The notes under the pieces were generated by a model, which had not been told where the DNA came from, did not search any database, and saw only the letters and a list, made by a program, of their open reading frames with translations. 64,000 nt of DNA, taken from assembly GCF_024398015.1 (NCBI RefSeq), contig NZ_CP073747.1, forward strand, positions 3,221,001 to 3,285,000, given 5' to 3'. Shown piece by piece: positions 1 to 64,000 of the stretch. The translations under genes and the position numbers were made by a program. Position 1 is the first letter of the stretch. Each line of letters begins with the position of its first letter. The stretch comes from Kordiimonas sp. SCSIO 12610 (GTDB lineage Bacteria > Pseudomonadota > Alphaproteobacteria > Sphingomonadales > Kordiimonadaceae).

Positions 1-1052
1 TGTGACGTTGTGACCCGCATTGTACCCTCCGCCCAAATATCGCTCGTGCGAACATTATCCGCGAGAACACGATCAACCGCAGCCTCAACTGCGGTCGCAG
101 CCCCACCCATATTCAAGGAATAACGAAGCGCCATCGCAAAGCTAAGGATCGCCGCGATCGGATTGGCGATACCTTCACCTGCAATATCAGGGGCGGATCC
201 GTGCACAGGCTCATAAAGCCCAGGCATTTCGCCATTTCCTAACGATGCAGAAGGTAACATACCCAATGATCCCGTGAGCATTGCAGCCTCGTCGGAGAGT
301 AAATCGCCAAACAAATTATCCGTTAAAATCACATCAAATTGCTTCGGATTCTTCACAAGCTGCATCGCGCAATTATCCGCAAGGATATGTGTTAGCTCCA
401 CATCACTATAATGGTCTTGATGGACTTCTGTCACCACCTCGCGCCACAAAAGGCCTGCCTCCATCACATTGGATTTCTCAGCACTCGCAACACGGCCTCC
501 GCGTTTTTGTGCCATTTGAAATCCAACATGGGCGATTCGCTCAATCTCGGCCTCGGTGTAACGCTGGGTATTGATACCGACCCTGCTACCATCATCCAGC
601 GTTTCAATGCCCCGTGGTTCGCCAAAATAAACACCACTAGAGAGTTCACGCACAAACAAAAGATCAAGACCAGCCACAAATTCCCGTTTCAGGCTTGATG
701 CGTCTGCAAGCGCGTCAAAACAGATCGCAGGTCTTAAGTTTGCAAAAGCATCTAACTCCTTGCGAAGGCGCAAAAGTCCGGCTTCAGGTCGTTTATCATA
801 ATCCACACCATCCCATTTGGGGCCACCAACGGCTCCCATAATAATGGCATCACACGCTTTGGCCGCGGCAAGTGTTTCATCGCTTAAGGGAACACCCTCA
901 GCATCATAAGCGCAGCCACCAACAAGCCCACTTGATACATCGAACGTTACATCAAAGGCACGCTCGGTCCACGCGATAACCTTAGTAACCTCAGCCATAA
1001 TTTCAGGGCCAATTCCATCACCCGGCAAAAGCATTAATTTATGTGTTGTCAT
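1..1052 (-). CDS. leuB: 3-isopropylmalate dehydrogenase, 3' end cut by window edge
   Basis: LeuB oxidatively decarboxylates 3-isopropylmalate to 2-ketoisocaproate with NAD+, the third step of leucine synthesis, in the cytoplasm. The reading frame starts [17 protein letters not shown] at 1052 and stays open to the left edge (350 codons). Family hallmarks are the N-terminal GDGIGPE motif, the LLRLRKEL segment, and the isopropylmalate/isocitrate dehydrogenase signature [19 protein letters not shown] near residue 245, followed by [12 protein letters not shown]. The family is usually about 360-370 residues, so only some 10-20 C-terminal residues are missing. It lies 31 bases downstream of leuD in the same direction, giving the order leuC-leuD-leuB. 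The assignment is secure; only the C-terminus is unseen. Confidence 0.96.
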
Positions 1053-1083
1053 TTTAATTTCCTGCTTATTTAATTAGGGCCAA

Positions 1084-1689
1084 TTATCCCTTGAACAACC
1101 AAGGTGTCATCAATTTCTGCTCGTTCTCGTATGACCGGATAGCTTGAGTCGATTGCAGTGTTGTGTCGATTTCATCAAAACCATTCATCAGCATTGCTTT
1201 GTGGGCAGGATTATAATCGAAATCATAGTGTGCATTCTGGCATTTAACCGTTTGCTCCGAAAGGTCCACATGAATGTCATGCCCGGCCTCGGCAGCAAGC
1301 ACAAGCGCATCAACATCAGGCTGCGGTAAGGCAATTGTCAAAATACCGTTTTTGACACAGTTGCCTGCAAAGATATCAGCAAAACTTGGTGCAATAATGC
1401 AGCGAAATCCCAGTTCGGCGATTGCCCATGGTGCGTGCTCGCGGCTCGATCCACAGCCAAAATTATCACCTGCGATCAGAATTTTCGCATCTTTGTATTT
1501 ATCGCCGTCAAAAACATTATTTTCGATACGGTTGCCATCGCCGTCAAAGCGTATGGTTTCAAAAGCAAACTCTCCAAAGCCGGTTCGTTTAATTGATTTC
1601 AGATGCTTAGCCGGAATAATGATATCTGTATCAACGTTTACTTGCGGGAATGGTGTTGCAATTGATGTGATTTGTGTGAATTTTTGCAT
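1084..1689 (-). CDS. leuD: 3-isopropylmalate dehydratase small subunit
   Basis: LeuD pairs with LeuC to isomerise 2-isopropylmalate to 3-isopropylmalate, the second leucine-specific step. I place the start at MQKFTQITSIATP (1689) rather than at an upstream in-frame codon at 1728, because the later start gives 201 residues, the usual family length. It also avoids overlap with leuC and has a purine-rich ribosome site (AAGGAAAGGGCGAGG) just upstream. Swivel-domain hallmarks are NVDTDIIIPAKHL near residue 20 and the GDNFGCGSSREHAPWAI motif near residue 75. The gap to leuC is 16 bases, so the two subunits are almost certainly co-translated. Confidence 0.96.
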   Translation of the reverse strand: MQKFTQITSIATPFPQVNVDTDIIIPAKHLKSIKRTGFGEFAFETIRFDGDGNRIENNVFDGDKYKDAKILIAGDNFGCGSSREHAPWAIAELGFRCIIAPSFADIFAGNCVKNGILTIALPQPDVDALVLAAEAGHDIHVDLSEQTVKCQNAHYDFDYNPAHKAMLMNGFDEIDTTLQSTQAIRSYENEQKLMTPWLFKG

Positions 1690-1705
1690 CAGCCTCGCCC
1701 TTTCC

Positions 1706-3106
1706 TTAAAAGTCGCGCACATCGACAAAATGGCCGGCGATCGCAGCCGCTGCCGCCATTGCAGGGCTTACCAAATGTGTACGAGCACCTGGCCCCTGTC
1801 GCCCGACAAAGTTCCTGTTGCTCGTGGATGCCACATGCTCACCCACACCTGCACGGTCCGGATTCATCGCGAGACACATAGAGCATCCTGGGTCTCGCCA
1901 CTCAAACCCCGCTTCCAACAAAATTTCGTCAAGTCCTTCGGATTCTGCCTGTTCTTTCACAAGGCCAGATCCCGGCACCACAAGCGCCTCGATGATGCGT
2001 TCATTGACTTTACGGCCCTTTACAACCTTTGCCACTTCACGGATATCCTCAATACGGCTGTTGGTGCAGCTGCCGATAAACACACGGTCAACCGGAATGT
2101 CTGTGATCATCTGACCTTCTGACAATCCCATATACTCAAGTGACTTCTTTACGGCTTCTTGTTTCGCAGGATCATCAAAGGCAACCACCTGAGGAACAGA
2201 CGCCGTAATTGGCACAACATCCTCAGGGCTCGTGCCCCATGTTACCAGCGGAGCGATATCAGCCCCATTGATCTCAATCTCCTTATCAAAAGCAGCCCCT
2301 TCATCAGTTTTAAGCGCCTGCCAAAACGCAACAGCACTTTCCCATGCACCGCCTTTTGGCGCATAGGGCCTGCCTTTAAGATACTCAAATGTTTTATCAT
2401 CAGGTGCAACAAGGCCCGCTCGTGCACCAGCCTCGATCGACATATTACAAAGTGTCATCCGCCCTTCCATCGATAGCGCTTCGATAACAGAACCAGCATA
2501 TTCGATCACATATCCGGTGCCACCACCCGTGCCAATTTTGCCAATGATAGCGAGGGCAACATCCTTCGCCGAACACCCAACAGGTAACTCGCCGGATACC
2601 GTAACCCGCATATTTTTGGATTTCTTCAATTGAAGTGTTTGGGTCGCGAGCACATGCTCAACTTCGCTCGTTCCAATTCCAAATGCAAGCGCACCGAAGG
2701 CACCATGCGTTGATGTGTGACTGTCTCCGCAGACAAGCGTTACTCCGGGTTGGGTAAAGCCTTGCTCTGGTCCAACCACATGAACAATGCCCTGACGCAC
2801 ATCATTCATAGGGATATAATCAAGGCCAAATTCCTTCACATTTTTTTCCAACGCGTCCAACTGCGCCTCTGACATAGGATCAGGATTAGGAAGATTACGG
2901 TCCTTAGTCGGAACATTATGATCAGGAACAGCGATAATGCTATCAGGCCGATGAATTTTACGGCCCTTTGCACGCAGGCCATCAAACGCTTGCGGCGATG
3001 TAACCTCATGTACAAGATGGCGATCAATATACAGAAGCGCCACCTCACCTGATAGTTCTTCTACAACATGGTTCGACCAAATTTTATCGTACATTGTGTT
3101 AGGCAT
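1706..3106 (-). CDS. leuC: 3-isopropylmalate dehydratase large subunit
   Basis: LeuC is the aconitase-type catalytic subunit, carrying a [4Fe-4S] cluster. From [10 protein letters not shown] it has 466 residues, the standard length. Cluster ligands are the cysteine in GSCTNSR (around residue 345) and the pair in [11 protein letters not shown] (around 408 and 411). [12 protein letters not shown], a substrate motif, is also present. An ATG four codons upstream (3118) is possible, but the 3106 start matches family N-termini. That ATG also overlaps the stop of a tiny upstream frame as TAATG. The gene follows rplS by about 200 bases with a terminator between them, so leuCDB probably has its own promoter even though it follows the ribosomal-protein block. 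Confidence 0.95.
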
Positions 3107-3160
3107 TATTCTATCCATCTACATTTGGCCATCTACATTTGACTATGTATTGATCCTGAC
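3106..3160 (-). other. leuC leader with two tiny coupled reading frames and a 13-base tandem repeat
   Basis: Directly upstream of leuC the minus strand carries an ATG at 3160 preceded by AAAAGGATA. It gives a nine-residue frame (MSGSIHSQM) ending in TAG at 3133-3135. A second frame (MAKCRWIE) begins at 3132 and ends in TAA at 3106-3108, sharing bases with the leuC ATG (TAATG). The plus-strand unit ccatctacatttg occurs twice (3115-3127 and 3129-3141), so part of this arose by short duplication. Neither frame contains leucine codons, so classical leucine attenuation is not supported. Translation of these frames is inference. Confidence 0.3.
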
Positions 3161-3210
3161 ATTATCCTTTTCTTCTGTGATGTTGATTACTGAGAGGCGA
3201 TGCACCCAAT

Positions 3211-3240
3211 AAAAAACGGCGACAGAATACTCTGTCACCG
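3211..3240 (-). terminator. Rho-independent terminator after rplS
   Basis: On the minus strand a ten-base-pair stem (CGGTGACAGA with TCTGTCGCCG, one G-T pair, four-base loop) is followed by six T residues. It sits about 65 bases past the rplS stop and before leuC, so it separates the ribosomal-protein operon from the leucine genes. Confidence 0.85.
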
Positions 3241-3303
3241 TCCTTAATCGTATCAGCAAACAGACGCAACATAATATTACATCTATTTGTATATTTTGAA
3301 ATA

Positions 3304-3678
3304 TTATTTCTTGCGATTGAAGTCCTGCTTCTCAGCTATACGTGCAGATTTACCACGGCGTGAACGAAGATAGTACAGTTTCGCACGGCGAACCTTACCA
3401 CGACGAACAACAGTAATATTGTCTACAACCGGGCCATAAAGTGGAAATACACGCTCAACACCTTCGCCGTAAGAAATCTTACGAACCGTGAAGTTAGAGC
3501 TAACGCCTTTGTTAGAGCGCGCAATACATACACCTTCGTATGCCTGAATACGCTCACGGTTGCCTTCGCGAACTTTCACGTCAACACGGAGTGTGTCACC
3601 CGCACCAAATGTTGGGATTTCCTTACCTTCGGTAAGCTTAGCAATTTGCTCTTGCTCGAGCTTCTGAATAATATTCAT
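3304..3678 (-). CDS. rplS: 50S ribosomal protein L19
   Basis: L19 is a large-subunit protein at the interface with the 30S subunit. The 124-residue product starts [15 protein letters not shown] and contains the family core [23 protein letters not shown] near residue 28 and the basic tail [14 protein letters not shown]. Length and sequence are typical. It is the last gene of rpsP-rimM-trmD-rplS, five bases after trmD, and is followed by a strong intrinsic terminator. Nothing is unusual. Confidence 0.98.
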
Positions 3679-3683
3679 CGTCC

Positions 3684-4403
3684 TTAGACCTTTTCTTCTT
3701 TATTTCGAACATAGGTCGACCAAAGATCAGGCCGGCGTATCCGAGTTAGTTCTTCACTTTTTTCAAGTCGCCATTCAGCAACCCGTCCATGATGCCCACT
3801 TGTAAGCACCTCCGGGATTTCCCGGCCTTCCCAGACCTGAGGTCTGGTATATTGCGGATATTCAAGCAATCCGCTTTCAAAACTTTCTTCATCGAGCGTG
3901 GTGGTAGTACCCATAACACCCGGCAACAATCTGACTGTTGCATCCAGCATAGCAAGTGCCGCTGGTTCACCGCCAGAAAGCACAAAATCACCGAGGCTTA
4001 TTTCCTCGATATTCCGTGCCTCTAAAACACGTTCGTCGATCCCTTCAAAACGCCCACACAGTAACGTCACGCCACCGGCATTTTGCCACCTTTTGGTTTC
4101 CGCCTGATCAAACCGCCGACCTCTTGGGCTTAGATACATAAGCGGCCATTCATCCGCCGCCTCGCTTCTCGCGGCATCAACCGCTTTGCCCAAAATATCC
4201 GCCCGCATCACCATGCCCGGACCACCGCCAGATGGGGTATCATCGACAGAGCGGTGCTTATCGCTCGAAAAATCGCGGATGTCCAGCGTTTTTAACGCCC
4301 ATTTCCCGTCTTTCAGGCCTTTTCCAGCGAGCGATTGCCCGAGGTAGCCCGGAAACATATCGGGAAATAGCGTCAAAACCTGTGCAGTGAAGAGCGGAGC
4401 CAT
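3684..4403 (-). CDS. trmD: tRNA (guanine37-N1)-methyltransferase
   Basis: TrmD methylates N1 of G37, next to the anticodon, using S-adenosylmethionine, and prevents +1 frameshifting. The 239-residue protein shows the SPOUT trefoil-knot elements: [11 protein letters not shown] near residue 90, [13 protein letters not shown] near 113 and [15 protein letters not shown] near 136. The N-terminal [14 protein letters not shown] is also typical. Its ATG shares one base with the rimM stop (TAATG), implying translational coupling. It is one of four enzymes in this window that act at or beside tRNA position 37. Confidence 0.97.
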
Positions 4404-5008
4404 TATTTTTTCCCGCTTTTCTCTTGCTCTTCAGCCGTTGCAATCACTTGGGTTTTCAGCCAATCAGCCCAATTAACCACCAGTCTGTCCGCCTTGAGGT
4501 CAATCGTTGGAATGAATACCTTACGAAACGGGATGAAGGCAAAACGCCCAAGCCCTTTCACAGGTTCATCAAGAACCACCTCAATCAGATCTTCACTACC
4601 GAAGTTTTCAACTGCGCGAACGAATCCAAGCCAGTTACCAGCCTCGTCAATAGCATTCAGGCCAATAAGATCGGCTAGATAAAACTCATCTTCATCGATC
4701 ACATCATCCAGAACTTCACGCGGAACATAAAGCTTGGTTGACTTAAGCGTCTGCGCATCTTCGCGGTTTTCAATGCCGTCTACACGAACGATAAAGTCAT
4801 CCTTGTGCTTACGCACTTTCTTGATTTTGATCGCTGCACCATTGGGCCTCTTCCGAAGATCAGAAAACTGAAAAACTGTTTCCTCATCATCGGTGAAAGA
4901 ACGAAGCCGCAATTCACCGCGCACACCGTGTGATGCACCGAGGGCCCCAACACAGACCCAACCGTCTTCTACGCCTTGTTGTACGCGTTCATTACGGCTA
5001 TTGGACAT
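4403..5008 (-). CDS. rimM: 16S rRNA processing / 30S maturation factor RimM
   Basis: RimM helps assemble the 30S head by binding S19 and pre-16S rRNA. The 201-residue product has the N-terminal barrel motif [21 protein letters not shown] (residues 18-38) and a C-terminal PRC-barrel region with [16 protein letters not shown] and [14 protein letters not shown]. The C-terminal lysine-rich tail overlaps the trmD start by one base. It is flanked by rpsP and trmD as in most proteobacteria. Confidence 0.95.
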
Positions 5009-5051
5009 ATGCTGAAGCCCTTGCTTGTTCGATTAAGATATCGAAGCGATC

Positions 5052-5441
5052 TTATTCTTCTGCTGGTGCAGCTTCTGCTTCTGCAGCAGCTTCAGCGGCA
5101 GCAGCAGCTTTTTCCTTGCGCTCTTCAATACGCTCAAGTGCTTTTTGGCCCGGCTTACCTTTGTTCGGGTTGTTGCGAACTTTCTTGCCTTCAACAAGAC
5201 CAGCAGCTTCAAGGAAGCGTGCTACACGGTCAGTTGGCTTCGCGCCTTGACCCAGCCAATGCTTCACGCGGTCTTCAGTGAAGATAACGCGCTTTTCGTC
5301 GTCTTTTGCAAGCATTGGGTTATAGCTACCAACGCGCTCGATGTAACGACCGTCACGTGGTGCACGTGTATCAGCAACTACGATACGGTAGTAAGGACGT
5401 TTTTTTGCGCCGCCACGGGCCAAACGAATTGCGATTGCCAT
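5052..5441 (-). CDS. rpsP: 30S ribosomal protein S16
   Basis: S16 is an early-binding 30S assembly protein. The first 80 or so residues ([22 protein letters not shown] onward, with [14 protein letters not shown]) are the conserved domain. Residues from about 85 form a lysine/alanine/glutamate-rich tail ending AAPAEE, an extension common in Alphaproteobacteria and absent from the shorter enterobacterial protein. A clear ribosome site (CTGAAAGGAAT) lies upstream. It heads the rpsP-rimM-trmD-rplS group, 62 bases after ffh. Confidence 0.97.
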
Positions 5442-5503
5442 TTTGAAATTCCTTTCAGGGTTTATTCTTCAATCAGTTAGATAATTGTTAGTTAAATATT
5501 TGG

Positions 5504-6886
5504 TTACATCAGTTTGTCGAAGCCTGGTGGCAAACCACCCGGCATCCCGCCCATTCCTGGCAAACCGGGCATCTTGCCCTTTTTGCCCATCTGGGACATT
5601 TTCTTCATCATTTTCGCCATCTGCATATGCATCTTCAGAAGCTTGTTCACTTCTGGAACGCTCGTGCCTGAGCCCGCAGCGATCCTCTTCTTACGTGACG
5701 CATTAATCATTTTTGGTTGCTTACGCTCTTTCGGCGTCATCGAAGAGATAATCGCTTCCTGGCGCTTGAATATCTTATCATCCATGTTGGACTGGTTCAT
5801 GGCTTGCTTGATCTTGCCAACACCCGGCAACAGGCCAAGCACACCCTTCATACCGCCCATTTTGGACATTTGTTGAAGCTGCGAACGCAGATCATCAAGA
5901 TCAAATTCGCCCTTGGCCATTTTCTTGGCCATTTTTTCAGCTTCTTCCTGCTCGATGGTTTCAGCTGCCTTTTCAACAAGGCTGACAACATCCCCCATCC
6001 CGAGGATACGGCTTGCAACACGCTCAGGATGGAAATCCTCAAGCGCATCCATTTTCTCGCCAGTACCCGCAAGCTTGATAGGCTTACCCGTAACTGAGCG
6101 CATCGAAAGCGCGGCACCACCGCGGCCATCACCGTCCATCCGCGTAAGCGCAACACCTGTGATACCAACCTGCGCGTCAAATTCTTTCGCGACATTGACC
6201 GCGTCTTGACCCGTAAGGCTATCCGCGACCAGAAGGGTTTCAAGCGGCATCGTTGTATCACGAACCGCGATCACCTCTGCCATCAGGCTTTGGTCCACAT
6301 GCAAACGACCTGCGGTATCAAGCATCACGACATCAAAGCCCTGAAGCTTTGCTGCGTCCATCGCGCGCTTGGCAATATCAACCGGCATCTGGCCCGCAAT
6401 AATCGGCAGGGTTTTCACACCAATCTGTTCACCAAGAACCTTAAGCTGCTCTTGCGCCGCTGGTCTGCGCACGTCCAAGGACGCCATCAAGACCTTCTTT
6501 TTCTCTTTTTCCGTAAGGCGTTTCGCGAGCTTGGCTGTTGTGGTTGTTTTACCAGAACCTTGCAAACCCACCATCAGGATCGCAACTGGGGGAACACCAG
6601 CCGTGTTGATACCGCTAGCCTCGGAGCCAAGCATAGCAACAAGCTCGTCATTTACGATCTTGATAACCTGCTGGCCGGGCGTGACTGACTTAAGAACTTC
6701 CTGACCAACGGCTTTCACCTTTACCTTGTCGATGAAACTTTTCACGACAGGCAGGGCAACATCAGCTTCCAAAAGGGCAACGCGGACTTCACGCAGGGCA
6801 GCTGTCACATCCGATTCTTTCAAAGCACCACGGCGCTTCAAGCCATCAAAGATGGAATTTAATCGATCTGACAGATTGTCAAACAT
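5504..6886 (-). CDS. ffh: Signal recognition particle GTPase Ffh (SRP54)
   Basis: Ffh binds 4.5S RNA and hydrophobic signal sequences and delivers nascent membrane proteins to FtsY. Visible parts are the N domain (1-95), the P-loop GLQGSGKTTTT (107-117), LDTAGRLHVD, TRMDGDGRGGAA, and the methionine-rich M domain (about 330-460) ending in a Met/Gly-rich tail. Length, 460 residues, is normal. The receptor gene ftsY lies about 6.4 kb away on the other strand. A hairpin sits in the presumed 5' leader at 6955-6983. Confidence 0.98.
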   Translation of the reverse strand: MFDNLSDRLNSIFDGLKRRGALKESDVTAALREVRVALLEADVALPVVKSFIDKVKVKAVGQEVLKSVTPGQQVIKIVNDELVAMLGSEASGINTAGVPPVAILMVGLQGSGKTTTTAKLAKRLTEKEKKKVLMASLDVRRPAAQEQLKVLGEQIGVKTLPIIAGQMPVDIAKRAMDAAKLQGFDVVMLDTAGRLHVDQSLMAEVIAVRDTTMPLETLLVADSLTGQDAVNVAKEFDAQVGITGVALTRMDGDGRGGAALSMRSVTGKPIKLAGTGEKMDALEDFHPERVASRILGMGDVVSLVEKAAETIEQEEAEKMAKKMAKGEFDLDDLRSQLQQMSKMGGMKGVLGLLPGVGKIKQAMNQSNMDDKIFKRQEAIISSMTPKERKQPKMINASRKKRIAAGSGTSVPEVNKLLKMHMQMAKMMKKMSQMGKKGKMPGLPGMGGMPGGLPPGFDKLM

Positions 6887-6954
6887 GCCCTTAAATCCTT
6901 TTCACAACACGTTAAAATTCATATTTTTCAATAGGTTAAAACAAGCACTAATGG

Positions 6955-6983
6955 CACCAGTGTGCGAACCTCGCTGACTGGTG
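6955..6983 (-). promoter_or_regulatory. Compound hairpin upstream of ffh
   Basis: Read on the minus strand, CACCAGT pairs with ACTGGTG. Inside, separated by a two-base internal loop, GCGA pairs with TCGC around a GGT loop. No T-run follows on either strand, so this is not a standard terminator. It lies 69 bases before the ffh start and would be in the ffh 5' leader if transcription begins upstream. The function is unknown. Confidence 0.45.
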
Positions 6984-7058
6984 GGTATCCCGGCAAATCA
7001 ATATCGAATGCCTTTAAGGACACTAGCTAAATTGTTCTTTCCTATGGAAATTGTGGTT

Positions 7059-7087
7059 TGGTTACTGATTTCGCCCGATAAAGTCAA
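7059..7087 (-). promoter_or_regulatory. Possible sigma-70 promoter for ffh
   Basis: On the minus strand TTGACT (7087-7082) is followed after 17 bases by TAACCA (7064-7059). The -35 element is good and the -10 element weak. If used, transcription would start near 7052 and give ffh a leader of roughly 165 bases containing the hairpin at 6955-6983. Confidence 0.3.
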
Positions 7088-7096
7088 GCAAATGCT

Positions 7097-7390
7097 TTAT
7101 ATCTTAATCCGCTGACCAAGTGTAACCCGTTCGTTCTCATACCAACGGTATGGTGACGATGACGCGTCGAAAGCTTTTTCCCACTCCTCTTTTGTTGGAT
7201 CTTCTACCGCACCATTAGACATGCATTTATGGCAGGTCAGTTCCAACCAGCCTTGATTTAAAGCAGTACTGTAAACTTCCCATTCGTGATCGCACGCATT
7301 TGGATCTTCTCTGAACCTTGATAAAACTCTTAACACAAAAATGGCGATTTTATCGCCAATATCTTCCCAAAAATATTTCACACGCAACAA
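7097..7390 (-). CDS. Small protein with a possible zinc-binding Cys/His pattern, function unknown
   Basis: I do not recognise this 97-residue product. It carries CDHEWEVYSTAL near residue 33 and LTCHKC near residue 52. The cysteines and histidines (C-x-H, C-x-x-C) could bind one zinc ion, but no family is claimed. The sequence otherwise looks like a genuine soluble protein, rich in tryptophan and acidic residues. The start is unclear: TTG codons at 7390 and 7387 follow a GAGGGA ribosome site, and a GTG lies at 7381. It is upstream of ffh in the same direction and divergent from the oxidoreductase at 7512. Confidence 0.6.
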   Translation of the reverse strand: MLRVKYFWEDIGDKIAIFVLRVLSRFREDPNACDHEWEVYSTALNQGWLELTCHKCMSNGAVEDPTKEEWEKAFDASSSPYRWYENERVTLGQRIKI

Positions 7391-7511
7391 TATTCCCTCG
7401 GATATTCCGTAACCTAAAAACGCTACTAGATAATCAACATACTAAAACATACTTTGAAAACATCACCAACCACGTTACTCATCCTATATATTATTCGCGG
7501 GAACATAGCAC

Positions 7512-8507
7512 ATGCTGAATTGGGCCATATTGGGTACTGGTTTTATCTCACATCAGGTTGCTGATGCCGTGGCAATGAGCATGAGCTCAAATATTTTTGC
7601 TATTGCTGGCAGAAATATAGATGCCCTTGATGAAATGCAGGACAAATACAGTCCTGAAAAAATTTATTCTGGCTACGAAAGTGTTTTTGCAGACCCAGAA
7701 GTCGATATTATCTACATTGGCCTTCCGAACCACATTCATCACACCATGACCCAAAGGGCAGCCGAAAACGGCAAGGCGGTATTGTGCGAAAAATCACTCT
7801 GCACCAATATGGCGGATGCATCTGCGCTCATAGAATGCGTGCGAAAACATAATGTTTTCTTTGTCGAAGGGCTGATGTATCTATCCCACCCTGTCATCAG
7901 AAAGTTTGTTTCACTGCTTCAGGATGGTCGCTTTGGCACCCTCAAGTCAATCAACGGATACTATGCAGCAGATATTGCGAAATTCGCTAATCCACTTGGC
8001 AAGGGCACCTTATACAATCTTGGATGCTATCCGGTATCATTAATGCACCTGACCATCCAGACAATGTGCGGGGAAAAAGCATTTTTGAATCGTGAATTAT
8101 CTGGCACGGGGAATTGGTCAGCAATTGACGGGAACCTTCAGGACGCATCAACGGCGGTTAGATTTAATAATGGTGTGCTTGCAACACTCCAATCTTCCGA
8201 CAGCTATGGCCTCGCGCATCGGTTTGATGTGATCGGTGAAAATGGTACATTATCATTCATCACCAATCCATGGCTCCCGCTCGCGGGACGCAATCATATT
8301 CGGTGGGAAGGATATGATGGATCAACAGAAGATATCTATGTGGATGCTGATCATGATGCCTTTTATCATCAGGTTAAAATGGTTGAGGCGTCGCTAAGTC
8401 AAAAATCAAAAGAAGCCATTAGGCCAGCACCTCGCCTAAAGGACTCGCTTGAAATCATGGCATTTCTCACTGAGTGGGAAGCCGCCTGCCTGAAGGCAAA
8501 TCAATAG
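7512..8507 (+). CDS. Gfo/Idh/MocA family NAD(P)-dependent oxidoreductase
   Basis: This 331-residue protein has the family's N-terminal Rossmann fold (WAILGTGFISHQVADAV, residues 4-20) and the central catalytic loop around CEKSLCTN (near 95), then the alpha/beta domain with FVEGLMYLSHP and a second conserved segment GTLYNLGCYPVSLMHL near 162-177. Members oxidise or reduce sugars, inositols and related polyols; the substrate cannot be told from sequence. The usual catalytic EKP motif reads EKS here, a tolerated variant. It is followed at 58 bases by a dicarboxylate-type transporter in the same direction, which may import a related acid, though that link is inference. Confidence 0.85.
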   Translation: MLNWAILGTGFISHQVADAVAMSMSSNIFAIAGRNIDALDEMQDKYSPEKIYSGYESVFADPEVDIIYIGLPNHIHHTMTQRAAENGKAVLCEKSLCTNMADASALIECVRKHNVFFVEGLMYLSHPVIRKFVSLLQDGRFGTLKSINGYYAADIAKFANPLGKGTLYNLGCYPVSLMHLTIQTMCGEKAFLNRELSGTGNWSAIDGNLQDASTAVRFNNGVLATLQSSDSYGLAHRFDVIGENGTLSFITNPWLPLAGRNHIRWEGYDGSTEDIYVDADHDAFYHQVKMVEASLSQKSKEAIRPAPRLKDSLEIMAFLTEWEAACLKANQ

Positions 8508-8564
8508 TACTGTTGGCATTTTCAAACTTTCAGGGTACCCATAGCAAATGTGGGAGAGGTTTAT

Positions 8565-10010
8565 ATGTCAGAGTTAGTTAGTAAAAGAGCACGTTATCAG
8601 GATATTGGCTTAATATTGGGGCCAATTGTTTTTGTTCTCATGCTTTTGGCGCCAATACCCGCTGGCCTTACCTATGAAGCATGGCAGGTGGCATCGGTTG
8701 TTATTTTCATGGCGATATGGTGGGCAACAGAAGCAATACCGGTACCAGCGACAAGCCTGATCCCCCTAATACTGCTACCAGTCCTTGGTGTATCAACCAC
8801 CAAAGAAGCTTCTAACCCTTACACTGATCCAATTATTTTTCTGCTCCTTGGCGGCTTCATTGCTGCAATGGCGATGGAGCGCTGGAACCTGCACAAACGG
8901 ATTGCCTTAAACATCCTGAAACGCGCGGGCAGTCACCCCGCCGCATTGATTGGCGGTTTCATGGTCGCGAGTGCCACACTTTCCATGTGGATATCAAACA
9001 CAGCGACAACACTGATGATGGTGCCTATCGCGCTCAGTGTTTCCCAAACAGTGCTTGGCACCAACGCACATGGCCATAAATTTACGATAGCTTTGTTGCT
9101 TGGGATAGCGTGGTCATCATCTATTGGGGGCGTAGGGACGATCATTGGCACACCGCCAAACGCATTTGTCGTCGGCTTTATGGAACAACAAACAGGCCGC
9201 ACCATCGATTTTCTGGAATGGATGATGCTGGGTGTGCCCGTCGTTGCGTGCATGGTGCCAGCTGCGTGGTTCGTGGTTACCAAAATAGTTTTTCGTTTCA
9301 ATGCAGATGAAGTCAAAGGCGGTGATAAGGTCGTTCAGGAAAAACTTGCGGAAATCAAAGGCATTTCAAAAGCGGAAATTCGGGTCGCGATTGTCTTTGG
9401 TTCCATGTCACTCGCATGGATGACACGTCGACTTTTGATAGAAATACCAGGTTTGGAAAATCTATCCAATATGGGCATCGCTATAATGGGGGCTGTTGCT
9501 ATGTTTTTGGTACCCGCTGGTAATGGTAAACGCGATTTTCTATTGAACTGGGAAAGCGCTGTGAAGCTTCCTTGGGGGGTTATCCTACTATTTGGAGGTG
9601 GCCTTAGCCTCGCTGCTGCCATCAAGAAAACTGGCCTTGCTATTTGGTTAGGTGAAGGATTATCGGCACTGTCGGGCGCTCCGTTGTTATTATTAATCTT
9701 TGCGATTGTGGCGCTGGTAATTTTCCTGACGGAACTGACGTCCAACACGGCCACCACAGCAGCGCTCGTTCCCGTGTTAGCGGCAGTCGCCACCACAGGA
9801 AACATTGACCCAATTCTACTGGCTGCCCCAACTGCAATGGCGGCAAGCTGTGCCTTCATGCTGCCAGTTGCCACCGCACCCAATGCCGTAATTTATTCTA
9901 CAGGGAATTTTACCATACCCCAAATGGCGAAAGCCGGTCTTTGGCTAAACATACTTGGGACATTCATTATTAGCGCAGTTTGCTACAGCCTGATTCCACT
10001 TATATTTTAA
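8565..10010 (+). CDS. DASS (SLC13) family anion:sodium symporter
   Basis: A 481-residue inner-membrane transporter with about eleven hydrophobic segments. The divalent anion:sodium symporter family is recognised by two SNT motifs, WISNTATTLMMVP (near 148) and ELTSNTATTAALVP (near 402), plus the GGVGTIIGTPPNAF stretch near 194. Members carry succinate, malate, citrate or sulfate with sodium; the substrate is not predictable here. The start is the ATG at 8565, preceded by GGGAGAGG; an in-frame GTG at 8550 sits before that ribosome site and is unlikely. It converges on the next gene with only four bases between stops. Confidence 0.88.
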   Translation: MSELVSKRARYQDIGLILGPIVFVLMLLAPIPAGLTYEAWQVASVVIFMAIWWATEAIPVPATSLIPLILLPVLGVSTTKEASNPYTDPIIFLLLGGFIAAMAMERWNLHKRIALNILKRAGSHPAALIGGFMVASATLSMWISNTATTLMMVPIALSVSQTVLGTNAHGHKFTIALLLGIAWSSSIGGVGTIIGTPPNAFVVGFMEQQTGRTIDFLEWMMLGVPVVACMVPAAWFVVTKIVFRFNADEVKGGDKVVQEKLAEIKGISKAEIRVAIVFGSMSLAWMTRRLLIEIPGLENLSNMGIAIMGAVAMFLVPAGNGKRDFLLNWESAVKLPWGVILLFGGGLSLAAAIKKTGLAIWLGEGLSALSGAPLLLLIFAIVALVIFLTELTSNTATTAALVPVLAAVATTGNIDPILLAAPTAMAASCAFMLPVATAPNAVIYSTGNFTIPQMAKAGLWLNILGTFIISAVCYSLIPLIF

Positions 10011-10014
10011 TGGA

Positions 10015-11022
10015 TCAAATATCCCACAAATCAGATGCCCCCAAGACCTCAGGACGGTTAAGGAAACTTTTGTTTGCGTTTTGATACGGCGCCAGGAATT
10101 CCTGCCTTTCCACATCAGAAAAATAGGGATATTCCATGCCGAGATAAGCACTCTCCACATGCTTTAAATTTTGATTGGAAACTTTTACCCCCGCTTCCAA
10201 AAGATAATCACCAACCTCAGCACGGTCCAATTCACGGTCACCATGAATATGGGACATTTGCACCAATTTACGCCTGAGATTGCGGCGTTTCCCACGCTTA
10301 CCCTTGGCCCAACCAATTTTATTCAGCGCCCAAAATAGCTTCAAATCACGTAGCAACATACGTTCGTTAGTCTCAACCCGATGGTTAGATAAAGTGCCGT
10401 CATCAATACCCAAAAAATTAGGTACCCATTCACTATGGTCCTGACCACCGCACGCTTCCAAAGGCATGATCAGCGTGTGTGGCAGTAAACCCCTTTGCTC
10501 CAACGCATTCAAAAAAAACGACCAATCAAGCTGCTTGCGACTAAAAGAATTTGTAAACTCTGAAAATCGGGCCCCTAGCCCCCTAAACACCTGAAAAGCA
10601 TATAATGATTCTACCCATTTATCCTGACGGCGCACGATCAATCGGGGATGAATATCAAACTCATGACGCCAATTGAATAGAGTGTATAAGAACTGATCCA
10701 ATTTTGGGTAAGCCAAGTCAGAAGCCGATCGCATAACTGGCATAGCACCAATCAAATTTTCTTCACTGATTAAAATATGATCCTGCTCAATCTTCTGGAA
10801 TTCACTCTTAAGATGTTTCTCAAGGTACATCCGTATCAAACTGTTAGGAGACGTATTTTTTACTTTGGTTAGATACCCTTTAAAACCCGTTCCTTTCAGG
10901 TCAGGCCTCGTCAAAAGTTTTATATTTTCTTCTTCCAAATCCGTTGAGTGTGCCCGAAGGAAGGACTGTAATGAAGTAGAGCCAGCCCGATGAACCCCCA
11001 TATGGATAGTTAATTTCTGCAT
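10015..11022 (-). CDS. Sulfotransferase-like P-loop protein
   Basis: A 335-residue protein beginning MQKLTIHMGVHRAGSTSLQSFL. The segment HMGVHRAGSTSLQSFL resembles the 5'-phosphosulfate-binding loop of bacterial sulfotransferase-like proteins (H-x-G-x-x-K/R-x-G-S/T-T-S). A basic region with RQDKWVESLYAFQVFRG near residue 135 fits the 3'-phosphate motif position. No signal peptide is seen. The substrate is unknown; such enzymes often modify surface glycans or lipids. It stands alone between a transporter and dapF. The ATG at 11022 is chosen over a TTG two codons earlier. The family call is by motif resemblance only. Confidence 0.6.
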   Translation of the reverse strand: MQKLTIHMGVHRAGSTSLQSFLRAHSTDLEEENIKLLTRPDLKGTGFKGYLTKVKNTSPNSLIRMYLEKHLKSEFQKIEQDHILISEENLIGAMPVMRSASDLAYPKLDQFLYTLFNWRHEFDIHPRLIVRRQDKWVESLYAFQVFRGLGARFSEFTNSFSRKQLDWSFFLNALEQRGLLPHTLIMPLEACGGQDHSEWVPNFLGIDDGTLSNHRVETNERMLLRDLKLFWALNKIGWAKGKRGKRRNLRRKLVQMSHIHGDRELDRAEVGDYLLEAGVKVSNQNLKHVESAYLGMEYPYFSDVERQEFLAPYQNANKSFLNRPEVLGASDLWDI

Positions 11023-11139
11023 AACCAAACTATATTTCTTTTAATAAGGCTAAGATTTATTACACAAAAGCGCGATTTCGTCATGTTTGTTCTTTGAAAA
11101 CTATAGACTCAGGCCTGCCACACCCCATATAAGCAGCGC

Positions 11140-11961
11140 ATGAGTGAAACACAGACATATCAGTTTTTAAAAATGCACGGCCTTGGCAATGATTTTGTCA
11201 TTTTTGATGCGCGTGAGAACGATCTTAATCTGTCGGATGATCAAGTCCGCATGATTGCAAACCGTAAACGCGGCGTTGGTTTTGATCAACTCATCTTGCT
11301 GCGCAACAGCGATCAAGCTGACGTATTTATGGAAATCAGGAATGCTGACGGATCACGTGTAGAGGCATGCGGTAACGCAACCCGCTGTGTTGGTCAAATT
11401 ATCCTCGATGAAAAATCACTTACTTCCATATCAATTGAAACCGATGCCGGATTATTAAGCGCTAAAACTTCAGCACTTGGTATTTCTGTGAATATGGGGC
11501 CTGCAAACACTGAATGGCAAGCTATCCCTTTGGCAGCAAAAATGGACACATTGCAGGTCGATTTTACACTTGGCGCATTATCAACGCCGGTTTGTGTAAA
11601 CATGGGCAATCCGCATGCTGTGTTTTTTGTTGATGATGTCAATGGAATCGACCTTGAAACACTTGGCCCGCAGATCGAACATCATCCCTTATTCCCCGAG
11701 CGAGTGAACGTTTCTATTGCCTCAGTGAACGGGCAAGAAATTCGCCAACGCGTTTGGGAACGCGGTGTCGGTATTACCGAAGCCTGCGGTACAGGCGCGT
11801 GCGCAGGTGCGGTTGCCGCTATACGTCGCAATATGATCGAAGGTCGCAAAGCAACCGTATTACTGGATGGTGGCCCTCTTGAGATTGAATGGATGGGCGA
11901 TAATTCAGTTCAAATGACAGGAAGTGCTACATTGGCCTTCAAAGGTGAAATTGATCTGTGA
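11140..11961 (+). CDS. dapF: Diaminopimelate epimerase
   Basis: DapF converts LL- to meso-diaminopimelate, the precursor of lysine and of the peptidoglycan cross-link. The two catalytic cysteines are visible in EACGNATRC (Cys77) and EACGTGACA (Cys216). The N-terminal FLKMHGLGNDFVIFDAR motif is typical. Length, 273 residues, is normal. Its TGA overlaps the GTG start of mtaB by four bases. The order dapF-mtaB-ftsY is common in Alphaproteobacteria. Confidence 0.97.
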   Translation: MSETQTYQFLKMHGLGNDFVIFDARENDLNLSDDQVRMIANRKRGVGFDQLILLRNSDQADVFMEIRNADGSRVEACGNATRCVGQIILDEKSLTSISIETDAGLLSAKTSALGISVNMGPANTEWQAIPLAAKMDTLQVDFTLGALSTPVCVNMGNPHAVFFVDDVNGIDLETLGPQIEHHPLFPERVNVSIASVNGQEIRQRVWERGVGITEACGTGACAGAVAAIRRNMIEGRKATVLLDGGPLEIEWMGDNSVQMTGSATLAFKGEIDL

Positions 11962-13229
11962 GCAACAAACCTGACATTGTTACATTTGGTTGCCGCCTGA
12001 ACGCTTATGAAAGCGAGGTAATGCGCCGCCATGCGGAAAGCGCAGGGCTTGATGATGTTGTGATTTTCAATACCTGCAGCGTTACTGCGGAAGCCGTCAG
12101 GCAAGCACGCCAAAGCATTCGGCGCACCAAACGCGAACGACCAGACGCAAAGATTATCGTCACAGGTTGTGCTGCCCAGATCGATCCAAAACAATTCGCT
12201 GAGATGGAGGAAGTTTCCTCAATCCTTGGCAACCAGGAAAAGTTGGAAGCCAAATCCTTTCAAGGCTTATCTCTTGATAGTGCTGAACGCGTGCAGGTCA
12301 ATGATATCTTCTCAGTCACAGAAACAGCAGGGCATTTAATCGATGGGTTCGGCGAACGGGCCCGTGCATTCGTTCAAATTCAAAATGGGTGCAATCATCG
12401 CTGTACCTTCTGTATCATCCCATATGGTCGCGGCAATAGCCGCTCCGTTCCTATGGGTGAAGTGGTTGGCCAGATTAAAAATCTTGTCGCGCGAGGATAT
12501 AATGAGGTTGTCCTGACGGGCGTAGACATCACGAGTTACGGCGAAGACCTTCCGGGCACTCCAACGCTCGGTATATTGACGCAGAAGATATTGAAACTGG
12601 TTCCCGACCTTCCGCGCCTTAGAATTTCATCGATCGATAGTATCGAGGTGGATGAACCACTTTATGACGCCATCATTGGCGAAAAGCGCGTTATGCCACA
12701 TTTGCACCTGTCCTTGCAGGCAGGCGACAATATGATCCTGAAGCGGATGAAACGCAGGCACATGCGCGAAGATGCAATCGAATTTGCGAACAGAGTAAAA
12801 AAGGCGCGCCCTGAAATGGTATTTGGTGCCGACATTATCGCAGGCTTCCCAACCGAAACGGATGCCATGTTTGAAAACAGTCTGAAACTTGTCGAAGACT
12901 GTGATCTAACATGGCTGCATGTTTTCCCCTATTCGGAACGGGAGGGCACACCCGCCGCCAAGATGCCACCCGTCGCGAAAGCCGTTCGAAAAGAGCGCGC
13001 GCAAGCACTTCGCCGCCTTGGTGAACAGCAAGTCCAAAAACTAATGACATCTAAGATTGGTCAAACGGCAAACATTTTGATTGAACGAGCCGCGGGTGGT
13101 GTTGCAACAGGCCATAGCGAACAATTTATCCCTGTGAAGCTGACGGGTAATTTTAAGGCGGGCGAGATCGTAAGGGCGACGCTTGACCGGGTTGACGAAC
13201 AGGTTATGACTGCTAGTCATATGGTATAA
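11958..13229 (+). CDS. mtaB: tRNA t6A37 methylthiotransferase MtaB
   Basis: MtaB adds a methylthio group to t6A at tRNA position 37 by radical SAM chemistry with two [4Fe-4S] clusters. The N-terminal UPF0004 domain has Cys12 (FGCRLNAYESE), Cys40 (NTCSVTAEA) and Cys71 (TGCAAQ). The radical SAM domain has Cys145, Cys149 and Cys152 (CNHRCTFCIIPYGRGN). The GCRLN and AEAxRQARQ features separate it from MiaB and RimO, both also in this window. The GTG start overlaps the dapF stop; ftsY follows after 19 bases. The length of 423 residues is normal. Confidence 0.94.
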   Translation: MSNKPDIVTFGCRLNAYESEVMRRHAESAGLDDVVIFNTCSVTAEAVRQARQSIRRTKRERPDAKIIVTGCAAQIDPKQFAEMEEVSSILGNQEKLEAKSFQGLSLDSAERVQVNDIFSVTETAGHLIDGFGERARAFVQIQNGCNHRCTFCIIPYGRGNSRSVPMGEVVGQIKNLVARGYNEVVLTGVDITSYGEDLPGTPTLGILTQKILKLVPDLPRLRISSIDSIEVDEPLYDAIIGEKRVMPHLHLSLQAGDNMILKRMKRRHMREDAIEFANRVKKARPEMVFGADIIAGFPTETDAMFENSLKLVEDCDLTWLHVFPYSEREGTPAAKMPPVAKAVRKERAQALRRLGEQQVQKLMTSKIGQTANILIERAAGGVATGHSEQFIPVKLTGNFKAGEIVRATLDRVDEQVMTASHMV

Positions 13230-13248
13230 AAATAGACAAAGAAATCTT

Positions 13249-14193
13249 ATGAGCGAAACAGAAGAAAAAAAGGGTTGGTTCAAACGCCTGACAGCGGGAT
13301 TAAAAAAATCCTCAAACGCAATCTCAAGCGGCGTTACAGGAATTTTCACCAAACGCAAGCTGGATGACGAAACGCTAGAAGAACTTGAAGACCTTCTGAT
13401 CACAACCGACCTCGGTGTTAGTGTTGCATCCCGTTTAACTGAAACGCTCGCCAAAGATCGTTATGATAAAGAAATCTCTGACGAGGAGGTTAAACAGGTT
13501 CTGGCTGATGAGGTTACTAAGATTCTTGAACCTGTAGCCAAGCCCCTCTTGCCAAACGCAGAAAATCGCCCTCATATTATTTTGATGGCTGGCGTAAACG
13601 GTGCAGGGAAAACCACAACTATTGGCAAGCTCGCCAAAAAATTCCGTGATGAAGGCAAATCAGTCATGATGGCCGCTGGTGACACATTCCGCGCTGCTGC
13701 CGTCGAACAGCTTCAGGTTTGGGGGAAGCGGGTCGGTGTGCCTGTCATCACCAAGGAACTGGGTACTGACGCAGCCGCCCTCGCCTTCGAGGCGGTTGAC
13801 CGCGCCATCCGAGATAATATCGATATTCTTTTGATCGACACCGCCGGAAGGTTGCAGAACCGAAATGAACTAATGGACGAGCTTGCAAAGGTCGTTCGTG
13901 TGATCGGCAAAAAAGTACCAAACGCTCCTCATGATACTGTTATTGTTCTCGACGCAACAACAGGCCAAAACGCAGTTCATCAGGTCGAGGTGTTCCAGAA
14001 AATCGCCAATATTTCCGGCATCGTGATGACCAAGCTTGATGGGTCCGCACGCGGCGGTGTGCTTGTAGCCTGCGCCGAAAAATTTGGCCTACCCGTTCAC
14101 GCAATCGGTGTCGGTGAAAGCATCGAAGATCTTCAGCCTTTTAAAGCTGATGAATTTGCAAAAGCCCTTGTGGGAGTTGCGGAAAGCACATAA
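13249..14193 (+). CDS. ftsY: Signal recognition particle receptor FtsY
   Basis: FtsY is the membrane-associated GTPase that receives the SRP-ribosome complex. The NG domain shows the P-loop GVNGAGKTTTIGKLA (115-129), GDTFRAAAVEQL, LIDTAGRLQNR and TKLDGSARGG. The N-terminal acidic A domain is very short (about 35 residues, lysine-rich amphipathic start GWFKRLTAGLKKSS), as in many Alphaproteobacteria, so membrane contact probably relies on this amphipathic segment. Ffh, its partner, is also in this window. Confidence 0.97.
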   Translation: MSETEEKKGWFKRLTAGLKKSSNAISSGVTGIFTKRKLDDETLEELEDLLITTDLGVSVASRLTETLAKDRYDKEISDEEVKQVLADEVTKILEPVAKPLLPNAENRPHIILMAGVNGAGKTTTIGKLAKKFRDEGKSVMMAAGDTFRAAAVEQLQVWGKRVGVPVITKELGTDAAALAFEAVDRAIRDNIDILLIDTAGRLQNRNELMDELAKVVRVIGKKVPNAPHDTVIVLDATTGQNAVHQVEVFQKIANISGIVMTKLDGSARGGVLVACAEKFGLPVHAIGVGESIEDLQPFKADEFAKALVGVAEST

Positions 14194-14223
14194 CCTACAA
14201 CAATACTCAGGGGGAGAGATATT

Positions 14224-14775
14224 GTGTTGCCGCATCCATTGCTTGTCCTATTAATTGCAGTCTTTATCGCGCTACTTTTAATTCCTTTTAGGTTAATGGA
14301 ACGCTCAGAACGCTTGCAACGAGCACAGCTGATAAAAAACATTAGCTGGATTCATGGAATAAAAACTAGGGTACCGCATAAAAAAGAAGATGTGAGCGAC
14401 ATCATTGCAATGTCAAAGCAAAATAGTTTTGATTACGCAAAAAAATACAGTGCAACAATAAAAGGCGCCTTAGCCAATCCAAATGAAACCAACCTTCAAA
14501 AGTTAGCAGAGATGCTTTATGATGAACGTAATCTTGTCGATCAACTTTGGCATGATTTAGCGCGAGGCCTTACAGATATTCATCAAAACTACCCCATTGA
14601 ATTTGAAGCTCTAACCACCACAATCCTTGAAAATTCCGACGATTACATACAGCTGCATGCAGCGAAAATGCTTTCAACGGGTCGCAAACACAAAGCCGCA
14701 GCAACAGGCCGATTTTTAGATTGGCTGGCCAATCATCCAATATGGCGGAACATTTACAATACTTCAGGGCATTGA
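14224..14775 (+). CDS. Small membrane-anchored protein, function unknown
   Basis: I do not recognise this 183-residue product. It has one N-terminal hydrophobic segment (LVLLIAVFIALLLIPF, about residues 7-22) followed by a charged, mostly helical region of about 160 residues with no cysteine or known motif. The start is a GTG preceded by GGGGGAGAG. It lies 30 bases after ftsY on the same strand, the place where other Alphaproteobacteria may carry septation-related genes, but no similarity to those is visible. It converges on the decarboxylase gene with a 13-base gap. Confidence 0.65.
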   Translation: MLPHPLLVLLIAVFIALLLIPFRLMERSERLQRAQLIKNISWIHGIKTRVPHKKEDVSDIIAMSKQNSFDYAKKYSATIKGALANPNETNLQKLAEMLYDERNLVDQLWHDLARGLTDIHQNYPIEFEALTTTILENSDDYIQLHAAKMLSTGRKHKAAATGRFLDWLANHPIWRNIYNTSGH

Positions 14776-14788
14776 ACCACTAAGCAAT

Positions 14789-16189
14789 TTACGATAAAGC
14801 AACAATCCGTTCCCAAGTCGTCATAACATCATCAGAGCTTGTATTAATCTGCCCAATCTGAAACCTGATAACTGGACGGCCGTTTACAACTGTGCGCGTA
14901 AGGTAAGTAAAGCCATCATCATTTATCTTTGTCAGCAGCGCTTCTGTAGCCTGATCGCTTTCTTCCGCATTACCTTCAACTTTTCTGAAGGTTAAAAGCG
15001 ATAGATTTGGTTTGGTTACCAGCTCAAACCCTTCCGTCATAAATATCTTTTCAGCAAGCTCCTCTGTCATTTCAATATGATTTCGGAACATGGCCTGCAA
15101 ACCCTCGACGCCGTAGGAGCGGATAACAAACCACAATTTCAAGGCCCGCATGCGTCGCCCCAACTGAATGCCCCAATCACGGTAATCCGTAACGCTATTC
15201 CCCTCGCGCGTTTTTAAGTATTCCGGTAAAATTGTGAGCGTGCGCTTTAGTGTATCTGCGTCTTTCACAAAATGCGCTGTACAATCAAAATTAACCCCCA
15301 TCCATTTATGCGGATTAAAAGCATAACTGTCCGCGAGTTCAATCCCGCGCATCAAATATCGGTATTCAGGGCACACCATCGCACTTCCGGCCCACGCGGC
15401 ATCAACATGAAAATACATACTATTGCTGCGAGCAATCAGACCAAGCGGTTCAAGTGGGTCTGAGGCGCCGACACCCGTTGTACCAACCGTCGCGACAAGC
15501 ATGGTGGGTGTAGTGCCGTTTTTTCGGTCGTCCTCAATCATAGATATCAAAGCAGACGGTTTCATCGCAAAGTCATCATCAGTCGGCACAAGCCTGATTG
15601 ATGACTTACCCAGTCCCGCCATTTTTACGGCTTTCTCAACCGAGGAATGCGCCTCTGCTGATGTATAAAAAGCAAGCTTATCCGATGCTTGCAAACCGCT
15701 TTCATTTACACGCCAATCGGTCGCCCGTTCACGTGCGGCCAATACCGCACAAAAGGCCGCGGATGAGGCAGTATCCTGAATAACACCGGACCATTCCGTT
15801 GGCAGCGCCATCATGTCCTTGAGCCAGTTCATCATGGCTTCCTCAAGCTCGGTGGCGGCAGGGCTGGTTTCCCAAAGCATCGCATTTGCGCCCATAATTG
15901 ACGTCAGCATTTCTGCAAGCACAGACGGCGGCGACACATTTGCAGGGAAATAGGCAAAAAACCGCGGGTGTTGCCAGTGGGTCATACCCGGAATGACAAT
16001 ATCCCTAAAGTCATCAAAAAGTGACTGAAATCCTTCGGCCTCCATTGGGGCAGCTGTTGGTATTTGTGCGCGTACCGCACCAGGTTTAACCTGTGAGCGA
16101 ACAGGCAAGGATTTTACATCATCGAAATAATAATCCGCCATCCAATCAATAAGATCATGGGCATTTTTTTTGAAATCGTCTTTGTTCAT
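14789..16189 (-). CDS. PLP-dependent aromatic L-amino acid decarboxylase family protein
   Basis: A 466-residue group II pyridoxal-phosphate decarboxylase. The Schiff-base lysine is in FNPHKWMGVNFDC (Lys295). The cofactor-stacking histidine is in SAEAHSSVEKA (His181) and the pyridine-binding aspartate in HVDAAWAGSA (Asp263). The sequence around these (WQHPRFFAYFPA, ETSPAATELE, NFDCTAHFVK) matches the aromatic amino acid decarboxylase branch rather than glutamate or cysteine-sulfinate decarboxylases. The expected products are tryptamine, tyramine or phenethylamine; the exact substrate is not known. The ATG at 16189, after AGGGATTGCAACCTT, is chosen over an upstream codon at 16231. It is divergent from a TauE/SafE permease. 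Confidence 0.85.
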   Translation of the reverse strand: MNKDDFKKNAHDLIDWMADYYFDDVKSLPVRSQVKPGAVRAQIPTAAPMEAEGFQSLFDDFRDIVIPGMTHWQHPRFFAYFPANVSPPSVLAEMLTSIMGANAMLWETSPAATELEEAMMNWLKDMMALPTEWSGVIQDTASSAAFCAVLAARERATDWRVNESGLQASDKLAFYTSAEAHSSVEKAVKMAGLGKSSIRLVPTDDDFAMKPSALISMIEDDRKNGTTPTMLVATVGTTGVGASDPLEPLGLIARSNSMYFHVDAAWAGSAMVCPEYRYLMRGIELADSYAFNPHKWMGVNFDCTAHFVKDADTLKRTLTILPEYLKTREGNSVTDYRDWGIQLGRRMRALKLWFVIRSYGVEGLQAMFRNHIEMTEELAEKIFMTEGFELVTKPNLSLLTFRKVEGNAEESDQATEALLTKINDDGFTYLTRTVVNGRPVIRFQIGQINTSSDDVMTTWERIVALS

Positions 16190-16266
16190 AAGGTTGCAAT
16201 CCCTGCATGCTTCAGTCAGATAGGATTTCACAATAATTATAATCAGTCATCCCGCAACAATGATTA

Positions 16267-16295
16267 TTGACTAGATTCGAAATCACCTTGATAAG
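16267..16295 (+). promoter_or_regulatory. Sigma-70-like promoter for the TauE/SafE permease
   Basis: TTGACT (16267-16272), a 17-base spacer and GATAAG (16290-16295). Transcription would start at about 16302, only a few bases before the ATG at 16305. No ribosome site precedes that ATG, so the mRNA may be leaderless or nearly so. Confidence 0.5.
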
Positions 16296-16304
16296 ATTAT
16301 CTTC

Positions 16305-17054
16305 ATGGAAATATCACCCGAAATACTAACCATTATCGCCCTCGTATTCCTAGTGGCAGGAACGATCAAAGGCCTAATTGGGATCGGGTTACCAACAATC
16401 GCCATCAGTTTGATGTCGTTGGTGATTGATGCACGCCTCGCAATCACGCTCACGATCATTCCTATGTTTGCATCAAATATCTGGCAGGTGTACAGGGGCG
16501 GAAAAATACTGGAAACCCTTCGGAAATATTGGATATTCTCGACGCTTCTTATTATCTCTATTTTCTGTACAGCCCTGATCAGCAGGTCTGTGTCCTCTGA
16601 TATTATCCTTATAATACTAGGGTCCGTAGTAACCATATACGCCATTTTGAGCTTACTTAAATGGGCACCACGTATTGCCGCACAACACGATCCACATGCC
16701 CAAACCGGGTTCGGATTGGCGGCAGGAATACTGGGTGGATTTACCGCAATTTGGGCGCCACCGCTAATTATTTACCTAACATCGCGGCAAATACCGAAGG
16801 ATGAATTTATCAGAGCAACAGGCATGTTAATCACTGTGGGCTCAACACCATTATTGTTTGGCTATGTTCAAAATGGCTTATTAACACCGGAACTCGCTAC
16901 GACCGCCAGCCTAATGACAATCCCTGTTTTAATCGGATTTATAGTCGGGGAATTTCTAAGAAAATATATATCCACCGCGAAATTCCATACGATTGTACTT
17001 AGTATTTTTGCAGTGATGGGAGCAAACTTGGTTTATCGTGGTTTTTTCTCTTAA
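16305..17054 (+). CDS. TauE/SafE family permease
   Basis: A 249-residue polytopic inner-membrane protein with about eight hydrophobic segments. The N-terminal half has the family's glycine-rich repeat (FLVAGTIKGLIGIGLPTIAISLMS, with the G-x-G-x-P element), and the second half has a diverged copy near GFGLAAGILGGFTAIWAPPLIIYL. Members export sulfite, sulfoacetate or other organosulfur anions, and many have unknown substrates. It is divergent from the amino acid decarboxylase. Its 3' end overlaps a doubtful small reading frame on the other strand. Confidence 0.82.
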   Translation: MEISPEILTIIALVFLVAGTIKGLIGIGLPTIAISLMSLVIDARLAITLTIIPMFASNIWQVYRGGKILETLRKYWIFSTLLIISIFCTALISRSVSSDIILIILGSVVTIYAILSLLKWAPRIAAQHDPHAQTGFGLAAGILGGFTAIWAPPLIIYLTSRQIPKDEFIRATGMLITVGSTPLLFGYVQNGLLTPELATTASLMTIPVLIGFIVGEFLRKYISTAKFHTIVLSIFAVMGANLVYRGFFS

Positions 17055-17235
17055 AGTTCGGTTTTATCAAACCCTCCAAAAACTTCATCATCTCGATAGT
17101 CGATGCCTTATTTGCTGACGCATTGAGGTCTTCTGCAACATCAATATAAAATCTTTCATCTAACAAATACCCGGCTTCCGGATAATTAATATTCTGTCCA
17201 TCTTGTTTAAAATCCTCAAGAGTGTATATTTGCAA
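16999..17235 (-). CDS. Doubtful small reading frame, 78 residues
   Basis: This frame begins with TTG immediately after an in-frame stop and runs MQIYTLEDFKQDGQNINYPE onward. Its sequence looks more protein-like than a typical shadow frame, with mixed polar and hydrophobic residues. However, there is no ATG before residue 49 and no clear ribosome site. The last 56 bases overlap the end of the permease gene. It could be a remnant of an inserted gene in this AT-rich stretch. Weak call. Confidence 0.25.
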   Translation of the reverse strand: MQIYTLEDFKQDGQNINYPEAGYLLDERFYIDVAEDLNASANKASTIEMMKFLEGLIKPNFKRKNHDKPSLLPSLQKY

Positions 17236-17237
17236 CT

Positions 17238-17993
17238 ATGAATAATATTCTCTTTTTTGTAACTATAAGTGCTACTCTTTTACTTCCTCAGTCATCTGCC
17301 AATGCATATGCTGAATGCCCGAAACATGAAGAAGTAGAAAAGCCTCGACCCGAGTTATTCGTTTTTGTCGGTAAAAAAGTCAGCATTGAATATTTTAATC
17401 CTAACGAAAGCCTAGAACAACCTAAACAAGACGGCTCAGAAGAATGTCAAGTTGAATATATTGTGTTAGATGCTGGCTTTAAGGCGAAATACAAAGTCAT
17501 TAAGCCCGTTTTTGGTAACGTTTCCTCAAAATATATCAACTTCAAATTTTATACCCATTGGGGCGAAGTACAATTGCCCAAGGGTAAAAACACCCTTTTA
17601 TTTATACATCATTGGCCCAATAAAAACGTTTCAGCAAAATATTTGTACCATGATGTTCAAAAAACATATGATGGAAATTGGGGTATATGTGGAGATCCAT
17701 ATTTTATTCCGCCTGAAAAAATAAACAGTAAACGCCCAGATCATTACGCCTTCCGAAAACCCCCTTCAAAACTGAAATTTATTAAAAAAACCCATAAAAT
17801 TCCAAAATGGGTTGAAAACGAATATATTAATGAGATGTATCCGACACAGTATTTCAAGGTCAAAGGTAGAAAGGCAAAATGTCAAGGATATGGATATCTA
17901 GTTGAAGAGCTCTTCGAAATAGAAAAGAAAGGTGCTTGGCAACTCGCTTGGCTATTTACAGATCCGAATGAAGCAAATTCAAATGCTCAGTAA
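17238..17993 (+). CDS. Exported protein of unknown function
   Basis: I do not recognise this 251-residue product. It starts with a signal peptide (MNNILFFVTISATLLLPQSSANA, probable cleavage near residue 23), so the mature form should be periplasmic or secreted. The mature chain is rich in lysine, tyrosine and proline and has five cysteines (ECPKHEE, EECQVEY, GICGDPY, AKCQGYG and neighbours) that could form disulfides. The gene is visibly more AT-rich than its neighbours, with many AAA/AAT/TTT codons, which suggests recent acquisition. It stands alone before rimO. Confidence 0.7.
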   Translation: MNNILFFVTISATLLLPQSSANAYAECPKHEEVEKPRPELFVFVGKKVSIEYFNPNESLEQPKQDGSEECQVEYIVLDAGFKAKYKVIKPVFGNVSSKYINFKFYTHWGEVQLPKGKNTLLFIHHWPNKNVSAKYLYHDVQKTYDGNWGICGDPYFIPPEKINSKRPDHYAFRKPPSKLKFIKKTHKIPKWVENEYINEMYPTQYFKVKGRKAKCQGYGYLVEELFEIEKKGAWQLAWLFTDPNEANSNAQ

Positions 17994-18037
17994 AACACAA
18001 TAGCATTTCATAATGACTCGATGTATAAGCCCTGCTC

Positions 18038-19408
18038 ATGAATACAGAGGATACACATACATCACCCCACCAATCCTCAAAGGTTGGTTTCGTCTCATTA
18101 GGTTGCCCAAAGGCACTTGTGGATAGCGAACGCATTTTGACGCAACTGCGCTCAGAAGGGTATGAAATATCACCCGACTATGCAGGCGCTGATGTGGTGG
18201 TTGTGAATACCTGTGGCTTTATCGATAGCGCCAAGGAAGAAAGCCTGGGTGCAATCAAGGAAGCGATGGTTGAAAACGGCAAGGTTATTGTAACGGGTTG
18301 CCTAGGTGTCGAAGAAGGCAAAATCCGGGAGGTCGCCCCTGACGTGCTTGCGATCTCTGGCCCACACCAATATGAAACCGTGGTTAATCAGGTGCATGAG
18401 CACGCACCCCAGCCCCATGATCCATTCGCGCACCTTGTACCGCCCGGCGGCCTTAAGCTGACACCGCGCCATTATGCCTATCTGAAGATTTCGGAGGGTT
18501 GTAACCATTCGTGTAAATTCTGTATTATCCCATCGTTTCGCGGGAAGTTAAAATCGCGCCCCGTGCGCGCGGTACTCCGTGAAGCTGAAAAGCTTGTAGA
18601 AGCGGGCGTTCAGGAGCTTTTGGTTATCTCCCAGGATACTTCTGCGTATGGCCTTGACCTCAAGCACGCACCAGAACCCTGGAAAGACAATGAGGTTCGC
18701 GCTCACATGACGGACCTTGCGAACGCGCTTGGTGATATGGATGTTTGGGTGCGCCTTCATTATGTGTATCCCTACCCACATGTGGACGAGGTGATTGCCT
18801 TAATGGCGGAAGGAATAATCCTTCCGTACCTCGATATCCCGTTTCAGCATGCGTCACCAAAAGTCCTAAAGGCAATGCGCCGCCCGGCGAATGAGCATAA
18901 GGTATTGGAACGCATCCATCGGTGGCGCGAACAAGTGCCGGAAATCGTTATTCGTTCCACCTTTATCGTTGGCTTTCCCGGCGAAACAGAAGAGGATTTT
19001 GAGTATCTTCTGGATTGGTTAGAGGAAGCGCAACTGGACCGCGTTGGCTGTTTCAAGTACGAGCCCGTTAAGGGGGCTGCTGCCAACGAGTTACCGGACC
19101 AGGTGCCCGAAGATGTCAAGCAAGAGCGCTGGGAACGTTTTATGGCGGTTAGTCAGAAAATTTCCGCGAACAAATTAAAGCAGCGTGTCGGCATGGAAAT
19201 GGCTGTTATCATCGATGAAGTCACAGATGAAGGCGTCGTCGGGCGAACCTATGCCGACGCACCCGAAATCGATGGGCAAGTTCACCTCACGGGCGCAATC
19301 GAATGCATTCCCGGCACGATGGTTATGGCGCATATCGATGATAGCGACGAGTATGACCTATATGGCCATATCGTGGTTGATGAAGATGATGACGACTGGG
19401 ATTGGTAG
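18038..19408 (+). CDS. rimO: Ribosomal protein S12 methylthiotransferase RimO
   Basis: RimO methylthiolates the conserved aspartate of ribosomal protein S12 by radical SAM chemistry. The UPF0004 domain has Cys23 ([11 protein letters not shown], a RimO-specific motif), Cys59 ([13 protein letters not shown]) and Cys88 (TGCLG). The radical SAM cysteines are 155, 159 and 162 ([16 protein letters not shown]). The C-terminal TRAM domain ends in a strongly acidic tail ([11 protein letters not shown]). Length 456 is normal. It converges on the glutathione transferase gene through a hairpin-rich intergenic region. Confidence 0.96.
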
Positions 19409-19450
19409 CACCTAATAGGTGTCGAAATCATAGCGACACTTTGTTATCAA

Positions 19451-19505
19451 TATAATACTCGAGGTATTATTGATGAGGCTATTTCTAGCGCCAAACGGCG
19501 CTAGA
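19451..19505. terminator. Two hairpins between convergent rimO and glutathione transferase genes
   Basis: ATAATAC pairs with GTATTAT around TCGAG (about 19451-19470), then TCTAGCGCC pairs perfectly with GGCGCTAGA around AAAC (19484-19505). A weaker GTGTCG/CGACAC pair lies at about 19420-19440. None is followed by a clean T-run, though the plus strand has CTTTTC soon after. Position between two converging genes suggests bidirectional termination. Confidence 0.5.
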
Positions 19506-19547
19506 CAGAAGTATAACCTTCTTTTCAATTATCAGATATTCTGTGAG

Positions 19548-20174
19548 CTAACTTCCTAACTGATAGGGTCCACCGCGTTCAACCGCGCGCTTATAGGCAT
19601 CACGCGCCTGCATGCGCTCAACAAACGCCAGTAGGTTTGGTGCTGCAGCAAGACCACCATTAACGTTCGCGGCCTCAAGGATAAATGTGATATGCACATC
19701 AACACCTGTTAAATGGTCACCACAAAAATACTCATTAGCGCCGAGACCTGTTGCCATATAGGTCATGTTATTCATGATCTCGCTCATGATACGCGGACGC
19801 AGCGGCTCTGCAGCATCACCAAGCCGACTGGTATATAGCGCCAGCATTAAAGGCAACATTGCAGACCCTTCAACATAATGAAGCCATTCATTGTATGTTT
19901 CATAGCCTGCGTCGCCGGGCGCAGGGCCAAACTTGCCTTGCCCATATGTACGCACCAAATAATCAATGATCGCTCCTGATTCCGCAATTTTAATATCACC
20001 ATCCTCAAGCACTGGCGACTTACCAAGAGGATGCGCTTCTTTTAAACTTTCAGGGGCTAACCTTGTTTCCAGGTCACGGGTGTAATGAACGATTTCATAA
20101 TCAACGCCTAATTCTTCAAGCATCCAGAGGATACGCTGGGAACGGCTATTGTTCAGATGGTGGACTTTAATCAT
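19548..20174 (-). CDS. Glutathione S-transferase
   Basis: A 208-residue soluble GST. The N-terminal thioredoxin-like domain shows HHLNNSRSQRILWMLEELG (the SRS region supplies the glutathione-activating residue), the cis-proline segment PLGKSPVLEDGDIKIAESGAIIDYL near residue 50-72, and the C-terminal all-helical domain. Members conjugate glutathione to electrophiles or act as peroxidases; the substrate is unknown. It follows the sorbosone dehydrogenase-like gene by 24 bases in the same direction and may be co-transcribed. Glutathione reductase lies about 6 kb away. Confidence 0.9.
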   Translation of the reverse strand: MIKVHHLNNSRSQRILWMLEELGVDYEIVHYTRDLETRLAPESLKEAHPLGKSPVLEDGDIKIAESGAIIDYLVRTYGQGKFGPAPGDAGYETYNEWLHYVEGSAMLPLMLALYTSRLGDAAEPLRPRIMSEIMNNMTYMATGLGANEYFCGDHLTGVDVHITFILEAANVNGGLAAAPNLLAFVERMQARDAYKRAVERGGPYQLGS

Positions 20175-20198
20175 AAAATTTCCAGACTAAGTTACAGA

Positions 20199-21725
20199 TT
20201 AAAAATTAACTTTGGGTGGCGCGAGTTTTTTTATCTCTTCTTCGCTCGACAGCACAAAAATTGCCAAGGCACGCCGCTCTGCTTCAGATAAAGCTTCATA
20301 TGACGGCATCGGGCCCGGTGGGTTTAAAAACAAATCTTGCATAGTTTCTAGTGTGTATCGCTCCTTAAGGTCTTCAAGCTTTTTAACTTGAACGCCTTCT
20401 GTCGCACCGTCCACATGGCAGGTAGCACAGCCGTTAGAATTAAAAATAAGCGCTCCCGCTGCTTTGTTGGTTGCCAACTCAGTTGGCTCAATGCTGGCAA
20501 GTGGATTTTTTGGCGGAACAATAATTTCTACGCCCGGAAAGCCAACGGCAACATCACCAAATCCTACACGGTAAATCATCCCTGCATAATCATCTGAAAT
20601 ATAAATGGCGCCATCTGGTCCTTGTTCAATATCAACAGGCCGGCCAATTACGTCCTCGTTCAATTCAAATCCGCTTAGAAAATCCTTTTCAGTGACAGCA
20701 CCATCATCATCAAAATGAAGGGACACGACTTTGTAACCGACCAACTTGGAACTATTCCAGGAACCATGAAGCGCGGCCAGTGCCGTGTTTTGATACTCGT
20801 TTGGGGTGTTAGGTGACTTCAGGAACTTGATACCAAGCGGAGCACGGTGCGCGCCAAAACCATGAACGGGCGACAATGAGGCAGAAACCTTCGCAGGGTT
20901 TTCAATCCCATAATCCGGGTCTGGTGTACGATTATCGTAAGCATAGGGCCAGCCATAATCACCTCCTTCTTCCACCAGGTTAACTTCACAATTCGGCGTA
21001 TCATCACCCAACAGATCGCGCCCATTATCTGTCGCGAAAAGGCCACCTGTTTCAGGATGCCAATCAAAACCAACGCTATTTCTAAGCCCTGTGGCAAAGG
21101 TGCGCGCACCGGATCCATCAGCATTCATCTGTAGCATCTCGGCGCGGTAAGGTTCTTCTTCAATACATACATTGCAACTTGAACCAACGGTGACATACAG
21201 CATACCTGCTTCGTCAAACCCAATTGTCCGTGTACGGTGATTACCCCCTGATGGCATACCAGTAAAAATCACCTCGATTGTGCCTAATTCACGCTTATCA
21301 GCATCATAAATCCCGCGAATAATCTGTGTTTCTTCTGCGATGTACAAATAGTCATCCCAGAACGCCACACCGTGCGGGGCATTTAAGCCGCTAAGCAGTA
21401 AACTTCGCCCATCAGAGACACCGTCACCGTTCCCATCACGGTGAAGCAAAAATACTGATCCTGTTCGATTACTCGTGACCACAATATCACCGGTTTTGGT
21501 CATACGCATCATACGGGCATTAGGAACGTCACGAGCAAAAACACCGACTTGAAACCCTTCAGGAACTTTCAATCTCGCCTTCAACGTTTCTGCTTCAGGT
21601 GCTTCGATTTGCCTACCGAGTATCATATCCAAAAGCGGGCCATTCACTGTTGGTTTCAAATACCAACCAACCCCAGCAAGTACAGCTATTAATAAGAAAA
21701 TCCCGATCAGAATTTTTTTGAGCAT
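20199..21725 (-). CDS. Membrane-anchored sorbosone dehydrogenase-like beta-propeller with C-terminal cytochrome c
   Basis: A 508-residue protein with an N-terminal membrane anchor or signal (ILIGIFLLIAVLAGVGWYL, residues 5-23). Next comes a glucose/sorbosone dehydrogenase-type six-bladed propeller (about 50-400), with VPEGFQVGVFARDVPNARMM and LNAPHGVAFWDDYLYIAEE. The C-terminus is a small cytochrome c domain with the heme motif CATCH (433-437) and a likely Met ligand in GPMPSYE (near 473). PQQ is the expected cofactor by family, passing electrons to the heme in the periplasm. The sugar or aldehyde substrate is unknown. A ribosome site (GTTGGGAT) precedes the ATG. Confidence 0.82.
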   Translation of the reverse strand: MLKKILIGIFLLIAVLAGVGWYLKPTVNGPLLDMILGRQIEAPEAETLKARLKVPEGFQVGVFARDVPNARMMRMTKTGDIVVTSNRTGSVFLLHRDGNGDGVSDGRSLLLSGLNAPHGVAFWDDYLYIAEETQIIRGIYDADKRELGTIEVIFTGMPSGGNHRTRTIGFDEAGMLYVTVGSSCNVCIEEEPYRAEMLQMNADGSGARTFATGLRNSVGFDWHPETGGLFATDNGRDLLGDDTPNCEVNLVEEGGDYGWPYAYDNRTPDPDYGIENPAKVSASLSPVHGFGAHRAPLGIKFLKSPNTPNEYQNTALAALHGSWNSSKLVGYKVVSLHFDDDGAVTEKDFLSGFELNEDVIGRPVDIEQGPDGAIYISDDYAGMIYRVGFGDVAVGFPGVEIIVPPKNPLASIEPTELATNKAAGALIFNSNGCATCHVDGATEGVQVKKLEDLKERYTLETMQDLFLNPPGPMPSYEALSEAERRALAIFVLSSEEEIKKLAPPKVNF

Positions 21726-21885
21726 ATCCCAACCCTAGCGCAAATTATCAATGTTTATCATACTGCCATTCTCAACAAGATGCGCAAGTATTAATTGATG
21801 TCATTACTGTTACCGTCATCTGATCTAATACAAGGGTTGATCAAGATCTATATTATTGCCAAACTCTCACGAAGGGAGCCTGTAT

Positions 21886-22911
21886 ATGAATCGCCGTAAC
21901 GTATTGAAATCAATCGCTGTTGCAAGCCTATCCACAATCAGCGGGGCAACACTAGCAAATTCCCAACATAAACCAATTCATCAAATGCCTGAGCGATTGA
22001 AGGCTGGTGATACCATACGCCTCATAGCACCAGCAGGGGTTATATATGAAAAGGTTCGTATCGACATCGCAATGGAAAATATGCGCGCCCTTGGCCTCAA
22101 TCCTACACTCGGTGCCCATGTTCATGACAGGTTTGGATATTTTGCCGGCACAGACGAAGACCGGGCACAGGATATTATGGACGCTTTTCTTGATCCTAAC
22201 GTGAAGGGTATTTTTGCCCTTGTTGGCGGATGGGGGTCGGCCCTTACATTACCCTATCTGAATTTTGATCAGATCAGGAAAAACCCAAAGATCATTATGG
22301 GGTATAGTGATGTGACCGCCCTTCTAAACGGTATTTCAGCCAAAACTGGCCTTATTACATATCACGGCCCCAACGCCACCTCACGGTGGAACAGCTTCAC
22401 AACGGAAAGCGCGAAAAGTGTTTTGTTCGACGGAAACAGTCCTGATTACTCCACACCTCAGCGCACAGGCGACGCGCTAACAGTGCATAATAATCGAATA
22501 CAAACCATTGAACCGGGAACGACAACCGGCCAATTGATCGGCGGTAATTTAACCGTTTTCACAAGCCTTGTTGGAACACCCTATTTGTCTGATATGAAAG
22601 GTAAATTACTGTTTCTTGAAGAAATTGGAGAATCGATTTACCGTGTAGATCGTATGCTGTCCACGCTCAAGCTAGCAGGTATTCTTGACCAAGTCTCCGG
22701 CGTCATTTTGGGAGGATTTACACGCGTTGATCCAGACGGTGATGGATTTGGAAATTTTGCCTTAATGGATGTGTTTGAGCGATATTTTAAAGGAAATGGT
22801 AAGCCCACTTATTATGGTGCACTATTCGGCCACATTGATGAAAAACACACTATTCCAATAGGCCAGAATGCTTCGATGAATGCCAGTAAAGGCTCTTTTC
22901 AACTGAAATAA
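21886..22911 (+). CDS. LD-carboxypeptidase, peptidase family S66, Tat-exported
   Basis: A 341-residue S66 peptidase. These enzymes trim the terminal D-alanine from peptidoglycan tetrapeptides or cleave related peptides. The nucleophile serine is in IMGYSDVTALLNG, the glutamate in FLEEIGESIYRVDRML and the histidine in LFGHIDEKHTIPIG. The N-terminus MNRRNVLKSIAVASLSTISG is a twin-arginine-like signal, so the enzyme probably acts in the periplasm, unlike cytoplasmic LdcA of E. coli. The ATG at 21886 with GAAGGGAGCC upstream is preferred over a TTG at 21856. Confidence 0.85.
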   Translation: MNRRNVLKSIAVASLSTISGATLANSQHKPIHQMPERLKAGDTIRLIAPAGVIYEKVRIDIAMENMRALGLNPTLGAHVHDRFGYFAGTDEDRAQDIMDAFLDPNVKGIFALVGGWGSALTLPYLNFDQIRKNPKIIMGYSDVTALLNGISAKTGLITYHGPNATSRWNSFTTESAKSVLFDGNSPDYSTPQRTGDALTVHNNRIQTIEPGTTTGQLIGGNLTVFTSLVGTPYLSDMKGKLLFLEEIGESIYRVDRMLSTLKLAGILDQVSGVILGGFTRVDPDGDGFGNFALMDVFERYFKGNGKPTYYGALFGHIDEKHTIPIGQNASMNASKGSFQLK

Positions 22912-22931
22912 AAACGGGGCCATAAAGCCCC
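22910..22931 (-). terminator. Intrinsic terminator after korB
   Basis: On the minus strand GGGGC pairs with GCCCC around a six-base loop and is followed by GTTTTTATTT. It lies about 30 bases past the korB stop and overlaps the end of the LD-carboxypeptidase gene, so it may also slow transcription from the other side. Confidence 0.65.
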
Positions 22932-22961
22932 ATTCTCTATATTCCATATAGTTTTGGAATT

Positions 22962-23975
22962 TTACTCAACTGTCCAGGTTTCACCTGAGTACATCATATC
23001 CTTAAGGCTGCGCTTACCTTTATACGCATTCACCTGTTCGATCACAGCTTCAGTGTATGATTGTTCAGCCTGTTCAGCATATAACACACCCATCGCCATC
23101 GGCTCACCGGGTTTACCGCCAAGCTCAGCAAGCATACGGGCAAGTTGAAGATTGCTTTCATCATGAACCAAAACATCATCTTCAGTGATTCCATTTTCGC
23201 CAACAGTCACAATCTCAAGCGCGAATGTAGACGCGTTAAAGCGAACCCCTTTGTTGCGCTCTTTTCCGAAAATCATGCGCTCGCCATTTTCCAACAGAAG
23301 CTGAGCATCAGCCGCAACCGCCTTATCGGTGACATTGGCCCATGTTGCATCATTATAAACGATACAGTTTTGCAGGATTTCAACAAAACTAGCACCCTTG
23401 AAACCGTGTGCGCGGGTAAAGACACCAGGCATATGCTTTTGTGCTGTATCAACAGTACGGGCTACAAAGCGTGCACCAGAACCTAAAGCAAAGCTGATTG
23501 GGTTAAGTGCCGGGTCGATTGAACCTTGTGGTGTGGACGGTGATTTGGTGCCCACATCCGATGTTGGTGAATATTGCCCCTTAGTCAGACCATAAATCTT
23601 GTTGTTGAAAAGCAAGATATTGATATCCACGTCACGGCGAAGAGAGTGCATCAAATGGTTACCACCAATTGATAATCCGTCACCATCACCTGTGATCAAC
23701 CATACATCCAGATCAGGGTTCGCCAGTTTAAGCCCCGTTGCGACCGATGGCGCACGCCCGTGAATAGTATGGAAGCCATACGTGTCCATATAATATGGGA
23801 AACGGCTAGAACACCCAATGCCCGAGACAAATACAGTATTTTCGCGTGTTGCCCCAAGCTCCGGTAGTGTGCGCTGCATGCATTTCAAGATCGCATAATC
23901 ACCACAACCCGGGCACCAACGGACTTCCTGATCACTTGTGAAGTCTTTCGCTGTTAATTTCACAATATCGTTCAT
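22962..23975 (-). CDS. korB: 2-oxoacid:ferredoxin oxidoreductase beta subunit (likely 2-oxoglutarate)
   Basis: This 337-residue subunit binds thiamine diphosphate and a [4Fe-4S] cluster. It has WCPGCGDYAILKCMQ (Cys21, Cys24), the thiamine-binding GDGDGLSIGGNHLMHSLRRD near residue 96 and INILLFNNKIYGLTKGQYSPTS. Together with the alpha subunit it oxidatively decarboxylates a 2-oxoacid to the acyl-CoA, reducing ferredoxin. Two-subunit enzymes of this size are usually annotated as 2-oxoglutarate oxidoreductases, but pyruvate or other acids cannot be excluded. Its ATG shares a base with the korA stop. Confidence 0.88.
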   Translation of the reverse strand: MNDIVKLTAKDFTSDQEVRWCPGCGDYAILKCMQRTLPELGATRENTVFVSGIGCSSRFPYYMDTYGFHTIHGRAPSVATGLKLANPDLDVWLITGDGDGLSIGGNHLMHSLRRDVDINILLFNNKIYGLTKGQYSPTSDVGTKSPSTPQGSIDPALNPISFALGSGARFVARTVDTAQKHMPGVFTRAHGFKGASFVEILQNCIVYNDATWANVTDKAVAADAQLLLENGERMIFGKERNKGVRFNASTFALEIVTVGENGITEDDVLVHDESNLQLARMLAELGGKPGEPMAMGVLYAEQAEQSYTEAVIEQVNAYKGKRSLKDMMYSGETWTVE

Positions 23976-25849
23976 TATGCTGCTCCTTCTTGCAGCGCCT
24001 CAGCGCCGAGTTCAGCGCGAATAGCATCAAGAATTTCCTGAATCTTAAATGGCTGACCAGAAACTTTGTTAAATGGCTTCGCATCCAACAAATATTTATC
24101 CCGAAGAACAGTTTTTAACTGGCCATTATTCATTTCTGGCACCATCACATTCTCATAACCTGATAATAATTCACCGAGGTTAGCCGGGAACGGATGGATA
24201 TAACGAAGGTGAACATGACTTACATCAAGGCCGTCAGCGCGTGCTGCCTTAACCGCCTGTGAGATCGGGCCGTATGTTGATCCCCAACCAACAAGCACAA
24301 GCTTACCGCGCTCGTTACCCTGATCAACAGTCTGAAGCGGAATATCATTGGCAATACCATTGATTTTTGCTTCGCGCGTATCCGTCATCTTCTGGTGGTT
24401 ATCCGGGTCATAAGAAATATGGCCCGTATCATAGCTTTTCTCGATGCCACCAATTCGGTGCTCACAGCCCGGAGTACCTGGACGCGCCCAGTTCCGTGCT
24501 AATGTTGTTTCATCACGCTTGTAAGGATTAAAGGTTTCGCCCTCAGCAGGGGTGCCTGTAAATTCAACATTGAAAGGCTCCATGCTATCCAAATCAGGCA
24601 ATTTCCATGGTTCTGCGGCATTCGCGATAAACCCATCAGTCAGCAACATAACAGGTGTCATATACTTGACTGCCAAACGGCAGGCTTCAATAGCAACCTC
24701 GAAACAGTCACCAGGACTACGGGTTGCAACAACTGGCATTGGAGCGTCGCCGTTGCGGCCATAAACAGCCTGATACAAATCAGATTGCTCTGTCTTTGTT
24801 GGCAGGCCAGTGGAAGGTCCACCACGTTGACTATTAATAATCACAAGTGGCAATTCAGTTGAGATCGCGAGGCCCATCGCCTCACCTTTAAGCGCAATAC
24901 CAGGACCCGATGATGATGTTACACCAAGCGCACCGCCGAATGACGCACCAATAGCTGCACAAACTGCTGCGATTTCATCCTCAGCCTGGAAGGTTACGAC
25001 ACCCATTTCTTTCATACCGGAAAGCGCATGCAAAATTGGCGACGCTGGCGTAATCGGATAAGAACCAAGTACAATTTGCAATCCAGCGAGTTCAGCACCT
25101 TGTGCCATACCCCAAGAGAGTGCCTGCGAACCCGTAACGGTACGATAAAGGCCCGCATCTGTTTTCTTCGCACCAATTTGATAGCGTTTCACTGCCGCAG
25201 ATAATTCAGCCGTTTCCGCAAATGCGTGGCCGGCGTTCAAGGCTGCGATATTTGAATTTGCGATCTCTGGTTTTTTTGCAAATTTTTTCTCAAGCCACGC
25301 CTGAACTGGCGCACGGTCACGGGAGAACATCCAGAGCATCATGCCCAGCGTCCACATATTTTTACAACGCAGTGCTTCCTTGTTACCAAGGCCAAACTCT
25401 TTCACCGCCTCTAGCGTCATTTTAGAGACATCAATTTCGATAGTCTGAAAGTCTTCTAATGAACCGTCTTCCAGTGGGTTAGCGTCATAACCAGCTTTTT
25501 GAAGATTCCGCTTGGTGAAACTGCCTGTATCAACAACCAGCAAACCACCTTTTCTGAGGTTATTGATATTAACCTTCAGCGCAGCTGGGTTCATGGCGAC
25601 CAAGACATCAGGCGCATCACCCACCGTCTTAATTTCACGCGCACCAAAATTGATCTGAAACGCAGAGACACCAAATGTTGTACCAACAGGCGCCCGGATT
25701 TCTGCCGGGAAATCAGGAAACGTTGCAAGGTCACTTCCTGAAAGTGCTGTCGATGTTGTGAACTGGCTACCAGTAAGCTGCATGCCGTCGCCGCTATCGC
25801 CCGCAAAGCGAACAACCGCTGATTCAAGAACCTGTATGTCTGAACCCAT
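23975..25849 (-). CDS. korA: 2-oxoacid:ferredoxin oxidoreductase, fused gamma-alpha subunit
   Basis: A 624-residue fusion. Residues 1-200 are the gamma domain (VVRFAGDSGDGMQLTGSQF and TFPDFPAEIRAPVGTTFGVSAFQI). From about 230 follows the alpha domain with LGSYPITPASPILHAL, AEDEIAAVCAAIGASFGG and INSQRGGPSTGLPTKTEQSDL. It feeds electrons to ferredoxin rather than NAD, which is notable in a genome that otherwise looks aerobic. It overlaps korB by one base, and a ribosome site (TTAAGGAATATAG) precedes its ATG. Glutathione reductase lies upstream in the same direction, 156 bases away. Confidence 0.88.
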   Translation of the reverse strand: MGSDIQVLESAVVRFAGDSGDGMQLTGSQFTTSTALSGSDLATFPDFPAEIRAPVGTTFGVSAFQINFGAREIKTVGDAPDVLVAMNPAALKVNINNLRKGGLLVVDTGSFTKRNLQKAGYDANPLEDGSLEDFQTIEIDVSKMTLEAVKEFGLGNKEALRCKNMWTLGMMLWMFSRDRAPVQAWLEKKFAKKPEIANSNIAALNAGHAFAETAELSAAVKRYQIGAKKTDAGLYRTVTGSQALSWGMAQGAELAGLQIVLGSYPITPASPILHALSGMKEMGVVTFQAEDEIAAVCAAIGASFGGALGVTSSSGPGIALKGEAMGLAISTELPLVIINSQRGGPSTGLPTKTEQSDLYQAVYGRNGDAPMPVVATRSPGDCFEVAIEACRLAVKYMTPVMLLTDGFIANAAEPWKLPDLDSMEPFNVEFTGTPAEGETFNPYKRDETTLARNWARPGTPGCEHRIGGIEKSYDTGHISYDPDNHQKMTDTREAKINGIANDIPLQTVDQGNERGKLVLVGWGSTYGPISQAVKAARADGLDVSHVHLRYIHPFPANLGELLSGYENVMVPEMNNGQLKTVLRDKYLLDAKPFNKVSGQPFKIQEILDAIRAELGAEALQEGAA

Positions 25850-26005
25850 ATCTATATTCCTTAAGACCCTATGTCGGATCGTATCTTATACTCTTGATCG
25901 ATTTCGACGTCTTATTACATTTAATAAAGTCAAAAGACTAAGCAAAATTTCTTGTGTTGCTGTGAAATTTCGCTTGTCTATTTATATTATAGCATTCTTT
26001 AAAAT

Positions 26006-27361
26006 TTAGCTGTCTCGCGGCGTTCGCATCAAAACAAACTCTTCCGCGCTTGATGGATGCACGGCAACCGTAGCATCAAATTGCGCTTTCGTAAGTTCTG
26101 CTTTCACCGCAATCCCAATTCCCTGAATAATTTCAGCAGAATCCAGTCCAATCATGTGTGCGCCCACAACCTTATCCGTTGCCTTATCAACAATCAGCTT
26201 TGTAAATGCACGCTCGCTTGACCCGCCAAGGGTATGCTTCATTGGACGAAAATCAGAAACAAAAACATCAATATCGCCGTATTTTTCCTTGGCCTCTGCT
26301 TCTGACAAACCAACTGTACCGATTGGTGGCTGCGAAAACACAGCTGTCGGAATTGCATCATGCTCGGGTGATGTTGGCATGTTACCAAATTCGGTTAAAG
26401 CAAAGGCGTGGCCTTCCTTGATCGCAACAGGCGTCAATTGAACGCGGTCAGTTACATCACCGACTGCAAAAATGCTTTCAACATTCGTGCGGCCATAGGC
26501 ATCGACCTTTATCGCACCGTTTGGCGCAGTTTCAACACCAGCAGTCTCAAGCCCCAAACCATCGGTTTTTGGCGCGCGGCCTGTAGCATACATCACCTGA
26601 TCTGCGTCAAGAGTTGATCCATCAGTCAGCGTTAACTTAACACCAGTATCTGTTTTCTCGATTGCAGTGATATTCGTATTCAATCGAAGGTCAATGCCTT
26701 TGGCGGTCATTTCTTTCGATAATCGTTCGCGGATATCATCATCAAAACCACGCAAAATCTGCTCGCCGCGATACAGCTGAACAACTTCGCTGCCCATTCC
26801 ATTGAAAATACCAGCAAATTCAACAGCAATATAGCCCCCACCCACAACAACAATGCGCTTAGGCTGTTCTTCAAGGTGTAGAGCCTCATTTGATGTAATG
26901 GCATGTTCAATACCTGGCACATCAGGCATTGTCGGCCAACCGCCAACAGCAACAAGAATTTTACCAGCCGTATATGTTTTATCACCCACACGGACAGTGT
27001 TCGGTCCTTCGATCGTAGCGCGTCCTTCGATCATCTCTACACCGGCGTTTCCAAGTGTCTGGATATAAAGGCCATTTAGGCGGTCAATTTCTTTGTCTTT
27101 TGTGGCTATCAGTTTTTTCCAGTCAAAGCTTGTTTCCCCGACACTCCAACCATATCCTTCTGCACTTTCAAAATCCTCAGAGAAATGAGAAGCGTAAACA
27201 AGCAATTTCTTAGGAACACAGCCCCGTATTACACAGGTTCCACCAATTCTATATTCTTCTGCAACAGCAACACGAGCACCAAAACTCGCGGAAATGCGGC
27301 TAGCGCGTACACCACCAGAGCCAGCGCCAATTACAAAAAGATCAAAATCAAAGTCGCTCAT
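26006..27361 (-). CDS. gor: Glutathione-disulfide reductase
   Basis: Gor reduces oxidised glutathione with NADPH and FAD. The 451-residue product has the FAD-binding VIGAGSGGVRASRISAS, the redox-active pair Cys43 and Cys48 (GGTCVIRGCVPKK), the NADPH-binding GGGYIAVEFAGIF near 175 and the C-terminal catalytic HPSSAEEFVLM. The GCVPKK motif and the C-terminus fit glutathione reductase better than dihydrolipoamide dehydrogenase. The ATG at 27361 is chosen over one five codons upstream because GGAA precedes it. It supplies reduced glutathione that the transferase at 19.5 kb would use. Confidence 0.92.
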   Translation of the reverse strand: MSDFDFDLFVIGAGSGGVRASRISASFGARVAVAEEYRIGGTCVIRGCVPKKLLVYASHFSEDFESAEGYGWSVGETSFDWKKLIATKDKEIDRLNGLYIQTLGNAGVEMIEGRATIEGPNTVRVGDKTYTAGKILVAVGGWPTMPDVPGIEHAITSNEALHLEEQPKRIVVVGGGYIAVEFAGIFNGMGSEVVQLYRGEQILRGFDDDIRERLSKEMTAKGIDLRLNTNITAIEKTDTGVKLTLTDGSTLDADQVMYATGRAPKTDGLGLETAGVETAPNGAIKVDAYGRTNVESIFAVGDVTDRVQLTPVAIKEGHAFALTEFGNMPTSPEHDAIPTAVFSQPPIGTVGLSEAEAKEKYGDIDVFVSDFRPMKHTLGGSSERAFTKLIVDKATDKVVGAHMIGLDSAEIIQGIGIAVKAELTKAQFDATVAVHPSSAEEFVLMRTPRDS

Positions 27362-27662
27362 AGAAATTCCATTCATCGTGGGATTTTTACGTTATAATTA
27401 ATTTTACTCTATCCACACTTATATAAACTTATGCACCTGCCTATATGGGATGCATGACATACCTTCCAAGGTTTCTATAGTACAGATTGTATCACAATAA
27501 TATGATCAATAATCCTTGATTAAATCCAAACTTTTTAGACATATACGTCTCAAGCCTGAATAATCGGCTCCGCGGTTATCGTTTACATCCAAATAGAAAC
27601 CAGTTTAATGTTTATCATCAAATTGATTTTGGCATTTTTTACTACATGCACAAGGGGATTTT
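27362..27662. other. Intergenic region between divergent gor and CoA-transferase genes
   Basis: About 300 AT-rich bases between divergently transcribed genes, so promoters for both must lie here. I see no confident -35/-10 pair, no strong hairpin and no further reading frame. A ribosome site (AAGGGGATTTT) precedes the rightward gene. Confidence 0.5.
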
Positions 27663-28796
27663 ATGGGACCGTTAAAGGGCGTTAAAATTATTGAGGTTGT
27701 GGGAATTGGGCCAGGCCCTTTTGCCGGTATGATGCTGGCTGACATGGGTGCAGATGTAATTGCAGTTGATCGCCCGGGTAACATTGGCCCCACAGAACTC
27801 AAGGTCGATATAAACCGCCGCGGCAAAAAATCCATCCAATTAGACCTGAAATCAGAAACTGGGCAAAAAATCTTTCTGGATTTATGTAAAAATGCCGACG
27901 CGCTTTTTGAGGGATATCGCCCGGGCGTAATGGAACGCCTGAACCTTGGCCCCGATGATATCAGCGCTGTTAACCAAAGGCTTGTCTACGGCCGAATGAC
28001 CGGTTGGGGCCAAACAGGTCCCCTTGCAAATACCGCAGGCCACGACATCAACTATATTTCCTTGTCTGGCGCTTTGCACTCAATAGGCCCAAAGGATAGC
28101 CCCCCCGAAGCCCCTCTTAACCTGGTGGGGGATTATGGCGGCGGCGGTATGATGCTTGCCTTCGGTCTCGTTTGCGCGATCTTGGAAGCCAAAAACTCTG
28201 GTAAAGGGCAGGTTGTCGATGTCAGTATGGTAGAAGGATCGAGCGCTTTAATGTCAATTTTCTATTCATTGATGGCAAGCGGTCAGTGGGCCCCAATGCG
28301 CGGTGTCAACTTGCTCGATGGTGGTGCTCATTTCTACGGCACCTTTGAAACAGCAGATAATAAATTTGTGTCCTTAGGCGCCATAGAACCGCAATTCATG
28401 CAGATATTTATTGAGAAAGCCGGCTTAGATGCCCGCTGGATGCAAAATCATTTCAACCCGGCTGAATGGCCCAAATTGAAACAAGAATTAACTGAAATTT
28501 TCAAAAGCAAAACGCAACAGGAATGGCAAGACTTACTGGATGGTACAGACGCGTGCTTTGCCCCAGTTTTACCATTTTGGGAAGCGCACAAACACCCGCA
28601 CAATCTTGCTCGAAATAGCTTTATTGAAATTGATGGCGTGACCCAACCTGCTCCAGCCCCAAAATTTTCTGACACTGCACCCAAAACACCCTCTGCCCCC
28701 GTAAAACGCGGTCATGACACCAATAACATTATGCAAACACTTGGATATTCCAATAGCGATATAGAGCAATTTAGAAACCAAGGTATAATTGGGTGA
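27663..28796 (+). CDS. CaiB/BaiF family CoA-transferase, alpha-methylacyl-CoA racemase-like
   Basis: A 377-residue family III CoA-transferase. The N-terminal LKGVKIIEVVGIGPGPFAGMML and ADVIAVDRPGNIGPTELKVDINRRGKKS match the family. GHDINYISLSGALHS (His near 128) and LVGDYGGGGMMLAFGL (Asp near 157) align with the catalytic His/Asp pair of alpha-methylacyl-CoA racemase, so epimerisation of 2-methyl-branched acyl-CoA is the likeliest role. It is preceded by AAGGGG and followed after three bases by a methyltransferase, forming a two-gene operon. The exact substrate is not predictable. Confidence 0.83.
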   Translation: MGPLKGVKIIEVVGIGPGPFAGMMLADMGADVIAVDRPGNIGPTELKVDINRRGKKSIQLDLKSETGQKIFLDLCKNADALFEGYRPGVMERLNLGPDDISAVNQRLVYGRMTGWGQTGPLANTAGHDINYISLSGALHSIGPKDSPPEAPLNLVGDYGGGGMMLAFGLVCAILEAKNSGKGQVVDVSMVEGSSALMSIFYSLMASGQWAPMRGVNLLDGGAHFYGTFETADNKFVSLGAIEPQFMQIFIEKAGLDARWMQNHFNPAEWPKLKQELTEIFKSKTQQEWQDLLDGTDACFAPVLPFWEAHKHPHNLARNSFIEIDGVTQPAPAPKFSDTAPKTPSAPVKRGHDTNNIMQTLGYSNSDIEQFRNQGIIG

Positions 28797-28799
28797 CAT

Positions 28800-29600
28800 A
28801 TGAGCGATGATACATGGCTATCAATTAACAAAGCTCGATGGGAAGAACGTGTTTCAATTCATACAAAATCAAGCCTGTACGATGTTGAAGGATTTTTAAG
28901 CGGCAGGCTATCGCTCGGTGATCAAGAAATCCATGATATGGGCTCGGTCAAAGGGAAATCACTCCTTCATTTACAGTGTCATTTTGGCCTCGACACCTTA
29001 TCCTGGGCACGCTTGGGCGCAAATGTAACCGGCCTAGATTTCTCGGAAGAAGCAATAAAGCAGGCGAAGAAACTTGCAGAACAAGCCGAGTTGGAAGCTG
29101 AGTTCATCTGTGCGGATGTCTATAAAGCGCCTCAGATCATCCAAAATCAATTTGACATTATTTATACAGGCATAGGCGCTATTTGCTGGCTACCGGACAT
29201 CAACAATTGGGCAAAAACCATCGCGCAACTATTGAAAGCAGACGGCAAATTATTTCTCATCGAAATACACCCTGTGGAATGGATTTTCGGGAACGGTTTT
29301 GATCTGGCGTACGACTATTTTCACGGGCCAGAAGGCCTTCATCTTATTGAATCTGGTACATATACTGATGGTGACCAAGCAACCATCAACAACGATTTAG
29401 TTAATTGGAACCACAATCTTGGCAAGGTTATCACAGCGCTCGTCAATGCTGGTCTTATGATCAAACGCCTAGATGAAAGTGACGAGTGTCCATTTATGCG
29501 ATGGGATTTTATGGAAAAGGCAGGAAACAGCCGCTACAAGCTTCCAGCAGAATATAAATCTATCCCACTCATGTATACACTCGAGGCCATCAAACCCTGA
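28800..29600 (+). CDS. Class I SAM-dependent methyltransferase
   Basis: A 266-residue protein with the Rossmann-type SAM-binding region LLHLQCHFGLDTLSWARLGANVTGLDFSEEAIKQAK (residues about 54-90: motif I HLQCHFGLDT, acidic residue LDFS) and EFICADVY. The target is unknown. It follows the CoA-transferase gene by three bases, so a shared pathway is plausible but unproven. The sequence after it holds a hairpin but no strong terminator. Confidence 0.8.
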   Translation: MSDDTWLSINKARWEERVSIHTKSSLYDVEGFLSGRLSLGDQEIHDMGSVKGKSLLHLQCHFGLDTLSWARLGANVTGLDFSEEAIKQAKKLAEQAELEAEFICADVYKAPQIIQNQFDIIYTGIGAICWLPDINNWAKTIAQLLKADGKLFLIEIHPVEWIFGNGFDLAYDYFHGPEGLHLIESGTYTDGDQATINNDLVNWNHNLGKVITALVNAGLMIKRLDESDECPFMRWDFMEKAGNSRYKLPAEYKSIPLMYTLEAIKP

Positions 29601-29986
29601 TTGATTATCTATCATGTATCAGGGAGGTAGGGGTGAGCTATAATGCTCAGTACTTAACTCACCCCGCAAGCATTGGCAAAGAAAGACACCAAAACACCGA
29701 GCATGCCATATGCCTGCCAGACATAAATGTCCTGCTATTTTTCTACGTGAAGTCATCCATCTTATAAATCAATTATAATAGATATAAGAAATCGACCTAA
29801 ACGATTATGTGTAACTTGCCTGAGCGCTAAAATCCTTTTATCGCAATCTTTGCCATACTCCTTTAGAAGTGGCGCCAATTATTGGTGCTTTAAACACACT
29901 TTAAGTCTACTCACCACCCAACTAAAAAGGGCATCGCTAAGCAGCAATGCCCTGTAATTTGCTTATGAAAGCTATTGATCAAAGAT
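29601..29986. other. Intergenic region between methyltransferase and tricorn-like protease genes
   Basis: About 390 bases between convergent genes. GGGGTGAG (29630-29637) pairs with CTCACCCC (29658-29665) across a 20-base loop. An alternative GAGC/GCTC hairpin lies inside. A weaker GCGCCAA/TTGGTGC pair sits near 29873. The right end holds the protease terminator at 29924-29953. I see no reading frame or RNA gene. Confidence 0.5.
29924..29953 (-). terminator. Intrinsic terminator of the tricorn-like gene
   Basis: On the minus strand AGGGCAT pairs with ATGCCCT, extended inside by GCT/AGC after one mismatch, and is followed by TTTTTAG. It lies about 35 bases past the stop of the tricorn-like gene. 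Confidence 0.8.
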
Positions 29987-32900
29987 CTATTTACCAAGCT
30001 CGGTAGGATAAGCAGGTGCTTTCTTCAACCGAATTGGTTTATAGGTTTTCAGATCATTCAGCATTTCATCAATTGCACGATCAAGCTGTGCATCCTTGCC
30101 TGCATTCACATCCACAGGGAATAACTCAACCTCAATATCTGGTACAGCGCCCTCGTTTTCAATGCGCCATTCACCGTCAGGTGTGAAGAAACGGAAATAA
30201 GGAACCGTTACTACGCCGCCATCAATAAGCTGCGGATTTGCTGAAATACCGATTAAACCACCCCAGGTTCGGGTTCCAATTAGCTTGCCCAAGCCCATAC
30301 GCTGGAAACTGTATGGTAGGAAGTCACCACCAGAACCAGCATCCTGATCAATCAACATTGCCTTGGGGCCATAAGTTGCCACACCCGGCGTATCAAAGAG
30401 GATAGCATCCCGGTCCTTCCAGCCTGCTAAATACTCACGCGACAGAATATCCGTAATATAGTTAGCGGCCTGGCCACCACCGTTAGAACGTTCGTCAATA
30501 ATAACCGCTTCCTTATCGAATTGCGCAAAGAACATACGGTTAAAATACGTGAAGCCACCGCCAGCAGTATTCGGCACATAAACATACCCCACACGGCCAT
30601 CGGTTTTTTCTTCCACATATTTGCGGTTATCCTCTATCCAGCGCCAGTTACGAAGCTGACCATCATTTCGGATAGGTTCAACCACAACGTCACGCGTTTC
30701 ATCACCGTCAGTATTCTCGGATAAGGTCAGCGTGACCTGCTTACCAACTGTATCTGCAAAGAATGAGAAGATATTATCAGTTCCACTCAGTGTCCGACCA
30801 TTCACTGCAACAATATAATCACCAATATTGGCATCAACACCCGGTGCCGAAAGCGGTGCTACAAGAAACGGATTCCAGTTCTCTCCAGAATAGATATCCT
30901 TGATACGATATTGGCCATTTTCAATACGCAAATCAGCACCCAACAGGCCAACATTTACAGGACGTTCACGATGTGTATCGCCGCCAAATATGCGATTGTG
31001 CCCCACTTGCATTTCAGCAATCATTTCGATCATGAGTGTATTCAAATCTTCACGTCGACCGACATGGGCAACCAATGGTTTGAAACGGTCATAGACGGCT
31101 TGCCAATCAAGGCCGTGCATATTGGGATCATAGAAATATTCGGCTTCCATACGCCAAACATCATTGAATATTTGAGTCCATTCCTTACGCGGGTCTACAA
31201 ACATTCGCACATCAGTTAAGCGTAGTGGCTTGCCGCTGATTTGCTTACTTGCTTTACCAAACATCAAGCGATTGTTCGCACCCTGAACCAATAGAGTTTT
31301 ACCATCTGCGCTCATGGTGTAATTTTGAACCAAATCGAACACACGCGATGCTTTTTTCGATTTAAAATCAAAGCGCATTAATTTATGCACTGCACCCCGC
31401 GGCGAACTGGGTGGTTCGTTACTGATACCTGGCTGGATGCGCTCAATAAAGAACAAGCCACCATCTTTGGCAACTTCAAGGCTATCGTAACTTCGTTCCG
31501 CCACAGGCAAAGCAATAATTCTGTTGGTTATCCCTTCAACATGAATACTTGGTGCTTTCTTTGTTTCTTCAGTATTTTCATCAGCGCTATCGTCTTCATC
31601 CACTTCATCAGATGATTTCTTGGCGCGGTCAATCTCATCACCGGCTTCAGGTAATAATGGGGAACGACCATCATCATGGAGCACAGCAGCATAAATACCG
31701 CGGCGCAGTGGGCGTTCCTGCGTACTCAGATCAAGCCAAACCGATTGACTAGGGCCAGAGTTGGTTGAGCCCGTGAAATAAAGATACTGACCATCTTTCG
31801 AGAATGCAGGTGAACCAGCATGCACCATACCATCAGTTAACGCTGTGGTTTCCCCGCTTTCGAAACTATAGAGCATGACATCATCAAAGAAGTTCGTTCG
31901 CGGCGCAGTATAAGCAAGCCACTCACCATCCTTCGAAAGCGAGACGCTCATGGCCGCACGACGCTTCATTTTTGCAATTTGCGTACGCTCTCCACTTGCA
32001 AGGTCTATCGCGAACAAGCCAAGATGATTATCACTATAAATGATACGGTTCGCTTTTGCTGACCATTCCAGAAGATTGAAATACCCTTTATCACCAAGTG
32101 ATAGTTTGCGAACTTTCCCAATTCCTGTCTGTGGGGCAATTACGAGCGTGTGCTTCATACCCTCATCAGAAATATACGCTATTTCACCCCCTTTTGGAGA
32201 CCAAAGCGCAGACCCTTCACGAATTCCATCTGATTTTGTTAGGTTTCGAGTTGATCCCTCCTTCACAGGAACTGTAAAAACATCACCGCGCGCGGACAAT
32301 AATGCCCGCTTACCCGTTGGGGAAAGTGCAATACTTTGTACGGTACGGCTGGCATCTTTCCACTGAGGCCGAAGTTGAGGCAGATCGGGGTTAATCTTTA
32401 CATCAATATCTTTGATGCGTCCCGACCTCACATTCAATTCTTTTAAATGCCCACCGGTTTCAAAGAGGATATGGTCGCCAAATGCGCCAGCACTTCTGAC
32501 GTCCCATACGGTTTCTTTTGTGAGCTGGCTGAGTTTCTTATTTTTAGTGTTGTAACCATGAATATTCATGGCACCATCAGCACGGTCAGAAATAAAATAA
32601 ACCGTATCCTTGAGCCACATTGGATTTGTATCATTTACAAGGTCATGTGGTATTTTCTCTAACGCACCATCCTTGGGTGAATAAATCCAAATTGGCGGAG
32701 TAGCCCCTCCACGATATTGACGCCATCCACTCGCGCCGAAATATGCTTGCCTGTGGGGGCGATAAGCAAATCGTTCACCGTTTGGCGACCAAACGCCTTC
32801 ATATGCGAGCGCATCCATCATTTTCGTGGGATAACCACCATCGGTGGAAATATGGTATATTTGATTTGATCGACCACTTTTCACTTCACGGCGGGAGGCA

Positions 32901-33310
32901 AAAACCACTTCCTTACCGTCTGGTGTCCATCCATTCGCAGTATCTGCGCCTGGATGATATGTTAATCGCTTTGGCTGGCCACCATCAATCGAGATGACAT
33001 AGACATCCGTATTACCGTCATAATTTGCTGTAAACGCAATCTCTCGGCCATTAGGGGAAAATTTTGGTCCAGTCTCATTTGCCGCATGTGACGTTAAACG
33101 TTTTGGATTCTTTCCATTTCGGTCCGCTATCCAAAGATCCCCTGCATATACGAAAGCAATGTTGTTTTTACTGATATCAGGTTGTCTTAATAATAGTGTT
33201 TCATCTGTCCCAAATGAAGGCTGACCAAGTAAACCCACACCGCACACCAGTGCAACCATCTGAGATATTTTGCTCAATCTATTTAATTTAAACTGTTTTG
33301 AAAAAGTCAT
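29987..33310 (-). CDS. Exported tricorn-like protease, family S41
   Basis: A 1,107-residue protein from MTFSKQFKL with a signal peptide (SQMVALVCGVGLLGQPSFG). Residues about 30-400 contain repeated propeller blades typical of TolB/tricorn (FSPNGREIAFTA, WTPDGKEVVFAS, LSPTGKRALLS). A second propeller follows to about 600, with an acidic linker (DEVDEDDSADENTEE) near 580. A PDZ-like domain (about 790-860) and a C-terminal S41 peptidase domain follow. The likely nucleophile is Ser near 988 in DAGSGGDF; QVGHNRIFGGD may supply the histidine. The signal peptide suggests periplasmic peptide degradation, unlike the cytosolic archaeal tricorn. The ATG at 33310 is preferred to a codon at 33331. Confidence 0.85.
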   Translation of the reverse strand: MTFSKQFKLNRLSKISQMVALVCGVGLLGQPSFGTDETLLLRQPDISKNNIAFVYAGDLWIADRNGKNPKRLTSHAANETGPKFSPNGREIAFTANYDGNTDVYVISIDGGQPKRLTYHPGADTANGWTPDGKEVVFASRREVKSGRSNQIYHISTDGGYPTKMMDALAYEGVWSPNGERFAYRPHRQAYFGASGWRQYRGGATPPIWIYSPKDGALEKIPHDLVNDTNPMWLKDTVYFISDRADGAMNIHGYNTKNKKLSQLTKETVWDVRSAGAFGDHILFETGGHLKELNVRSGRIKDIDVKINPDLPQLRPQWKDASRTVQSIALSPTGKRALLSARGDVFTVPVKEGSTRNLTKSDGIREGSALWSPKGGEIAYISDEGMKHTLVIAPQTGIGKVRKLSLGDKGYFNLLEWSAKANRIIYSDNHLGLFAIDLASGERTQIAKMKRRAAMSVSLSKDGEWLAYTAPRTNFFDDVMLYSFESGETTALTDGMVHAGSPAFSKDGQYLYFTGSTNSGPSQSVWLDLSTQERPLRRGIYAAVLHDDGRSPLLPEAGDEIDRAKKSSDEVDEDDSADENTEETKKAPSIHVEGITNRIIALPVAERSYDSLEVAKDGGLFFIERIQPGISNEPPSSPRGAVHKLMRFDFKSKKASRVFDLVQNYTMSADGKTLLVQGANNRLMFGKASKQISGKPLRLTDVRMFVDPRKEWTQIFNDVWRMEAEYFYDPNMHGLDWQAVYDRFKPLVAHVGRREDLNTLMIEMIAEMQVGHNRIFGGDTHRERPVNVGLLGADLRIENGQYRIKDIYSGENWNPFLVAPLSAPGVDANIGDYIVAVNGRTLSGTDNIFSFFADTVGKQVTLTLSENTDGDETRDVVVEPIRNDGQLRNWRWIEDNRKYVEEKTDGRVGYVYVPNTAGGGFTYFNRMFFAQFDKEAVIIDERSNGGGQAANYITDILSREYLAGWKDRDAILFDTPGVATYGPKAMLIDQDAGSGGDFLPYSFQRMGLGKLIGTRTWGGLIGISANPQLIDGGVVTVPYFRFFTPDGEWRIENEGAVPDIEVELFPVDVNAGKDAQLDRAIDEMLNDLKTYKPIRLKKAPAYPTELGK

Positions 33311-33445
33311 TAAATTACCCTTGTGTCCCAATTATCCCCATTTTTACAGTAGACTATGCGAATAAAGACTATCCGTCCAGAAAACTAAGTCTATAATAGG
33401 GTTAATCAAAAGACTTGCGTTTTTAATACTGAAGAACGGCATAAA

Positions 33446-34897
33446 ATGACTGGTACAATTGTCCTTTTTAACCTCAATCTGCGCCTGCATGACAACGTGC
33501 CTCTTCACACTGCCGCCGCCAACGGACCGGTAATTCCTGTCTATATTTATGATAATACAATTAAAACCCGCTGGCCTTTAGGAGGCGCATCGAAATGGTG
33601 GCTTCATCAAAGCTTAAATGCATTAGCCAATGATTTAAATGCGATCGGCAGCAAACTCATCATTCGGGAAGGCAACAGCTATCTGGTATTGAAAGAGCTG
33701 ATTCAACAAACCGGATATAAAGATATTTATTTCGAGCACTCGATTTTGCCTGAGGCGTCCATTCCTGAAGATAGACTTTACAAACTATGTAAGCGATTTG
33801 GCGGAGAAGCCAGACGCTTCAGAGGGCAAACTTTATTTCACCCTTCCCAAATTCATACGAAAGATCAAACGCCGTACAAGGTCTTTACACCGTTTTGGAA
33901 TAGTTGCCTCAAGCACGAAGCAATCCCGACACCATTGCCTATTCCACATCTTCAGGCGCCAGAAAACTGGCCTGATAACATTCCCCTTGAAGACTTAAAG
34001 TTACTTCCAACCGACTTTGACTGGACGAATTCTCTGGACAAATGCTGGCAGGCGGGAGAAACGCAGGCACGCAAAGCACTCGATCAATTTGTTTCTGAAA
34101 ATATAGATCAGTATGACAATGACCGTGATATACCAAGCCTGAAACATGGGACATCAAAGCTCTCGCCTCATCTTCATTTCGGCGAAATCAGCCCAATCAC
34201 CGTATGGCACCAAGTTAAAAACGCAATTGACTTGTCCCCCTCCAAAGACAGAGGCGGCAAAGTTTTCTTAAAGGAACTAGGGTGGCGTGAGTTTTCATAT
34301 CATTTGCTTTATCATTTTAATGATCTCGATCAAGCTCCACTGAATAAAACATTCCAACATTTCCCATGGGTCAAAGACACTGGCTCACTGACGGCCTGGC
34401 AAAAGGGACAAACGGGATATCCAATAATAGACGCTGGCATGCGCGAACTCTGGCAAACAGGTTGGATGCATAATCGCGTTAGGATGATTGTTGCTTCTTT
34501 TCTGGTAAAAAACCTAAGAATCCATTGGTTGGAGGGGGCCAAATGGTTTTGGGATACCCTGGTGGACGCAGACCTTGCAAGTAACAGCGCAAGTTGGCAG
34601 TGGGTTGCAGGGTGTGGTGCGGAAGTGGCCCCTTACTTCCGTATATTTAACCCTACACTCCAGAGCAAAAAGTTTGACCCAGACGGCGAATATATTCGCC
34701 GCTATGTACCAGAGTTAAAAAAAATGCCGGACAAACATATTCACGAACCCTGGACAGCCAATCAGGATATTTTAGAAAGCGCGGGGATTAAACTTGGTAA
34801 AACATACCCACGGCCCATTGCTGACCATAAAGCAACACGGGAAGAAGCGCTAATTGCGTATCAGCAGTTAAAGTCCAGCAAGGCCTTGGTATCGTAG
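33446..34897 (+). CDS. phrB: Deoxyribodipyrimidine photolyase / cryptochrome family
   Basis: A 483-residue FAD photolyase that uses light to split cyclobutane pyrimidine dimers. The N-terminal antenna domain contains GGASKWWLHQSLNAL near 50, and the C-terminal FAD domain shows LGWREFSYHLLYHF, GYPIIDAGMRELWQTGWMHNRVRM and SASWQWVAGCGAEVAPYFRIFNP. The electron-transfer tryptophans around the FAD are present. The usual first motif WFRxDLRLxDN reads LFNLNLRLHDN here, an unusual loss of the Trp and Arg. Its stop is one base from the convergent regA stop. Confidence 0.92.
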   Translation: MTGTIVLFNLNLRLHDNVPLHTAAANGPVIPVYIYDNTIKTRWPLGGASKWWLHQSLNALANDLNAIGSKLIIREGNSYLVLKELIQQTGYKDIYFEHSILPEASIPEDRLYKLCKRFGGEARRFRGQTLFHPSQIHTKDQTPYKVFTPFWNSCLKHEAIPTPLPIPHLQAPENWPDNIPLEDLKLLPTDFDWTNSLDKCWQAGETQARKALDQFVSENIDQYDNDRDIPSLKHGTSKLSPHLHFGEISPITVWHQVKNAIDLSPSKDRGGKVFLKELGWREFSYHLLYHFNDLDQAPLNKTFQHFPWVKDTGSLTAWQKGQTGYPIIDAGMRELWQTGWMHNRVRMIVASFLVKNLRIHWLEGAKWFWDTLVDADLASNSASWQWVAGCGAEVAPYFRIFNPTLQSKKFDPDGEYIRRYVPELKKMPDKHIHEPWTANQDILESAGIKLGKTYPRPIADHKATREEALIAYQQLKSSKALVS

Positions 34898-34898
34898 A

Positions 34899-35432
34899 TC
34901 AGAGGGGTGAACGTTTAGCCAGAATACGCTGCAATGTTCGCCTATGCATATTCAAGCGCCGGGCTGTCTCTGAAACATTGCGATCGCAAAGTTCATAAAC
35001 ACGCTGGATATGTTCCCATTTCACACGGTCAGCTGACATCGGATTTTCAGGCGGCGGCGGTGTCTGCCCCGCAGGTGTTAAAAGTGCATTTTCAATTTCA
35101 TCCGGATCAGCGGGCTTAGCAAGGAAATCTACAGCCCCTGCCTTCACCGCTGATACAGCGCTTGCGATATTTCCGTACCCAGACAACATAACAACTCTGA
35201 TATCAGGGATAATTCGCCTAAGCTGCGGGACAAGATCAAGGCCATTACCGTCCTGAAGGCGCATATCCAATACAGCATAGTTAGGTTTATGCTCGCCAGC
35301 CAAAATCGCGCCTTCTTCTATTCCTTCAGCTGCAAAAACGACAAACCCCTTACGCTCCATACTCAATGTTAAACGAGTTCGATAAGCCCTGTCGTCTTCC
35401 ACAATGAGTAACTTCTTGTTTTGATTTTCCAT
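34899..35432 (-). CDS. regA: RegA/PrrA/ActR-type redox response regulator
   Basis: A 177-residue two-domain regulator. The receiver domain has the acidic pocket IVEDD (12-14), the phospho-acceptor Asp56 (VLDMRLQDGNG) and Lys106 (AKPADPD). The C-terminal Fis-type helix-turn-helix (VSETARRLNMHRRTLQRILAK) is near-identical to the pattern known for RegA homologues. With RegB it controls respiration, carbon and nitrogen genes in response to redox state in Alphaproteobacteria. It follows regB by 18 bases. The symbol is by strong resemblance and context. Confidence 0.92.
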   Translation of the reverse strand: MENQNKKLLIVEDDRAYRTRLTLSMERKGFVVFAAEGIEEGAILAGEHKPNYAVLDMRLQDGNGLDLVPQLRRIIPDIRVVMLSGYGNIASAVSAVKAGAVDFLAKPADPDEIENALLTPAGQTPPPPENPMSADRVKWEHIQRVYELCDRNVSETARRLNMHRRTLQRILAKRSPL

Positions 35433-35450
35433 CGTGCTCTATCCCTAAGG

Positions 35451-36791
35451 TTACGTCCGTTTTTCATCTTCCAACATCGCTATTGGCCATGATATCACAA
35501 CTCTAGCGCCAGGAGAGATCAATTCTCTACCGGCTGATTCAAACACTAATTGTGCCCCTGACTGTTCGAGTAAAGTTTTAGCAATAAACAATCCTAAACC
35601 TAACCCACCGTCCTTACCTGGTGTAGGTTGACGCGTAGAAACATATGGTTCACCGAGTGTTTTTAATATTTGAGGGTCAAACCCTGGCCCATCGTCTTCA
35701 ACTGATACCCAGAAGTGGGTGTTATCTTTTTCGATTGTTATATCAACGACCGAATTTGCATAACCAACTGCATTCTCGATAATATTTCTAATTGCATGGA
35801 CAAGATGAGGTAATTTTTTAATGATCAAATGATCAGTCTGATCGTTGACATGGTACTCTATCGAAACATTGCCTCGCCCTTCATGAGGGGAGGCAGCTTC
35901 ACGTATCAACGATTCCAACGTTACACGTGTGAAATGGTCTGTATTCCCTGCCCTGCGCTCTTCGCGCAACTGCGACAAAATATTTCTGCAGCGTGTTGTT
36001 TCTGAATAGATCAACTCAAGATCAGCGCGCGTTAACTCATCGCCTTGCCATGTATCGAGAAGTTCTTTAGACGCTAGCATAATTGTACCAAGCGGAGTAC
36101 CAAGTTCGTGTGCAGCAGCGGCAGCCAATGTTCCGAGCGCAGATAATTTCTGCTCGCGTTCCAACGCAATTTGAGTTGCTGCCAGGGCTCTCGCATGATT
36201 ACGCCCCTCGCTGCTAACTTTAGCCATATATACAGCAATAAATATTATTGTGAATGTGCCACCGATCCATAATCCAGCCTTGATCATAGGATGAACAATA
36301 GGCGCTTCCCCATTCCAGGGTAGGCTGTAAGGCGTGAAGGCAAGGGCTGTGATTGCTGTAATCGCTAGAAAAATGAGTGACTTGGTGCTTCGTTGCCCAA
36401 GAATACTAGCAGAAACACTTGTTGGTGCTAACAGAAGGATAGCAAAGGGATTTGCTAATCCGCCTGTAAAAAACAAAAGAAATGTCAGATGCAATAGGTC
36501 AAACGCTAGTTGCCCCGCGGCTTCTTTATCTGTCAAACGACGATTCATATCGGCTTGAAAGGATAGCCACAAATTCAATGCGGCGGATATACCAACCGCC
36601 GAGATGGTCAGATAAATCGGGACCGAGAAATCAAGAATAAAATATACAAACAGTAGGCTACTAAGCTGACCAATAACAGCTAGCCATCGAATAAGAACTA
36701 ATGTCCCCAATCGGACACGACCATCGCGATAAACATCGGCAACAGATGTATCGTGTCTTTCATACCTGTCCTGTTCTTGTATTATATCCAT
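35451..36791 (-). CDS. regB: RegB/PrrB/ActS-type redox sensor histidine kinase
   Basis: A 446-residue membrane kinase with about six transmembrane segments (40-195). The ubiquinone-binding heptapeptide GGLANPF is at residues 110-116. The H-box AAAAAHELGTPLGTI has His228, and Cys268 in SETTRCRNIL corresponds to the redox-active cysteine of RegB. The ATPase domain shows NIIENAVGYAN, DDGPGFDP and GLGLGLFI. I place the start at MDIIQEQDRYERH (36791), five bases after the ankyrin gene stop; an upstream in-frame codon at 36827 overlaps that gene. Both known redox inputs, quinone and thiol, are retained. Confidence 0.93.
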   Translation of the reverse strand: MDIIQEQDRYERHDTSVADVYRDGRVRLGTLVLIRWLAVIGQLSSLLFVYFILDFSVPIYLTISAVGISAALNLWLSFQADMNRRLTDKEAAGQLAFDLLHLTFLLFFTGGLANPFAILLLAPTSVSASILGQRSTKSLIFLAITAITALAFTPYSLPWNGEAPIVHPMIKAGLWIGGTFTIIFIAVYMAKVSSEGRNHARALAATQIALEREQKLSALGTLAAAAAHELGTPLGTIMLASKELLDTWQGDELTRADLELIYSETTRCRNILSQLREERRAGNTDHFTRVTLESLIREAASPHEGRGNVSIEYHVNDQTDHLIIKKLPHLVHAIRNIIENAVGYANSVVDITIEKDNTHFWVSVEDDGPGFDPQILKTLGEPYVSTRQPTPGKDGGLGLGLFIAKTLLEQSGAQLVFESAGRELISPGARVVISWPIAMLEDEKRT

Positions 36792-36795
36792 GCTA

Positions 36796-37383
36796 TCAAT
36801 AGGTTGCGCCTGCATCCTGCAAAGCACGTATCATACGCCGACTACGGCTAATTTGTGCATACTCCAGCGCTGTTTTACCACTAAGGTCCTGAACATTGGG
36901 ATCAGACCCCGCGTCTAATAACACCTCTACAACTCTAAACTTTCGAGCCCTTACAGCCTTCATCAAGGCTGTTTCTTGACCAATATCGGCACGGTCAGGG
37001 TCTGCATTATTTTCGAGCAACATTTTTACCTGAGCAGTGTCACCAGCAAGTGCGCGTATCATCAAAGCCGTTTCGCCGCGGTTTCTATCTGCCAAGTTTG
37101 GATTTGCACCCGCATCCAACAGAACTTTCATCATATTTCCGTTAGCATTTTTTGCTGCGATAATAATACCAGGCACTCCATCACTTCTGCGACGAGTATC
37201 AGGGGAAACGCCTTTTTTCAAAAGCGCTTGAACCTCTTTGATATCATCACGGCCAACCTCCCTGAGGAGTTTAAATTGATCAGATTGTGCATAAGCCGAA
37301 CTAAAGGTCCCCAGAGACAACAGAGTGAACATCCCGAAGGAAATTAAAAGGAAACCACGCATTTGGTTCAACATTACTTTCAT
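36796..37383 (-). CDS. Exported ankyrin-repeat protein
   Basis: A 195-residue protein with a signal peptide (FLLISFGMFTLLSLGTFSSAYAQ, cleavage near residue 33). About five ankyrin repeats follow, each with the recurring V-x-x-L-L-x-x-G-A-x-P pattern (VQALLKKGVSPDT, MKVLLDAGANPNLADRNRGETALM, VKMLLENNADPDRADIGQETALM, VEVLLDAGSDPNVQDLSGKTALEYA). It should be periplasmic and bind a protein partner. It ends four bases before regB, so it is probably the first gene of an ankyrin-regB-regA operon; a role near the sensor is inference. Start codons at 37383 or 37374 are both possible. Confidence 0.85.
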   Translation of the reverse strand: MKVMLNQMRGFLLISFGMFTLLSLGTFSSAYAQSDQFKLLREVGRDDIKEVQALLKKGVSPDTRRRSDGVPGIIIAAKNANGNMMKVLLDAGANPNLADRNRGETALMIRALAGDTAQVKMLLENNADPDRADIGQETALMKAVRARKFRVVEVLLDAGSDPNVQDLSGKTALEYAQISRSRRMIRALQDAGATY

Positions 37384-37458
37384 CCTAACAACTTTGAATT
37401 ATTTATAGTGTATACGATATAATAAAAACTAGACTGTGCGGCAATTTATCTCTTAACA

Positions 37459-37487
37459 GTGACAACTGGCAAACAAATTTCTATAAC
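37459..37487 (+). promoter_or_regulatory. Sigma-70-like promoter for senC-ycgN-ygjP group
   Basis: GTGACA (37459-37464), a 17-base spacer and TATAAC (37482-37487). Transcription from about 37494 would give a leader of roughly 60 bases ahead of the senC ATG at 37555, and rules out the GTG at 37459 as a start codon. Confidence 0.55.
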
Positions 37488-37554
37488 TACAGCCAATGAT
37501 AATGGTTCTGCCAAATTATACGAGTTAATCCTGTTCAAAAAATGGAGAGTTAGG

Positions 37555-38175
37555 ATGCAGTCTGTCCGTCTTATAGCCTGGGGCGCTGTTGTAATTGTTA
37601 TTGCGTTTCTGGGGTTGCGGGTATTAATCAATTCACCTGATGATGCTTCTTCACCGTCTCAGACGACATCCCAATCAGGGCCAGGTGGGCCTTTTACATT
37701 AATTTCCCACAAAGGTACCAAGGTATCAGATGATGATTTCCGAGGAAAACACATGATGGTTTACTTTGGATACAGTTATTGCCCTGATGTTTGCCCTCTT
37801 GAACTACAAAAACTGACCTCAAGCCTGCTTGACCTTGAAAAAGAAGGCTACGACACATCACCCATACAACCTCTTTTCATCTCGGTTGATCCTGAGCGTG
37901 ACACACCTGAAACACTTAATGAATATGTACCCTTATTCCACCCATCGATGATTGGACTAACTGGCTCAGCAGAGGAAATTGCTGACGTTGCAAAAAAATA
38001 TAAAGTGTATTTTGCCAAGCGTGAAAGCGATGATGTTGATGGGTATTTGATGGATCATTTATCCGTAATTTTCTTAATGGATCAAAATGGAAATTATCAA
38101 CGTTTGTTTACCGCTCGTGATAAGCCAGAAGACATTACCAATGCATTGAGACCTCTGTTAAAGAAAGCTGCATAA
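37555..38175 (+). CDS. senC: SCO1/SenC/PrrC family copper-binding thioredoxin-fold protein
   Basis: A 206-residue membrane-tethered periplasmic protein (hydrophobic segment LIAWGAVVIVIAFLGLRVLI, residues 6-25). It has the thioredoxin-like SCO motif YSYCPDVCP (Cys76, Cys80) and the copper-ligand histidine in MDHLSVIFLMD (His168). SCO proteins deliver copper to cytochrome oxidase. Homologues next to RegBA are called SenC or PrrC and feed redox state to the sensor. The start at 37555 has GAGAGTTAGG upstream. Its TAA overlaps the ycgN ATG as TAATG. Confidence 0.92.
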   Translation: MQSVRLIAWGAVVIVIAFLGLRVLINSPDDASSPSQTTSQSGPGGPFTLISHKGTKVSDDDFRGKHMMVYFGYSYCPDVCPLELQKLTSSLLDLEKEGYDTSPIQPLFISVDPERDTPETLNEYVPLFHPSMIGLTGSAEEIADVAKKYKVYFAKRESDDVDGYLMDHLSVIFLMDQNGNYQRLFTARDKPEDITNALRPLLKKAA

Positions 38176-38621
38176 TGGCGGATCATAAAGAAAACCCATT
38201 CTGGAAACGAAAAGCATTAACGGAAATGGACCGCGATGAATGGGAGTCACTATGCGATAGCTGTGGAAAATGTTGTCTCCACAAGCTAGAAGACGAAGAC
38301 ACTGGTGAAATATATTACACTGATGTTGCTTGTCGTTTTGTTGATAGCCAAACAATTAAATGCAGCAAGTATCTCGTAAGAAAGCGATACGTTGGCAACT
38401 GTGTAGTCATGGATGCAACCATGTTGCATCAACTTCCCTGGATGCCAAGTACCTGCGCGTATCGATTGCTTTATGAAGGGAAAGATCTGCCCGATTGGCA
38501 TCCATTGGTTAGCGGCGATCCGGAAAGTGTCCACAAAGCAGGAATTTCTATAAAGGGACGTTACATTGACGAACGGGAAGCTGGAGATTTCGAAGATCAT
38601 CTGGTTGATTGGCCAGCATAA
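38175..38621 (+). CDS. ycgN: YcgN-type cysteine-cluster protein (UPF0260)
   Basis: A 148-residue protein with the cysteine pattern LCDSCGKCCLHKLED (four cysteines near 30-37), ACRFVDSQTIKCSKY, GNCVVM and STCAYRLLYEGKDLPDWHPL, which defines the UPF0260/YkgJ-like family. The cysteines could bind iron or zinc, but the biochemical role is not established. It overlaps senC by one base, so the two are translationally coupled. This ties it to the redox cluster, though it is common elsewhere without SenC. Confidence 0.88.
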   Translation: MADHKENPFWKRKALTEMDRDEWESLCDSCGKCCLHKLEDEDTGEIYYTDVACRFVDSQTIKCSKYLVRKRYVGNCVVMDATMLHQLPWMPSTCAYRLLYEGKDLPDWHPLVSGDPESVHKAGISIKGRYIDEREAGDFEDHLVDWPA

Positions 38622-38633
38622 AAACGAGAGCTT

Positions 38634-38651
38634 AAAACCATATGTGGTTTT
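38634..38651 (+). repeat. Palindrome spanning the metallopeptidase start codon
   Basis: AAAACCA and TGGTTTT are perfect inverted copies around TATG, so the start ATG of the next gene (38642-38644) sits in the loop of a possible RNA hairpin. It may influence initiation; chance is also likely at this length. Confidence 0.3.
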
Positions 38652-39382
38652 CGAAATCAAAAACTCAAAAATCTCCTGTCACGAGTATCACTCTTAACAC
38701 CGTGACCGGGCCTATAACAATTGATGTTCGCAAAAATAAAAGAGCAAAAAAACTAATTTTGAGAATGGACACGAAATCAGGCCTTCCTGTTGTAACCATT
38801 CCCGACGGCGCAAAACAAACTCAAGTAAAAGAGTTCCTCACAAACCATATTGACTGGATTACAGATCAAACAAACATTTTTAAAAATTCATCCTTGCAGA
38901 CCGGTGACGTCATCTGTTTTGAAGGTCAGGAACACAGATTAGAATACAGTAACACCCCCCCGAGGAAAGTTTGGTTTGCAAATGACAATCAAGATAGAAC
39001 TATCATTGTTGGCGGACCAATTGATCAAGCCGGCAAACGTCTAGAAAGGTGGCTGCGAAAAACTGCCTCAGAGAAATTAACATGTGCGTCAAGCTATTAC
39101 GCTGAAACCCTCGGTGTAAACTATTCGAGAATCAGTATAGGTGACATGAAAACCCGCTGGGGAAGCTGTTCATCCAAAGGAACACTAAGGTTTAATTGGC
39201 GCTTAATCATGGCGCCACCAGACATACTCGAATATGTTGCGGCACACGAAGTTTGTCATCTATTGGAAATGAACCATTCAGACCGCTTCTGGGCGCATGT
39301 GCAATCATGTAGACCTGAGTATCAAAAAGAACGGGCCTGGCTACGAAGTTCTGGCCAAAGCCTAATGACTATTAGACTGTAA
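38642..39382 (+). CDS. YgjP-type metallopeptidase (DUF45, SprT-like fold)
   Basis: A 246-residue protein ending in a zinc-metallopeptidase domain. HEVCHLLEMNHSDRFW (near 201-216) carries the HExxH-type zinc site (H-E-V-C-H) and a third histidine seven residues on. The conserved KTRWGSCSSKGTLRFNWRL precedes it. Members are common but poorly characterised; some act on DNA-protein crosslinks or remain of unknown target. It follows ycgN by 20 bases and converges on the PBP gene with six bases between. Confidence 0.85.
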   Translation: MWFSKSKTQKSPVTSITLNTVTGPITIDVRKNKRAKKLILRMDTKSGLPVVTIPDGAKQTQVKEFLTNHIDWITDQTNIFKNSSLQTGDVICFEGQEHRLEYSNTPPRKVWFANDNQDRTIIVGGPIDQAGKRLERWLRKTASEKLTCASSYYAETLGVNYSRISIGDMKTRWGSCSSKGTLRFNWRLIMAPPDILEYVAAHEVCHLLEMNHSDRFWAHVQSCRPEYQKERAWLRSSGQSLMTIRL

Positions 39383-39388
39383 GCCTTC

Positions 39389-41425
39389 TTACTCACCGCC
39401 AAATAGTCTCGTCCAAATGCCACGCTTTTTTTTCTTTGTTGGTGCATCACTATCATCAAGTGTCAGAGCATTTTCATACAATACGGCGTCTGCCAGCAAT
39501 GGTCTTGGGTTTAACCCCACATGGGCATCCAGCATAAAATCAGCCCATATACGAGCTGGCAAACCACCGCCTGTGACCCCCCTCATTGGTGTCCCGTCAT
39601 CGTTCCCAACCCAGACAACGCAAGACAGGTCACTTGTAAAACCAGCAAATAAAGCATCCCGACTATCTTGAGAGGTCCCTGACTTACCAGCTGCTGGTCT
39701 GTCAATCTTGGCATTTTTACCAGATCCCCAAGTGATGACAGCTGTCAGCATATTTGTCATATCACGGACAATATCAACATCCAGTAGCGACATCGGAGCC
39801 TGCGCCTGACGCCTGTATAGAACCTCCCCCTCTAAAGACGTAATTTCAATAATTCCGTATGGATTTGCTTTATGCCCTCCATTCGCGAGCACAGCATAAG
39901 CACCAGCAAGATCAATTAAACGAACTTCCTCTGTACCAAGGGGCAAGCTTGCAACGGGTGAAATATTGGTTTGTATTCCAAGTCGCTTCGCCATTTCTGC
40001 TACGTTTTCTCGGCCCGCTTCTTCAGCCACCTGTACTGCAATTGTATTGATAGACCTTGCAAAGGCTTCTCTCACAGTCATCGGTCCATTAAAAACGCCA
40101 GTGTAATTTTTGGGTGACCAACCATCGATCGTTAGCTTCTCGTCGATATATTGATCAGAAATAGAAACACCTTGTTCCATCGCGGCAAGGTAAGAAAACA
40201 ATTTGAAAGCTGAACCGGGTTGTCGCTGTGCTTGTGCGGCCCGATTATATTGACTCTTACCATAATTCGCACCACCAATCATGGCCCGAACAGCACCGTC
40301 ATGATCAACAGCAACCAACGCAGCCTGACCAACTCCATGTTTGGCGCTTTCTTGATCTAACCCTCTTTTTATCGCTAAGGAGCCAGCGCGCTGGATAGCG
40401 GGGTCAAGCGTTGTATAGATAACCAATGACCTTGGGGCATTATCCCCTAACTGCTTGCGCGCTTCCCGAATGGCCCAATCACTGAAATATCGAACATCAT
40501 TTCCAACCGGCGAAGTTTTAATTATCGGAGGCTGGGCAGCAATTTTTTTTGCCGCTGTTTGATTGATTGCATCGGCATCAACCATTGTACCCAATACAAC
40601 TTGGGCACGTTCCCAAGCCCCTTCCGCATTAATATGCGGCGCGAGTGTAGAAGGGGATTTCACTAATCCGGCAAGCAACGCTGATTCTGCTACTGATAAA
40701 CTTCTTGCACTATGGCCAAAGAATTTCTGTGACGCAGCGTCGATACCATATGCACCCCCGCCAAAATATGTCCGATTTAAGTAAAGCGAGAGGATTTGCT
40801 TTTTGGTAAATTTCTGCTCAAGCCAAAAAGAAAGCAAAAGCTCCTGCGCTTTACGTTTAAACGAACGAACGTTCGTCAGAAACATATTCTTCGCCAATTG
40901 CTGAGTAATTGTACTACCGCCCGCACGAACACGCCCTGCACGCACGTTCGTATAAATTGCACGTAAAAATCCACGACCGTCAAAGCCATTGTGAGCAAAG
41001 AAATATCGATCTTCCACAGATGTAAGGGCCATAATCAAAGCTTCTGGAACCTCTTGGTAAGGTATCCAGTCACCATATATTGGACCTTGCCGAACCAGGG
41101 TCACACCATTTGCTGCTTTAACAATTACGGCAGGATCACCAGCACCAGGATGGGGTAAATTATCCATATCCGGTAGGTCATGGGCGAGATAGCCCAAAAG
41201 AACGACCCCGATAATAACACTCCACACGGAAGCAACAGCCCCGTAATAGAAAAGTTTTTTAAACCAGGGTTTCGTAGCCGCGCTATTTTTCTTAGCCGAG
41301 GTTTTGTTCGTTCGTTTCTTGGATCGATTAGAACGAATAGGCTTATCACGTTTTTCAGCTTTCAAAACTGCCTTCTTGCCTTTTCTTGAGGAAGCACTGG
41401 ACTTTTTTTTCGTTTTTTCCGCCAC
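39389..41425 (-). CDS. Class A penicillin-binding protein (bifunctional PBP1)
   Basis: A 678-residue cell-wall synthase. A long lysine-rich cytoplasmic tail (1-52) precedes the membrane anchor (near 60-82). The glycosyltransferase GT51 domain has Glu138 in SVEDRYFFAHNGFDGRG and GGSTITQQLAKN. The transpeptidase domain has the SxxK motif in QPGSAFKLFS (Ser405, Lys408), the SxN motif in ARSINTIA and the KSGTSQD motif. It polymerises and cross-links peptidoglycan in the periplasm. The probable start is a GTG at 41425 (CGGGAT upstream); a TTG at 41476 is less likely. Its promoter region faces the TetR gene. Confidence 0.93.
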   Translation of the reverse strand: MAEKTKKKSSASSRKGKKAVLKAEKRDKPIRSNRSKKRTNKTSAKKNSAATKPWFKKLFYYGAVASVWSVIIGVVLLGYLAHDLPDMDNLPHPGAGDPAVIVKAANGVTLVRQGPIYGDWIPYQEVPEALIMALTSVEDRYFFAHNGFDGRGFLRAIYTNVRAGRVRAGGSTITQQLAKNMFLTNVRSFKRKAQELLLSFWLEQKFTKKQILSLYLNRTYFGGGAYGIDAASQKFFGHSARSLSVAESALLAGLVKSPSTLAPHINAEGAWERAQVVLGTMVDADAINQTAAKKIAAQPPIIKTSPVGNDVRYFSDWAIREARKQLGDNAPRSLVIYTTLDPAIQRAGSLAIKRGLDQESAKHGVGQAALVAVDHDGAVRAMIGGANYGKSQYNRAAQAQRQPGSAFKLFSYLAAMEQGVSISDQYIDEKLTIDGWSPKNYTGVFNGPMTVREAFARSINTIAVQVAEEAGRENVAEMAKRLGIQTNISPVASLPLGTEEVRLIDLAGAYAVLANGGHKANPYGIIEITSLEGEVLYRRQAQAPMSLLDVDIVRDMTNMLTAVITWGSGKNAKIDRPAAGKSGTSQDSRDALFAGFTSDLSCVVWVGNDDGTPMRGVTGGGLPARIWADFMLDAHVGLNPRPLLADAVLYENALTLDDSDAPTKKKKRGIWTRLFGGE

Positions 41426-41560
41426 TAACGTATCCCGACCATGTAAACCATCGTAATTACAAACATATCTACCCAAACACTTCTATTCGTCCAAATTAGG
41501 GCACAAAATGCCTTTCATACAAGTTTTTTGACAAATGCTTTGCAAATATCCAACCAGGCA

Positions 41561-41592
41561 CACATAATAACCGAACGATTGGTTATTATGTG
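41561..41592. promoter_or_regulatory. Palindromic operator for the TetR regulator
   Basis: CACATAATAACC (41561-41572) and GGTTATTATGTG (41581-41592) are perfect inverted repeats with eight bases between. The core ACCGAACGATTGGT resembles known TetR/AcrR operators. It lies 24 bases before the TetR ATG at 41617 and 136 bases from the divergent PBP start, so autoregulation is likely and control of the PBP gene possible. Confidence 0.75.
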
Positions 41593-41616
41593 AATACTAA
41601 AACTCAAAGGCCTATT

Positions 41617-42174
41617 ATGCCCCGGACTGCCCAGCTATCAAAAACAGAGAGAGCACAGCGCCTTATTCCAATTTTCCAACATTATGGCTATGACGGCGCA
41701 ACCCTGAACAAATTGGCTTCAGCAACAGAGCTCTCAAAGGCAAGCCTGTATCATCATTACCCCAAGGGTAAAGAAGACATGGCACGTCATGCCCTCGCTT
41801 ACATGGGTAGTCTATTACAAAAGCATGTGCTCGCACCGCTTAGCGGGCCAGACCCGGAACAAGCCATACAAAACAGCCTCTCAGGTGTTTTGAATTATTA
41901 TAATGGCGACACTCCCATCTGCCTTATGAATAGTCTGATGCTCGGTAACGGCAAAACCTTGTTTGGAAAAGCTATTCGAGAAACCGTGAAGGTTTGGGCA
42001 AAGCTGCTTAGCCAGAATATCGCAAAAACAGGCATTCCGGTTATTGAGGCACAAGAAATTTCAAGTCAGACGATTGAAGCGATACAAGGCTCCCTTATTC
42101 TGTGCCGTATTCATGAAACCGATACACACCTTCACGATTGCATTCAAAATGCTCGAAAAAACATTCTTGGATAG
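41617..42174 (+). CDS. TetR/AcrR family transcriptional regulator
   Basis: A 185-residue repressor with the N-terminal helix-turn-helix LIPIFQHYGYDGATLNKLASATELSKASLYHHYPKGKEDM (residues about 16-55). The C-terminal ligand domain has no recognisable specificity; ISSQTIEAIQGSLILCRI is the TetR dimer-helix pattern. An in-frame GTG at 41590 lies inside the palindromic operator and is therefore rejected in favour of ATG 41617 after AAAGG. The ligand and other targets are unknown. Confidence 0.87.
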   Translation: MPRTAQLSKTERAQRLIPIFQHYGYDGATLNKLASATELSKASLYHHYPKGKEDMARHALAYMGSLLQKHVLAPLSGPDPEQAIQNSLSGVLNYYNGDTPICLMNSLMLGNGKTLFGKAIRETVKVWAKLLSQNIAKTGIPVIEAQEISSQTIEAIQGSLILCRIHETDTHLHDCIQNARKNILG

Positions 42175-42282
42175 AACACCCGGCAAAAAGATCTCACATT
42201 GAATTTTCATTATTTTTATAGTCAAGACTTGACCTTTTGGCATTTTCATACCAATTGAATATAAAACCTGAAGGATTTAGTC

Positions 42283-42843
42283 ATGTTTATAGAAACCGAC
42301 GTTACACCAAACCCGGATACCTTGAAATTTTTACCCGGGAGAACTCTTCTCGAACAAGGAACCGCTAACTTTTCGGACATAGATGCGGCCGACAATTCAC
42401 CGCTGGCGCAAGCGCTTTTTGCAATAGACGGCGTATCGGGCGTTTTCATCGGATATGATTTTGTTTCTGTGACAAAAGCAACCGAGATGGATTGGACAAC
42501 AGTCAAGCCCCTTGTCCTCGCTGGTTTGATGCAGTTCTTTGCATCCGGGGCACCTGTTATCACGGGGTCAGGCAGCGATGATATTGCTGTTGAGGAATCA
42601 GAAGAAGACGCTGACATTATCGAGCAAATCAAAACCCTCTTGGATGAGAAGGTTCGCCCTGCAGTGGCGGGAGACGGCGGCGACATAATTTACCGCGGCT
42701 TCAAGGAAGGTGTGGTTTATCTTCAAATGCAAGGCGCTTGCGCAGGGTGTCCTAGCTCAACTATCACACTAAAACATGGCATTGAAAATCTTCTGAAATA
42801 CTATGTTCCTGAAGTGATCGACGTTCAACCGGTGGAAATGTAA
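42283..42843 (+). CDS. nfuA: Nfu-type iron-sulfur cluster carrier
   Basis: A 186-residue Fe-S scaffold/carrier. The N-terminal Nfu_N domain begins MFIETDVTPNPDTLKFLPGR, and the C-terminal NifU domain has the cluster-binding CxxC in GACAGCPSSTITLKHGIENLL (near 149-152). It passes [4Fe-4S] clusters to target enzymes, which here could include LeuC and the three methylthiotransferases. In the cytoplasm. Length and layout match alphaproteobacterial and mitochondrial NFU1 proteins. Confidence 0.93.
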   Translation: MFIETDVTPNPDTLKFLPGRTLLEQGTANFSDIDAADNSPLAQALFAIDGVSGVFIGYDFVSVTKATEMDWTTVKPLVLAGLMQFFASGAPVITGSGSDDIAVEESEEDADIIEQIKTLLDEKVRPAVAGDGGDIIYRGFKEGVVYLQMQGACAGCPSSTITLKHGIENLLKYYVPEVIDVQPVEM

Positions 42844-42871
42844 CCTTCGAGGGTAACAAGCCCCTAAAAAT

Positions 42872-43918
42872 TTAATCTGGAACGCCTCCCGGGACCAGAA
42901 AATAACGACCTAGCCAGTACCAACGGCCATTGCCAGCAGGCAAGGTACAGTTGATACGATTACGTCCAGGCGGAAATGGTTTGTTGAATCGAACCTCAAC
43001 TCTATTTCCGTCTAGTTTAATCAGTTTCGCTGCTTCACCAAGGTGGCTTGGGTAGCATGCTAGATTATCAAGACTGGTCAAACTGCTATCAACTGTGAAA
43101 CCAAATGATGGCGGGTTTTGCTCATCCAACAGCGTAACGCTTGTGGGTATAATGTCCCTCACAGGCAAAGCCTTTGATTTTGCAATCAAACGAAATCTAT
43201 CAAGGTTGCCATATCGCTCGTTAACCGGGTAACGAGGAATTGCATAATGATTTCCACCAATTGGTGCCGCCCCCGAATATTGAGCAAAGGCCGCTTTGAA
43301 CCCCAACCTTTCAATCAGGTTTATCAGTCCTTGATCGTATTCACCATAAGGATACGCAAATATGCCAGGAATAAATCCAAGCTCATCTTCAAAACGCTTT
43401 GACGCGCGCTCAATGTCATCCTGGGCGCCAGAACCTTCTTCGTATAGTAGATGACTATGAGCCGCCCCATGATGGCCTATTTCAACACCGTCACTGCGAA
43501 GCTGTCGGATTTCGTCCCAATTTAAATAGCCTGGCGTCTGTTTGTCCACCAGATCAGTTGAAACAAATAATGTAAGGGGAATTCCTGCCTGCTTCAGTCT
43601 GGGCCACGCTTCAGTTAGAACGCTCTTGAACGCATCATCAACTGTAACTACTACCGCTTTTTCAGGAACAGATTCTTTATTTAGAAGCCGATTCACCGCA
43701 TCCGACATTTTCATGAAGGTATAGTCGCCACTTCGAAGTTCCTCAATTTGCGCGTCAAATTGATCAAGGCGAATATTTGTGCTCGGATAACGATCTTCCC
43801 CAAAACGGTGATATATTAAAAATACAATCGACTCATCGGTTTGGGCGTCAATTGATATGCTCATGCCCAACACGGCCAACATCATCAACACTATATTTTT
43901 ATATATTTGCATAGCCAT
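42872..43918 (-). CDS. Exported polysaccharide deacetylase family protein
   Basis: A 348-residue protein with a signal peptide (YKNIVLMMLAVLGMSISIDAQ). The NodB-fold motifs are VVTVDDAFKSV (the TFDD-type aspartate pair), IGHHGAAHSHL (H-x-x-x-H zinc histidines) and FAYPYGEYD. These enzymes remove acetyl groups from chitin-like or other polysaccharides; the substrate is unknown. A C-terminal extension of about 100 residues with a PPSF element follows the catalytic domain. The likely start is the ATG at 43918 after GGGTGG. Confidence 0.83.
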   Translation of the reverse strand: MAMQIYKNIVLMMLAVLGMSISIDAQTDESIVFLIYHRFGEDRYPSTNIRLDQFDAQIEELRSGDYTFMKMSDAVNRLLNKESVPEKAVVVTVDDAFKSVLTEAWPRLKQAGIPLTLFVSTDLVDKQTPGYLNWDEIRQLRSDGVEIGHHGAAHSHLLYEEGSGAQDDIERASKRFEDELGFIPGIFAYPYGEYDQGLINLIERLGFKAAFAQYSGAAPIGGNHYAIPRYPVNERYGNLDRFRLIAKSKALPVRDIIPTSVTLLDEQNPPSFGFTVDSSLTSLDNLACYPSHLGEAAKLIKLDGNRVEVRFNKPFPPGRNRINCTLPAGNGRWYWLGRYFLVPGGVPD

Positions 43919-44263
43919 GGCCACCCATCATCCATTCATTAAGCTTCTCATTTGCCGTTACATCTAAAAACTGACAGGCATTTGGTCAATAATGATAACT
44001 TTAAAACCAGATGTCCATTAAATGGGCGAAAATAACTATAGTAGTTGAAGCTCTCATCGAATAAAAGCTGCAAACTGCTCAGTAAATATACCGAGTGATC
44101 AATCAGTCATCTAGGCGTATATTAATTTTCACCTGCCCTTTACTGTCGAACGGAATGCACGAATTTGTCTTCACGGATACCGGTTAAAATTTGATGCTAT
44201 TGTATAAATATTATAGCTTGATATACACAAGCTTTCTGACCCACTTGAGAATTAAACTTACTT
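43919..44263. other. Intergenic region between deacetylase and tsaB genes
   Basis: About 345 bases between divergent genes. A possible tsaB promoter is TTGTAT (44200-44205), 16 bases, TATACA (44222-44227). I see no reading frame, tRNA or strong hairpin. Confidence 0.4.
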
Positions 44264-44938
44264 ATGATCACACTATCTATTGATACGTCAGAACATTATT
44301 GTTCAGCCGCTATTGTTAATCATGAGGAATGCCTTGCGAAATATTCCGAGAATATAGGCCGTGGGCACGCAGAAAAATTGCTCCCAACGATCAAAACATT
44401 ACTTACAGAATCGAACCTTGAGTGGGCTGACCTGAAAAAAATCGCGGTCATAGTTGGCCCCGGTACATTTACCGGCCTGCGGATTGGTTTGTCGGTTGCT
44501 CGCGGCTTGGCACTTAGTTTGAAAATACCCTGTATAGGTGTCAGTGGCCTTGAATGCTTGGCCGCACAAATACCTGCCTACGGTACGATACATACCTGTA
44601 TCGCTGGCCGAGGAGAGACAAGTTACTATCAAAAATTCGAAAAAACGGAAGGTGGTAGTCTAACAGCCACATCAGAGGCAGCATCCCTTAAGAATTCTGA
44701 TATTGTGGAAAAAATTTCTGAAACAACAAAAACGCATATAATAGGAAGCGGCGCCTCACACATCAAAAAACTGACGAATATTGATCAACACACATTCATC
44801 GAGCAATCCTGTGACACCGAAACGCTTGGGTATATGGCTCAATCGCTGTCATCAACTTCAAATCCGGCAAACCCCCATTATTTACGCGCGCCAGATGCCG
44901 TCAAGGCAAAGCCAGTATTCAATTTTCAAACAAAATAG
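44264..44938 (+). CDS. tsaB: tRNA threonylcarbamoyladenosine biosynthesis protein TsaB
   Basis: TsaB is the non-catalytic ASKHA-fold partner of TsaD in making t6A at tRNA position 37. The 224-residue protein starts ITLSIDTSEHYCSAAIV and contains IAVIVGPGTFTGLRIGLSVARGLALSL near 66-92, the family signature. Its TAG is followed directly by the rimI ATG. TsaB makes the substrate modification that MtaB, also in this window, later methylthiolates. Confidence 0.93.
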   Translation: MITLSIDTSEHYCSAAIVNHEECLAKYSENIGRGHAEKLLPTIKTLLTESNLEWADLKKIAVIVGPGTFTGLRIGLSVARGLALSLKIPCIGVSGLECLAAQIPAYGTIHTCIAGRGETSYYQKFEKTEGGSLTATSEAASLKNSDIVEKISETTKTHIIGSGASHIKKLTNIDQHTFIEQSCDTETLGYMAQSLSSTSNPANPHYLRAPDAVKAKPVFNFQTK

Positions 44939-45430
44939 ATGACAAGCACAGCGAAAAATCAAAATCATTCCTTGATCGAGGTCAGTCACGACAACATACA
45001 AGCAATCGAGATATTTGCTCAATTACACTGCGACACTTTTCGTGCAATCCAACAGCAGGAATGGAGCACAAGTGACATACATTCATTATTACTTTCAAGA
45101 CATACTCATGCCTACCTCTATTGCGACGGCGATAACCCAATTGGTTTTTGCGTATTAAGTATCGTTGATACCGAAGCAGAAATTATTACCATTGGCATTG
45201 CGCCAACATATCAAAGCAAAGGACATGGCACGAATTTTTTAAAATCAACCTTGGCTAAGTTGCATTTATTTAAAGTTAAAGAAGTATTCTTAGAAGTCAG
45301 GCAAGACAACATGAAAGCAATTGAATTATACAAGTCACTTAATTTCAAAAAAACGGGCATTCGCAGTAAATATTATCAAACTTTAGATAGAAAAAAAATT
45401 GACGCATTAACCTTTAAGCTAGAAATGTAA
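44939..45430 (+). CDS. rimI: GNAT acetyltransferase RimI (ribosomal S18 N-alpha-acetyltransferase family)
   Basis: A 163-residue GNAT enzyme. Acetyl-CoA-binding motif A is IGIAPTYQSKGHGTNFLKSTL (near 100-120), followed by FLEVRQDNMKAIELYKSLNFKKTGIRSKYY, the RimI C-terminal pattern. It abuts tsaB with no spacer, the classic tsaB-rimI pairing. It would acetylate the N-terminus of ribosomal protein S18, though relaxed specificity is known for such enzymes. Confidence 0.88.
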   Translation: MTSTAKNQNHSLIEVSHDNIQAIEIFAQLHCDTFRAIQQQEWSTSDIHSLLLSRHTHAYLYCDGDNPIGFCVLSIVDTEAEIITIGIAPTYQSKGHGTNFLKSTLAKLHLFKVKEVFLEVRQDNMKAIELYKSLNFKKTGIRSKYYQTLDRKKIDALTFKLEM

Positions 45431-45444
45431 CTTCGCATTACACT

Positions 45445-45470
45445 TAATTAAATTTTAAATTATTTTTTTT
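45445..45470 (+). terminator. AT-rich terminator-like element after rimI
   Basis: TAATT and AATTA can pair around an eight-base loop, and eight T residues follow at once (45463-45470). The stem is weak. It lies between the convergent rimI and TusA-like genes. Confidence 0.35.
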
Positions 45471-45769
45471 CACTTCTTTACTTGAACTTTTATTAGCATT
45501 AGCTGTAAACTTGTTTCGGGGAAAGGGCTGGCATCATGTGGGTACAATTCTTGAAGTTCTTCAAGAGTACCAACCTGAGTGACTGAAAGAAGATAGTGAC
45601 CAAGTGCTTCTATAGAGCGAGGCAGTGGGTCATTTGATTTTGTTTTGTCGACAAGAATTCCAGCGATTTCTTCGCTCGCGCATTCATCAAGGAATAGACG
45701 TGCTTTGACGAATGCCATTGGACACGTAATACCCCTAAGGTCGATAAACTGATCAAGAGATGATGACAT
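45470..45769 (-). CDS. TusA-like sulfurtransferase family protein
   Basis: A 99-residue protein with the TusA/SirA fold: DLRGITCPMAFVKARLFLDE (residues 10-29) includes the conserved Cys-Pro (Cys17) that carries persulfide sulfur in this family. The C-terminal extension beyond about residue 75 is longer than in E. coli TusA. TusA-like proteins shuttle sulfur for tRNA thiolation, molybdopterin or other pathways; which one is unknown. It is inverted relative to the flanking tsaB-rimI and mucR genes. Confidence 0.8.
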   Translation of the reverse strand: MSSSLDQFIDLRGITCPMAFVKARLFLDECASEEIAGILVDKTKSNDPLPRSIEALGHYLLSVTQVGTLEELQELYPHDASPFPETSLQLMLIKVQVKK

Positions 45770-45880
45770 AAGAAAACTACTGAATTAATGCTGTCCGGTA
45801 AATTTTATGCCTGACCTGCAATAAATCAAGCGTATTCTCCATGTTATCCGAAAATGCTATTTAACTGGAACAAGAAAACG

Positions 45881-46291
45881 ATGGAAGACAAGCAAGTTAA
45901 CAGAGATGAAGTATTGGCTCTTACTGTGGATATAGTCTCATCTCATGTTGCCAACAACTCGGTTGCCGTAGGTGAACTACCCAACCTGATCGAGCAAGTC
46001 TTCAACACACTTATGCAATTGCATATCGGCAACACCGTACACAAAGAGACCTTAGAGCCAGCCGTTCCAATTAAAAAGTCAATTACGCCTGATTACGTAA
46101 TATGCCTCGAAGATGGCAAAAAACTTAAAATGTTAAAACGGCACCTCAAGACCCGTTATGGCTTAACTCCGGAAGAATATAGAGAACGATGGGGCTTACC
46201 GATGGACTATCCTATGGTTGCACCAAATTATGCCAATCAGCGCCGTATGCTTGCGCAAAAAATTGGCCTCGGTCGCGGCAAGGCAAAATAG
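45881..46291 (+). CDS. MucR/Ros family transcriptional regulator
   Basis: A 136-residue regulator of a family found mainly in Alphaproteobacteria. The C-terminal zinc-finger-like DNA-binding region YVICLEDGKKLKMLKRHLKTRYGLTPEEYRERWGLP (near 80-115) has the usual MucR layout, with the last histidine of Ros replaced by Arg-Tyr as in many MucR proteins. MucR proteins silence surface, motility and virulence genes. The start at MEDKQVNRDEV (45881) is preferred over a codon at 45854. fur follows on the same strand. Confidence 0.9.
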   Translation: MEDKQVNRDEVLALTVDIVSSHVANNSVAVGELPNLIEQVFNTLMQLHIGNTVHKETLEPAVPIKKSITPDYVICLEDGKKLKMLKRHLKTRYGLTPEEYRERWGLPMDYPMVAPNYANQRRMLAQKIGLGRGKAK

Positions 46292-46417
46292 TTTCCCAGC
46301 TTAACATCATCATTTCTTCTATTTCTTAACAACCGTCACGAGGCTTGCCCTTGTAAACGGCTTGTGGCATATCTTGCGCAACAATCAGGTATCAGCGAAA
46401 TAGTACAGGATATAAAC

Positions 46418-46843
46418 ATGCCTAATAGCTCACAGGACATCGAAGCATTATGCCTTGAAAAAGGAATGCGCATGACTGACCAAAGGCGGGTTATTGCACG
46501 CGTATTAAGCGACGCAACCGATCACCCTGATGTGGATGAAGTTTACCGCCGCTCTACAGCAATCGATTCTGGCATTAGTATAGCAACTGTATATCGCACC
46601 GTAAGACTGTTTGAAGAAGCAGGCATTTTAGAGCGCCATGATTTCAGAGATGGTCGTTCTCGCTATGAACCTGTCAGCGATGAGCATCATGACCATCTGA
46701 TCAATATAGAAACTGGTGAAGTTTTAGAATTTCATAACGATGAAATCGAAAAACTGCAGGAAGAGATCGCACGCAAACTTGGCTTTAAACTGATCGATCA
46801 CCGGATGGAACTCTACGGTGTACCACTGGACGAAACTGAATAG
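46418..46843 (+). CDS. fur: Fur family metalloregulator
   Basis: A 141-residue Fur-like repressor. The winged helix includes MTDQRRVIARVL and ISIATVYRTVRLFEEAGIL. The metal sites include DEHHDHLINIETGEVLEFHNDEIEKLQ. The C-terminal Cys-x-x-Cys zinc site of E. coli Fur is absent, as in many alphaproteobacterial Fur/Mur proteins, where the protein may respond to manganese as well as iron. Irr is a less likely alternative because its heme motif is not seen. ATG 46418 after CAGGATATAAAC is the start. plsC follows after 18 bases. Confidence 0.85.
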   Translation: MPNSSQDIEALCLEKGMRMTDQRRVIARVLSDATDHPDVDEVYRRSTAIDSGISIATVYRTVRLFEEAGILERHDFRDGRSRYEPVSDEHHDHLINIETGEVLEFHNDEIEKLQEEIARKLGFKLIDHRMELYGVPLDETE

Positions 46844-46861
46844 GTTTGCTGAGAAGCCTTC

Positions 46862-47749
46862 ATGAGCGTAGAGTATGCAGGATTAAAATCTACTGTTTCC
46901 ACTGAGGGATGGAGCCTGAGGGGCATCGTCAGAACCTCATTGCTAATAGCAATGTCTATACCTGTTCTCAGTTTACAATTTTTATTGGTTCGTTTCTCAA
47001 AAAAACATTGGTGGTCGCTAGCCGGGTTTTGGCACAGAACTGCCTGTCGGATCATTGGTCTTAAAGTTCATGAGATCGGTCAGGCACCTCATGGCCAATC
47101 CACGCTTTATGTTGCCAATCATATATCATGGGTAGACATTCTTGTGCTCGGCGGCATTCTGAAGAACTCTAGTTTTGTTGCTAAATCTGAAATTGCCGGA
47201 TGGGGTATGATTGGAAGCGTTTGCGCACTGCAGAAAACGCTTTTCATCAATCGCACAAGACGTAGCGACAGCCTGAAACAACGTGACGAGCTTACTGACC
47301 GAATAAAAGATGGTAACAGTCTTATTTTATTTCCAGAAGGCACCTCAACAAACGGAATGCAAGTGGCCCCCTTTAAATCTGCACTTTTCTCTGTCGCAGA
47401 AATGGCAAATCATGGCCTCGATGAAAGCCTATGCATTCAGCCCATCACACTTTCCTATACCGAAGTCAATGGCATGCCTTTGGTGCGTTCACAGAAACCG
47501 TGGGTAGCCTGGATCGGTGATATGGAATTACTGCTTCATTTAAAGCAATTCCTCGGAAGAGCACGTATTGTTGCAACAGTCGAATATCACGCGCCGATAT
47601 CGCTTGAGCAGGTAGGATCACGCAAGAACGCAGCTCTGACCAGCGAGCAATTGATCCGAGAAGGCTTAGAACGTGCCCACCGTGCAGAATACAATATGGG
47701 CAAACGTAAACATGGCCCAGAGAAGATATCTGGGAAGACACCCGACTAA
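46862..47749 (+). CDS. plsC: 1-acyl-sn-glycerol-3-phosphate acyltransferase
   Basis: A 295-residue inner-membrane acyltransferase that makes phosphatidic acid. The N-terminal hydrophobic region (SLLIAMSIPVLSLQFLLV) anchors it. The catalytic motif is NHISWVDILV (His near 82, Asp near 87), and the glycerol-phosphate motif is FPEGTSTNG (near 159). The position after fur and before miaB is as in other Alphaproteobacteria. Lysophospholipid or ornithine-lipid acyltransferase activity (OlsA-type) cannot be excluded. Confidence 0.85.
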   Translation: MSVEYAGLKSTVSTEGWSLRGIVRTSLLIAMSIPVLSLQFLLVRFSKKHWWSLAGFWHRTACRIIGLKVHEIGQAPHGQSTLYVANHISWVDILVLGGILKNSSFVAKSEIAGWGMIGSVCALQKTLFINRTRRSDSLKQRDELTDRIKDGNSLILFPEGTSTNGMQVAPFKSALFSVAEMANHGLDESLCIQPITLSYTEVNGMPLVRSQKPWVAWIGDMELLLHLKQFLGRARIVATVEYHAPISLEQVGSRKNAALTSEQLIREGLERAHRAEYNMGKRKHGPEKISGKTPD

Positions 47750-47887
47750 AGGTCAAAACCAACCAATAATATTATAGGACGATTGCCAAAGCAGGAAGCT
47801 GGGGCAATTAGGTCGATTTATTCTAGCGATTTCCAATCAAATAGCGTATGAAGCCCTCCAAAATAGTCTAATTTCACAAATATACGC

Positions 47888-47918
47888 TGATATAATTCAG
47901 AGTTGATTGTTTAAGGAG
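47888..47918 (+). promoter_or_regulatory. Extended -10 promoter and ribosome site for miaB
   Basis: TGATATAAT (TG at 47888, TATAAT 47891-47896) is an extended -10 element. AAGGAG at 47913-47918 is seven bases before the TTG at 47926, which selects that codon over the GTG at 47920. Confidence 0.5.
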
Positions 47919-47925
47919 TGTGGCC

Positions 47926-49317
47926 TTGACGAAAAAATTATTTATCAAGACCTATGGATGTCAAATGAATGTATATGACTCAAAACGTATGGCCGACGTT
48001 TTGAAACCGCATGGATACACTCTTTCGGAAACTCCTGACGAAGCAAACCTTGTTGTATTAAATACGTGTCACATTCGTGAAAAAGCAGCCGAAAAAGTAT
48101 ATTCCGAGATTGGACGTTTGCGCCAAATCAAAGACGCCAAAGCCGAAGGCGGCGAAGACATGTATATTGCTGTTGCAGGTTGCGTAGCACAAGCGGAAGG
48201 CCCAGAAATGATGCGCCGTGCACCAGCTATCGATCTAGTCCTTGGTCCGCAGACATATCACCGCTTACCGGATATGCTCAAATCAGCTGAAGAGCAAAGG
48301 CGCTCTGGTCGTAGATCCTCTAGGGTTTTAGACACAGAGTTTCCTGTTGAGACAAAATTTGATCACCTTCCTCAAGATAGTGATTATGAAGGCCCTGCTG
48401 CATTCCTGACCGTGCAGGAAGGTTGTGATAAATTTTGCACATTTTGTGTGGTCCCTTATACTCGCGGCGCTGAGTACAGCCGACCAGTTCAAGATATCAT
48501 CGATGAAGCCAAGCTTTTAATCCAAAAAGGCGTGTTAGAGATCACGTTATTAGGTCAAAATGTAAATGCCTACCACGGTGACTTAGAAAACGGTAAAACG
48601 GCATCACTGGGCGAACTTATTAAAAGGCTTGCTGATCTCGACGGTTTGGAACGCATTCGCTACACAACCTCGCACCCCCGAGATATGGATGCAGAGTTAA
48701 TTGCGGCCCACCGCGACATACCAGAATGTATGCCGTACTTGCACCTGCCGGTTCAAAGTGGCTCAGATAAAATCCTGGATGCAATGAACCGCAAACACAC
48801 TGCTGAACGCTATTTTGAAATCATCGATGAACTTCGCACTGGGCGACCAGATATTGCTCTTTCTTCAGATTTTATTGTTGGCTTCCCTGGTGAAACCGAT
48901 GAGGACTTTGAAGCAACAATGGAATTGGTTCGCAGAGTGAATTATGCGCAAGCCTACAGCTTCAAATACAGCCCACGGCCAGGCACACCTGCGTCAGTAT
49001 TGGAAACTCAGGTTGAAGAGCATGTAAAATCAGAGCGTTTAACCGCACTTCAGGCATTGCTTGGTGAACAGCAAATAGCCTTCAACAAAACATCTGTTGG
49101 CAAAACAATGGATGTTTTGCTTGAGCGTATCGGCAAAGAAGAGGGCCAACTCGTTGGTCGTAGCCCTTATCTGCAAGCCGTTCATGTTGATGTAACAAAC
49201 ACCGTGCAAGATCACAGTACAGATAATATTGCGAGCAACATGATGAACAAACTGGCTAAGGTTGAAATTGTTGAGGCTGGGCCAAGAAGTTTGAAAGGCG
49301 TATTAGCGGAACAATAA
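47926..49317 (+). CDS. miaB: tRNA i6A37 methylthiotransferase MiaB
   Basis: MiaB converts i6A37 to ms2i6A37 by radical SAM chemistry. The 463-residue product starts [22 protein letters not shown]0004 cysteines are Cys12, Cys48 ([16 protein letters not shown]) and Cys86 (AGCVAQAEG); radical SAM cysteines are 167, 171 and 174 ([15 protein letters not shown]). The TRAM domain is C-terminal. The TTG start is chosen because AAGGAG lies seven bases before it. Its place before phoH and ybeY is conserved in proteobacteria. Confidence 0.96.
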
Positions 49318-49322
49318 TTGCG

Positions 49323-49356
49323 AGCTATCGAGGCATGTGTTAAGCTCGTGATAGCT
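49323..49356 (+). repeat. Hairpin between miaB and phoH
   Basis: AGCTATC (plus GAG) pairs with (CTC and) GATAGCT across a twelve-base loop, with a two-base bulge. No T-run follows. It may stabilise the miaB transcript end or attenuate phoH; its role is unknown. Confidence 0.4.
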
Positions 49357-49393
49357 GATAATCATTCATTCGCTTACCGGAGAAAGCTGCTAC

Positions 49394-50446
49394 TTGAATA
49401 TGTATGCTAAAGAGCGCCCTAAGCGGGACAAGAAAAACCCTTCAAATCATAACCGTAAGGTCGTTGAGTTTGATGACAACCGCATTGCAGCCATCGTTTT
49501 TGGTGAACATGACAGGAATTTAGCAAGAATAGAGCAGCGTATTGGTGTTGTCCTGATCAATAGGGGCAACCGTATTGCTATTGAAGCAAATAATGATCGC
49601 GCACATTTGGCAGAGTCTATTCTTCATGAATTGTATGATCGTGCCAAATTAGGAGAGACGATCGATACAGGCCTGGTCGATGGTGCAATCAGAATGGCCG
49701 AGGGTATCCCCATCAATAAAGAACATGAAACACCGTCATCAAATCGAGGCACTCCAACACCCTCAGATTCTTCGCTTTCCAAAGATATGAAAATCACAAC
49801 CCGCAACCGTGTGATCATGCCGCGATCACCTGGGCAGGCAGATTATATCTCCAAACTTTCAAAGACTGAGATGGTCTTTGGTGTGGGCCCCGCAGGAACC
49901 GGAAAAACCTATCTCGCTGTAGCAATGGCTGTCGCAAGAATGCTCGCAGGCGAAATTGACCGCATTATTTTATCACGCCCTGCTGTAGAGGCAGGCGAAA
50001 ACCTGGGTTTCTTACCCGGAGATTTAAAAGACAAGGTTGACCCCTATCTTCGGCCTTTATATGACGCCCTCTATGACATGATGCCTGCCGAGCAAGTTGA
50101 AAAACGCCTAGCAAGCAATCAAATTGAAATCGCGCCTCTTGCGTACATGCGGGGAAGGACACTCGCGAATGCATTCGTTATTCTCGACGAAGCTCAGAAC
50201 ACGACCCCAATGCAAATGAAAATGTTTTTGACACGATTTGGTGAAAACAGTCGCATGGTGATATGCGGCGACCCAAGTCAAGTTGATTTACCTCGTGGCA
50301 CCAAATCCGGCCTGACACATGCACTTGATTTATTGAGCAATGTGAAAGGCATAGCGGTCACTCGGTTTCAAAACCAAGATGTTGTCAGACATCCGCTTGT
50401 TGGCCGAATTGTTGATGCTTACGGCGATGATGACGGTCGAGGTTAA
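49394..50446 (+). CDS. phoH: PhoH-like ATPase
   Basis: A 350-residue protein with a short N-terminal RNA-binding-like region and a C-terminal PhoH P-loop ATPase. Walker A is GVGPAGTGKTYLAVAMAV (near 157-174), and Walker B is FVILDEAQNTTPMQMKMFLTR near 256. PhoH proteins next to YbeY are linked to rRNA maturation. The start is probably TTG 49394, nine bases after GGAGAA; the ATG at 49400 is an alternative. ybeY follows after 11 bases. Confidence 0.92.
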   Translation: MNMYAKERPKRDKKNPSNHNRKVVEFDDNRIAAIVFGEHDRNLARIEQRIGVVLINRGNRIAIEANNDRAHLAESILHELYDRAKLGETIDTGLVDGAIRMAEGIPINKEHETPSSNRGTPTPSDSSLSKDMKITTRNRVIMPRSPGQADYISKLSKTEMVFGVGPAGTGKTYLAVAMAVARMLAGEIDRIILSRPAVEAGENLGFLPGDLKDKVDPYLRPLYDALYDMMPAEQVEKRLASNQIEIAPLAYMRGRTLANAFVILDEAQNTTPMQMKMFLTRFGENSRMVICGDPSQVDLPRGTKSGLTHALDLLSNVKGIAVTRFQNQDVVRHPLVGRIVDAYGDDDGRG

Positions 50447-50457
50447 AGGCCAAATTC

Positions 50458-51099
50458 ATGGACGAAGTAGGCGCATCTCATCATCCAGTGTCGGATACCG
50501 TTGAAAATACGACGCTTTCCCTTGGAAACATAGATATTGACGTAGAAATACACAGCAACAAAGACTGTAATATCCCTGGCTGGGACCCTATCAACTTGTG
50601 GCTACATACACTTGAAGATGCAATCCAGGCGACCTTTAAGTATGAGTTCTCGCTAGAAGAATTAAGTCTGTTGCCCAGCTGCGAACTATCTATTGTTCTT
50701 AGTCACAATGACACTGTTCGCCAATATAATTGTGATTACAGGGGTAAAGACAAAGCGACAAATATATTGTCTTTTCCAGGTTTGGATGATGATGACCTGG
50801 AACTCTTGTTAAATTCCAGGGATAATGATGTATCCCAACCCATGCCCCCTTTCATGCTTGGTGATTTAATCCTTGCCTATGAAACTTTGGAAACAGAAGC
50901 GTTGGAGCAAAAAAAGTCACTTACTGATCATTTTACACATCTTGTGACCCATGGTTTATTGCATTTGCTTGGATATGACCATATCAATGATGATGATGCA
51001 GAGATCATGGAAAACAGAGAACGACAAATCCTCTCAAGTTTAAATATACGCGACCCTTATTTGGATAATAATGCCGAGATGAACCGTGGCGGACACTAA
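50458..51099 (+). CDS. ybeY: Endoribonuclease YbeY, rRNA maturation factor
   Basis: YbeY is a zinc-dependent RNase needed for 16S 3'-end maturation and 70S quality control. The 213-residue protein has the zinc motif HGLLHLLGYDH near 163-173 (three histidines) and SIVLSHNDTVRQYNCDYRGKDKATNILSFP upstream. The N-terminus is longer than in E. coli (about 50 extra residues). It overlaps corC by 14 bases, so translation is coupled. Confidence 0.93.
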   Translation: MDEVGASHHPVSDTVENTTLSLGNIDIDVEIHSNKDCNIPGWDPINLWLHTLEDAIQATFKYEFSLEELSLLPSCELSIVLSHNDTVRQYNCDYRGKDKATNILSFPGLDDDDLELLLNSRDNDVSQPMPPFMLGDLILAYETLETEALEQKKSLTDHFTHLVTHGLLHLLGYDHINDDDAEIMENRERQILSSLNIRDPYLDNNAEMNRGGH

Positions 51100-51976
51100 A
51101 AACAGATCTGAAAATTCAGGCTTTTTTGCTTCTATCAAACGATCTTTAAGCGGAAGAACAACTGAAACCAGCCTTCGTGAGAGTCTTGAGGAAGCCATCG
51201 AGGAACACGAGGAAGAAACACGTGCACCCGCGCTTGGGATTGAAGAGCGGACCATGCTTTTTAATATCCTCGAATACGGGGAACTGCGTGTTAACGATGT
51301 TATGGTTCCGCGTGCAGATATTACGGCCGTTGACCAGGATAGTGACTTCTCCAATTTATTAAAAGTTTTCTCGGATGCTGCCCATTCACGCATGCCTGTT
51401 TACCGTGAGACACTGGATGATGTTATTGGAATGGTTCATGTGAAAGACATGCTTAAAGCCATTGCAGACGGCGCCAATAGTGACAGTTTTCGTATCAAAG
51501 CAATCCAACGACCTGTTTTGTTTGTTCCCCCATCGATGAAAGTTATCGATTTACTCGCCAAAATGAGGGCAAGTAGAACACATATGGCGATCGTAGTTGA
51601 TGAATACGGTGGTACTGATGGGCTGGTTACCGTGGAAGACATGGTTGAAGAGATCGTAGGCGAAATCGAAGACGAACACGATACCGAGCAAGACCCGGAA
51701 ATCACTACTAGCCCAGATGGTTATTATGACGCTGATGCCAGAGCAGAAATTGAGTTGGTAGAAGAAACCTTAGGTGCAAGTCTTCTATCGGACGATATCG
51801 ATGAAGATATAAATACGCTCGGTGGTTTGGTTTTCTCGTCTGCGGGCCATATCCCGGAAATCGGCGAGATTATCCATCACAGTTCAGGGCATAGTTTTGA
51901 AGTTCTGGATGCAGACCCGCGCCGAATTCACAAAATAAGAATTTATAGCAGCGCATTAGACGCTGAAACACAATAA
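51086..51976 (+). CDS. corC: CorC/HlyC-type CBS-domain protein
   Basis: A 296-residue protein with two CBS domains (VMVPRADITAVDQDSDFSNLLKVF and VLFVPPSMKVIDLLAKMRASRTHMAIVVDEYGGTDGLVT) and a C-terminal CorC_HlyC domain (DINTLGGLVFSSAGHIPEIGE). No transmembrane region is present, as in the soluble CorC of proteobacteria that is linked to magnesium and cobalt efflux. GTG start inside the end of ybeY. lnt follows after 38 bases, giving the conserved ybeY-corC-lnt order. Confidence 0.9.
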   Translation: MADTKNRSENSGFFASIKRSLSGRTTETSLRESLEEAIEEHEEETRAPALGIEERTMLFNILEYGELRVNDVMVPRADITAVDQDSDFSNLLKVFSDAAHSRMPVYRETLDDVIGMVHVKDMLKAIADGANSDSFRIKAIQRPVLFVPPSMKVIDLLAKMRASRTHMAIVVDEYGGTDGLVTVEDMVEEIVGEIEDEHDTEQDPEITTSPDGYYDADARAEIELVEETLGASLLSDDIDEDINTLGGLVFSSAGHIPEIGEIIHHSSGHSFEVLDADPRRIHKIRIYSSALDAETQ

Positions 51977-52014
51977 TACCGAAATACAAAAATTATAAAA
52001 AGACAGCGCAACTT

Positions 52015-53619
52015 ATGAAAAATGCATCTTCGCCCCCCTTAGCCACTTATGCAGACACGCTCTTTATCTGGATTGAAAAAAAGGGCGCAATCGCATACTG
52101 GCTATTCGCTTTCCTGTTGGGTACGTTAATTTCAAGGGTATTTGCGCCAACTGATTTTTTCCCTCTTTTATTGATCATCGTGCCCCTATGGTTGATTGCA
52201 ATTGAGCGCGCACCATCGGGTAAACAGGCCTTTAACTTTGGTTGGTGGTCTGGCTTTGGGTTACTATCTGTTGGTTTAAACTGGATTGGTTATTCATTCA
52301 CACAGCAGGATGCCGTCCCTGTTGTTATTGCCCCTTTTGCGATCATGGCGCTTTCCGGTTTACTCTCGATATATATTGGCCTTGCTTTCTGGCTTACTTG
52401 GCTGACAAAAGTTCGATTGATACCAAGGATATTTGTTTTTGCAGCGATCTGGACATTGCTAGAGATTGCCCGGGGTTTCTTATTCACAGGTTTCCCTTGG
52501 CATGTGATTGGTTCAATGTGGGCAAACTGGTTACCGGTGGCACAATCAGCCAGTTTTATCACTGTTTATGGGTTGTCACTTTTAAGCATGACCGTTGCTG
52601 GTTCACTTGTATGTTTACTGGTTAGGAGAAATTCGCTGGGCTTTGTTATTCCAGCTATCACAGTTGGGGGGTTCGTCGTTGTTGCGGGCCTTGGCTATCT
52701 TCGCTTAGACAACGTACAAACAGAGTATCACACGAATGTCTCGCTTAGACTTGTACAAGCAAACATAAAACAGCGTGAAAAGTGGATTTCCTATTTAATA
52801 GAAAATCATTTCGACAAACATATGTCTTTATCACGGGGATCATCAACCGAAGGCAAAGCCGATGGTGTAAAACTCTTAATATGGCCTGAGACATCCGTGC
52901 AACGACAAACATTCGACAGGGAAGGCTCAATCCCGCGTTGGCGATTATCTCGCCTGTTAGAGCGCGGATCTTATGCTTTGGTGGGTGCTCCCAGATATTC
53001 AGCCAATGAAAATTCCTATGACTTTTACAACAGCTTGTTTGCCGTTAACTACAAAGGCGACATTCATGCGCGATATGACAAAAAGCATCTGGTGCCTTTC
53101 GGAGAATATTTACCGTTTGAAGGGATTTTAAACGCGCTTGGGTTATCACAGTTAACAGGTGGCTCAGCCTTCAAGAGCGGTGACCAGAATGCAACAATTG
53201 CATTACCGGGGGTTCCGGCTTTTTCACCGCTGATCTGTTACGAAATCATTTTCCCCGGCGGCGTTGTCAATAATGGGAGCACAGAAAAACGACCAGAATG
53301 GCTTTTAAACATTACAAATGACGGTTGGTTTGGTTTAACCGAAGGTCCGCATCAGCACCTTGCGCTTGCCCGCTTTCGGGCAATCGAAGAAGGATTACCT
53401 TTGGTTAGAAATGCAGGGGGCGGAATAAGCGCTGTTATTGATCCCTATGGCCGCACGATCAGCCAACTTGAGATCAATAGACAAGGTATTCTCGATAGCG
53501 TCCTTCCACGCGCGATCAAAGCGCCCATGATTTCCGTACTCAGTAAAATAATGCTGATAATCATGTTGTCCTTATTAACCATAATAATCGCCGCCTATAT
53601 CAATAAGCGGCGACAATAG
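52015..53619 (+). CDS. lnt: Apolipoprotein N-acyltransferase
   Basis: Lnt adds the third acyl chain to the N-terminal cysteine of lipoproteins on the periplasmic face of the inner membrane. The 534-residue product has about seven membrane segments (to residue 240). The nitrilase-fold domain follows, with catalytic Glu in WPETSVQ (near 290), Lys in YDKKHLVPFGEYLPFE (near 356) and Cys in PLICYEIIFPGG (near 408). A final membrane segment closes the protein. Length and motifs are typical. Confidence 0.95.
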   Translation: MKNASSPPLATYADTLFIWIEKKGAIAYWLFAFLLGTLISRVFAPTDFFPLLLIIVPLWLIAIERAPSGKQAFNFGWWSGFGLLSVGLNWIGYSFTQQDAVPVVIAPFAIMALSGLLSIYIGLAFWLTWLTKVRLIPRIFVFAAIWTLLEIARGFLFTGFPWHVIGSMWANWLPVAQSASFITVYGLSLLSMTVAGSLVCLLVRRNSLGFVIPAITVGGFVVVAGLGYLRLDNVQTEYHTNVSLRLVQANIKQREKWISYLIENHFDKHMSLSRGSSTEGKADGVKLLIWPETSVQRQTFDREGSIPRWRLSRLLERGSYALVGAPRYSANENSYDFYNSLFAVNYKGDIHARYDKKHLVPFGEYLPFEGILNALGLSQLTGGSAFKSGDQNATIALPGVPAFSPLICYEIIFPGGVVNNGSTEKRPEWLLNITNDGWFGLTEGPHQHLALARFRAIEEGLPLVRNAGGGISAVIDPYGRTISQLEINRQGILDSVLPRAIKAPMISVLSKIMLIIMLSLLTIIIAAYINKRRQ

Positions 53620-53645
53620 AATTAATATTTTGGAATTATCAGACT

Positions 53646-53891
53646 TTAGTCTGGCCGGTTAATAGGTTTACAAAGCGCTATCGCGTCTTTGTTGATCAAT
53701 AATAATTCCTGACTTAACAACTCAAGCGGCAGGAATCTGCGTTCACAGTTCAACATATCAGAGACACGTTCACCTTCTCCGAGGAAAACACACCCTTCAA
53801 TATTAGAACCGTCGGACATAATAATTGAAACCTCAACCCGAACCTTGTGAACGAGTAGACTATTTTGATTTGAGCTTTTATCGGCTGTCAT
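53646..53891 (-). CDS. Small protein paired with the CpaF-like ATPase
   Basis: An 81-residue acidic protein with VEVSIIMSDGSNIEGCVFLGEGERVSDMLNCERRFLPLELL as its core; the G-E-R-V-S-D-M-L-N pattern recalls small uncharacterised domains in other proteobacteria, but I assign no family. Two cysteines are present. It overlaps the upstream ATPase gene by four bases and should be co-translated, so a role with that ATPase is likely. No signal peptide or membrane segment. Confidence 0.65.
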   Translation of the reverse strand: MTADKSSNQNSLLVHKVRVEVSIIMSDGSNIEGCVFLGEGERVSDMLNCERRFLPLELLSQELLLINKDAIALCKPINRPD

Positions 53892-55360
53892 CGGTAAAGC
53901 TCCTTAATATTATCGCCAAGGCCTGCCTCAACAAACCGTTTCTCATTATGAAGCCTCGTGGCCTTACGCACATAGTCACCCTCAATCTGATCGGCAGTTG
54001 GATTATCATTATAGTCAAAACTATATAAGGTCTGAGAGGTTACAATAGTGCCTTCCATCCCCACCAATTCTTCAATGGCGATCACTTTTCTGGAACCATC
54101 GCGTAAACGCTTAACCTGAACAATGACATCAACAGCATCAAGTATTTGGCGCCGAAGAGCCGCAATTGGAAACTGTGACCCAGACGCCTGAAGCAAATTT
54201 TCCATACGCGTTATCGCGTCGCGCGGACTGTTTGAGTGGATAGTACACATACCCCCGTCATGCCCCGTATTGAACGCTTGAAGCATTTCCGCGCATTCGT
54301 CACCACGAACCTCGCCGAGAATAATACGATCCGGGCGCATACGCAGTGAGTTGATCAAAAGATCACGAATGGTAATTGCGCCCTGCCCTTCAAGGTTTGC
54401 AGGCCGTGTTTCCAAAGGCAGTACATGGGGTTGCTTTAACTGAAGCTCAGCAGCATCCTCAATTGTAACGATGCGCTCACCAGGATGAATGAACTGCGAA
54501 AGGGCGTTCAACATCGTTGTTTTACCTGAACCCGTTCCGCCAGAAATCACAATATTCATTCTTGCGAGTGTGGCGATCTTTAGGAAGCGAGCCATTTCCG
54601 CCGATAATGATCCTCTGTCAACCAAATCATCAAGTTGCATACGGTCCTGACGAAACTTCCGAATTGAGATTGCCGTTCCCTTGAGCGAGAGTGGCGGTAG
54701 GATAACATTCACACGGCTGCCATCAGGTAATCTGGCATCCGCGATCGGTGAAGTAACATTTACATTCCTGCCCACCTTATTACAGATACGCGTCGCAATT
54801 TCCTGTACATGCTCATTATTGCGGAAGGTCAAATCTGACTGTTGAAGCTTGCCGCCTTTTTCGACAAAAATCTGTTTTGGTCCGTTTACCAGAATATCAC
54901 TAACCGCTTCGTCTGCCAGCAACCTCTCCAGCGGCCCAAAACCAACCATCTCATCTAAAATAAGCGGCGTAAGTTCGTTAAATTCATCCTGATTTAGCGT
55001 TAGCTTAAGTGCGCCGATGACATCATGAATTACGGGTTCCAATTCCCTTTGTAATTCATCGCGTTCCAAAAGTGACGCCGGCTCCACATCAATACGGCTT
55101 AATAAAATCGGCAAAATCTGGTCTTTGACTTTAAATAACCAATCTTGCTTATCTTTCTCTGAAAGAGTACTGGCGAGAACACGTTTTTGCGGCTTCGACT
55201 TATCGCTCCCCTCAGTTATTTGCTCAGGACCGCCTTCATTAATATCATCCAAAATTGCCTGATCATCGATATATTTTGCCGGCGATGATTGAGCAAGCGC
55301 GCTTGCGATCAAACCTGAAGGTTTACGCCCAAACGTCCCAAATGCTTTTTTCTTGGCCAT
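53888..55360 (-). CDS. CpaF/TadA-type secretion ATPase
   Basis: A 490-residue type II/IV secretion ATPase. The N-terminal part is variable; GPLERLLADEAVSDILVNGPKQIFVEKGG is the conserved entry to the core, then Walker A (VISGGTGSGKTTMLNAL, near 255), ITIRDLLINSLRMRPDRIILGEVRGDECAEMLQAFNTGHDGGMCTIHSNSPRDAI (Asp, Walker B and His boxes) and a C-terminal region. Members power Tad/Flp pilus assembly. No other Tad gene is near, so this copy is an orphan. The ATG at 55360 (MAKKKAFGTFGRK) is preferred over a codon at 55408. Confidence 0.9.
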   Translation of the reverse strand: MAKKKAFGTFGRKPSGLIASALAQSSPAKYIDDQAILDDINEGGPEQITEGSDKSKPQKRVLASTLSEKDKQDWLFKVKDQILPILLSRIDVEPASLLERDELQRELEPVIHDVIGALKLTLNQDEFNELTPLILDEMVGFGPLERLLADEAVSDILVNGPKQIFVEKGGKLQQSDLTFRNNEHVQEIATRICNKVGRNVNVTSPIADARLPDGSRVNVILPPLSLKGTAISIRKFRQDRMQLDDLVDRGSLSAEMARFLKIATLARMNIVISGGTGSGKTTMLNALSQFIHPGERIVTIEDAAELQLKQPHVLPLETRPANLEGQGAITIRDLLINSLRMRPDRIILGEVRGDECAEMLQAFNTGHDGGMCTIHSNSPRDAITRMENLLQASGSQFPIAALRRQILDAVDVIVQVKRLRDGSRKVIAIEELVGMEGTIVTSQTLYSFDYNDNPTADQIEGDYVRKATRLHNEKRFVEAGLGDNIKELYR

Positions 55361-55537
55361 AGTATTCCTAAAAAATATTTTAAAATGTACCGAAAAAATA
55401 CATTTCAAATATTAGCTTAGGGTTAACAGGCCGGAAATCTTGCAATAATCCATATGCCAGCAGCTGTATATAAATTGAGGTTATTTCTCAAATAGACTGA
55501 TTGCCGAAAAACAAATTATAGGCTACCAGTTGCGCCT

Positions 55538-56254
55538 ATGATGAAGAAACCGCATAAAGACACTGAATATCTACGCCCTGAACAGCGCTTCTTTGGGCGG
55601 CGAAAGGGTCCAACCTTATCCAATCGGCAAACCGATTTGATTAATGGTCTTTTGCCCAAGATAACAATCGAAGCTCAAAAACAAAAAACACCCCATACAC
55701 CACTGAATACTCGGGCTCTTTTTGATGAATGTGATGATATATGGTTGGAAATCGGCTTTGGCAAAGGTGAACATATTGCCTGGCAGGCTGAAAACAATCC
55801 ATCTGTTGGCCTTATTGGATGTGAACCCTATATGAATGGAGTTGCAAGCCTCCTTGACAAGGTTGAAGCGAACAATCTTATGAATGTTCGTGTCTATAGT
55901 GATGATGCGAGGCATATTCTATGGCATCTTCCGGATGCTTCCGTATCCAAAGTGTTTCTCATCCACCCGGATCCGTGGCCCAAAAAAAGACATGCTCGCC
56001 GAAGATTCGTAAATCCTGACAATCTCGACGATATTTCTCGTATTTTGAAACCCGGCGGTGAATTTCGCATTGGCACAGACCATCCTATCTACCGCGAATG
56101 GACAATGATTCAGATGGCGAATCGGAATGATTTTATCTGGACCGCAGAAAATCCAGTTGACTGGCAGAAACGGCCTGATGATTGGCCAGAAACACGCTAT
56201 GAAGTAAAAGCGATGGAAGGAAAAGCCACGTATTTTATCTTTAAAAAGTGTTGA
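55538..56254 (+). CDS. trmB: tRNA (guanine46-N7)-methyltransferase
   Basis: TrmB makes m7G46 in the tRNA variable loop using S-adenosylmethionine. The 238-residue protein has LEIGFGKGEHIAWQAENNP (SAM motif I, near 70-88), IGCEPYMNGVASLL and the signature HPDPWPKKRHARRRFVNP near 147. The N-terminal RRKGPTLSNRQ segment is typical. It precedes the rimP-nusA operon, as in other Alphaproteobacteria. Confidence 0.95.
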   Translation: MMKKPHKDTEYLRPEQRFFGRRKGPTLSNRQTDLINGLLPKITIEAQKQKTPHTPLNTRALFDECDDIWLEIGFGKGEHIAWQAENNPSVGLIGCEPYMNGVASLLDKVEANNLMNVRVYSDDARHILWHLPDASVSKVFLIHPDPWPKKRHARRRFVNPDNLDDISRILKPGGEFRIGTDHPIYREWTMIQMANRNDFIWTAENPVDWQKRPDDWPETRYEVKAMEGKATYFIFKKC

Positions 56255-56370
56255 TAAGCCGCCCTGATCTTACTTTTTAAGTATATTTACCACATTCCTG
56301 AGCTTCATAATGCAAAATACACATTTGTGGCTTGCAGCATAGCGTTCATACCTGTATATAGGAGCCGCTT

Positions 56371-56415
56371 CTCCCAGAGTGTTGTGACTTATTCGGGAGT
56401 GGGTCGAGGCCCACT
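56371..56415 (+). promoter_or_regulatory. Alternative hairpins in the rimP-nusA leader
   Basis: CTCCC (56371-56375) can pair with GGGAG (56395-56399). AGTGGG (56398-56403) can pair with CCCACT (56410-56415), followed by TTTGCG. The two stems share two bases and so compete. The second recalls the G+C-rich hairpin often seen before rimP in Alphaproteobacteria. A switch between readthrough and early termination is inference. Confidence 0.5.
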
Positions 56416-56453
56416 TTGCGATAATCCGTACCTGAAATATATTGAAGCAAAAA

Positions 56454-56975
56454 ATGAAAGGACCTGGATTGAGCGATCCTGCTGACAATATTGCAGCTTT
56501 AATTGAACCCACAGTAGAAGCTTTGGGCTACGAACTCATTCGTGTAACATACGGAGGAGGCCGTAAGCCAACATTACAAATCATGGCCGAAAAGCCTGAT
56601 GGTACGATGGGTGTTGATGATTGCGCAAAACTATCAAGAGAAGTTTCTGCCTTGATGGATGTGGAAGACCCACTCCCTGATGAGTATCTTCTCGAGGTCA
56701 GCTCTCCGGGAATAGATCGGCCTTTGACACGGCCGAAAGACTTTAAGCGTTGGGTTGGTTTTGACGCCAAAATAGAATTAAAAACTCAGATAGAAGGACG
56801 GCGCCGTTTTCGGGGGCGTATTGTTTCCTATGATAATGACCTCTTGGATATCTATACTGAAGAAGGTCACATCTCACTAGAGTTTGACGAAATCAACAAA
56901 GCTAAACTTTTATTAACCGACGAATTACTAGACGCTGTGCAAAAGCAGCGTAAAATGGAGCAGGCAGATAATTAA
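56454..56975 (+). CDS. rimP: Ribosome maturation factor RimP
   Basis: RimP aids 30S assembly. From the ATG at 56454 it has 173 residues, with GLSDPADNIAALIEPTVEALGYELIRVTYGG and LEVSSPGIDRPLTRPKDFKRWVG as family hallmarks. An upstream TTG at 56442 is possible; neither has a clear ribosome site. It begins the conserved rimP-nusA-ylxR-infB-rbfA-truB-rpsO string, 65 bases before nusA. Confidence 0.93.
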   Translation: MKGPGLSDPADNIAALIEPTVEALGYELIRVTYGGGRKPTLQIMAEKPDGTMGVDDCAKLSREVSALMDVEDPLPDEYLLEVSSPGIDRPLTRPKDFKRWVGFDAKIELKTQIEGRRRFRGRIVSYDNDLLDIYTEEGHISLEFDEINKAKLLLTDELLDAVQKQRKMEQADN

Positions 56976-57040
56976 GTCTGCCGGTTGAATGAAACTGGTT
57001 TGTAGGGTATGTGACCCTCAAAGCAACTGGAGTGAATGTA

Positions 57041-58639
57041 ATGACACCTGCTGTCAGTGCAAATAGACTGGAACTACTGCAAATCGCTGATGCAGTCGCA
57101 CGCGAAAAATCGATCGATAAAGTCATCGTTCTTGAAGCAATGGAAGAAGCGATCCAAAAAGCTGCTCGATCCAAATATGGTATCGAGAACGAAATTCGTG
57201 CGCAGATTGACAAAAACACTGGCGATATTCGCTTGTTCCGCGTTCTAGAAGTTGTTGAAGAAGTGGAAAACCCAGCTGTACAAATCAGTGTAGAGGACGC
57301 GAAAGATAGCAAACCTGACGCTGCGCCCGGTGACTATCTGGCCTCTTCATTACCTCCAATGGATTTTGGTCGTATTGCTGCCCAGACTGCCAAGCAAGTT
57401 ATTGTTCAAAAAGTCCGCGATGCAGAACGTCAACGCCAATATGACGAATATAAAGACCGCGTTGGTGAAGTTGTAACAGGCATGGTCAAGCGTGTAGAAT
57501 ATGGTAACGTGATTATCGATCTTGGTCGTGCAGAAGCGATCATGCGCCGTGATCAAGTCATCCCGCGTGAACATATCCGTCAGAACGAACGTATTCGCGG
57601 CTTCATTTATGAAGTACGTCGTGAAAACCGTGGCCCACAGATTTTCATCTCCAGAACTCGCCCAGAATTTATGGGGTCTCTCTTCTCTCAAGAGGTTCCG
57701 GAAATTTACGACAACATCATTGAACTACGCTCTATTGCTCGTGATCCGGGTAGCCGTGCCAAAATTGCGGTTATTTCTAATGACCCATCAATTGATCCGG
57801 TTGGTGCGTGTGTTGGTATGCGTGGTAGCCGGGTACAAGCGGTTGTTAACGAACTACAAGGCGAGAAAATCGATATTATCCCTTGGTCACCTGACGTAGC
57901 AAGCTTCATTGTCAACGCATTGCAGCCAGCCGAGGTTGCTAAAGTAGTTATGGACGAAGAACGTTCTCGCGTTGAAGTCGTTGTTCCTGACGATCAATTG
58001 TCACTCGCAATTGGCCGCCGTGGTCAAAACGTGCGCCTTGCAAGCCAGTTAACAGGCTGGACAATTGATATCATGACAGAAGCTGAAGAAAGCGAACGTC
58101 GCCAAGAAGAGTTTATGGCACAAAGCCAACGCTTTATCGAAGCGCTTGATGTTGACGATACGCTTGCTCATCTTCTTGTGGCTGAAGGATTTACCGAGGT
58201 AGAAGAAATTGGATATGTCGAACCTGAAGAGCTTTTAGGTGTTGAAGGTTTCGATGACGACCTAGTTGCTGAATTACAGCGACGCGCACGCGATTTCCTG
58301 GAAGCCGAGGCAAGTGCAGCAGAAGCCAAACGTATTGAACTTGGTGTTCAGGATGACCTGGCGGACATGGAAGGCTTAACACCGCAAATGTTGGTAGCAC
58401 TCGGTGAAGACGAGATTAAGACACTTGAAGATTTCGCTGGTTGCGCAGCTGATGAGCTTACCAGCAAAGAAGATGGTATTCTTCGCAAATTCTCGATTCT
58501 TGAAGAAGAGGCAAGTGACATGATTATGTCTGCGCGCGTTGCTCTTGGTTGGATTACCGCTGAGGAACTTATGCCTGCTGCCGAAGAAACCGATGAAACT
58601 GAAGAAGACGGTGTTGCAGCCGAAGAAGAAACAACTTAG
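57041..58639 (+). CDS. nusA: Transcription termination/antitermination factor NusA
   Basis: NusA binds RNA polymerase and modulates pausing, termination and antitermination. From MTPAVSANRLELLQIADAVAREK the protein has 532 residues: N-terminal polymerase-binding domain, an S1 domain (GEVVTGMVKRVEYGNVIIDLGRAEAIMRRDQV), two KH domains (GACVGMRGSRVQAVVNELQGEKIDIIPWS and LAIGRRGQNVRLASQLTGW), and two C-terminal acidic helix-hairpin-helix repeats (near 350-520). An acidic tail ends the protein. The ATG at 57041 with GGAGTGA is preferred over a GTG at 57011. Confidence 0.97.
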   Translation: MTPAVSANRLELLQIADAVAREKSIDKVIVLEAMEEAIQKAARSKYGIENEIRAQIDKNTGDIRLFRVLEVVEEVENPAVQISVEDAKDSKPDAAPGDYLASSLPPMDFGRIAAQTAKQVIVQKVRDAERQRQYDEYKDRVGEVVTGMVKRVEYGNVIIDLGRAEAIMRRDQVIPREHIRQNERIRGFIYEVRRENRGPQIFISRTRPEFMGSLFSQEVPEIYDNIIELRSIARDPGSRAKIAVISNDPSIDPVGACVGMRGSRVQAVVNELQGEKIDIIPWSPDVASFIVNALQPAEVAKVVMDEERSRVEVVVPDDQLSLAIGRRGQNVRLASQLTGWTIDIMTEAEESERRQEEFMAQSQRFIEALDVDDTLAHLLVAEGFTEVEEIGYVEPEELLGVEGFDDDLVAELQRRARDFLEAEASAAEAKRIELGVQDDLADMEGLTPQMLVALGEDEIKTLEDFAGCAADELTSKEDGILRKFSILEEEASDMIMSARVALGWITAEELMPAAEETDETEEDGVAAEEETT

Positions 58640-58694
58640 TTCGCAAAGAATAACCGCTGAGGAGCTTAACGGGTAAACACCGTCAAAATTGAAT

Positions 58695-59354
58695 ATGTCC
58701 GAAACCAATAACAAGAATGAAACAGATCTGGTGAACGACGCATTCAAAGACGACAAGCGATCAAATGATCGCACCTGTATCATTAGCGGGGCGACAGGTT
58801 CAAAAGAGACTTTAATTCGCCTGGTCCTTGGGCCAGACGAAACGTTGGTTCCGGATTTGGCAAATAAGCTGCCAGGAAGGGGCTTATGGATTAGCGCTAA
58901 TCGAGCTATATTAGACGACAATATAGCTTCGGGTAAGTTTACGAAGGCCGTATCGCGGTCTTTGAAGGCATCATATAAACAAGATGCCGGTGATTTACCG
59001 TCGTTGATTGAGCGATTATTAACCAGACGCTGCCTCGATCGGTTGGGTTTGGAACAACGGGCTGGCAACATAGTGACCGGCTTTGATAAAATCAAAGCGG
59101 AGACTGTTGGCAAGTCAGCAAGAGATATTATTGGATACATCACCGCAAGCGACAGTAGCGATGATGGTCGAAATAAAATGAGCGCAGCAATGCCGGCAGA
59201 AGCGATCATGTCATCGCTTTTCAGCAGGGAGCAGCTTAGTCAAGCGCTTGGAAAAGATAATGTAGTGCATGTCGCTGTTTTTAACAGTGGCGGCGCTAAG
59301 ATATTAAGAGCTGAACTTGATCGCCTAAAACGCTATCGGGGTATACCTGAATAG
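58695..59354 (+). CDS. YlxR-type RNA-binding protein (DUF448 with L7Ae-like extension)
   Basis: A 219-residue protein of the nusA-infB locus. The N-terminal YlxR/DUF448 domain reads [48 protein letters not shown] (near 28-75). It is followed by a C-terminal segment with the compact alpha/beta look of an L7Ae-like domain ([58 protein letters not shown]). Fusions of these two domains are common in Alphaproteobacteria. The role is probably RNA binding; the exact function is unknown. Confidence 0.85.
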
Positions 59355-59382
59355 CCGCTGGGTTAAAGGAACGAAGAGTAGC

Positions 59383-62016
59383 ATGAGCGACGATAAAAAA
59401 CTCACACTGTCTGGACGCACAACACTTGGTGTTGGAAAAGGCGTTGAAACTGGCCAAGTTCGCCAGAACTTTAGCCATGGCCGAAGCAAAGCAGTAGTCG
59501 TTGAACGTAAGAAAAAGCGTATATTGACCAAAGGCGGCGCGGCAGCAGGTTCAACTCCGGCAGAAACAAAGCCGGTTGCTCCTAAGCAGACAAAGAGTTT
59601 CACGCCTAAAAAACCAGCATCTCCTTCAGGTACGACGCTAACCGACGCTGAAATGGAAAAGCGTGCCAAGGTACTCGGCGAAGCGAAAATTCGCGCTGAG
59701 GCTGAAGCCAAAGAAAAAGCTGCGCTAGAGGCAAAACGCGCTAAAGAAGAAGCAGAACGTAAGATGCGTGAAGCAGCAGAAGCAGCCGCCCGCAGCGAAG
59801 AAGATAACGCACGTGCAAAAGCGGAAGCAGACGCAAAGAAAAAAGCGGAAGCAGCAGCAAAGCAAAAAGCCGAAGCCGAAGCCGAAAAACGCTTGGCAGA
59901 GCAAAAAGCTGCAAAAGAAAAAGCGGAAGCCGAAGCTAAGAAAAAAGCTGATCTTGAAGCCCGGGCTGTGCAACTTAGAAAAGCAAGCGAGGCACGCCAA
60001 GCCTCTGGCGGCGGCGATGCTCAACGTGAAGAACGCAAAGGTAAGCCAAAGCGCGCGAAAGACCGCAAAAACCAAAATAATAACGAGCAACAAAACCGCC
60101 GTGGTCGCGGCGGCGATGATCGCCGCAAGGGTGGCCGTTTGAGTATATCGAATGTCGGCGGCGAAGAGCGTCAGCGCTCCTTGGCATCCTACAAACGAAT
60201 GCAAGCAAAGAAAATGGGGCTCGCTGGCAACGCAGGACCGTCCCAGCCAAAACAGTCGCGCGAAATTACAGTCCCTGAAGCAATCAGCGTTCAGGATTTG
60301 GCAAACCGTATGGCCGAAAAGGCAACAAGTGTTCTCAAAACATTAATGAAACTTGGTGTTATCGCAACCATCAATGAAACATTGGACCAAGATACTGCCG
60401 AGTTGGTTATCGAAGAATTTGGCCACACTGCAAAACGTGTTAGCGAAGCGGATGTTGAGATCGGCCTTGTCGGTGAAGATGACCGCGAAGAAGATCTAAG
60501 CCCGCGCGCTCCAATCGTTACAGTCATGGGGCACGTTGATCATGGTAAAACATCACTTCTTGATGCCCTCAGGAAGGCAAATGTTGTTTCTGGTGAAGCT
60601 GGCGGTATTACCCAGCATATCGGTGCGTATCAGGTGGCGATTGATAAAGATAATAAAATTACCTTCCTTGATACACCGGGCCACGCTGCCTTCACGCAAA
60701 TGCGTGCACGCGGTGCGAGCGTAACAGACATCGTAGTCCTTGTTGTCGCTGGTGATGACGGCGTTATGCCACAAACGATCGAAGCGATTAACCACGCCAA
60801 AGCGGCAGGAGTGCCATTGATTGTTGCAATCAACAAAATGGACCGCGAAGGGGCTAACCCTGACCGTGTTCGTCAGGAACTATTACAGCATGAAGTCGTT
60901 GTTGAAACATTCCAGGGCGACACACAAGAAGTAGAAGTTTCTGCTATTACAGGAATGGGCTTGGACAAACTTAAGGAAGCCCTCGGTCTACAAGCTGAAA
61001 TTCTCGAGCTGAAAGCAAATCCAGACCGTGCTGCAGAAGGTGTTGTTGTCGAAGCGAAACTCGATAAAGGCCGCGGCCCTGTTGCAACTGTTCTTGTCCA
61101 ACGCGGAACGCTTAAAATTGGTGATATTTTTGTTGCAGGCGCTGAATGGGGTAAGGTTCGCGCGCTCATCAATGACAAGGGTGCGCAAGTTAAAGAAGCC
61201 GGACCAAGTGTCCCTGTTGAGGTTCTTGGTCTTAATGGTACGCCGGGTGCTGGTGATGACTTTGCTGTTGTCGAGAATGAGGCGCGTGCCCGCGAGGTCA
61301 CTGCCTACCGTCAGGACCAGGCGCTTAAGAAACGCCAGGCTGCGATGGCTGCACCAAAAACACTCGAGTCTATCTTCTCCAAAATCAAGGATGATGAAGG
61401 CACACAGTATTTTGACGTTGTCCTGAAAGGCGATGTTCAAGGCTCAGTAGAGGCTATTACACAGGCCCTACAAAAAGCTGGTAACGATGATATCCAGTGC
61501 CGGGTTATTCACGGTGCAGTTGGTGGTATTACGGAAACTGATATTGCACTCGCACAGGCATCCAATGCGCTCATCATGGGCTTTAACGTTCGACCTAGCC
61601 GCCAAGCCCGCGAAGCTGCTGAAACTGAGGGTGTAACGATCAAATACTACTCGATCATTTACGACCTCATCGACGAGGTAAAAGCAGCAATGATTGGTCA
61701 ACTTGGACCAGAGTTCAAAGAAAATGTTATCGGTCAAGCGGATATCAAAGAAGCCTTCACAGCAGGCAAGGCTGGTAAAGCAGCTGGTTGTTTTGTAATC
61801 GAAGGATCAATCCGCCGCGATTGTAAGGCTCGTATCCTGCGCGATGATGTCATTATTTACGAAGGCGAGATTAATAACCTCCGTCGCTTCAAAGATGACG
61901 TAAATGAAGTTCGCTCTGGTCAGGATTGTGGTATGACATTTGAAAATTATCACGACTTCCGTGCTGGTGATGTTGTTGAAGTATACGAATTACTGGAAGT
62001 TGAACGCAAACTATAA
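59383..62016 (+). CDS. infB: Translation initiation factor IF-2
   Basis: IF-2 is the GTPase that brings initiator tRNA to the 30S subunit. The 877-residue protein has a long charged N-terminus (about 1-330) made of alanine-, lysine- and glutamate-rich stretches that should form coiled coil. The G domain shows [15 protein letters not shown] (near 382), [15 protein letters not shown] and [12 protein letters not shown], then domains II-IV with the C-terminal initiator-tRNA-binding region. The repetitive N-terminus is usual for this class. It is the central gene of the operon. Confidence 0.97.
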
Positions 62017-62059
62017 CGCGTTTAACATCCGTATCCATTAAGAATAAGGCTATAACGCT

Positions 62060-62485
62060 ATGGGAAAATCTGATCATACTGGATCAGGCGGTCCGAGCCT
62101 GCGATTACTTCGAGTTGGCGAAAACATTCGCCATGCCATATCCACAGTTTTAATGCGCGGTGATGTACAAGACCAGGATTTGAACGGTGTCTCTGTATCT
62201 GTATCTGAAGTTCGCGTTAGCCCCGACCTCAGAAATGCTACAGTTTTTGTTATGCCCTTGGGCGGCGACCCGGACACCAAAATTACCAAGGCGCTTAACC
62301 GTAATAGCCCTCATATCCGCGGATTGATGAGCAAAATGGTCCACATGAAATATATGCCACGCCTTAAATTTCTGTTGGATGAGAGTTTTGACGAAGCAAG
62401 TCACATTGAAACGTTGCTACGTGACCCACGCGTTAGCCGCGATCTCGATCACAGCGATGATGGCACGCCATCAGAAGAAGAATAG
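62060..62485 (+). CDS. rbfA: Ribosome-binding factor A
   Basis: RbfA binds the 30S subunit during late 16S maturation and cold adaptation. The 141-residue protein contains RLLRVGENIRHAISTVLMRGDVQD and VSVSEVRVSPDLRNATVFVMPLGGD, both characteristic, and ends in an acidic tail. It follows infB by 43 bases and precedes truB by nine. Confidence 0.95.
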   Translation: MGKSDHTGSGGPSLRLLRVGENIRHAISTVLMRGDVQDQDLNGVSVSVSEVRVSPDLRNATVFVMPLGGDPDTKITKALNRNSPHIRGLMSKMVHMKYMPRLKFLLDESFDEASHIETLLRDPRVSRDLDHSDDGTPSEEE

Positions 62486-62494
62486 CCCTCCATT

Positions 62495-63394
62495 ATGGCT
62501 CGAAAACGTAAAGGCGATAAGGTTGATGGCTGGCTGGTTATTGATAAACCACTAGGCATCTCAAGCGCCAAAGTTGTCGCAGCGATTAAACATGCTACAA
62601 AAGCTCAAAAGGTAGGGCACGGGGGAACGCTCGACCCACTTGCAAGCGGCATATTGCCTATAGGGCTCGGCGAAGCAACAAAAACTATGCCCTATATTGT
62701 TGATGCTACCAAAAGCTATGAATTTACTGTTAAGTGGGGAACAGAGACCGATTCGCTCGATAGTGAAGGGGCAGTCATTCGTGAAAACGGCGATATTCCA
62801 GCATTAAATACAATTGAAGACACGCTCCAACAGTTTGTTGGTACAATTCAACAAACACCCCCGGCCTATAGTGCTATAAAAATAGATGGTAAGCGCGCCT
62901 ATGCACTCGCACGCGAAGGTAAAGACGTCCAGCTAAAGCCAAGACCCATTGAAATTCAATCACTTACCATTATAAATAACAGCATAGAAACAAATGAGAC
63001 CACCTTCAAGGTTCAATGCGGAAAAGGTACATATGTGCGCTCACTCGCGCGCGATATAGCCTACAAACTTGGCACTTATGGCTACATCACCGTGCTACGC
63101 CGGACAAAAGTAGGACCCTTTACCCTCGATCATGCGATTTCACTGGAAAAACTAAACGACTTAAGCCATAGTGCGCGCGCTGTGGAATATGTACTTCCAA
63201 TAACGACAGCGCTGGACGACATCCCGGCGGTTGCCGTTACGGAAAAGGATGCAGAAGACATCAAATATGGTCGCTCCATCCACCTTGCCACAGCCAAGCA
63301 GGGCACGATAGTGCTAACAGTGAATGACATGCCTCTTGCGATGGCCCATTCCGAAGACGGGCAAGTTCGCCCCCTGCGGGTCTTCAATATGTAA
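62495..63394 (+). CDS. truB: tRNA pseudouridine-55 synthase
   Basis: TruB isomerises U55 in the T-arm of all tRNAs. The 299-residue protein has GWLVIDKPLGISSAKVVAAIKHATKAQKVGHGGTLDPLASGILPIGLGEATK (near 12-63), with the catalytic Asp47 in GGTLDPLA. A later conserved segment is GTYVRSLARDIAYKLGTYGYITVLRRTKVGPF. A PUA-like C-terminal region follows. It is one of several tRNA-modifying genes in this window. Confidence 0.96.
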   Translation: MARKRKGDKVDGWLVIDKPLGISSAKVVAAIKHATKAQKVGHGGTLDPLASGILPIGLGEATKTMPYIVDATKSYEFTVKWGTETDSLDSEGAVIRENGDIPALNTIEDTLQQFVGTIQQTPPAYSAIKIDGKRAYALAREGKDVQLKPRPIEIQSLTIINNSIETNETTFKVQCGKGTYVRSLARDIAYKLGTYGYITVLRRTKVGPFTLDHAISLEKLNDLSHSARAVEYVLPITTALDDIPAVAVTEKDAEDIKYGRSIHLATAKQGTIVLTVNDMPLAMAHSEDGQVRPLRVFNM

Positions 63395-63411
63395 CTTAAT
63401 AGGAGAAGACG

Positions 63412-63681
63412 ATGTCGATTACTGCTGAAGAAAAGCAAAACGTAATTAGCGAATACGCAACAAAAGAAGGCGACACTGGTTCACCAGAAGTCCAAGTTGC
63501 CATTCTTTCAAAACGGATCGCAAACCTTACTGAACACTTCAAAGAGCACAAGAAAGATAATCACTCTCGTCGTGGTCTTTTGAAACTTGTTAACCAGCGC
63601 CGCAGTCTGCTGGATTATCTGAAGCGCAAGGACGTATCACGTTACCAAACGTTGATTAGTCGCCTTGGCCTCAGAAAATAA
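63412..63681 (+). CDS. rpsO: 30S ribosomal protein S15
   Basis: S15 binds 16S rRNA helices 20-22 early in assembly. The 89-residue product ([36 protein letters not shown] onward, with [20 protein letters not shown]) is standard in length and sequence. GGAGAAGACG precedes its ATG. It ends the operon, with a strong terminator immediately downstream and pnp beyond. Confidence 0.98.
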
Positions 63682-63691
63682 AAAACTGATA

Positions 63692-63725
63692 GTAAGGCCG
63701 GTCCGTGTGATCGGCCTTACTTTTT
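63692..63725 (+). terminator. Intrinsic terminator after rpsO
   Basis: GTAAGGCCG pairs with CGGCCTTAC (nine base pairs, extended by one G-T and one T-A pair) and is followed by TTTTT. It separates rpsO from pnp, so pnp mRNA must come from readthrough or its own promoter. Confidence 0.9.
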
Positions 63726-63921
63726 GGGGAACATATTCATAACACTGTAATATCCATGACAGCATTATGATGTATGTTTTGCCTAGTTCTAAACTGAACG
63801 CCCGATCATTAAGATGTTAGTTTTCGGGATTATTTGAAAGCGGGGCATGCCCATAGGGGGCCATGTCAGAGCTATGTTGGTAAAGAAAATTGAGAACTAA
63901 CTAGCTCACGAAAGGTATTAA

Positions 63922-64000
63922 ATGTTCGATATACATAAAAAAGAAATAGAATGGGGCGGTCGTACGCTCACTTTGGAAACAGGCCACATTGCAAGACAAG
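63922..64000 (+). CDS. pnp: Polynucleotide phosphorylase, 5' end only
   Basis: The first 26 residues start MFDIHKKEIEWGGRTLTL and continue ETGHIARQ, which matches the alphaproteobacterial PNPase N-terminus (first RNase PH-like domain). PNPase is the 3'-to-5' phosphorolytic exoribonuclease of mRNA decay. The gene runs off the right edge. The rpsO-pnp order is conserved. ACGAAAGGTATTAA provides a ribosome site. Confidence 0.93.
   Translation, partial: MFDIHKKEIEWGGRTLTLETGHIARQ

Follow-up and report, generated by a model that had tools for sequence, protein, structure and literature searches.

A candidate periplasmic ankyrin adaptor encoded between senC and regBA in Kordiimonas sp. SCSIO 12610 and recurring near these genes in other alphaproteobacteria

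The window, a stretch of 64,000 nucleotides from Kordiimonas sp. SCSIO 12610, contains a gene for an exported ankyrin protein in line with regB and regA. Strands and profile matches bear out the preliminary description, in which senC, ycgN and a ygjP-like metallopeptidase gene face away from these three genes. The features are as follows.

34899..35432, minus strand: regA, ActR/PrrA/RegA response regulator (NF033791, 279.5 bits; cut-off 250)
35451..36791, minus strand: regB, ActS/PrrB/RegB sensor kinase (NF033792, 474.5 bits; cut-off 350)
36796..37383, minus strand: exported ankyrin gene (open reading frame call, 195 codons; Pfam Ank_2, 3.6e-34)
37384..37554, no strand: divergent intergenic stretch between the ankyrin gene and senC, with one sigma-70-like match per strand
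37555..38175, plus strand: senC, SCO1/SenC copper chaperone family (Pfam SCO1-SenC, 1.3e-48; CPDVC)
38175..38621, plus strand: ycgN, YcgN family cysteine cluster protein (NF003501, 214.9 bits)
38642..39382, plus strand: ygjP-like metallopeptidase gene (PF01863, 9.1e-58)

The ankyrin stop codon (36796-36798) and the regB ATG (36791) are separated by four bases (tagc), exactly the gap described earlier, and because the gap is this short, co-transcription of the ankyrin gene with regB is likely. A scan of 34800-37700 found no terminator-like site between the ankyrin gene and regB. Over the same range, terminator-like sites numbered 5 against 2.6 (sd 1.2) in shuffled sequences, and sigma-70-like promoter matches were no commoner than in shuffles (7 against 5.6, sd 2.6). 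On the ankyrin-regB strand, two of the terminator-like sites lie inside regB itself, and another follows regA. The ankyrin gene may start at 37383 or, judged by spacing from an AGG, at 37374; a GTG at 37459 could also start senC, but the ATG at 37555 is likelier, since GGAG lies upstream of it. The ycgN ATG (38175) shares one base with the senC stop codon (TAATG), which makes the previously suggested translational coupling of the two genes reasonable.

RegB carries GGLANPF from residue 110, which we take to be the quinone site, and a cysteine within TRCRN (residue 268 of 446), presumably the redox site, so that both motifs are retained as first described. RegA has a single cysteine, at position 149. 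The pair thus shows everything used to define a RegB/RegA two-component system, namely scores above the curated cut-offs, GGxxNPF, an H-box and the redox cysteine. SenC has a hydrophobic N-terminus ahead of its CPDVC motif and is the sole SCO match of the genome, which also encodes two COX1-type proteins, one of them above the ccoN cut-off. SenC is described as copper-binding and required for cbb3 assembly in the available text of PMC9147068 and PMC12617631.

The ankyrin protein begins with a hydrophobic stretch and, by eye, a signal peptidase I type site (AYA-Q), suggesting a periplasmic location. Its AlphaFold2 model (mean pLDDT 89.9) consists of a signal helix followed by five helix pairs, and Pfam, the model and Foldseek all agree on the ankyrin fold, a stack of helix-turn-helix repeats. 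The mature protein is therefore predicted to comprise about 165 residues arranged as five ankyrin repeats. This is the only gene in the genome with a PF12796 match at E<=0.001, and its product contains neither cysteine nor histidine.

To place the gene in context, we defined carriers as the 92 genomes with a high-scoring ankyrin match (about full length, E up to 1.1e-41; in G230 and G314 the match begins at model positions 32 and 35). Gene order was read at 90 loci: those of 89 carriers, window included and G276, G379 and G208 left out, plus L034 of G137, a partial match with a TAG. The regB loci L059-L069, at which no ankyrin gene was seen, lie outside the 90, and L052, L056 and L084, whose ankyrin reading frames are over-extended, were added by hand to the senC-divergent count. 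In the ankyrin tree 34 of 87 inner branches have support under 80 and deep support is weak, so some of the 90 relatives may be paralogues. No cysteine occurs beyond residue 25 of the matched stretch in 82 of the 90 relatives (window included). Among columns filled in at least 70% of them, His, Cys, Tyr and Trp never reach 40% as the commonest residue, and Met leads one column at 54%. The absence of a common Cys or His column points to protein binding rather than metal binding, and we rejected a metal chaperone role on this ground.

The ankyrin gene is divergent to senC at 41 of the 90 loci (17 families) and upstream of regB on its strand at 33 (16 families); 24 loci combine both positions and 40 have neither. 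The 41 loci, the window among them, form a group in which senC is divergent to a gene for one exported domain of ankyrin repeats, about 165 residues long. The other 49 relatives, a few cut by contig ends, are not beside senC. The 40 loci beside neither gene comprise 17 near cobalamin-type genes, 21 in other surroundings and two at contig edges. The distance from ankyrin gene to regB is usually 0.8-3.3 kb, and the two abut at only seven loci: the window, L044, L045, L049 and L075 (0-10 bases) and, by approximate, over-extended reading frame ends, L034 and L048. A second survey covered 80 named RegA loci, several cut short by contig ends; an ankyrin gene precedes regB in 11, including those of Rhodothalassium salexigens, Parvibaculum, Sandarakinorhabdus and Sneathiella, and none was seen in the remaining 69. 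At least three of the 11 (L134, L143, L175) are apparently the same records as G368:C127, G342:C1 and G143:C1 of the 90. The survey of RegBA loci proposed in the preliminary description thus carries the pairing beyond one genome, and its recurrence argues that the arrangement with regB and senC is more than chance.

The two neighbours can also be separated. In a further sample that overlaps the first, all 12 same-order genomes among the matches listed have ankyrin, senC, ycgN and ygjP genes in the window's order (four of the 12 are already in the 90). The ankyrin-senC pair is kept in eight genomes of families f2 and f40 that have no RegB match at E<=1e-60; these are four of four same-order genomes and four of four f40 genomes. 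Conversely, the four genomes of the Sneathiella-type family f42 have the ankyrin gene near regB and the best SCO match hundreds of kilobases away (in G041, C1 97,549 against C1 678,994 for the ankyrin gene). Genome G168 also has a second SCO match, at a position that the listing does not give. With kinship and genome reduction ignored, an SCO1-SenC match is found in 89 of 92 carriers (absent from three) against 199 of 293 non-carriers, and a RegB match in 72 of 92 against 119 of 293. The 20 carriers without RegB include incomplete genomes and others listed as 100% complete (G012 and G039, for example). Among the 191 genomes with RegB, 72 have a high-scoring ankyrin match and 119 do not. The ankyrin gene is therefore neither present wherever RegB is nor confined to such genomes.

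We tentatively favour, at somewhat below even chances, a model in which the protein is a periplasmic five-repeat adaptor that works with SenC in oxidase assembly, a reading drawn from gene order and recurrence together with the export-type N-terminus, the predicted fold and a window protein that lacks both Cys and His. Once exported and folded, the protein would bind a component of the respiratory membrane, with SenC, or an oxidase subunit served by SenC, as first candidate, and would help cytochrome oxidase assembly or SenC redox cycling. The old alphaproteobacterial neighbourhood would have read pbp1A, ygjP, ycgN and senC, divergent to the ankyrin gene, other genes, regB and regA. The genes usually found between ankyrin gene and regB are missing here, probably through loss, so ankyrin, regB and regA can share one transcript, which would couple the amount of ankyrin protein to the redox regulator. 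In its favour we counted this genome's one Ank_2 match, one SCO match and two COX1-type genes, the divergence from senC, the eight pairs kept without RegB and the SCO frequency among carriers; against it, the loci away from senC, the distant SCO matches of f42 and the three carriers lacking one.

Passive inheritance is nearly as likely: the protein may perform another envelope task, its position being a relic of an old, slowly decaying gene block. The recurrent neighbours do amount to one conserved block (pbp1A, ygjP, ycgN, a PHB-depolymerase-like gene, senC, ankyrin, an MBL-fold hydrolase gene, ABC-2 genes, cobalamin-type genes and regBA), so that linkage could be passive. Numerous unrelated genes reappear at this site, the 40 loci beside neither partner (17 of them in cobalamin-type surroundings) fit such a relic, and neighbours differ among close relatives within f103 (branch support 99) and f68 (support 80). 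However, the ankyrin-senC pair persists in two families without RegB, and nearly all carriers have an SCO match.

It is unlikely that the protein is an accessory subunit of RegB that binds its periplasmic loops, modulates the kinase and possibly conveys signals that originate at SenC or the oxidase. Its place upstream of regB across 16 families, the seven abutting loci and the co-occurrence with RegB speak for this, but the 20 carriers without RegB, the 119 RegB genomes without the ankyrin match and the 69 named RegA loci, several truncated, with none seen speak against it. Since ankyrin-senC is kept without RegB and ankyrin-regB is kept with SCO elsewhere, we rejected a strict, dedicated RegBA subunit on gene order and occurrence. 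The association with RegBA proposed at the outset therefore stands as far as the upstream position goes, in both surveys, and is too narrow as membership of the RegBA system, because abutment is unusual and the place beside senC is kept without RegB; SenC as candidate partner would fit the gene order better, and the earlier idea that the protein docks SenC to the sensor is speculative. A missing physical link between oxidase, SenC/PrrC and RegB/PrrB has been proposed, and it would be a long shot for the ankyrin protein to supply it by binding SenC and the terminal oxidase, sensing completed copper loading or electron flow and reporting to RegB. A haem helper resembling AnkB or Cj1386, which would bring haem to a periplasmic oxidase or peroxidase or stabilise it, is improbable: bacterial ankyrin proteins whose genes adjoin that of a catalase reportedly promote the enzyme (available text of PMC7567364 and PMC10294975) and terminal oxidases also need haem, but the 90 relatives lack a widely shared His, Cys or Tyr column and this genome has no PF00199 catalase match. 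A catalase helper, which calls for an adjacent catalase gene, was rejected for this genome.

RegBA control of respiration, photosynthesis and nitrogen fixation extends to many bacteria; in Rhodobacter capsulatus it is described in the available text of PMC5359404. An exported ankyrin protein encoded beside senC, often in line with regB, in many alphaproteobacteria may take part in assembling or surveying the respiratory chain, a role open to direct testing. A widespread adaptor of this kind, backed by gene order in many families, gives deletion studies a specific target.

None of the literature matches listed describes a protein of this kind or connects ankyrin repeats with either RegB or SenC, and the word ankyrin does not occur in the available text of the oxidase assembly review PMC9145763 or of PMC12617631. 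As in RegB/RegA (PrrBA, ActSR) systems with SenC/PrrC, standard-family regB, regA and senC are all present at the window locus. In group 1 systems senC is invariably co-transcribed with regA and/or regB (available text of PMC9147068), whereas here senC is divergent and the exported ankyrin gene stands between; a regB / senC-regA layout occurs at L149, L157, L172 and other named RegA loci. With Sco/PCuAC copper delivery to cytochrome oxidases the locus shares a SenC neighbour with CPDVC; the ankyrin protein, by contrast, lacks Cys and His. Designed ankyrin repeat proteins (DARPins) make up most of the 50 Foldseek matches listed (TM 0.73-0.79 scaled to the length of the model, with 29-35% identity), a likeness that reflects the regular ankyrin stack only and carries no functional meaning. 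A further comparison is with AnkB/KatB of Pseudomonas aeruginosa, Cj1386/KatA of Campylobacter jejuni and ank-katE of Leptospira, in which, as far as the available sources describe them, an ankyrin protein is encoded beside or acts with a redox enzyme; those pair with catalase, whereas the window ankyrin gene has a copper-chaperone gene on one side and a redox-kinase gene on the other.

Six genes make up the locus, and their assignments to families are secure on sequence grounds:

34899-35432, minus strand, regA (curated RegA model, above cut-off)
35451-36791, minus strand, regB (curated RegB model, above cut-off)
36796-37383, minus strand, exported five-repeat ankyrin gene (Ank_2, 3.6e-34)
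ORF from 37459, likelier start 37555, plus strand, senC (SCO1-SenC, 1.3e-48)
38175-38621, plus strand, ycgN (CxxCxxCC, 1.3e-8; curated YcgN model, above cut-off)
38642-39382, plus strand, ygjP (YgjP-like, 9.1e-58)

The preliminary description had the arrangement right: the ankyrin stop lies four bases from the regB ATG, the ycgN start overlaps the senC stop by one base, and the families match. Convergent on regA lies a presumed photolyase-like gene (33446-34897), near a 1114 aa ORF (29987-33331) that we take to encode a large tricorn-protease-like protein.

The window ankyrin protein starts with a basic-hydrophobic stretch up to AYA-Q, by eye a probable signal-peptidase-I type site, and contains neither Cys nor His. 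Its AlphaFold2 model, built from ten sequences (mean pLDDT 89.9), has five helix pairs past the signal helix, with Foldseek matches that are ankyrin stacks, for the most part from designed proteins. Counting the window, 82 of 90 relatives lack Cys beyond residue 25 in the matched stretch, and in well-filled alignment columns His, Cys, Tyr and Trp never reach 40%, with Met at 54% in one. Since few relatives carry Cys and no His, Cys, Tyr or Trp column is common, the sequences point to protein binding rather than metal binding. The protein is the sole PF12796 match (E<=0.001) in the 3.5 Mb genome. At one contig end, the copy adjoining regB (L034, G137:C18:3263-3682) has a single in-frame TAG, either a sequencing error or gene decay.

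Gene order was compared across the window and 89 further ankyrin loci, drawn from 38 families in all. Divergent senC and downstream regB both accompany the ankyrin gene in 24/90, senC only in 17 and regB only in 9; the remainder have cobalamin-type genes (17), other genes (21) or a contig edge (2). Three senC assignments were made by hand (script counts beforehand: 22, 15, 10 and 42 of 89). In total, senC is divergent to the ankyrin gene in 41/90 loci from 17 families, and regB lies downstream in 33/90 from 16 families. The distance to regB is 0-10 bases in five of these 33 (window, L044, L045, L049, L075), 0.8-3.3 kb in 24 and about 7 kb in two; the overlaps in L034 and L048 come from over-extended ORF ends. 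The intervening genes often include one for what we take to be an MBL-fold hydrolase, transcribed in the same direction, and a presumed ABC-2 ATPase/permease pair on the opposite strand. In two MAGs (L132, L133), which are the named relatives closest to the window and have an ankyrin protein 59% identical, the position is taken by a membrane protein, presumably CobD/CbiB-like. Because other genes stand between ankyrin and regB in relatives, the abutment in the window looks like the result of gene loss.

The association with senC extends to loci lacking regB. Four genomes of the window's order and four of family f40 have no RegB match at 1e-60, yet their ankyrin gene is divergent to senC. In a second sample, ankyrin, senC, ycgN and ygjP occur in order in all 12 genomes of the window's order among the matches listed (4 of them already among those counted earlier), and regB is absent from their 1.5-kb flanks. 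The converse also occurs: in four f42 genomes ankyrin precedes regB, the best SCO match is far away, and a gene we assume to be PHB-depolymerase-like occupies the place of senC (read in L050 and L078). A gene presumably of this kind lies within 5 kb of ankyrin on the opposite strand in 19 of the loci that were clustered (e.g. L050:7706-8929, L051:4498-5730, L078:3169-4803). Among loci in which no ankyrin gene was seen, some have senC directly divergent to regB (L063, L066, L068), and in others regB faces away from senC-regA (L062, L149, L157, L172 and others).

The preliminary description had placed the ankyrin gene in line with RegBA. That arrangement recurs, but only a minority of RegBA loci have it: among the best 80 of at least 590 candidate named RegA loci, ankyrin precedes regB in 11 (L132-L135, L146, L175, L142 from Parvibaculum, L143 from Sneathiella sp. 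HT1-7, L164 and L178 from Sandarakinorhabdus, and L188 from Rhodothalassium salexigens), and none was seen in the other 69, some of which end at contig ends. At least three of the 11 (L134, L143, L175) are apparently the same records as three of the 90, to judge from their equally long contigs.

Among 385 sampled class genomes, the window protein finds matches in 201 at 1e-5, other ankyrin proteins included, and a profile from 25 linked relatives finds them in 207 at 1e-20. In a 299-genome phylum sample, which overlaps the class sample and whose share of other classes is not given, all 14 genomes with E<=1e-40 belong to the window's class. Carriers were taken as the 92 genomes with an about full-length match (E up to 1.1e-41). 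Ankyrin and RegB occur together in 72 genomes, ankyrin only in 20, RegB only in 119 and neither in 174 (Fisher p 2e-10); an SCO match is present in 89/92 carriers versus 199/293 non-carriers (p 8e-10), and in 17 of the 20 carriers that lack a RegB match. As these tests ignore kinship and reduced genomes, the co-occurrences are only suggestive.

The most economical reading is that the ankyrin protein would serve as a periplasmic adaptor tied to SenC, which it may touch, and to oxidase assembly, and would be co-expressed with regBA in lineages where it is in line. The window genome has two COX1-type genes. Passive linkage, in which the ankyrin gene keeps its place as part of an old block of genes, is nearly as probable, since cobalamin-type and other genes are repeatedly found at that place and neighbours differ between close relatives inside one family (f103, f68). 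In 15 loci the ankyrin gene directly follows a gene we presume to be cobK-like, on the same strand and with other presumed cobalamin-type genes nearby (L076, L077, L089, L095, L096, L099, L101, L104, L105, L111, L113, L120, L122, L127, L128); this raises a possible link to B12.

Among the papers listed by our literature searches, with subscription papers mostly outside their scope, none connected RegB or SenC with an ankyrin protein. Compared with ankyrin genes already known next to redox genes, this one, for an exported protein, has neighbours that we regard as new. SenC has an established copper role (PMC12617631, PMC9147068), and in group 1 systems senC is said always to share a transcript with regA and/or regB (PMC9147068); contrary to the latter statement, in the window (34899-38175) senC is divergent to the ankyrin-regB-regA line. 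PF00199, the one catalase or peroxidase family searched, has no match in the single 3.5 Mb contig of the window genome. For the adaptor reading, the precedent is that ankyrin proteins of other bacteria promote catalase, as described in PMC7567364 and PMC10294975.
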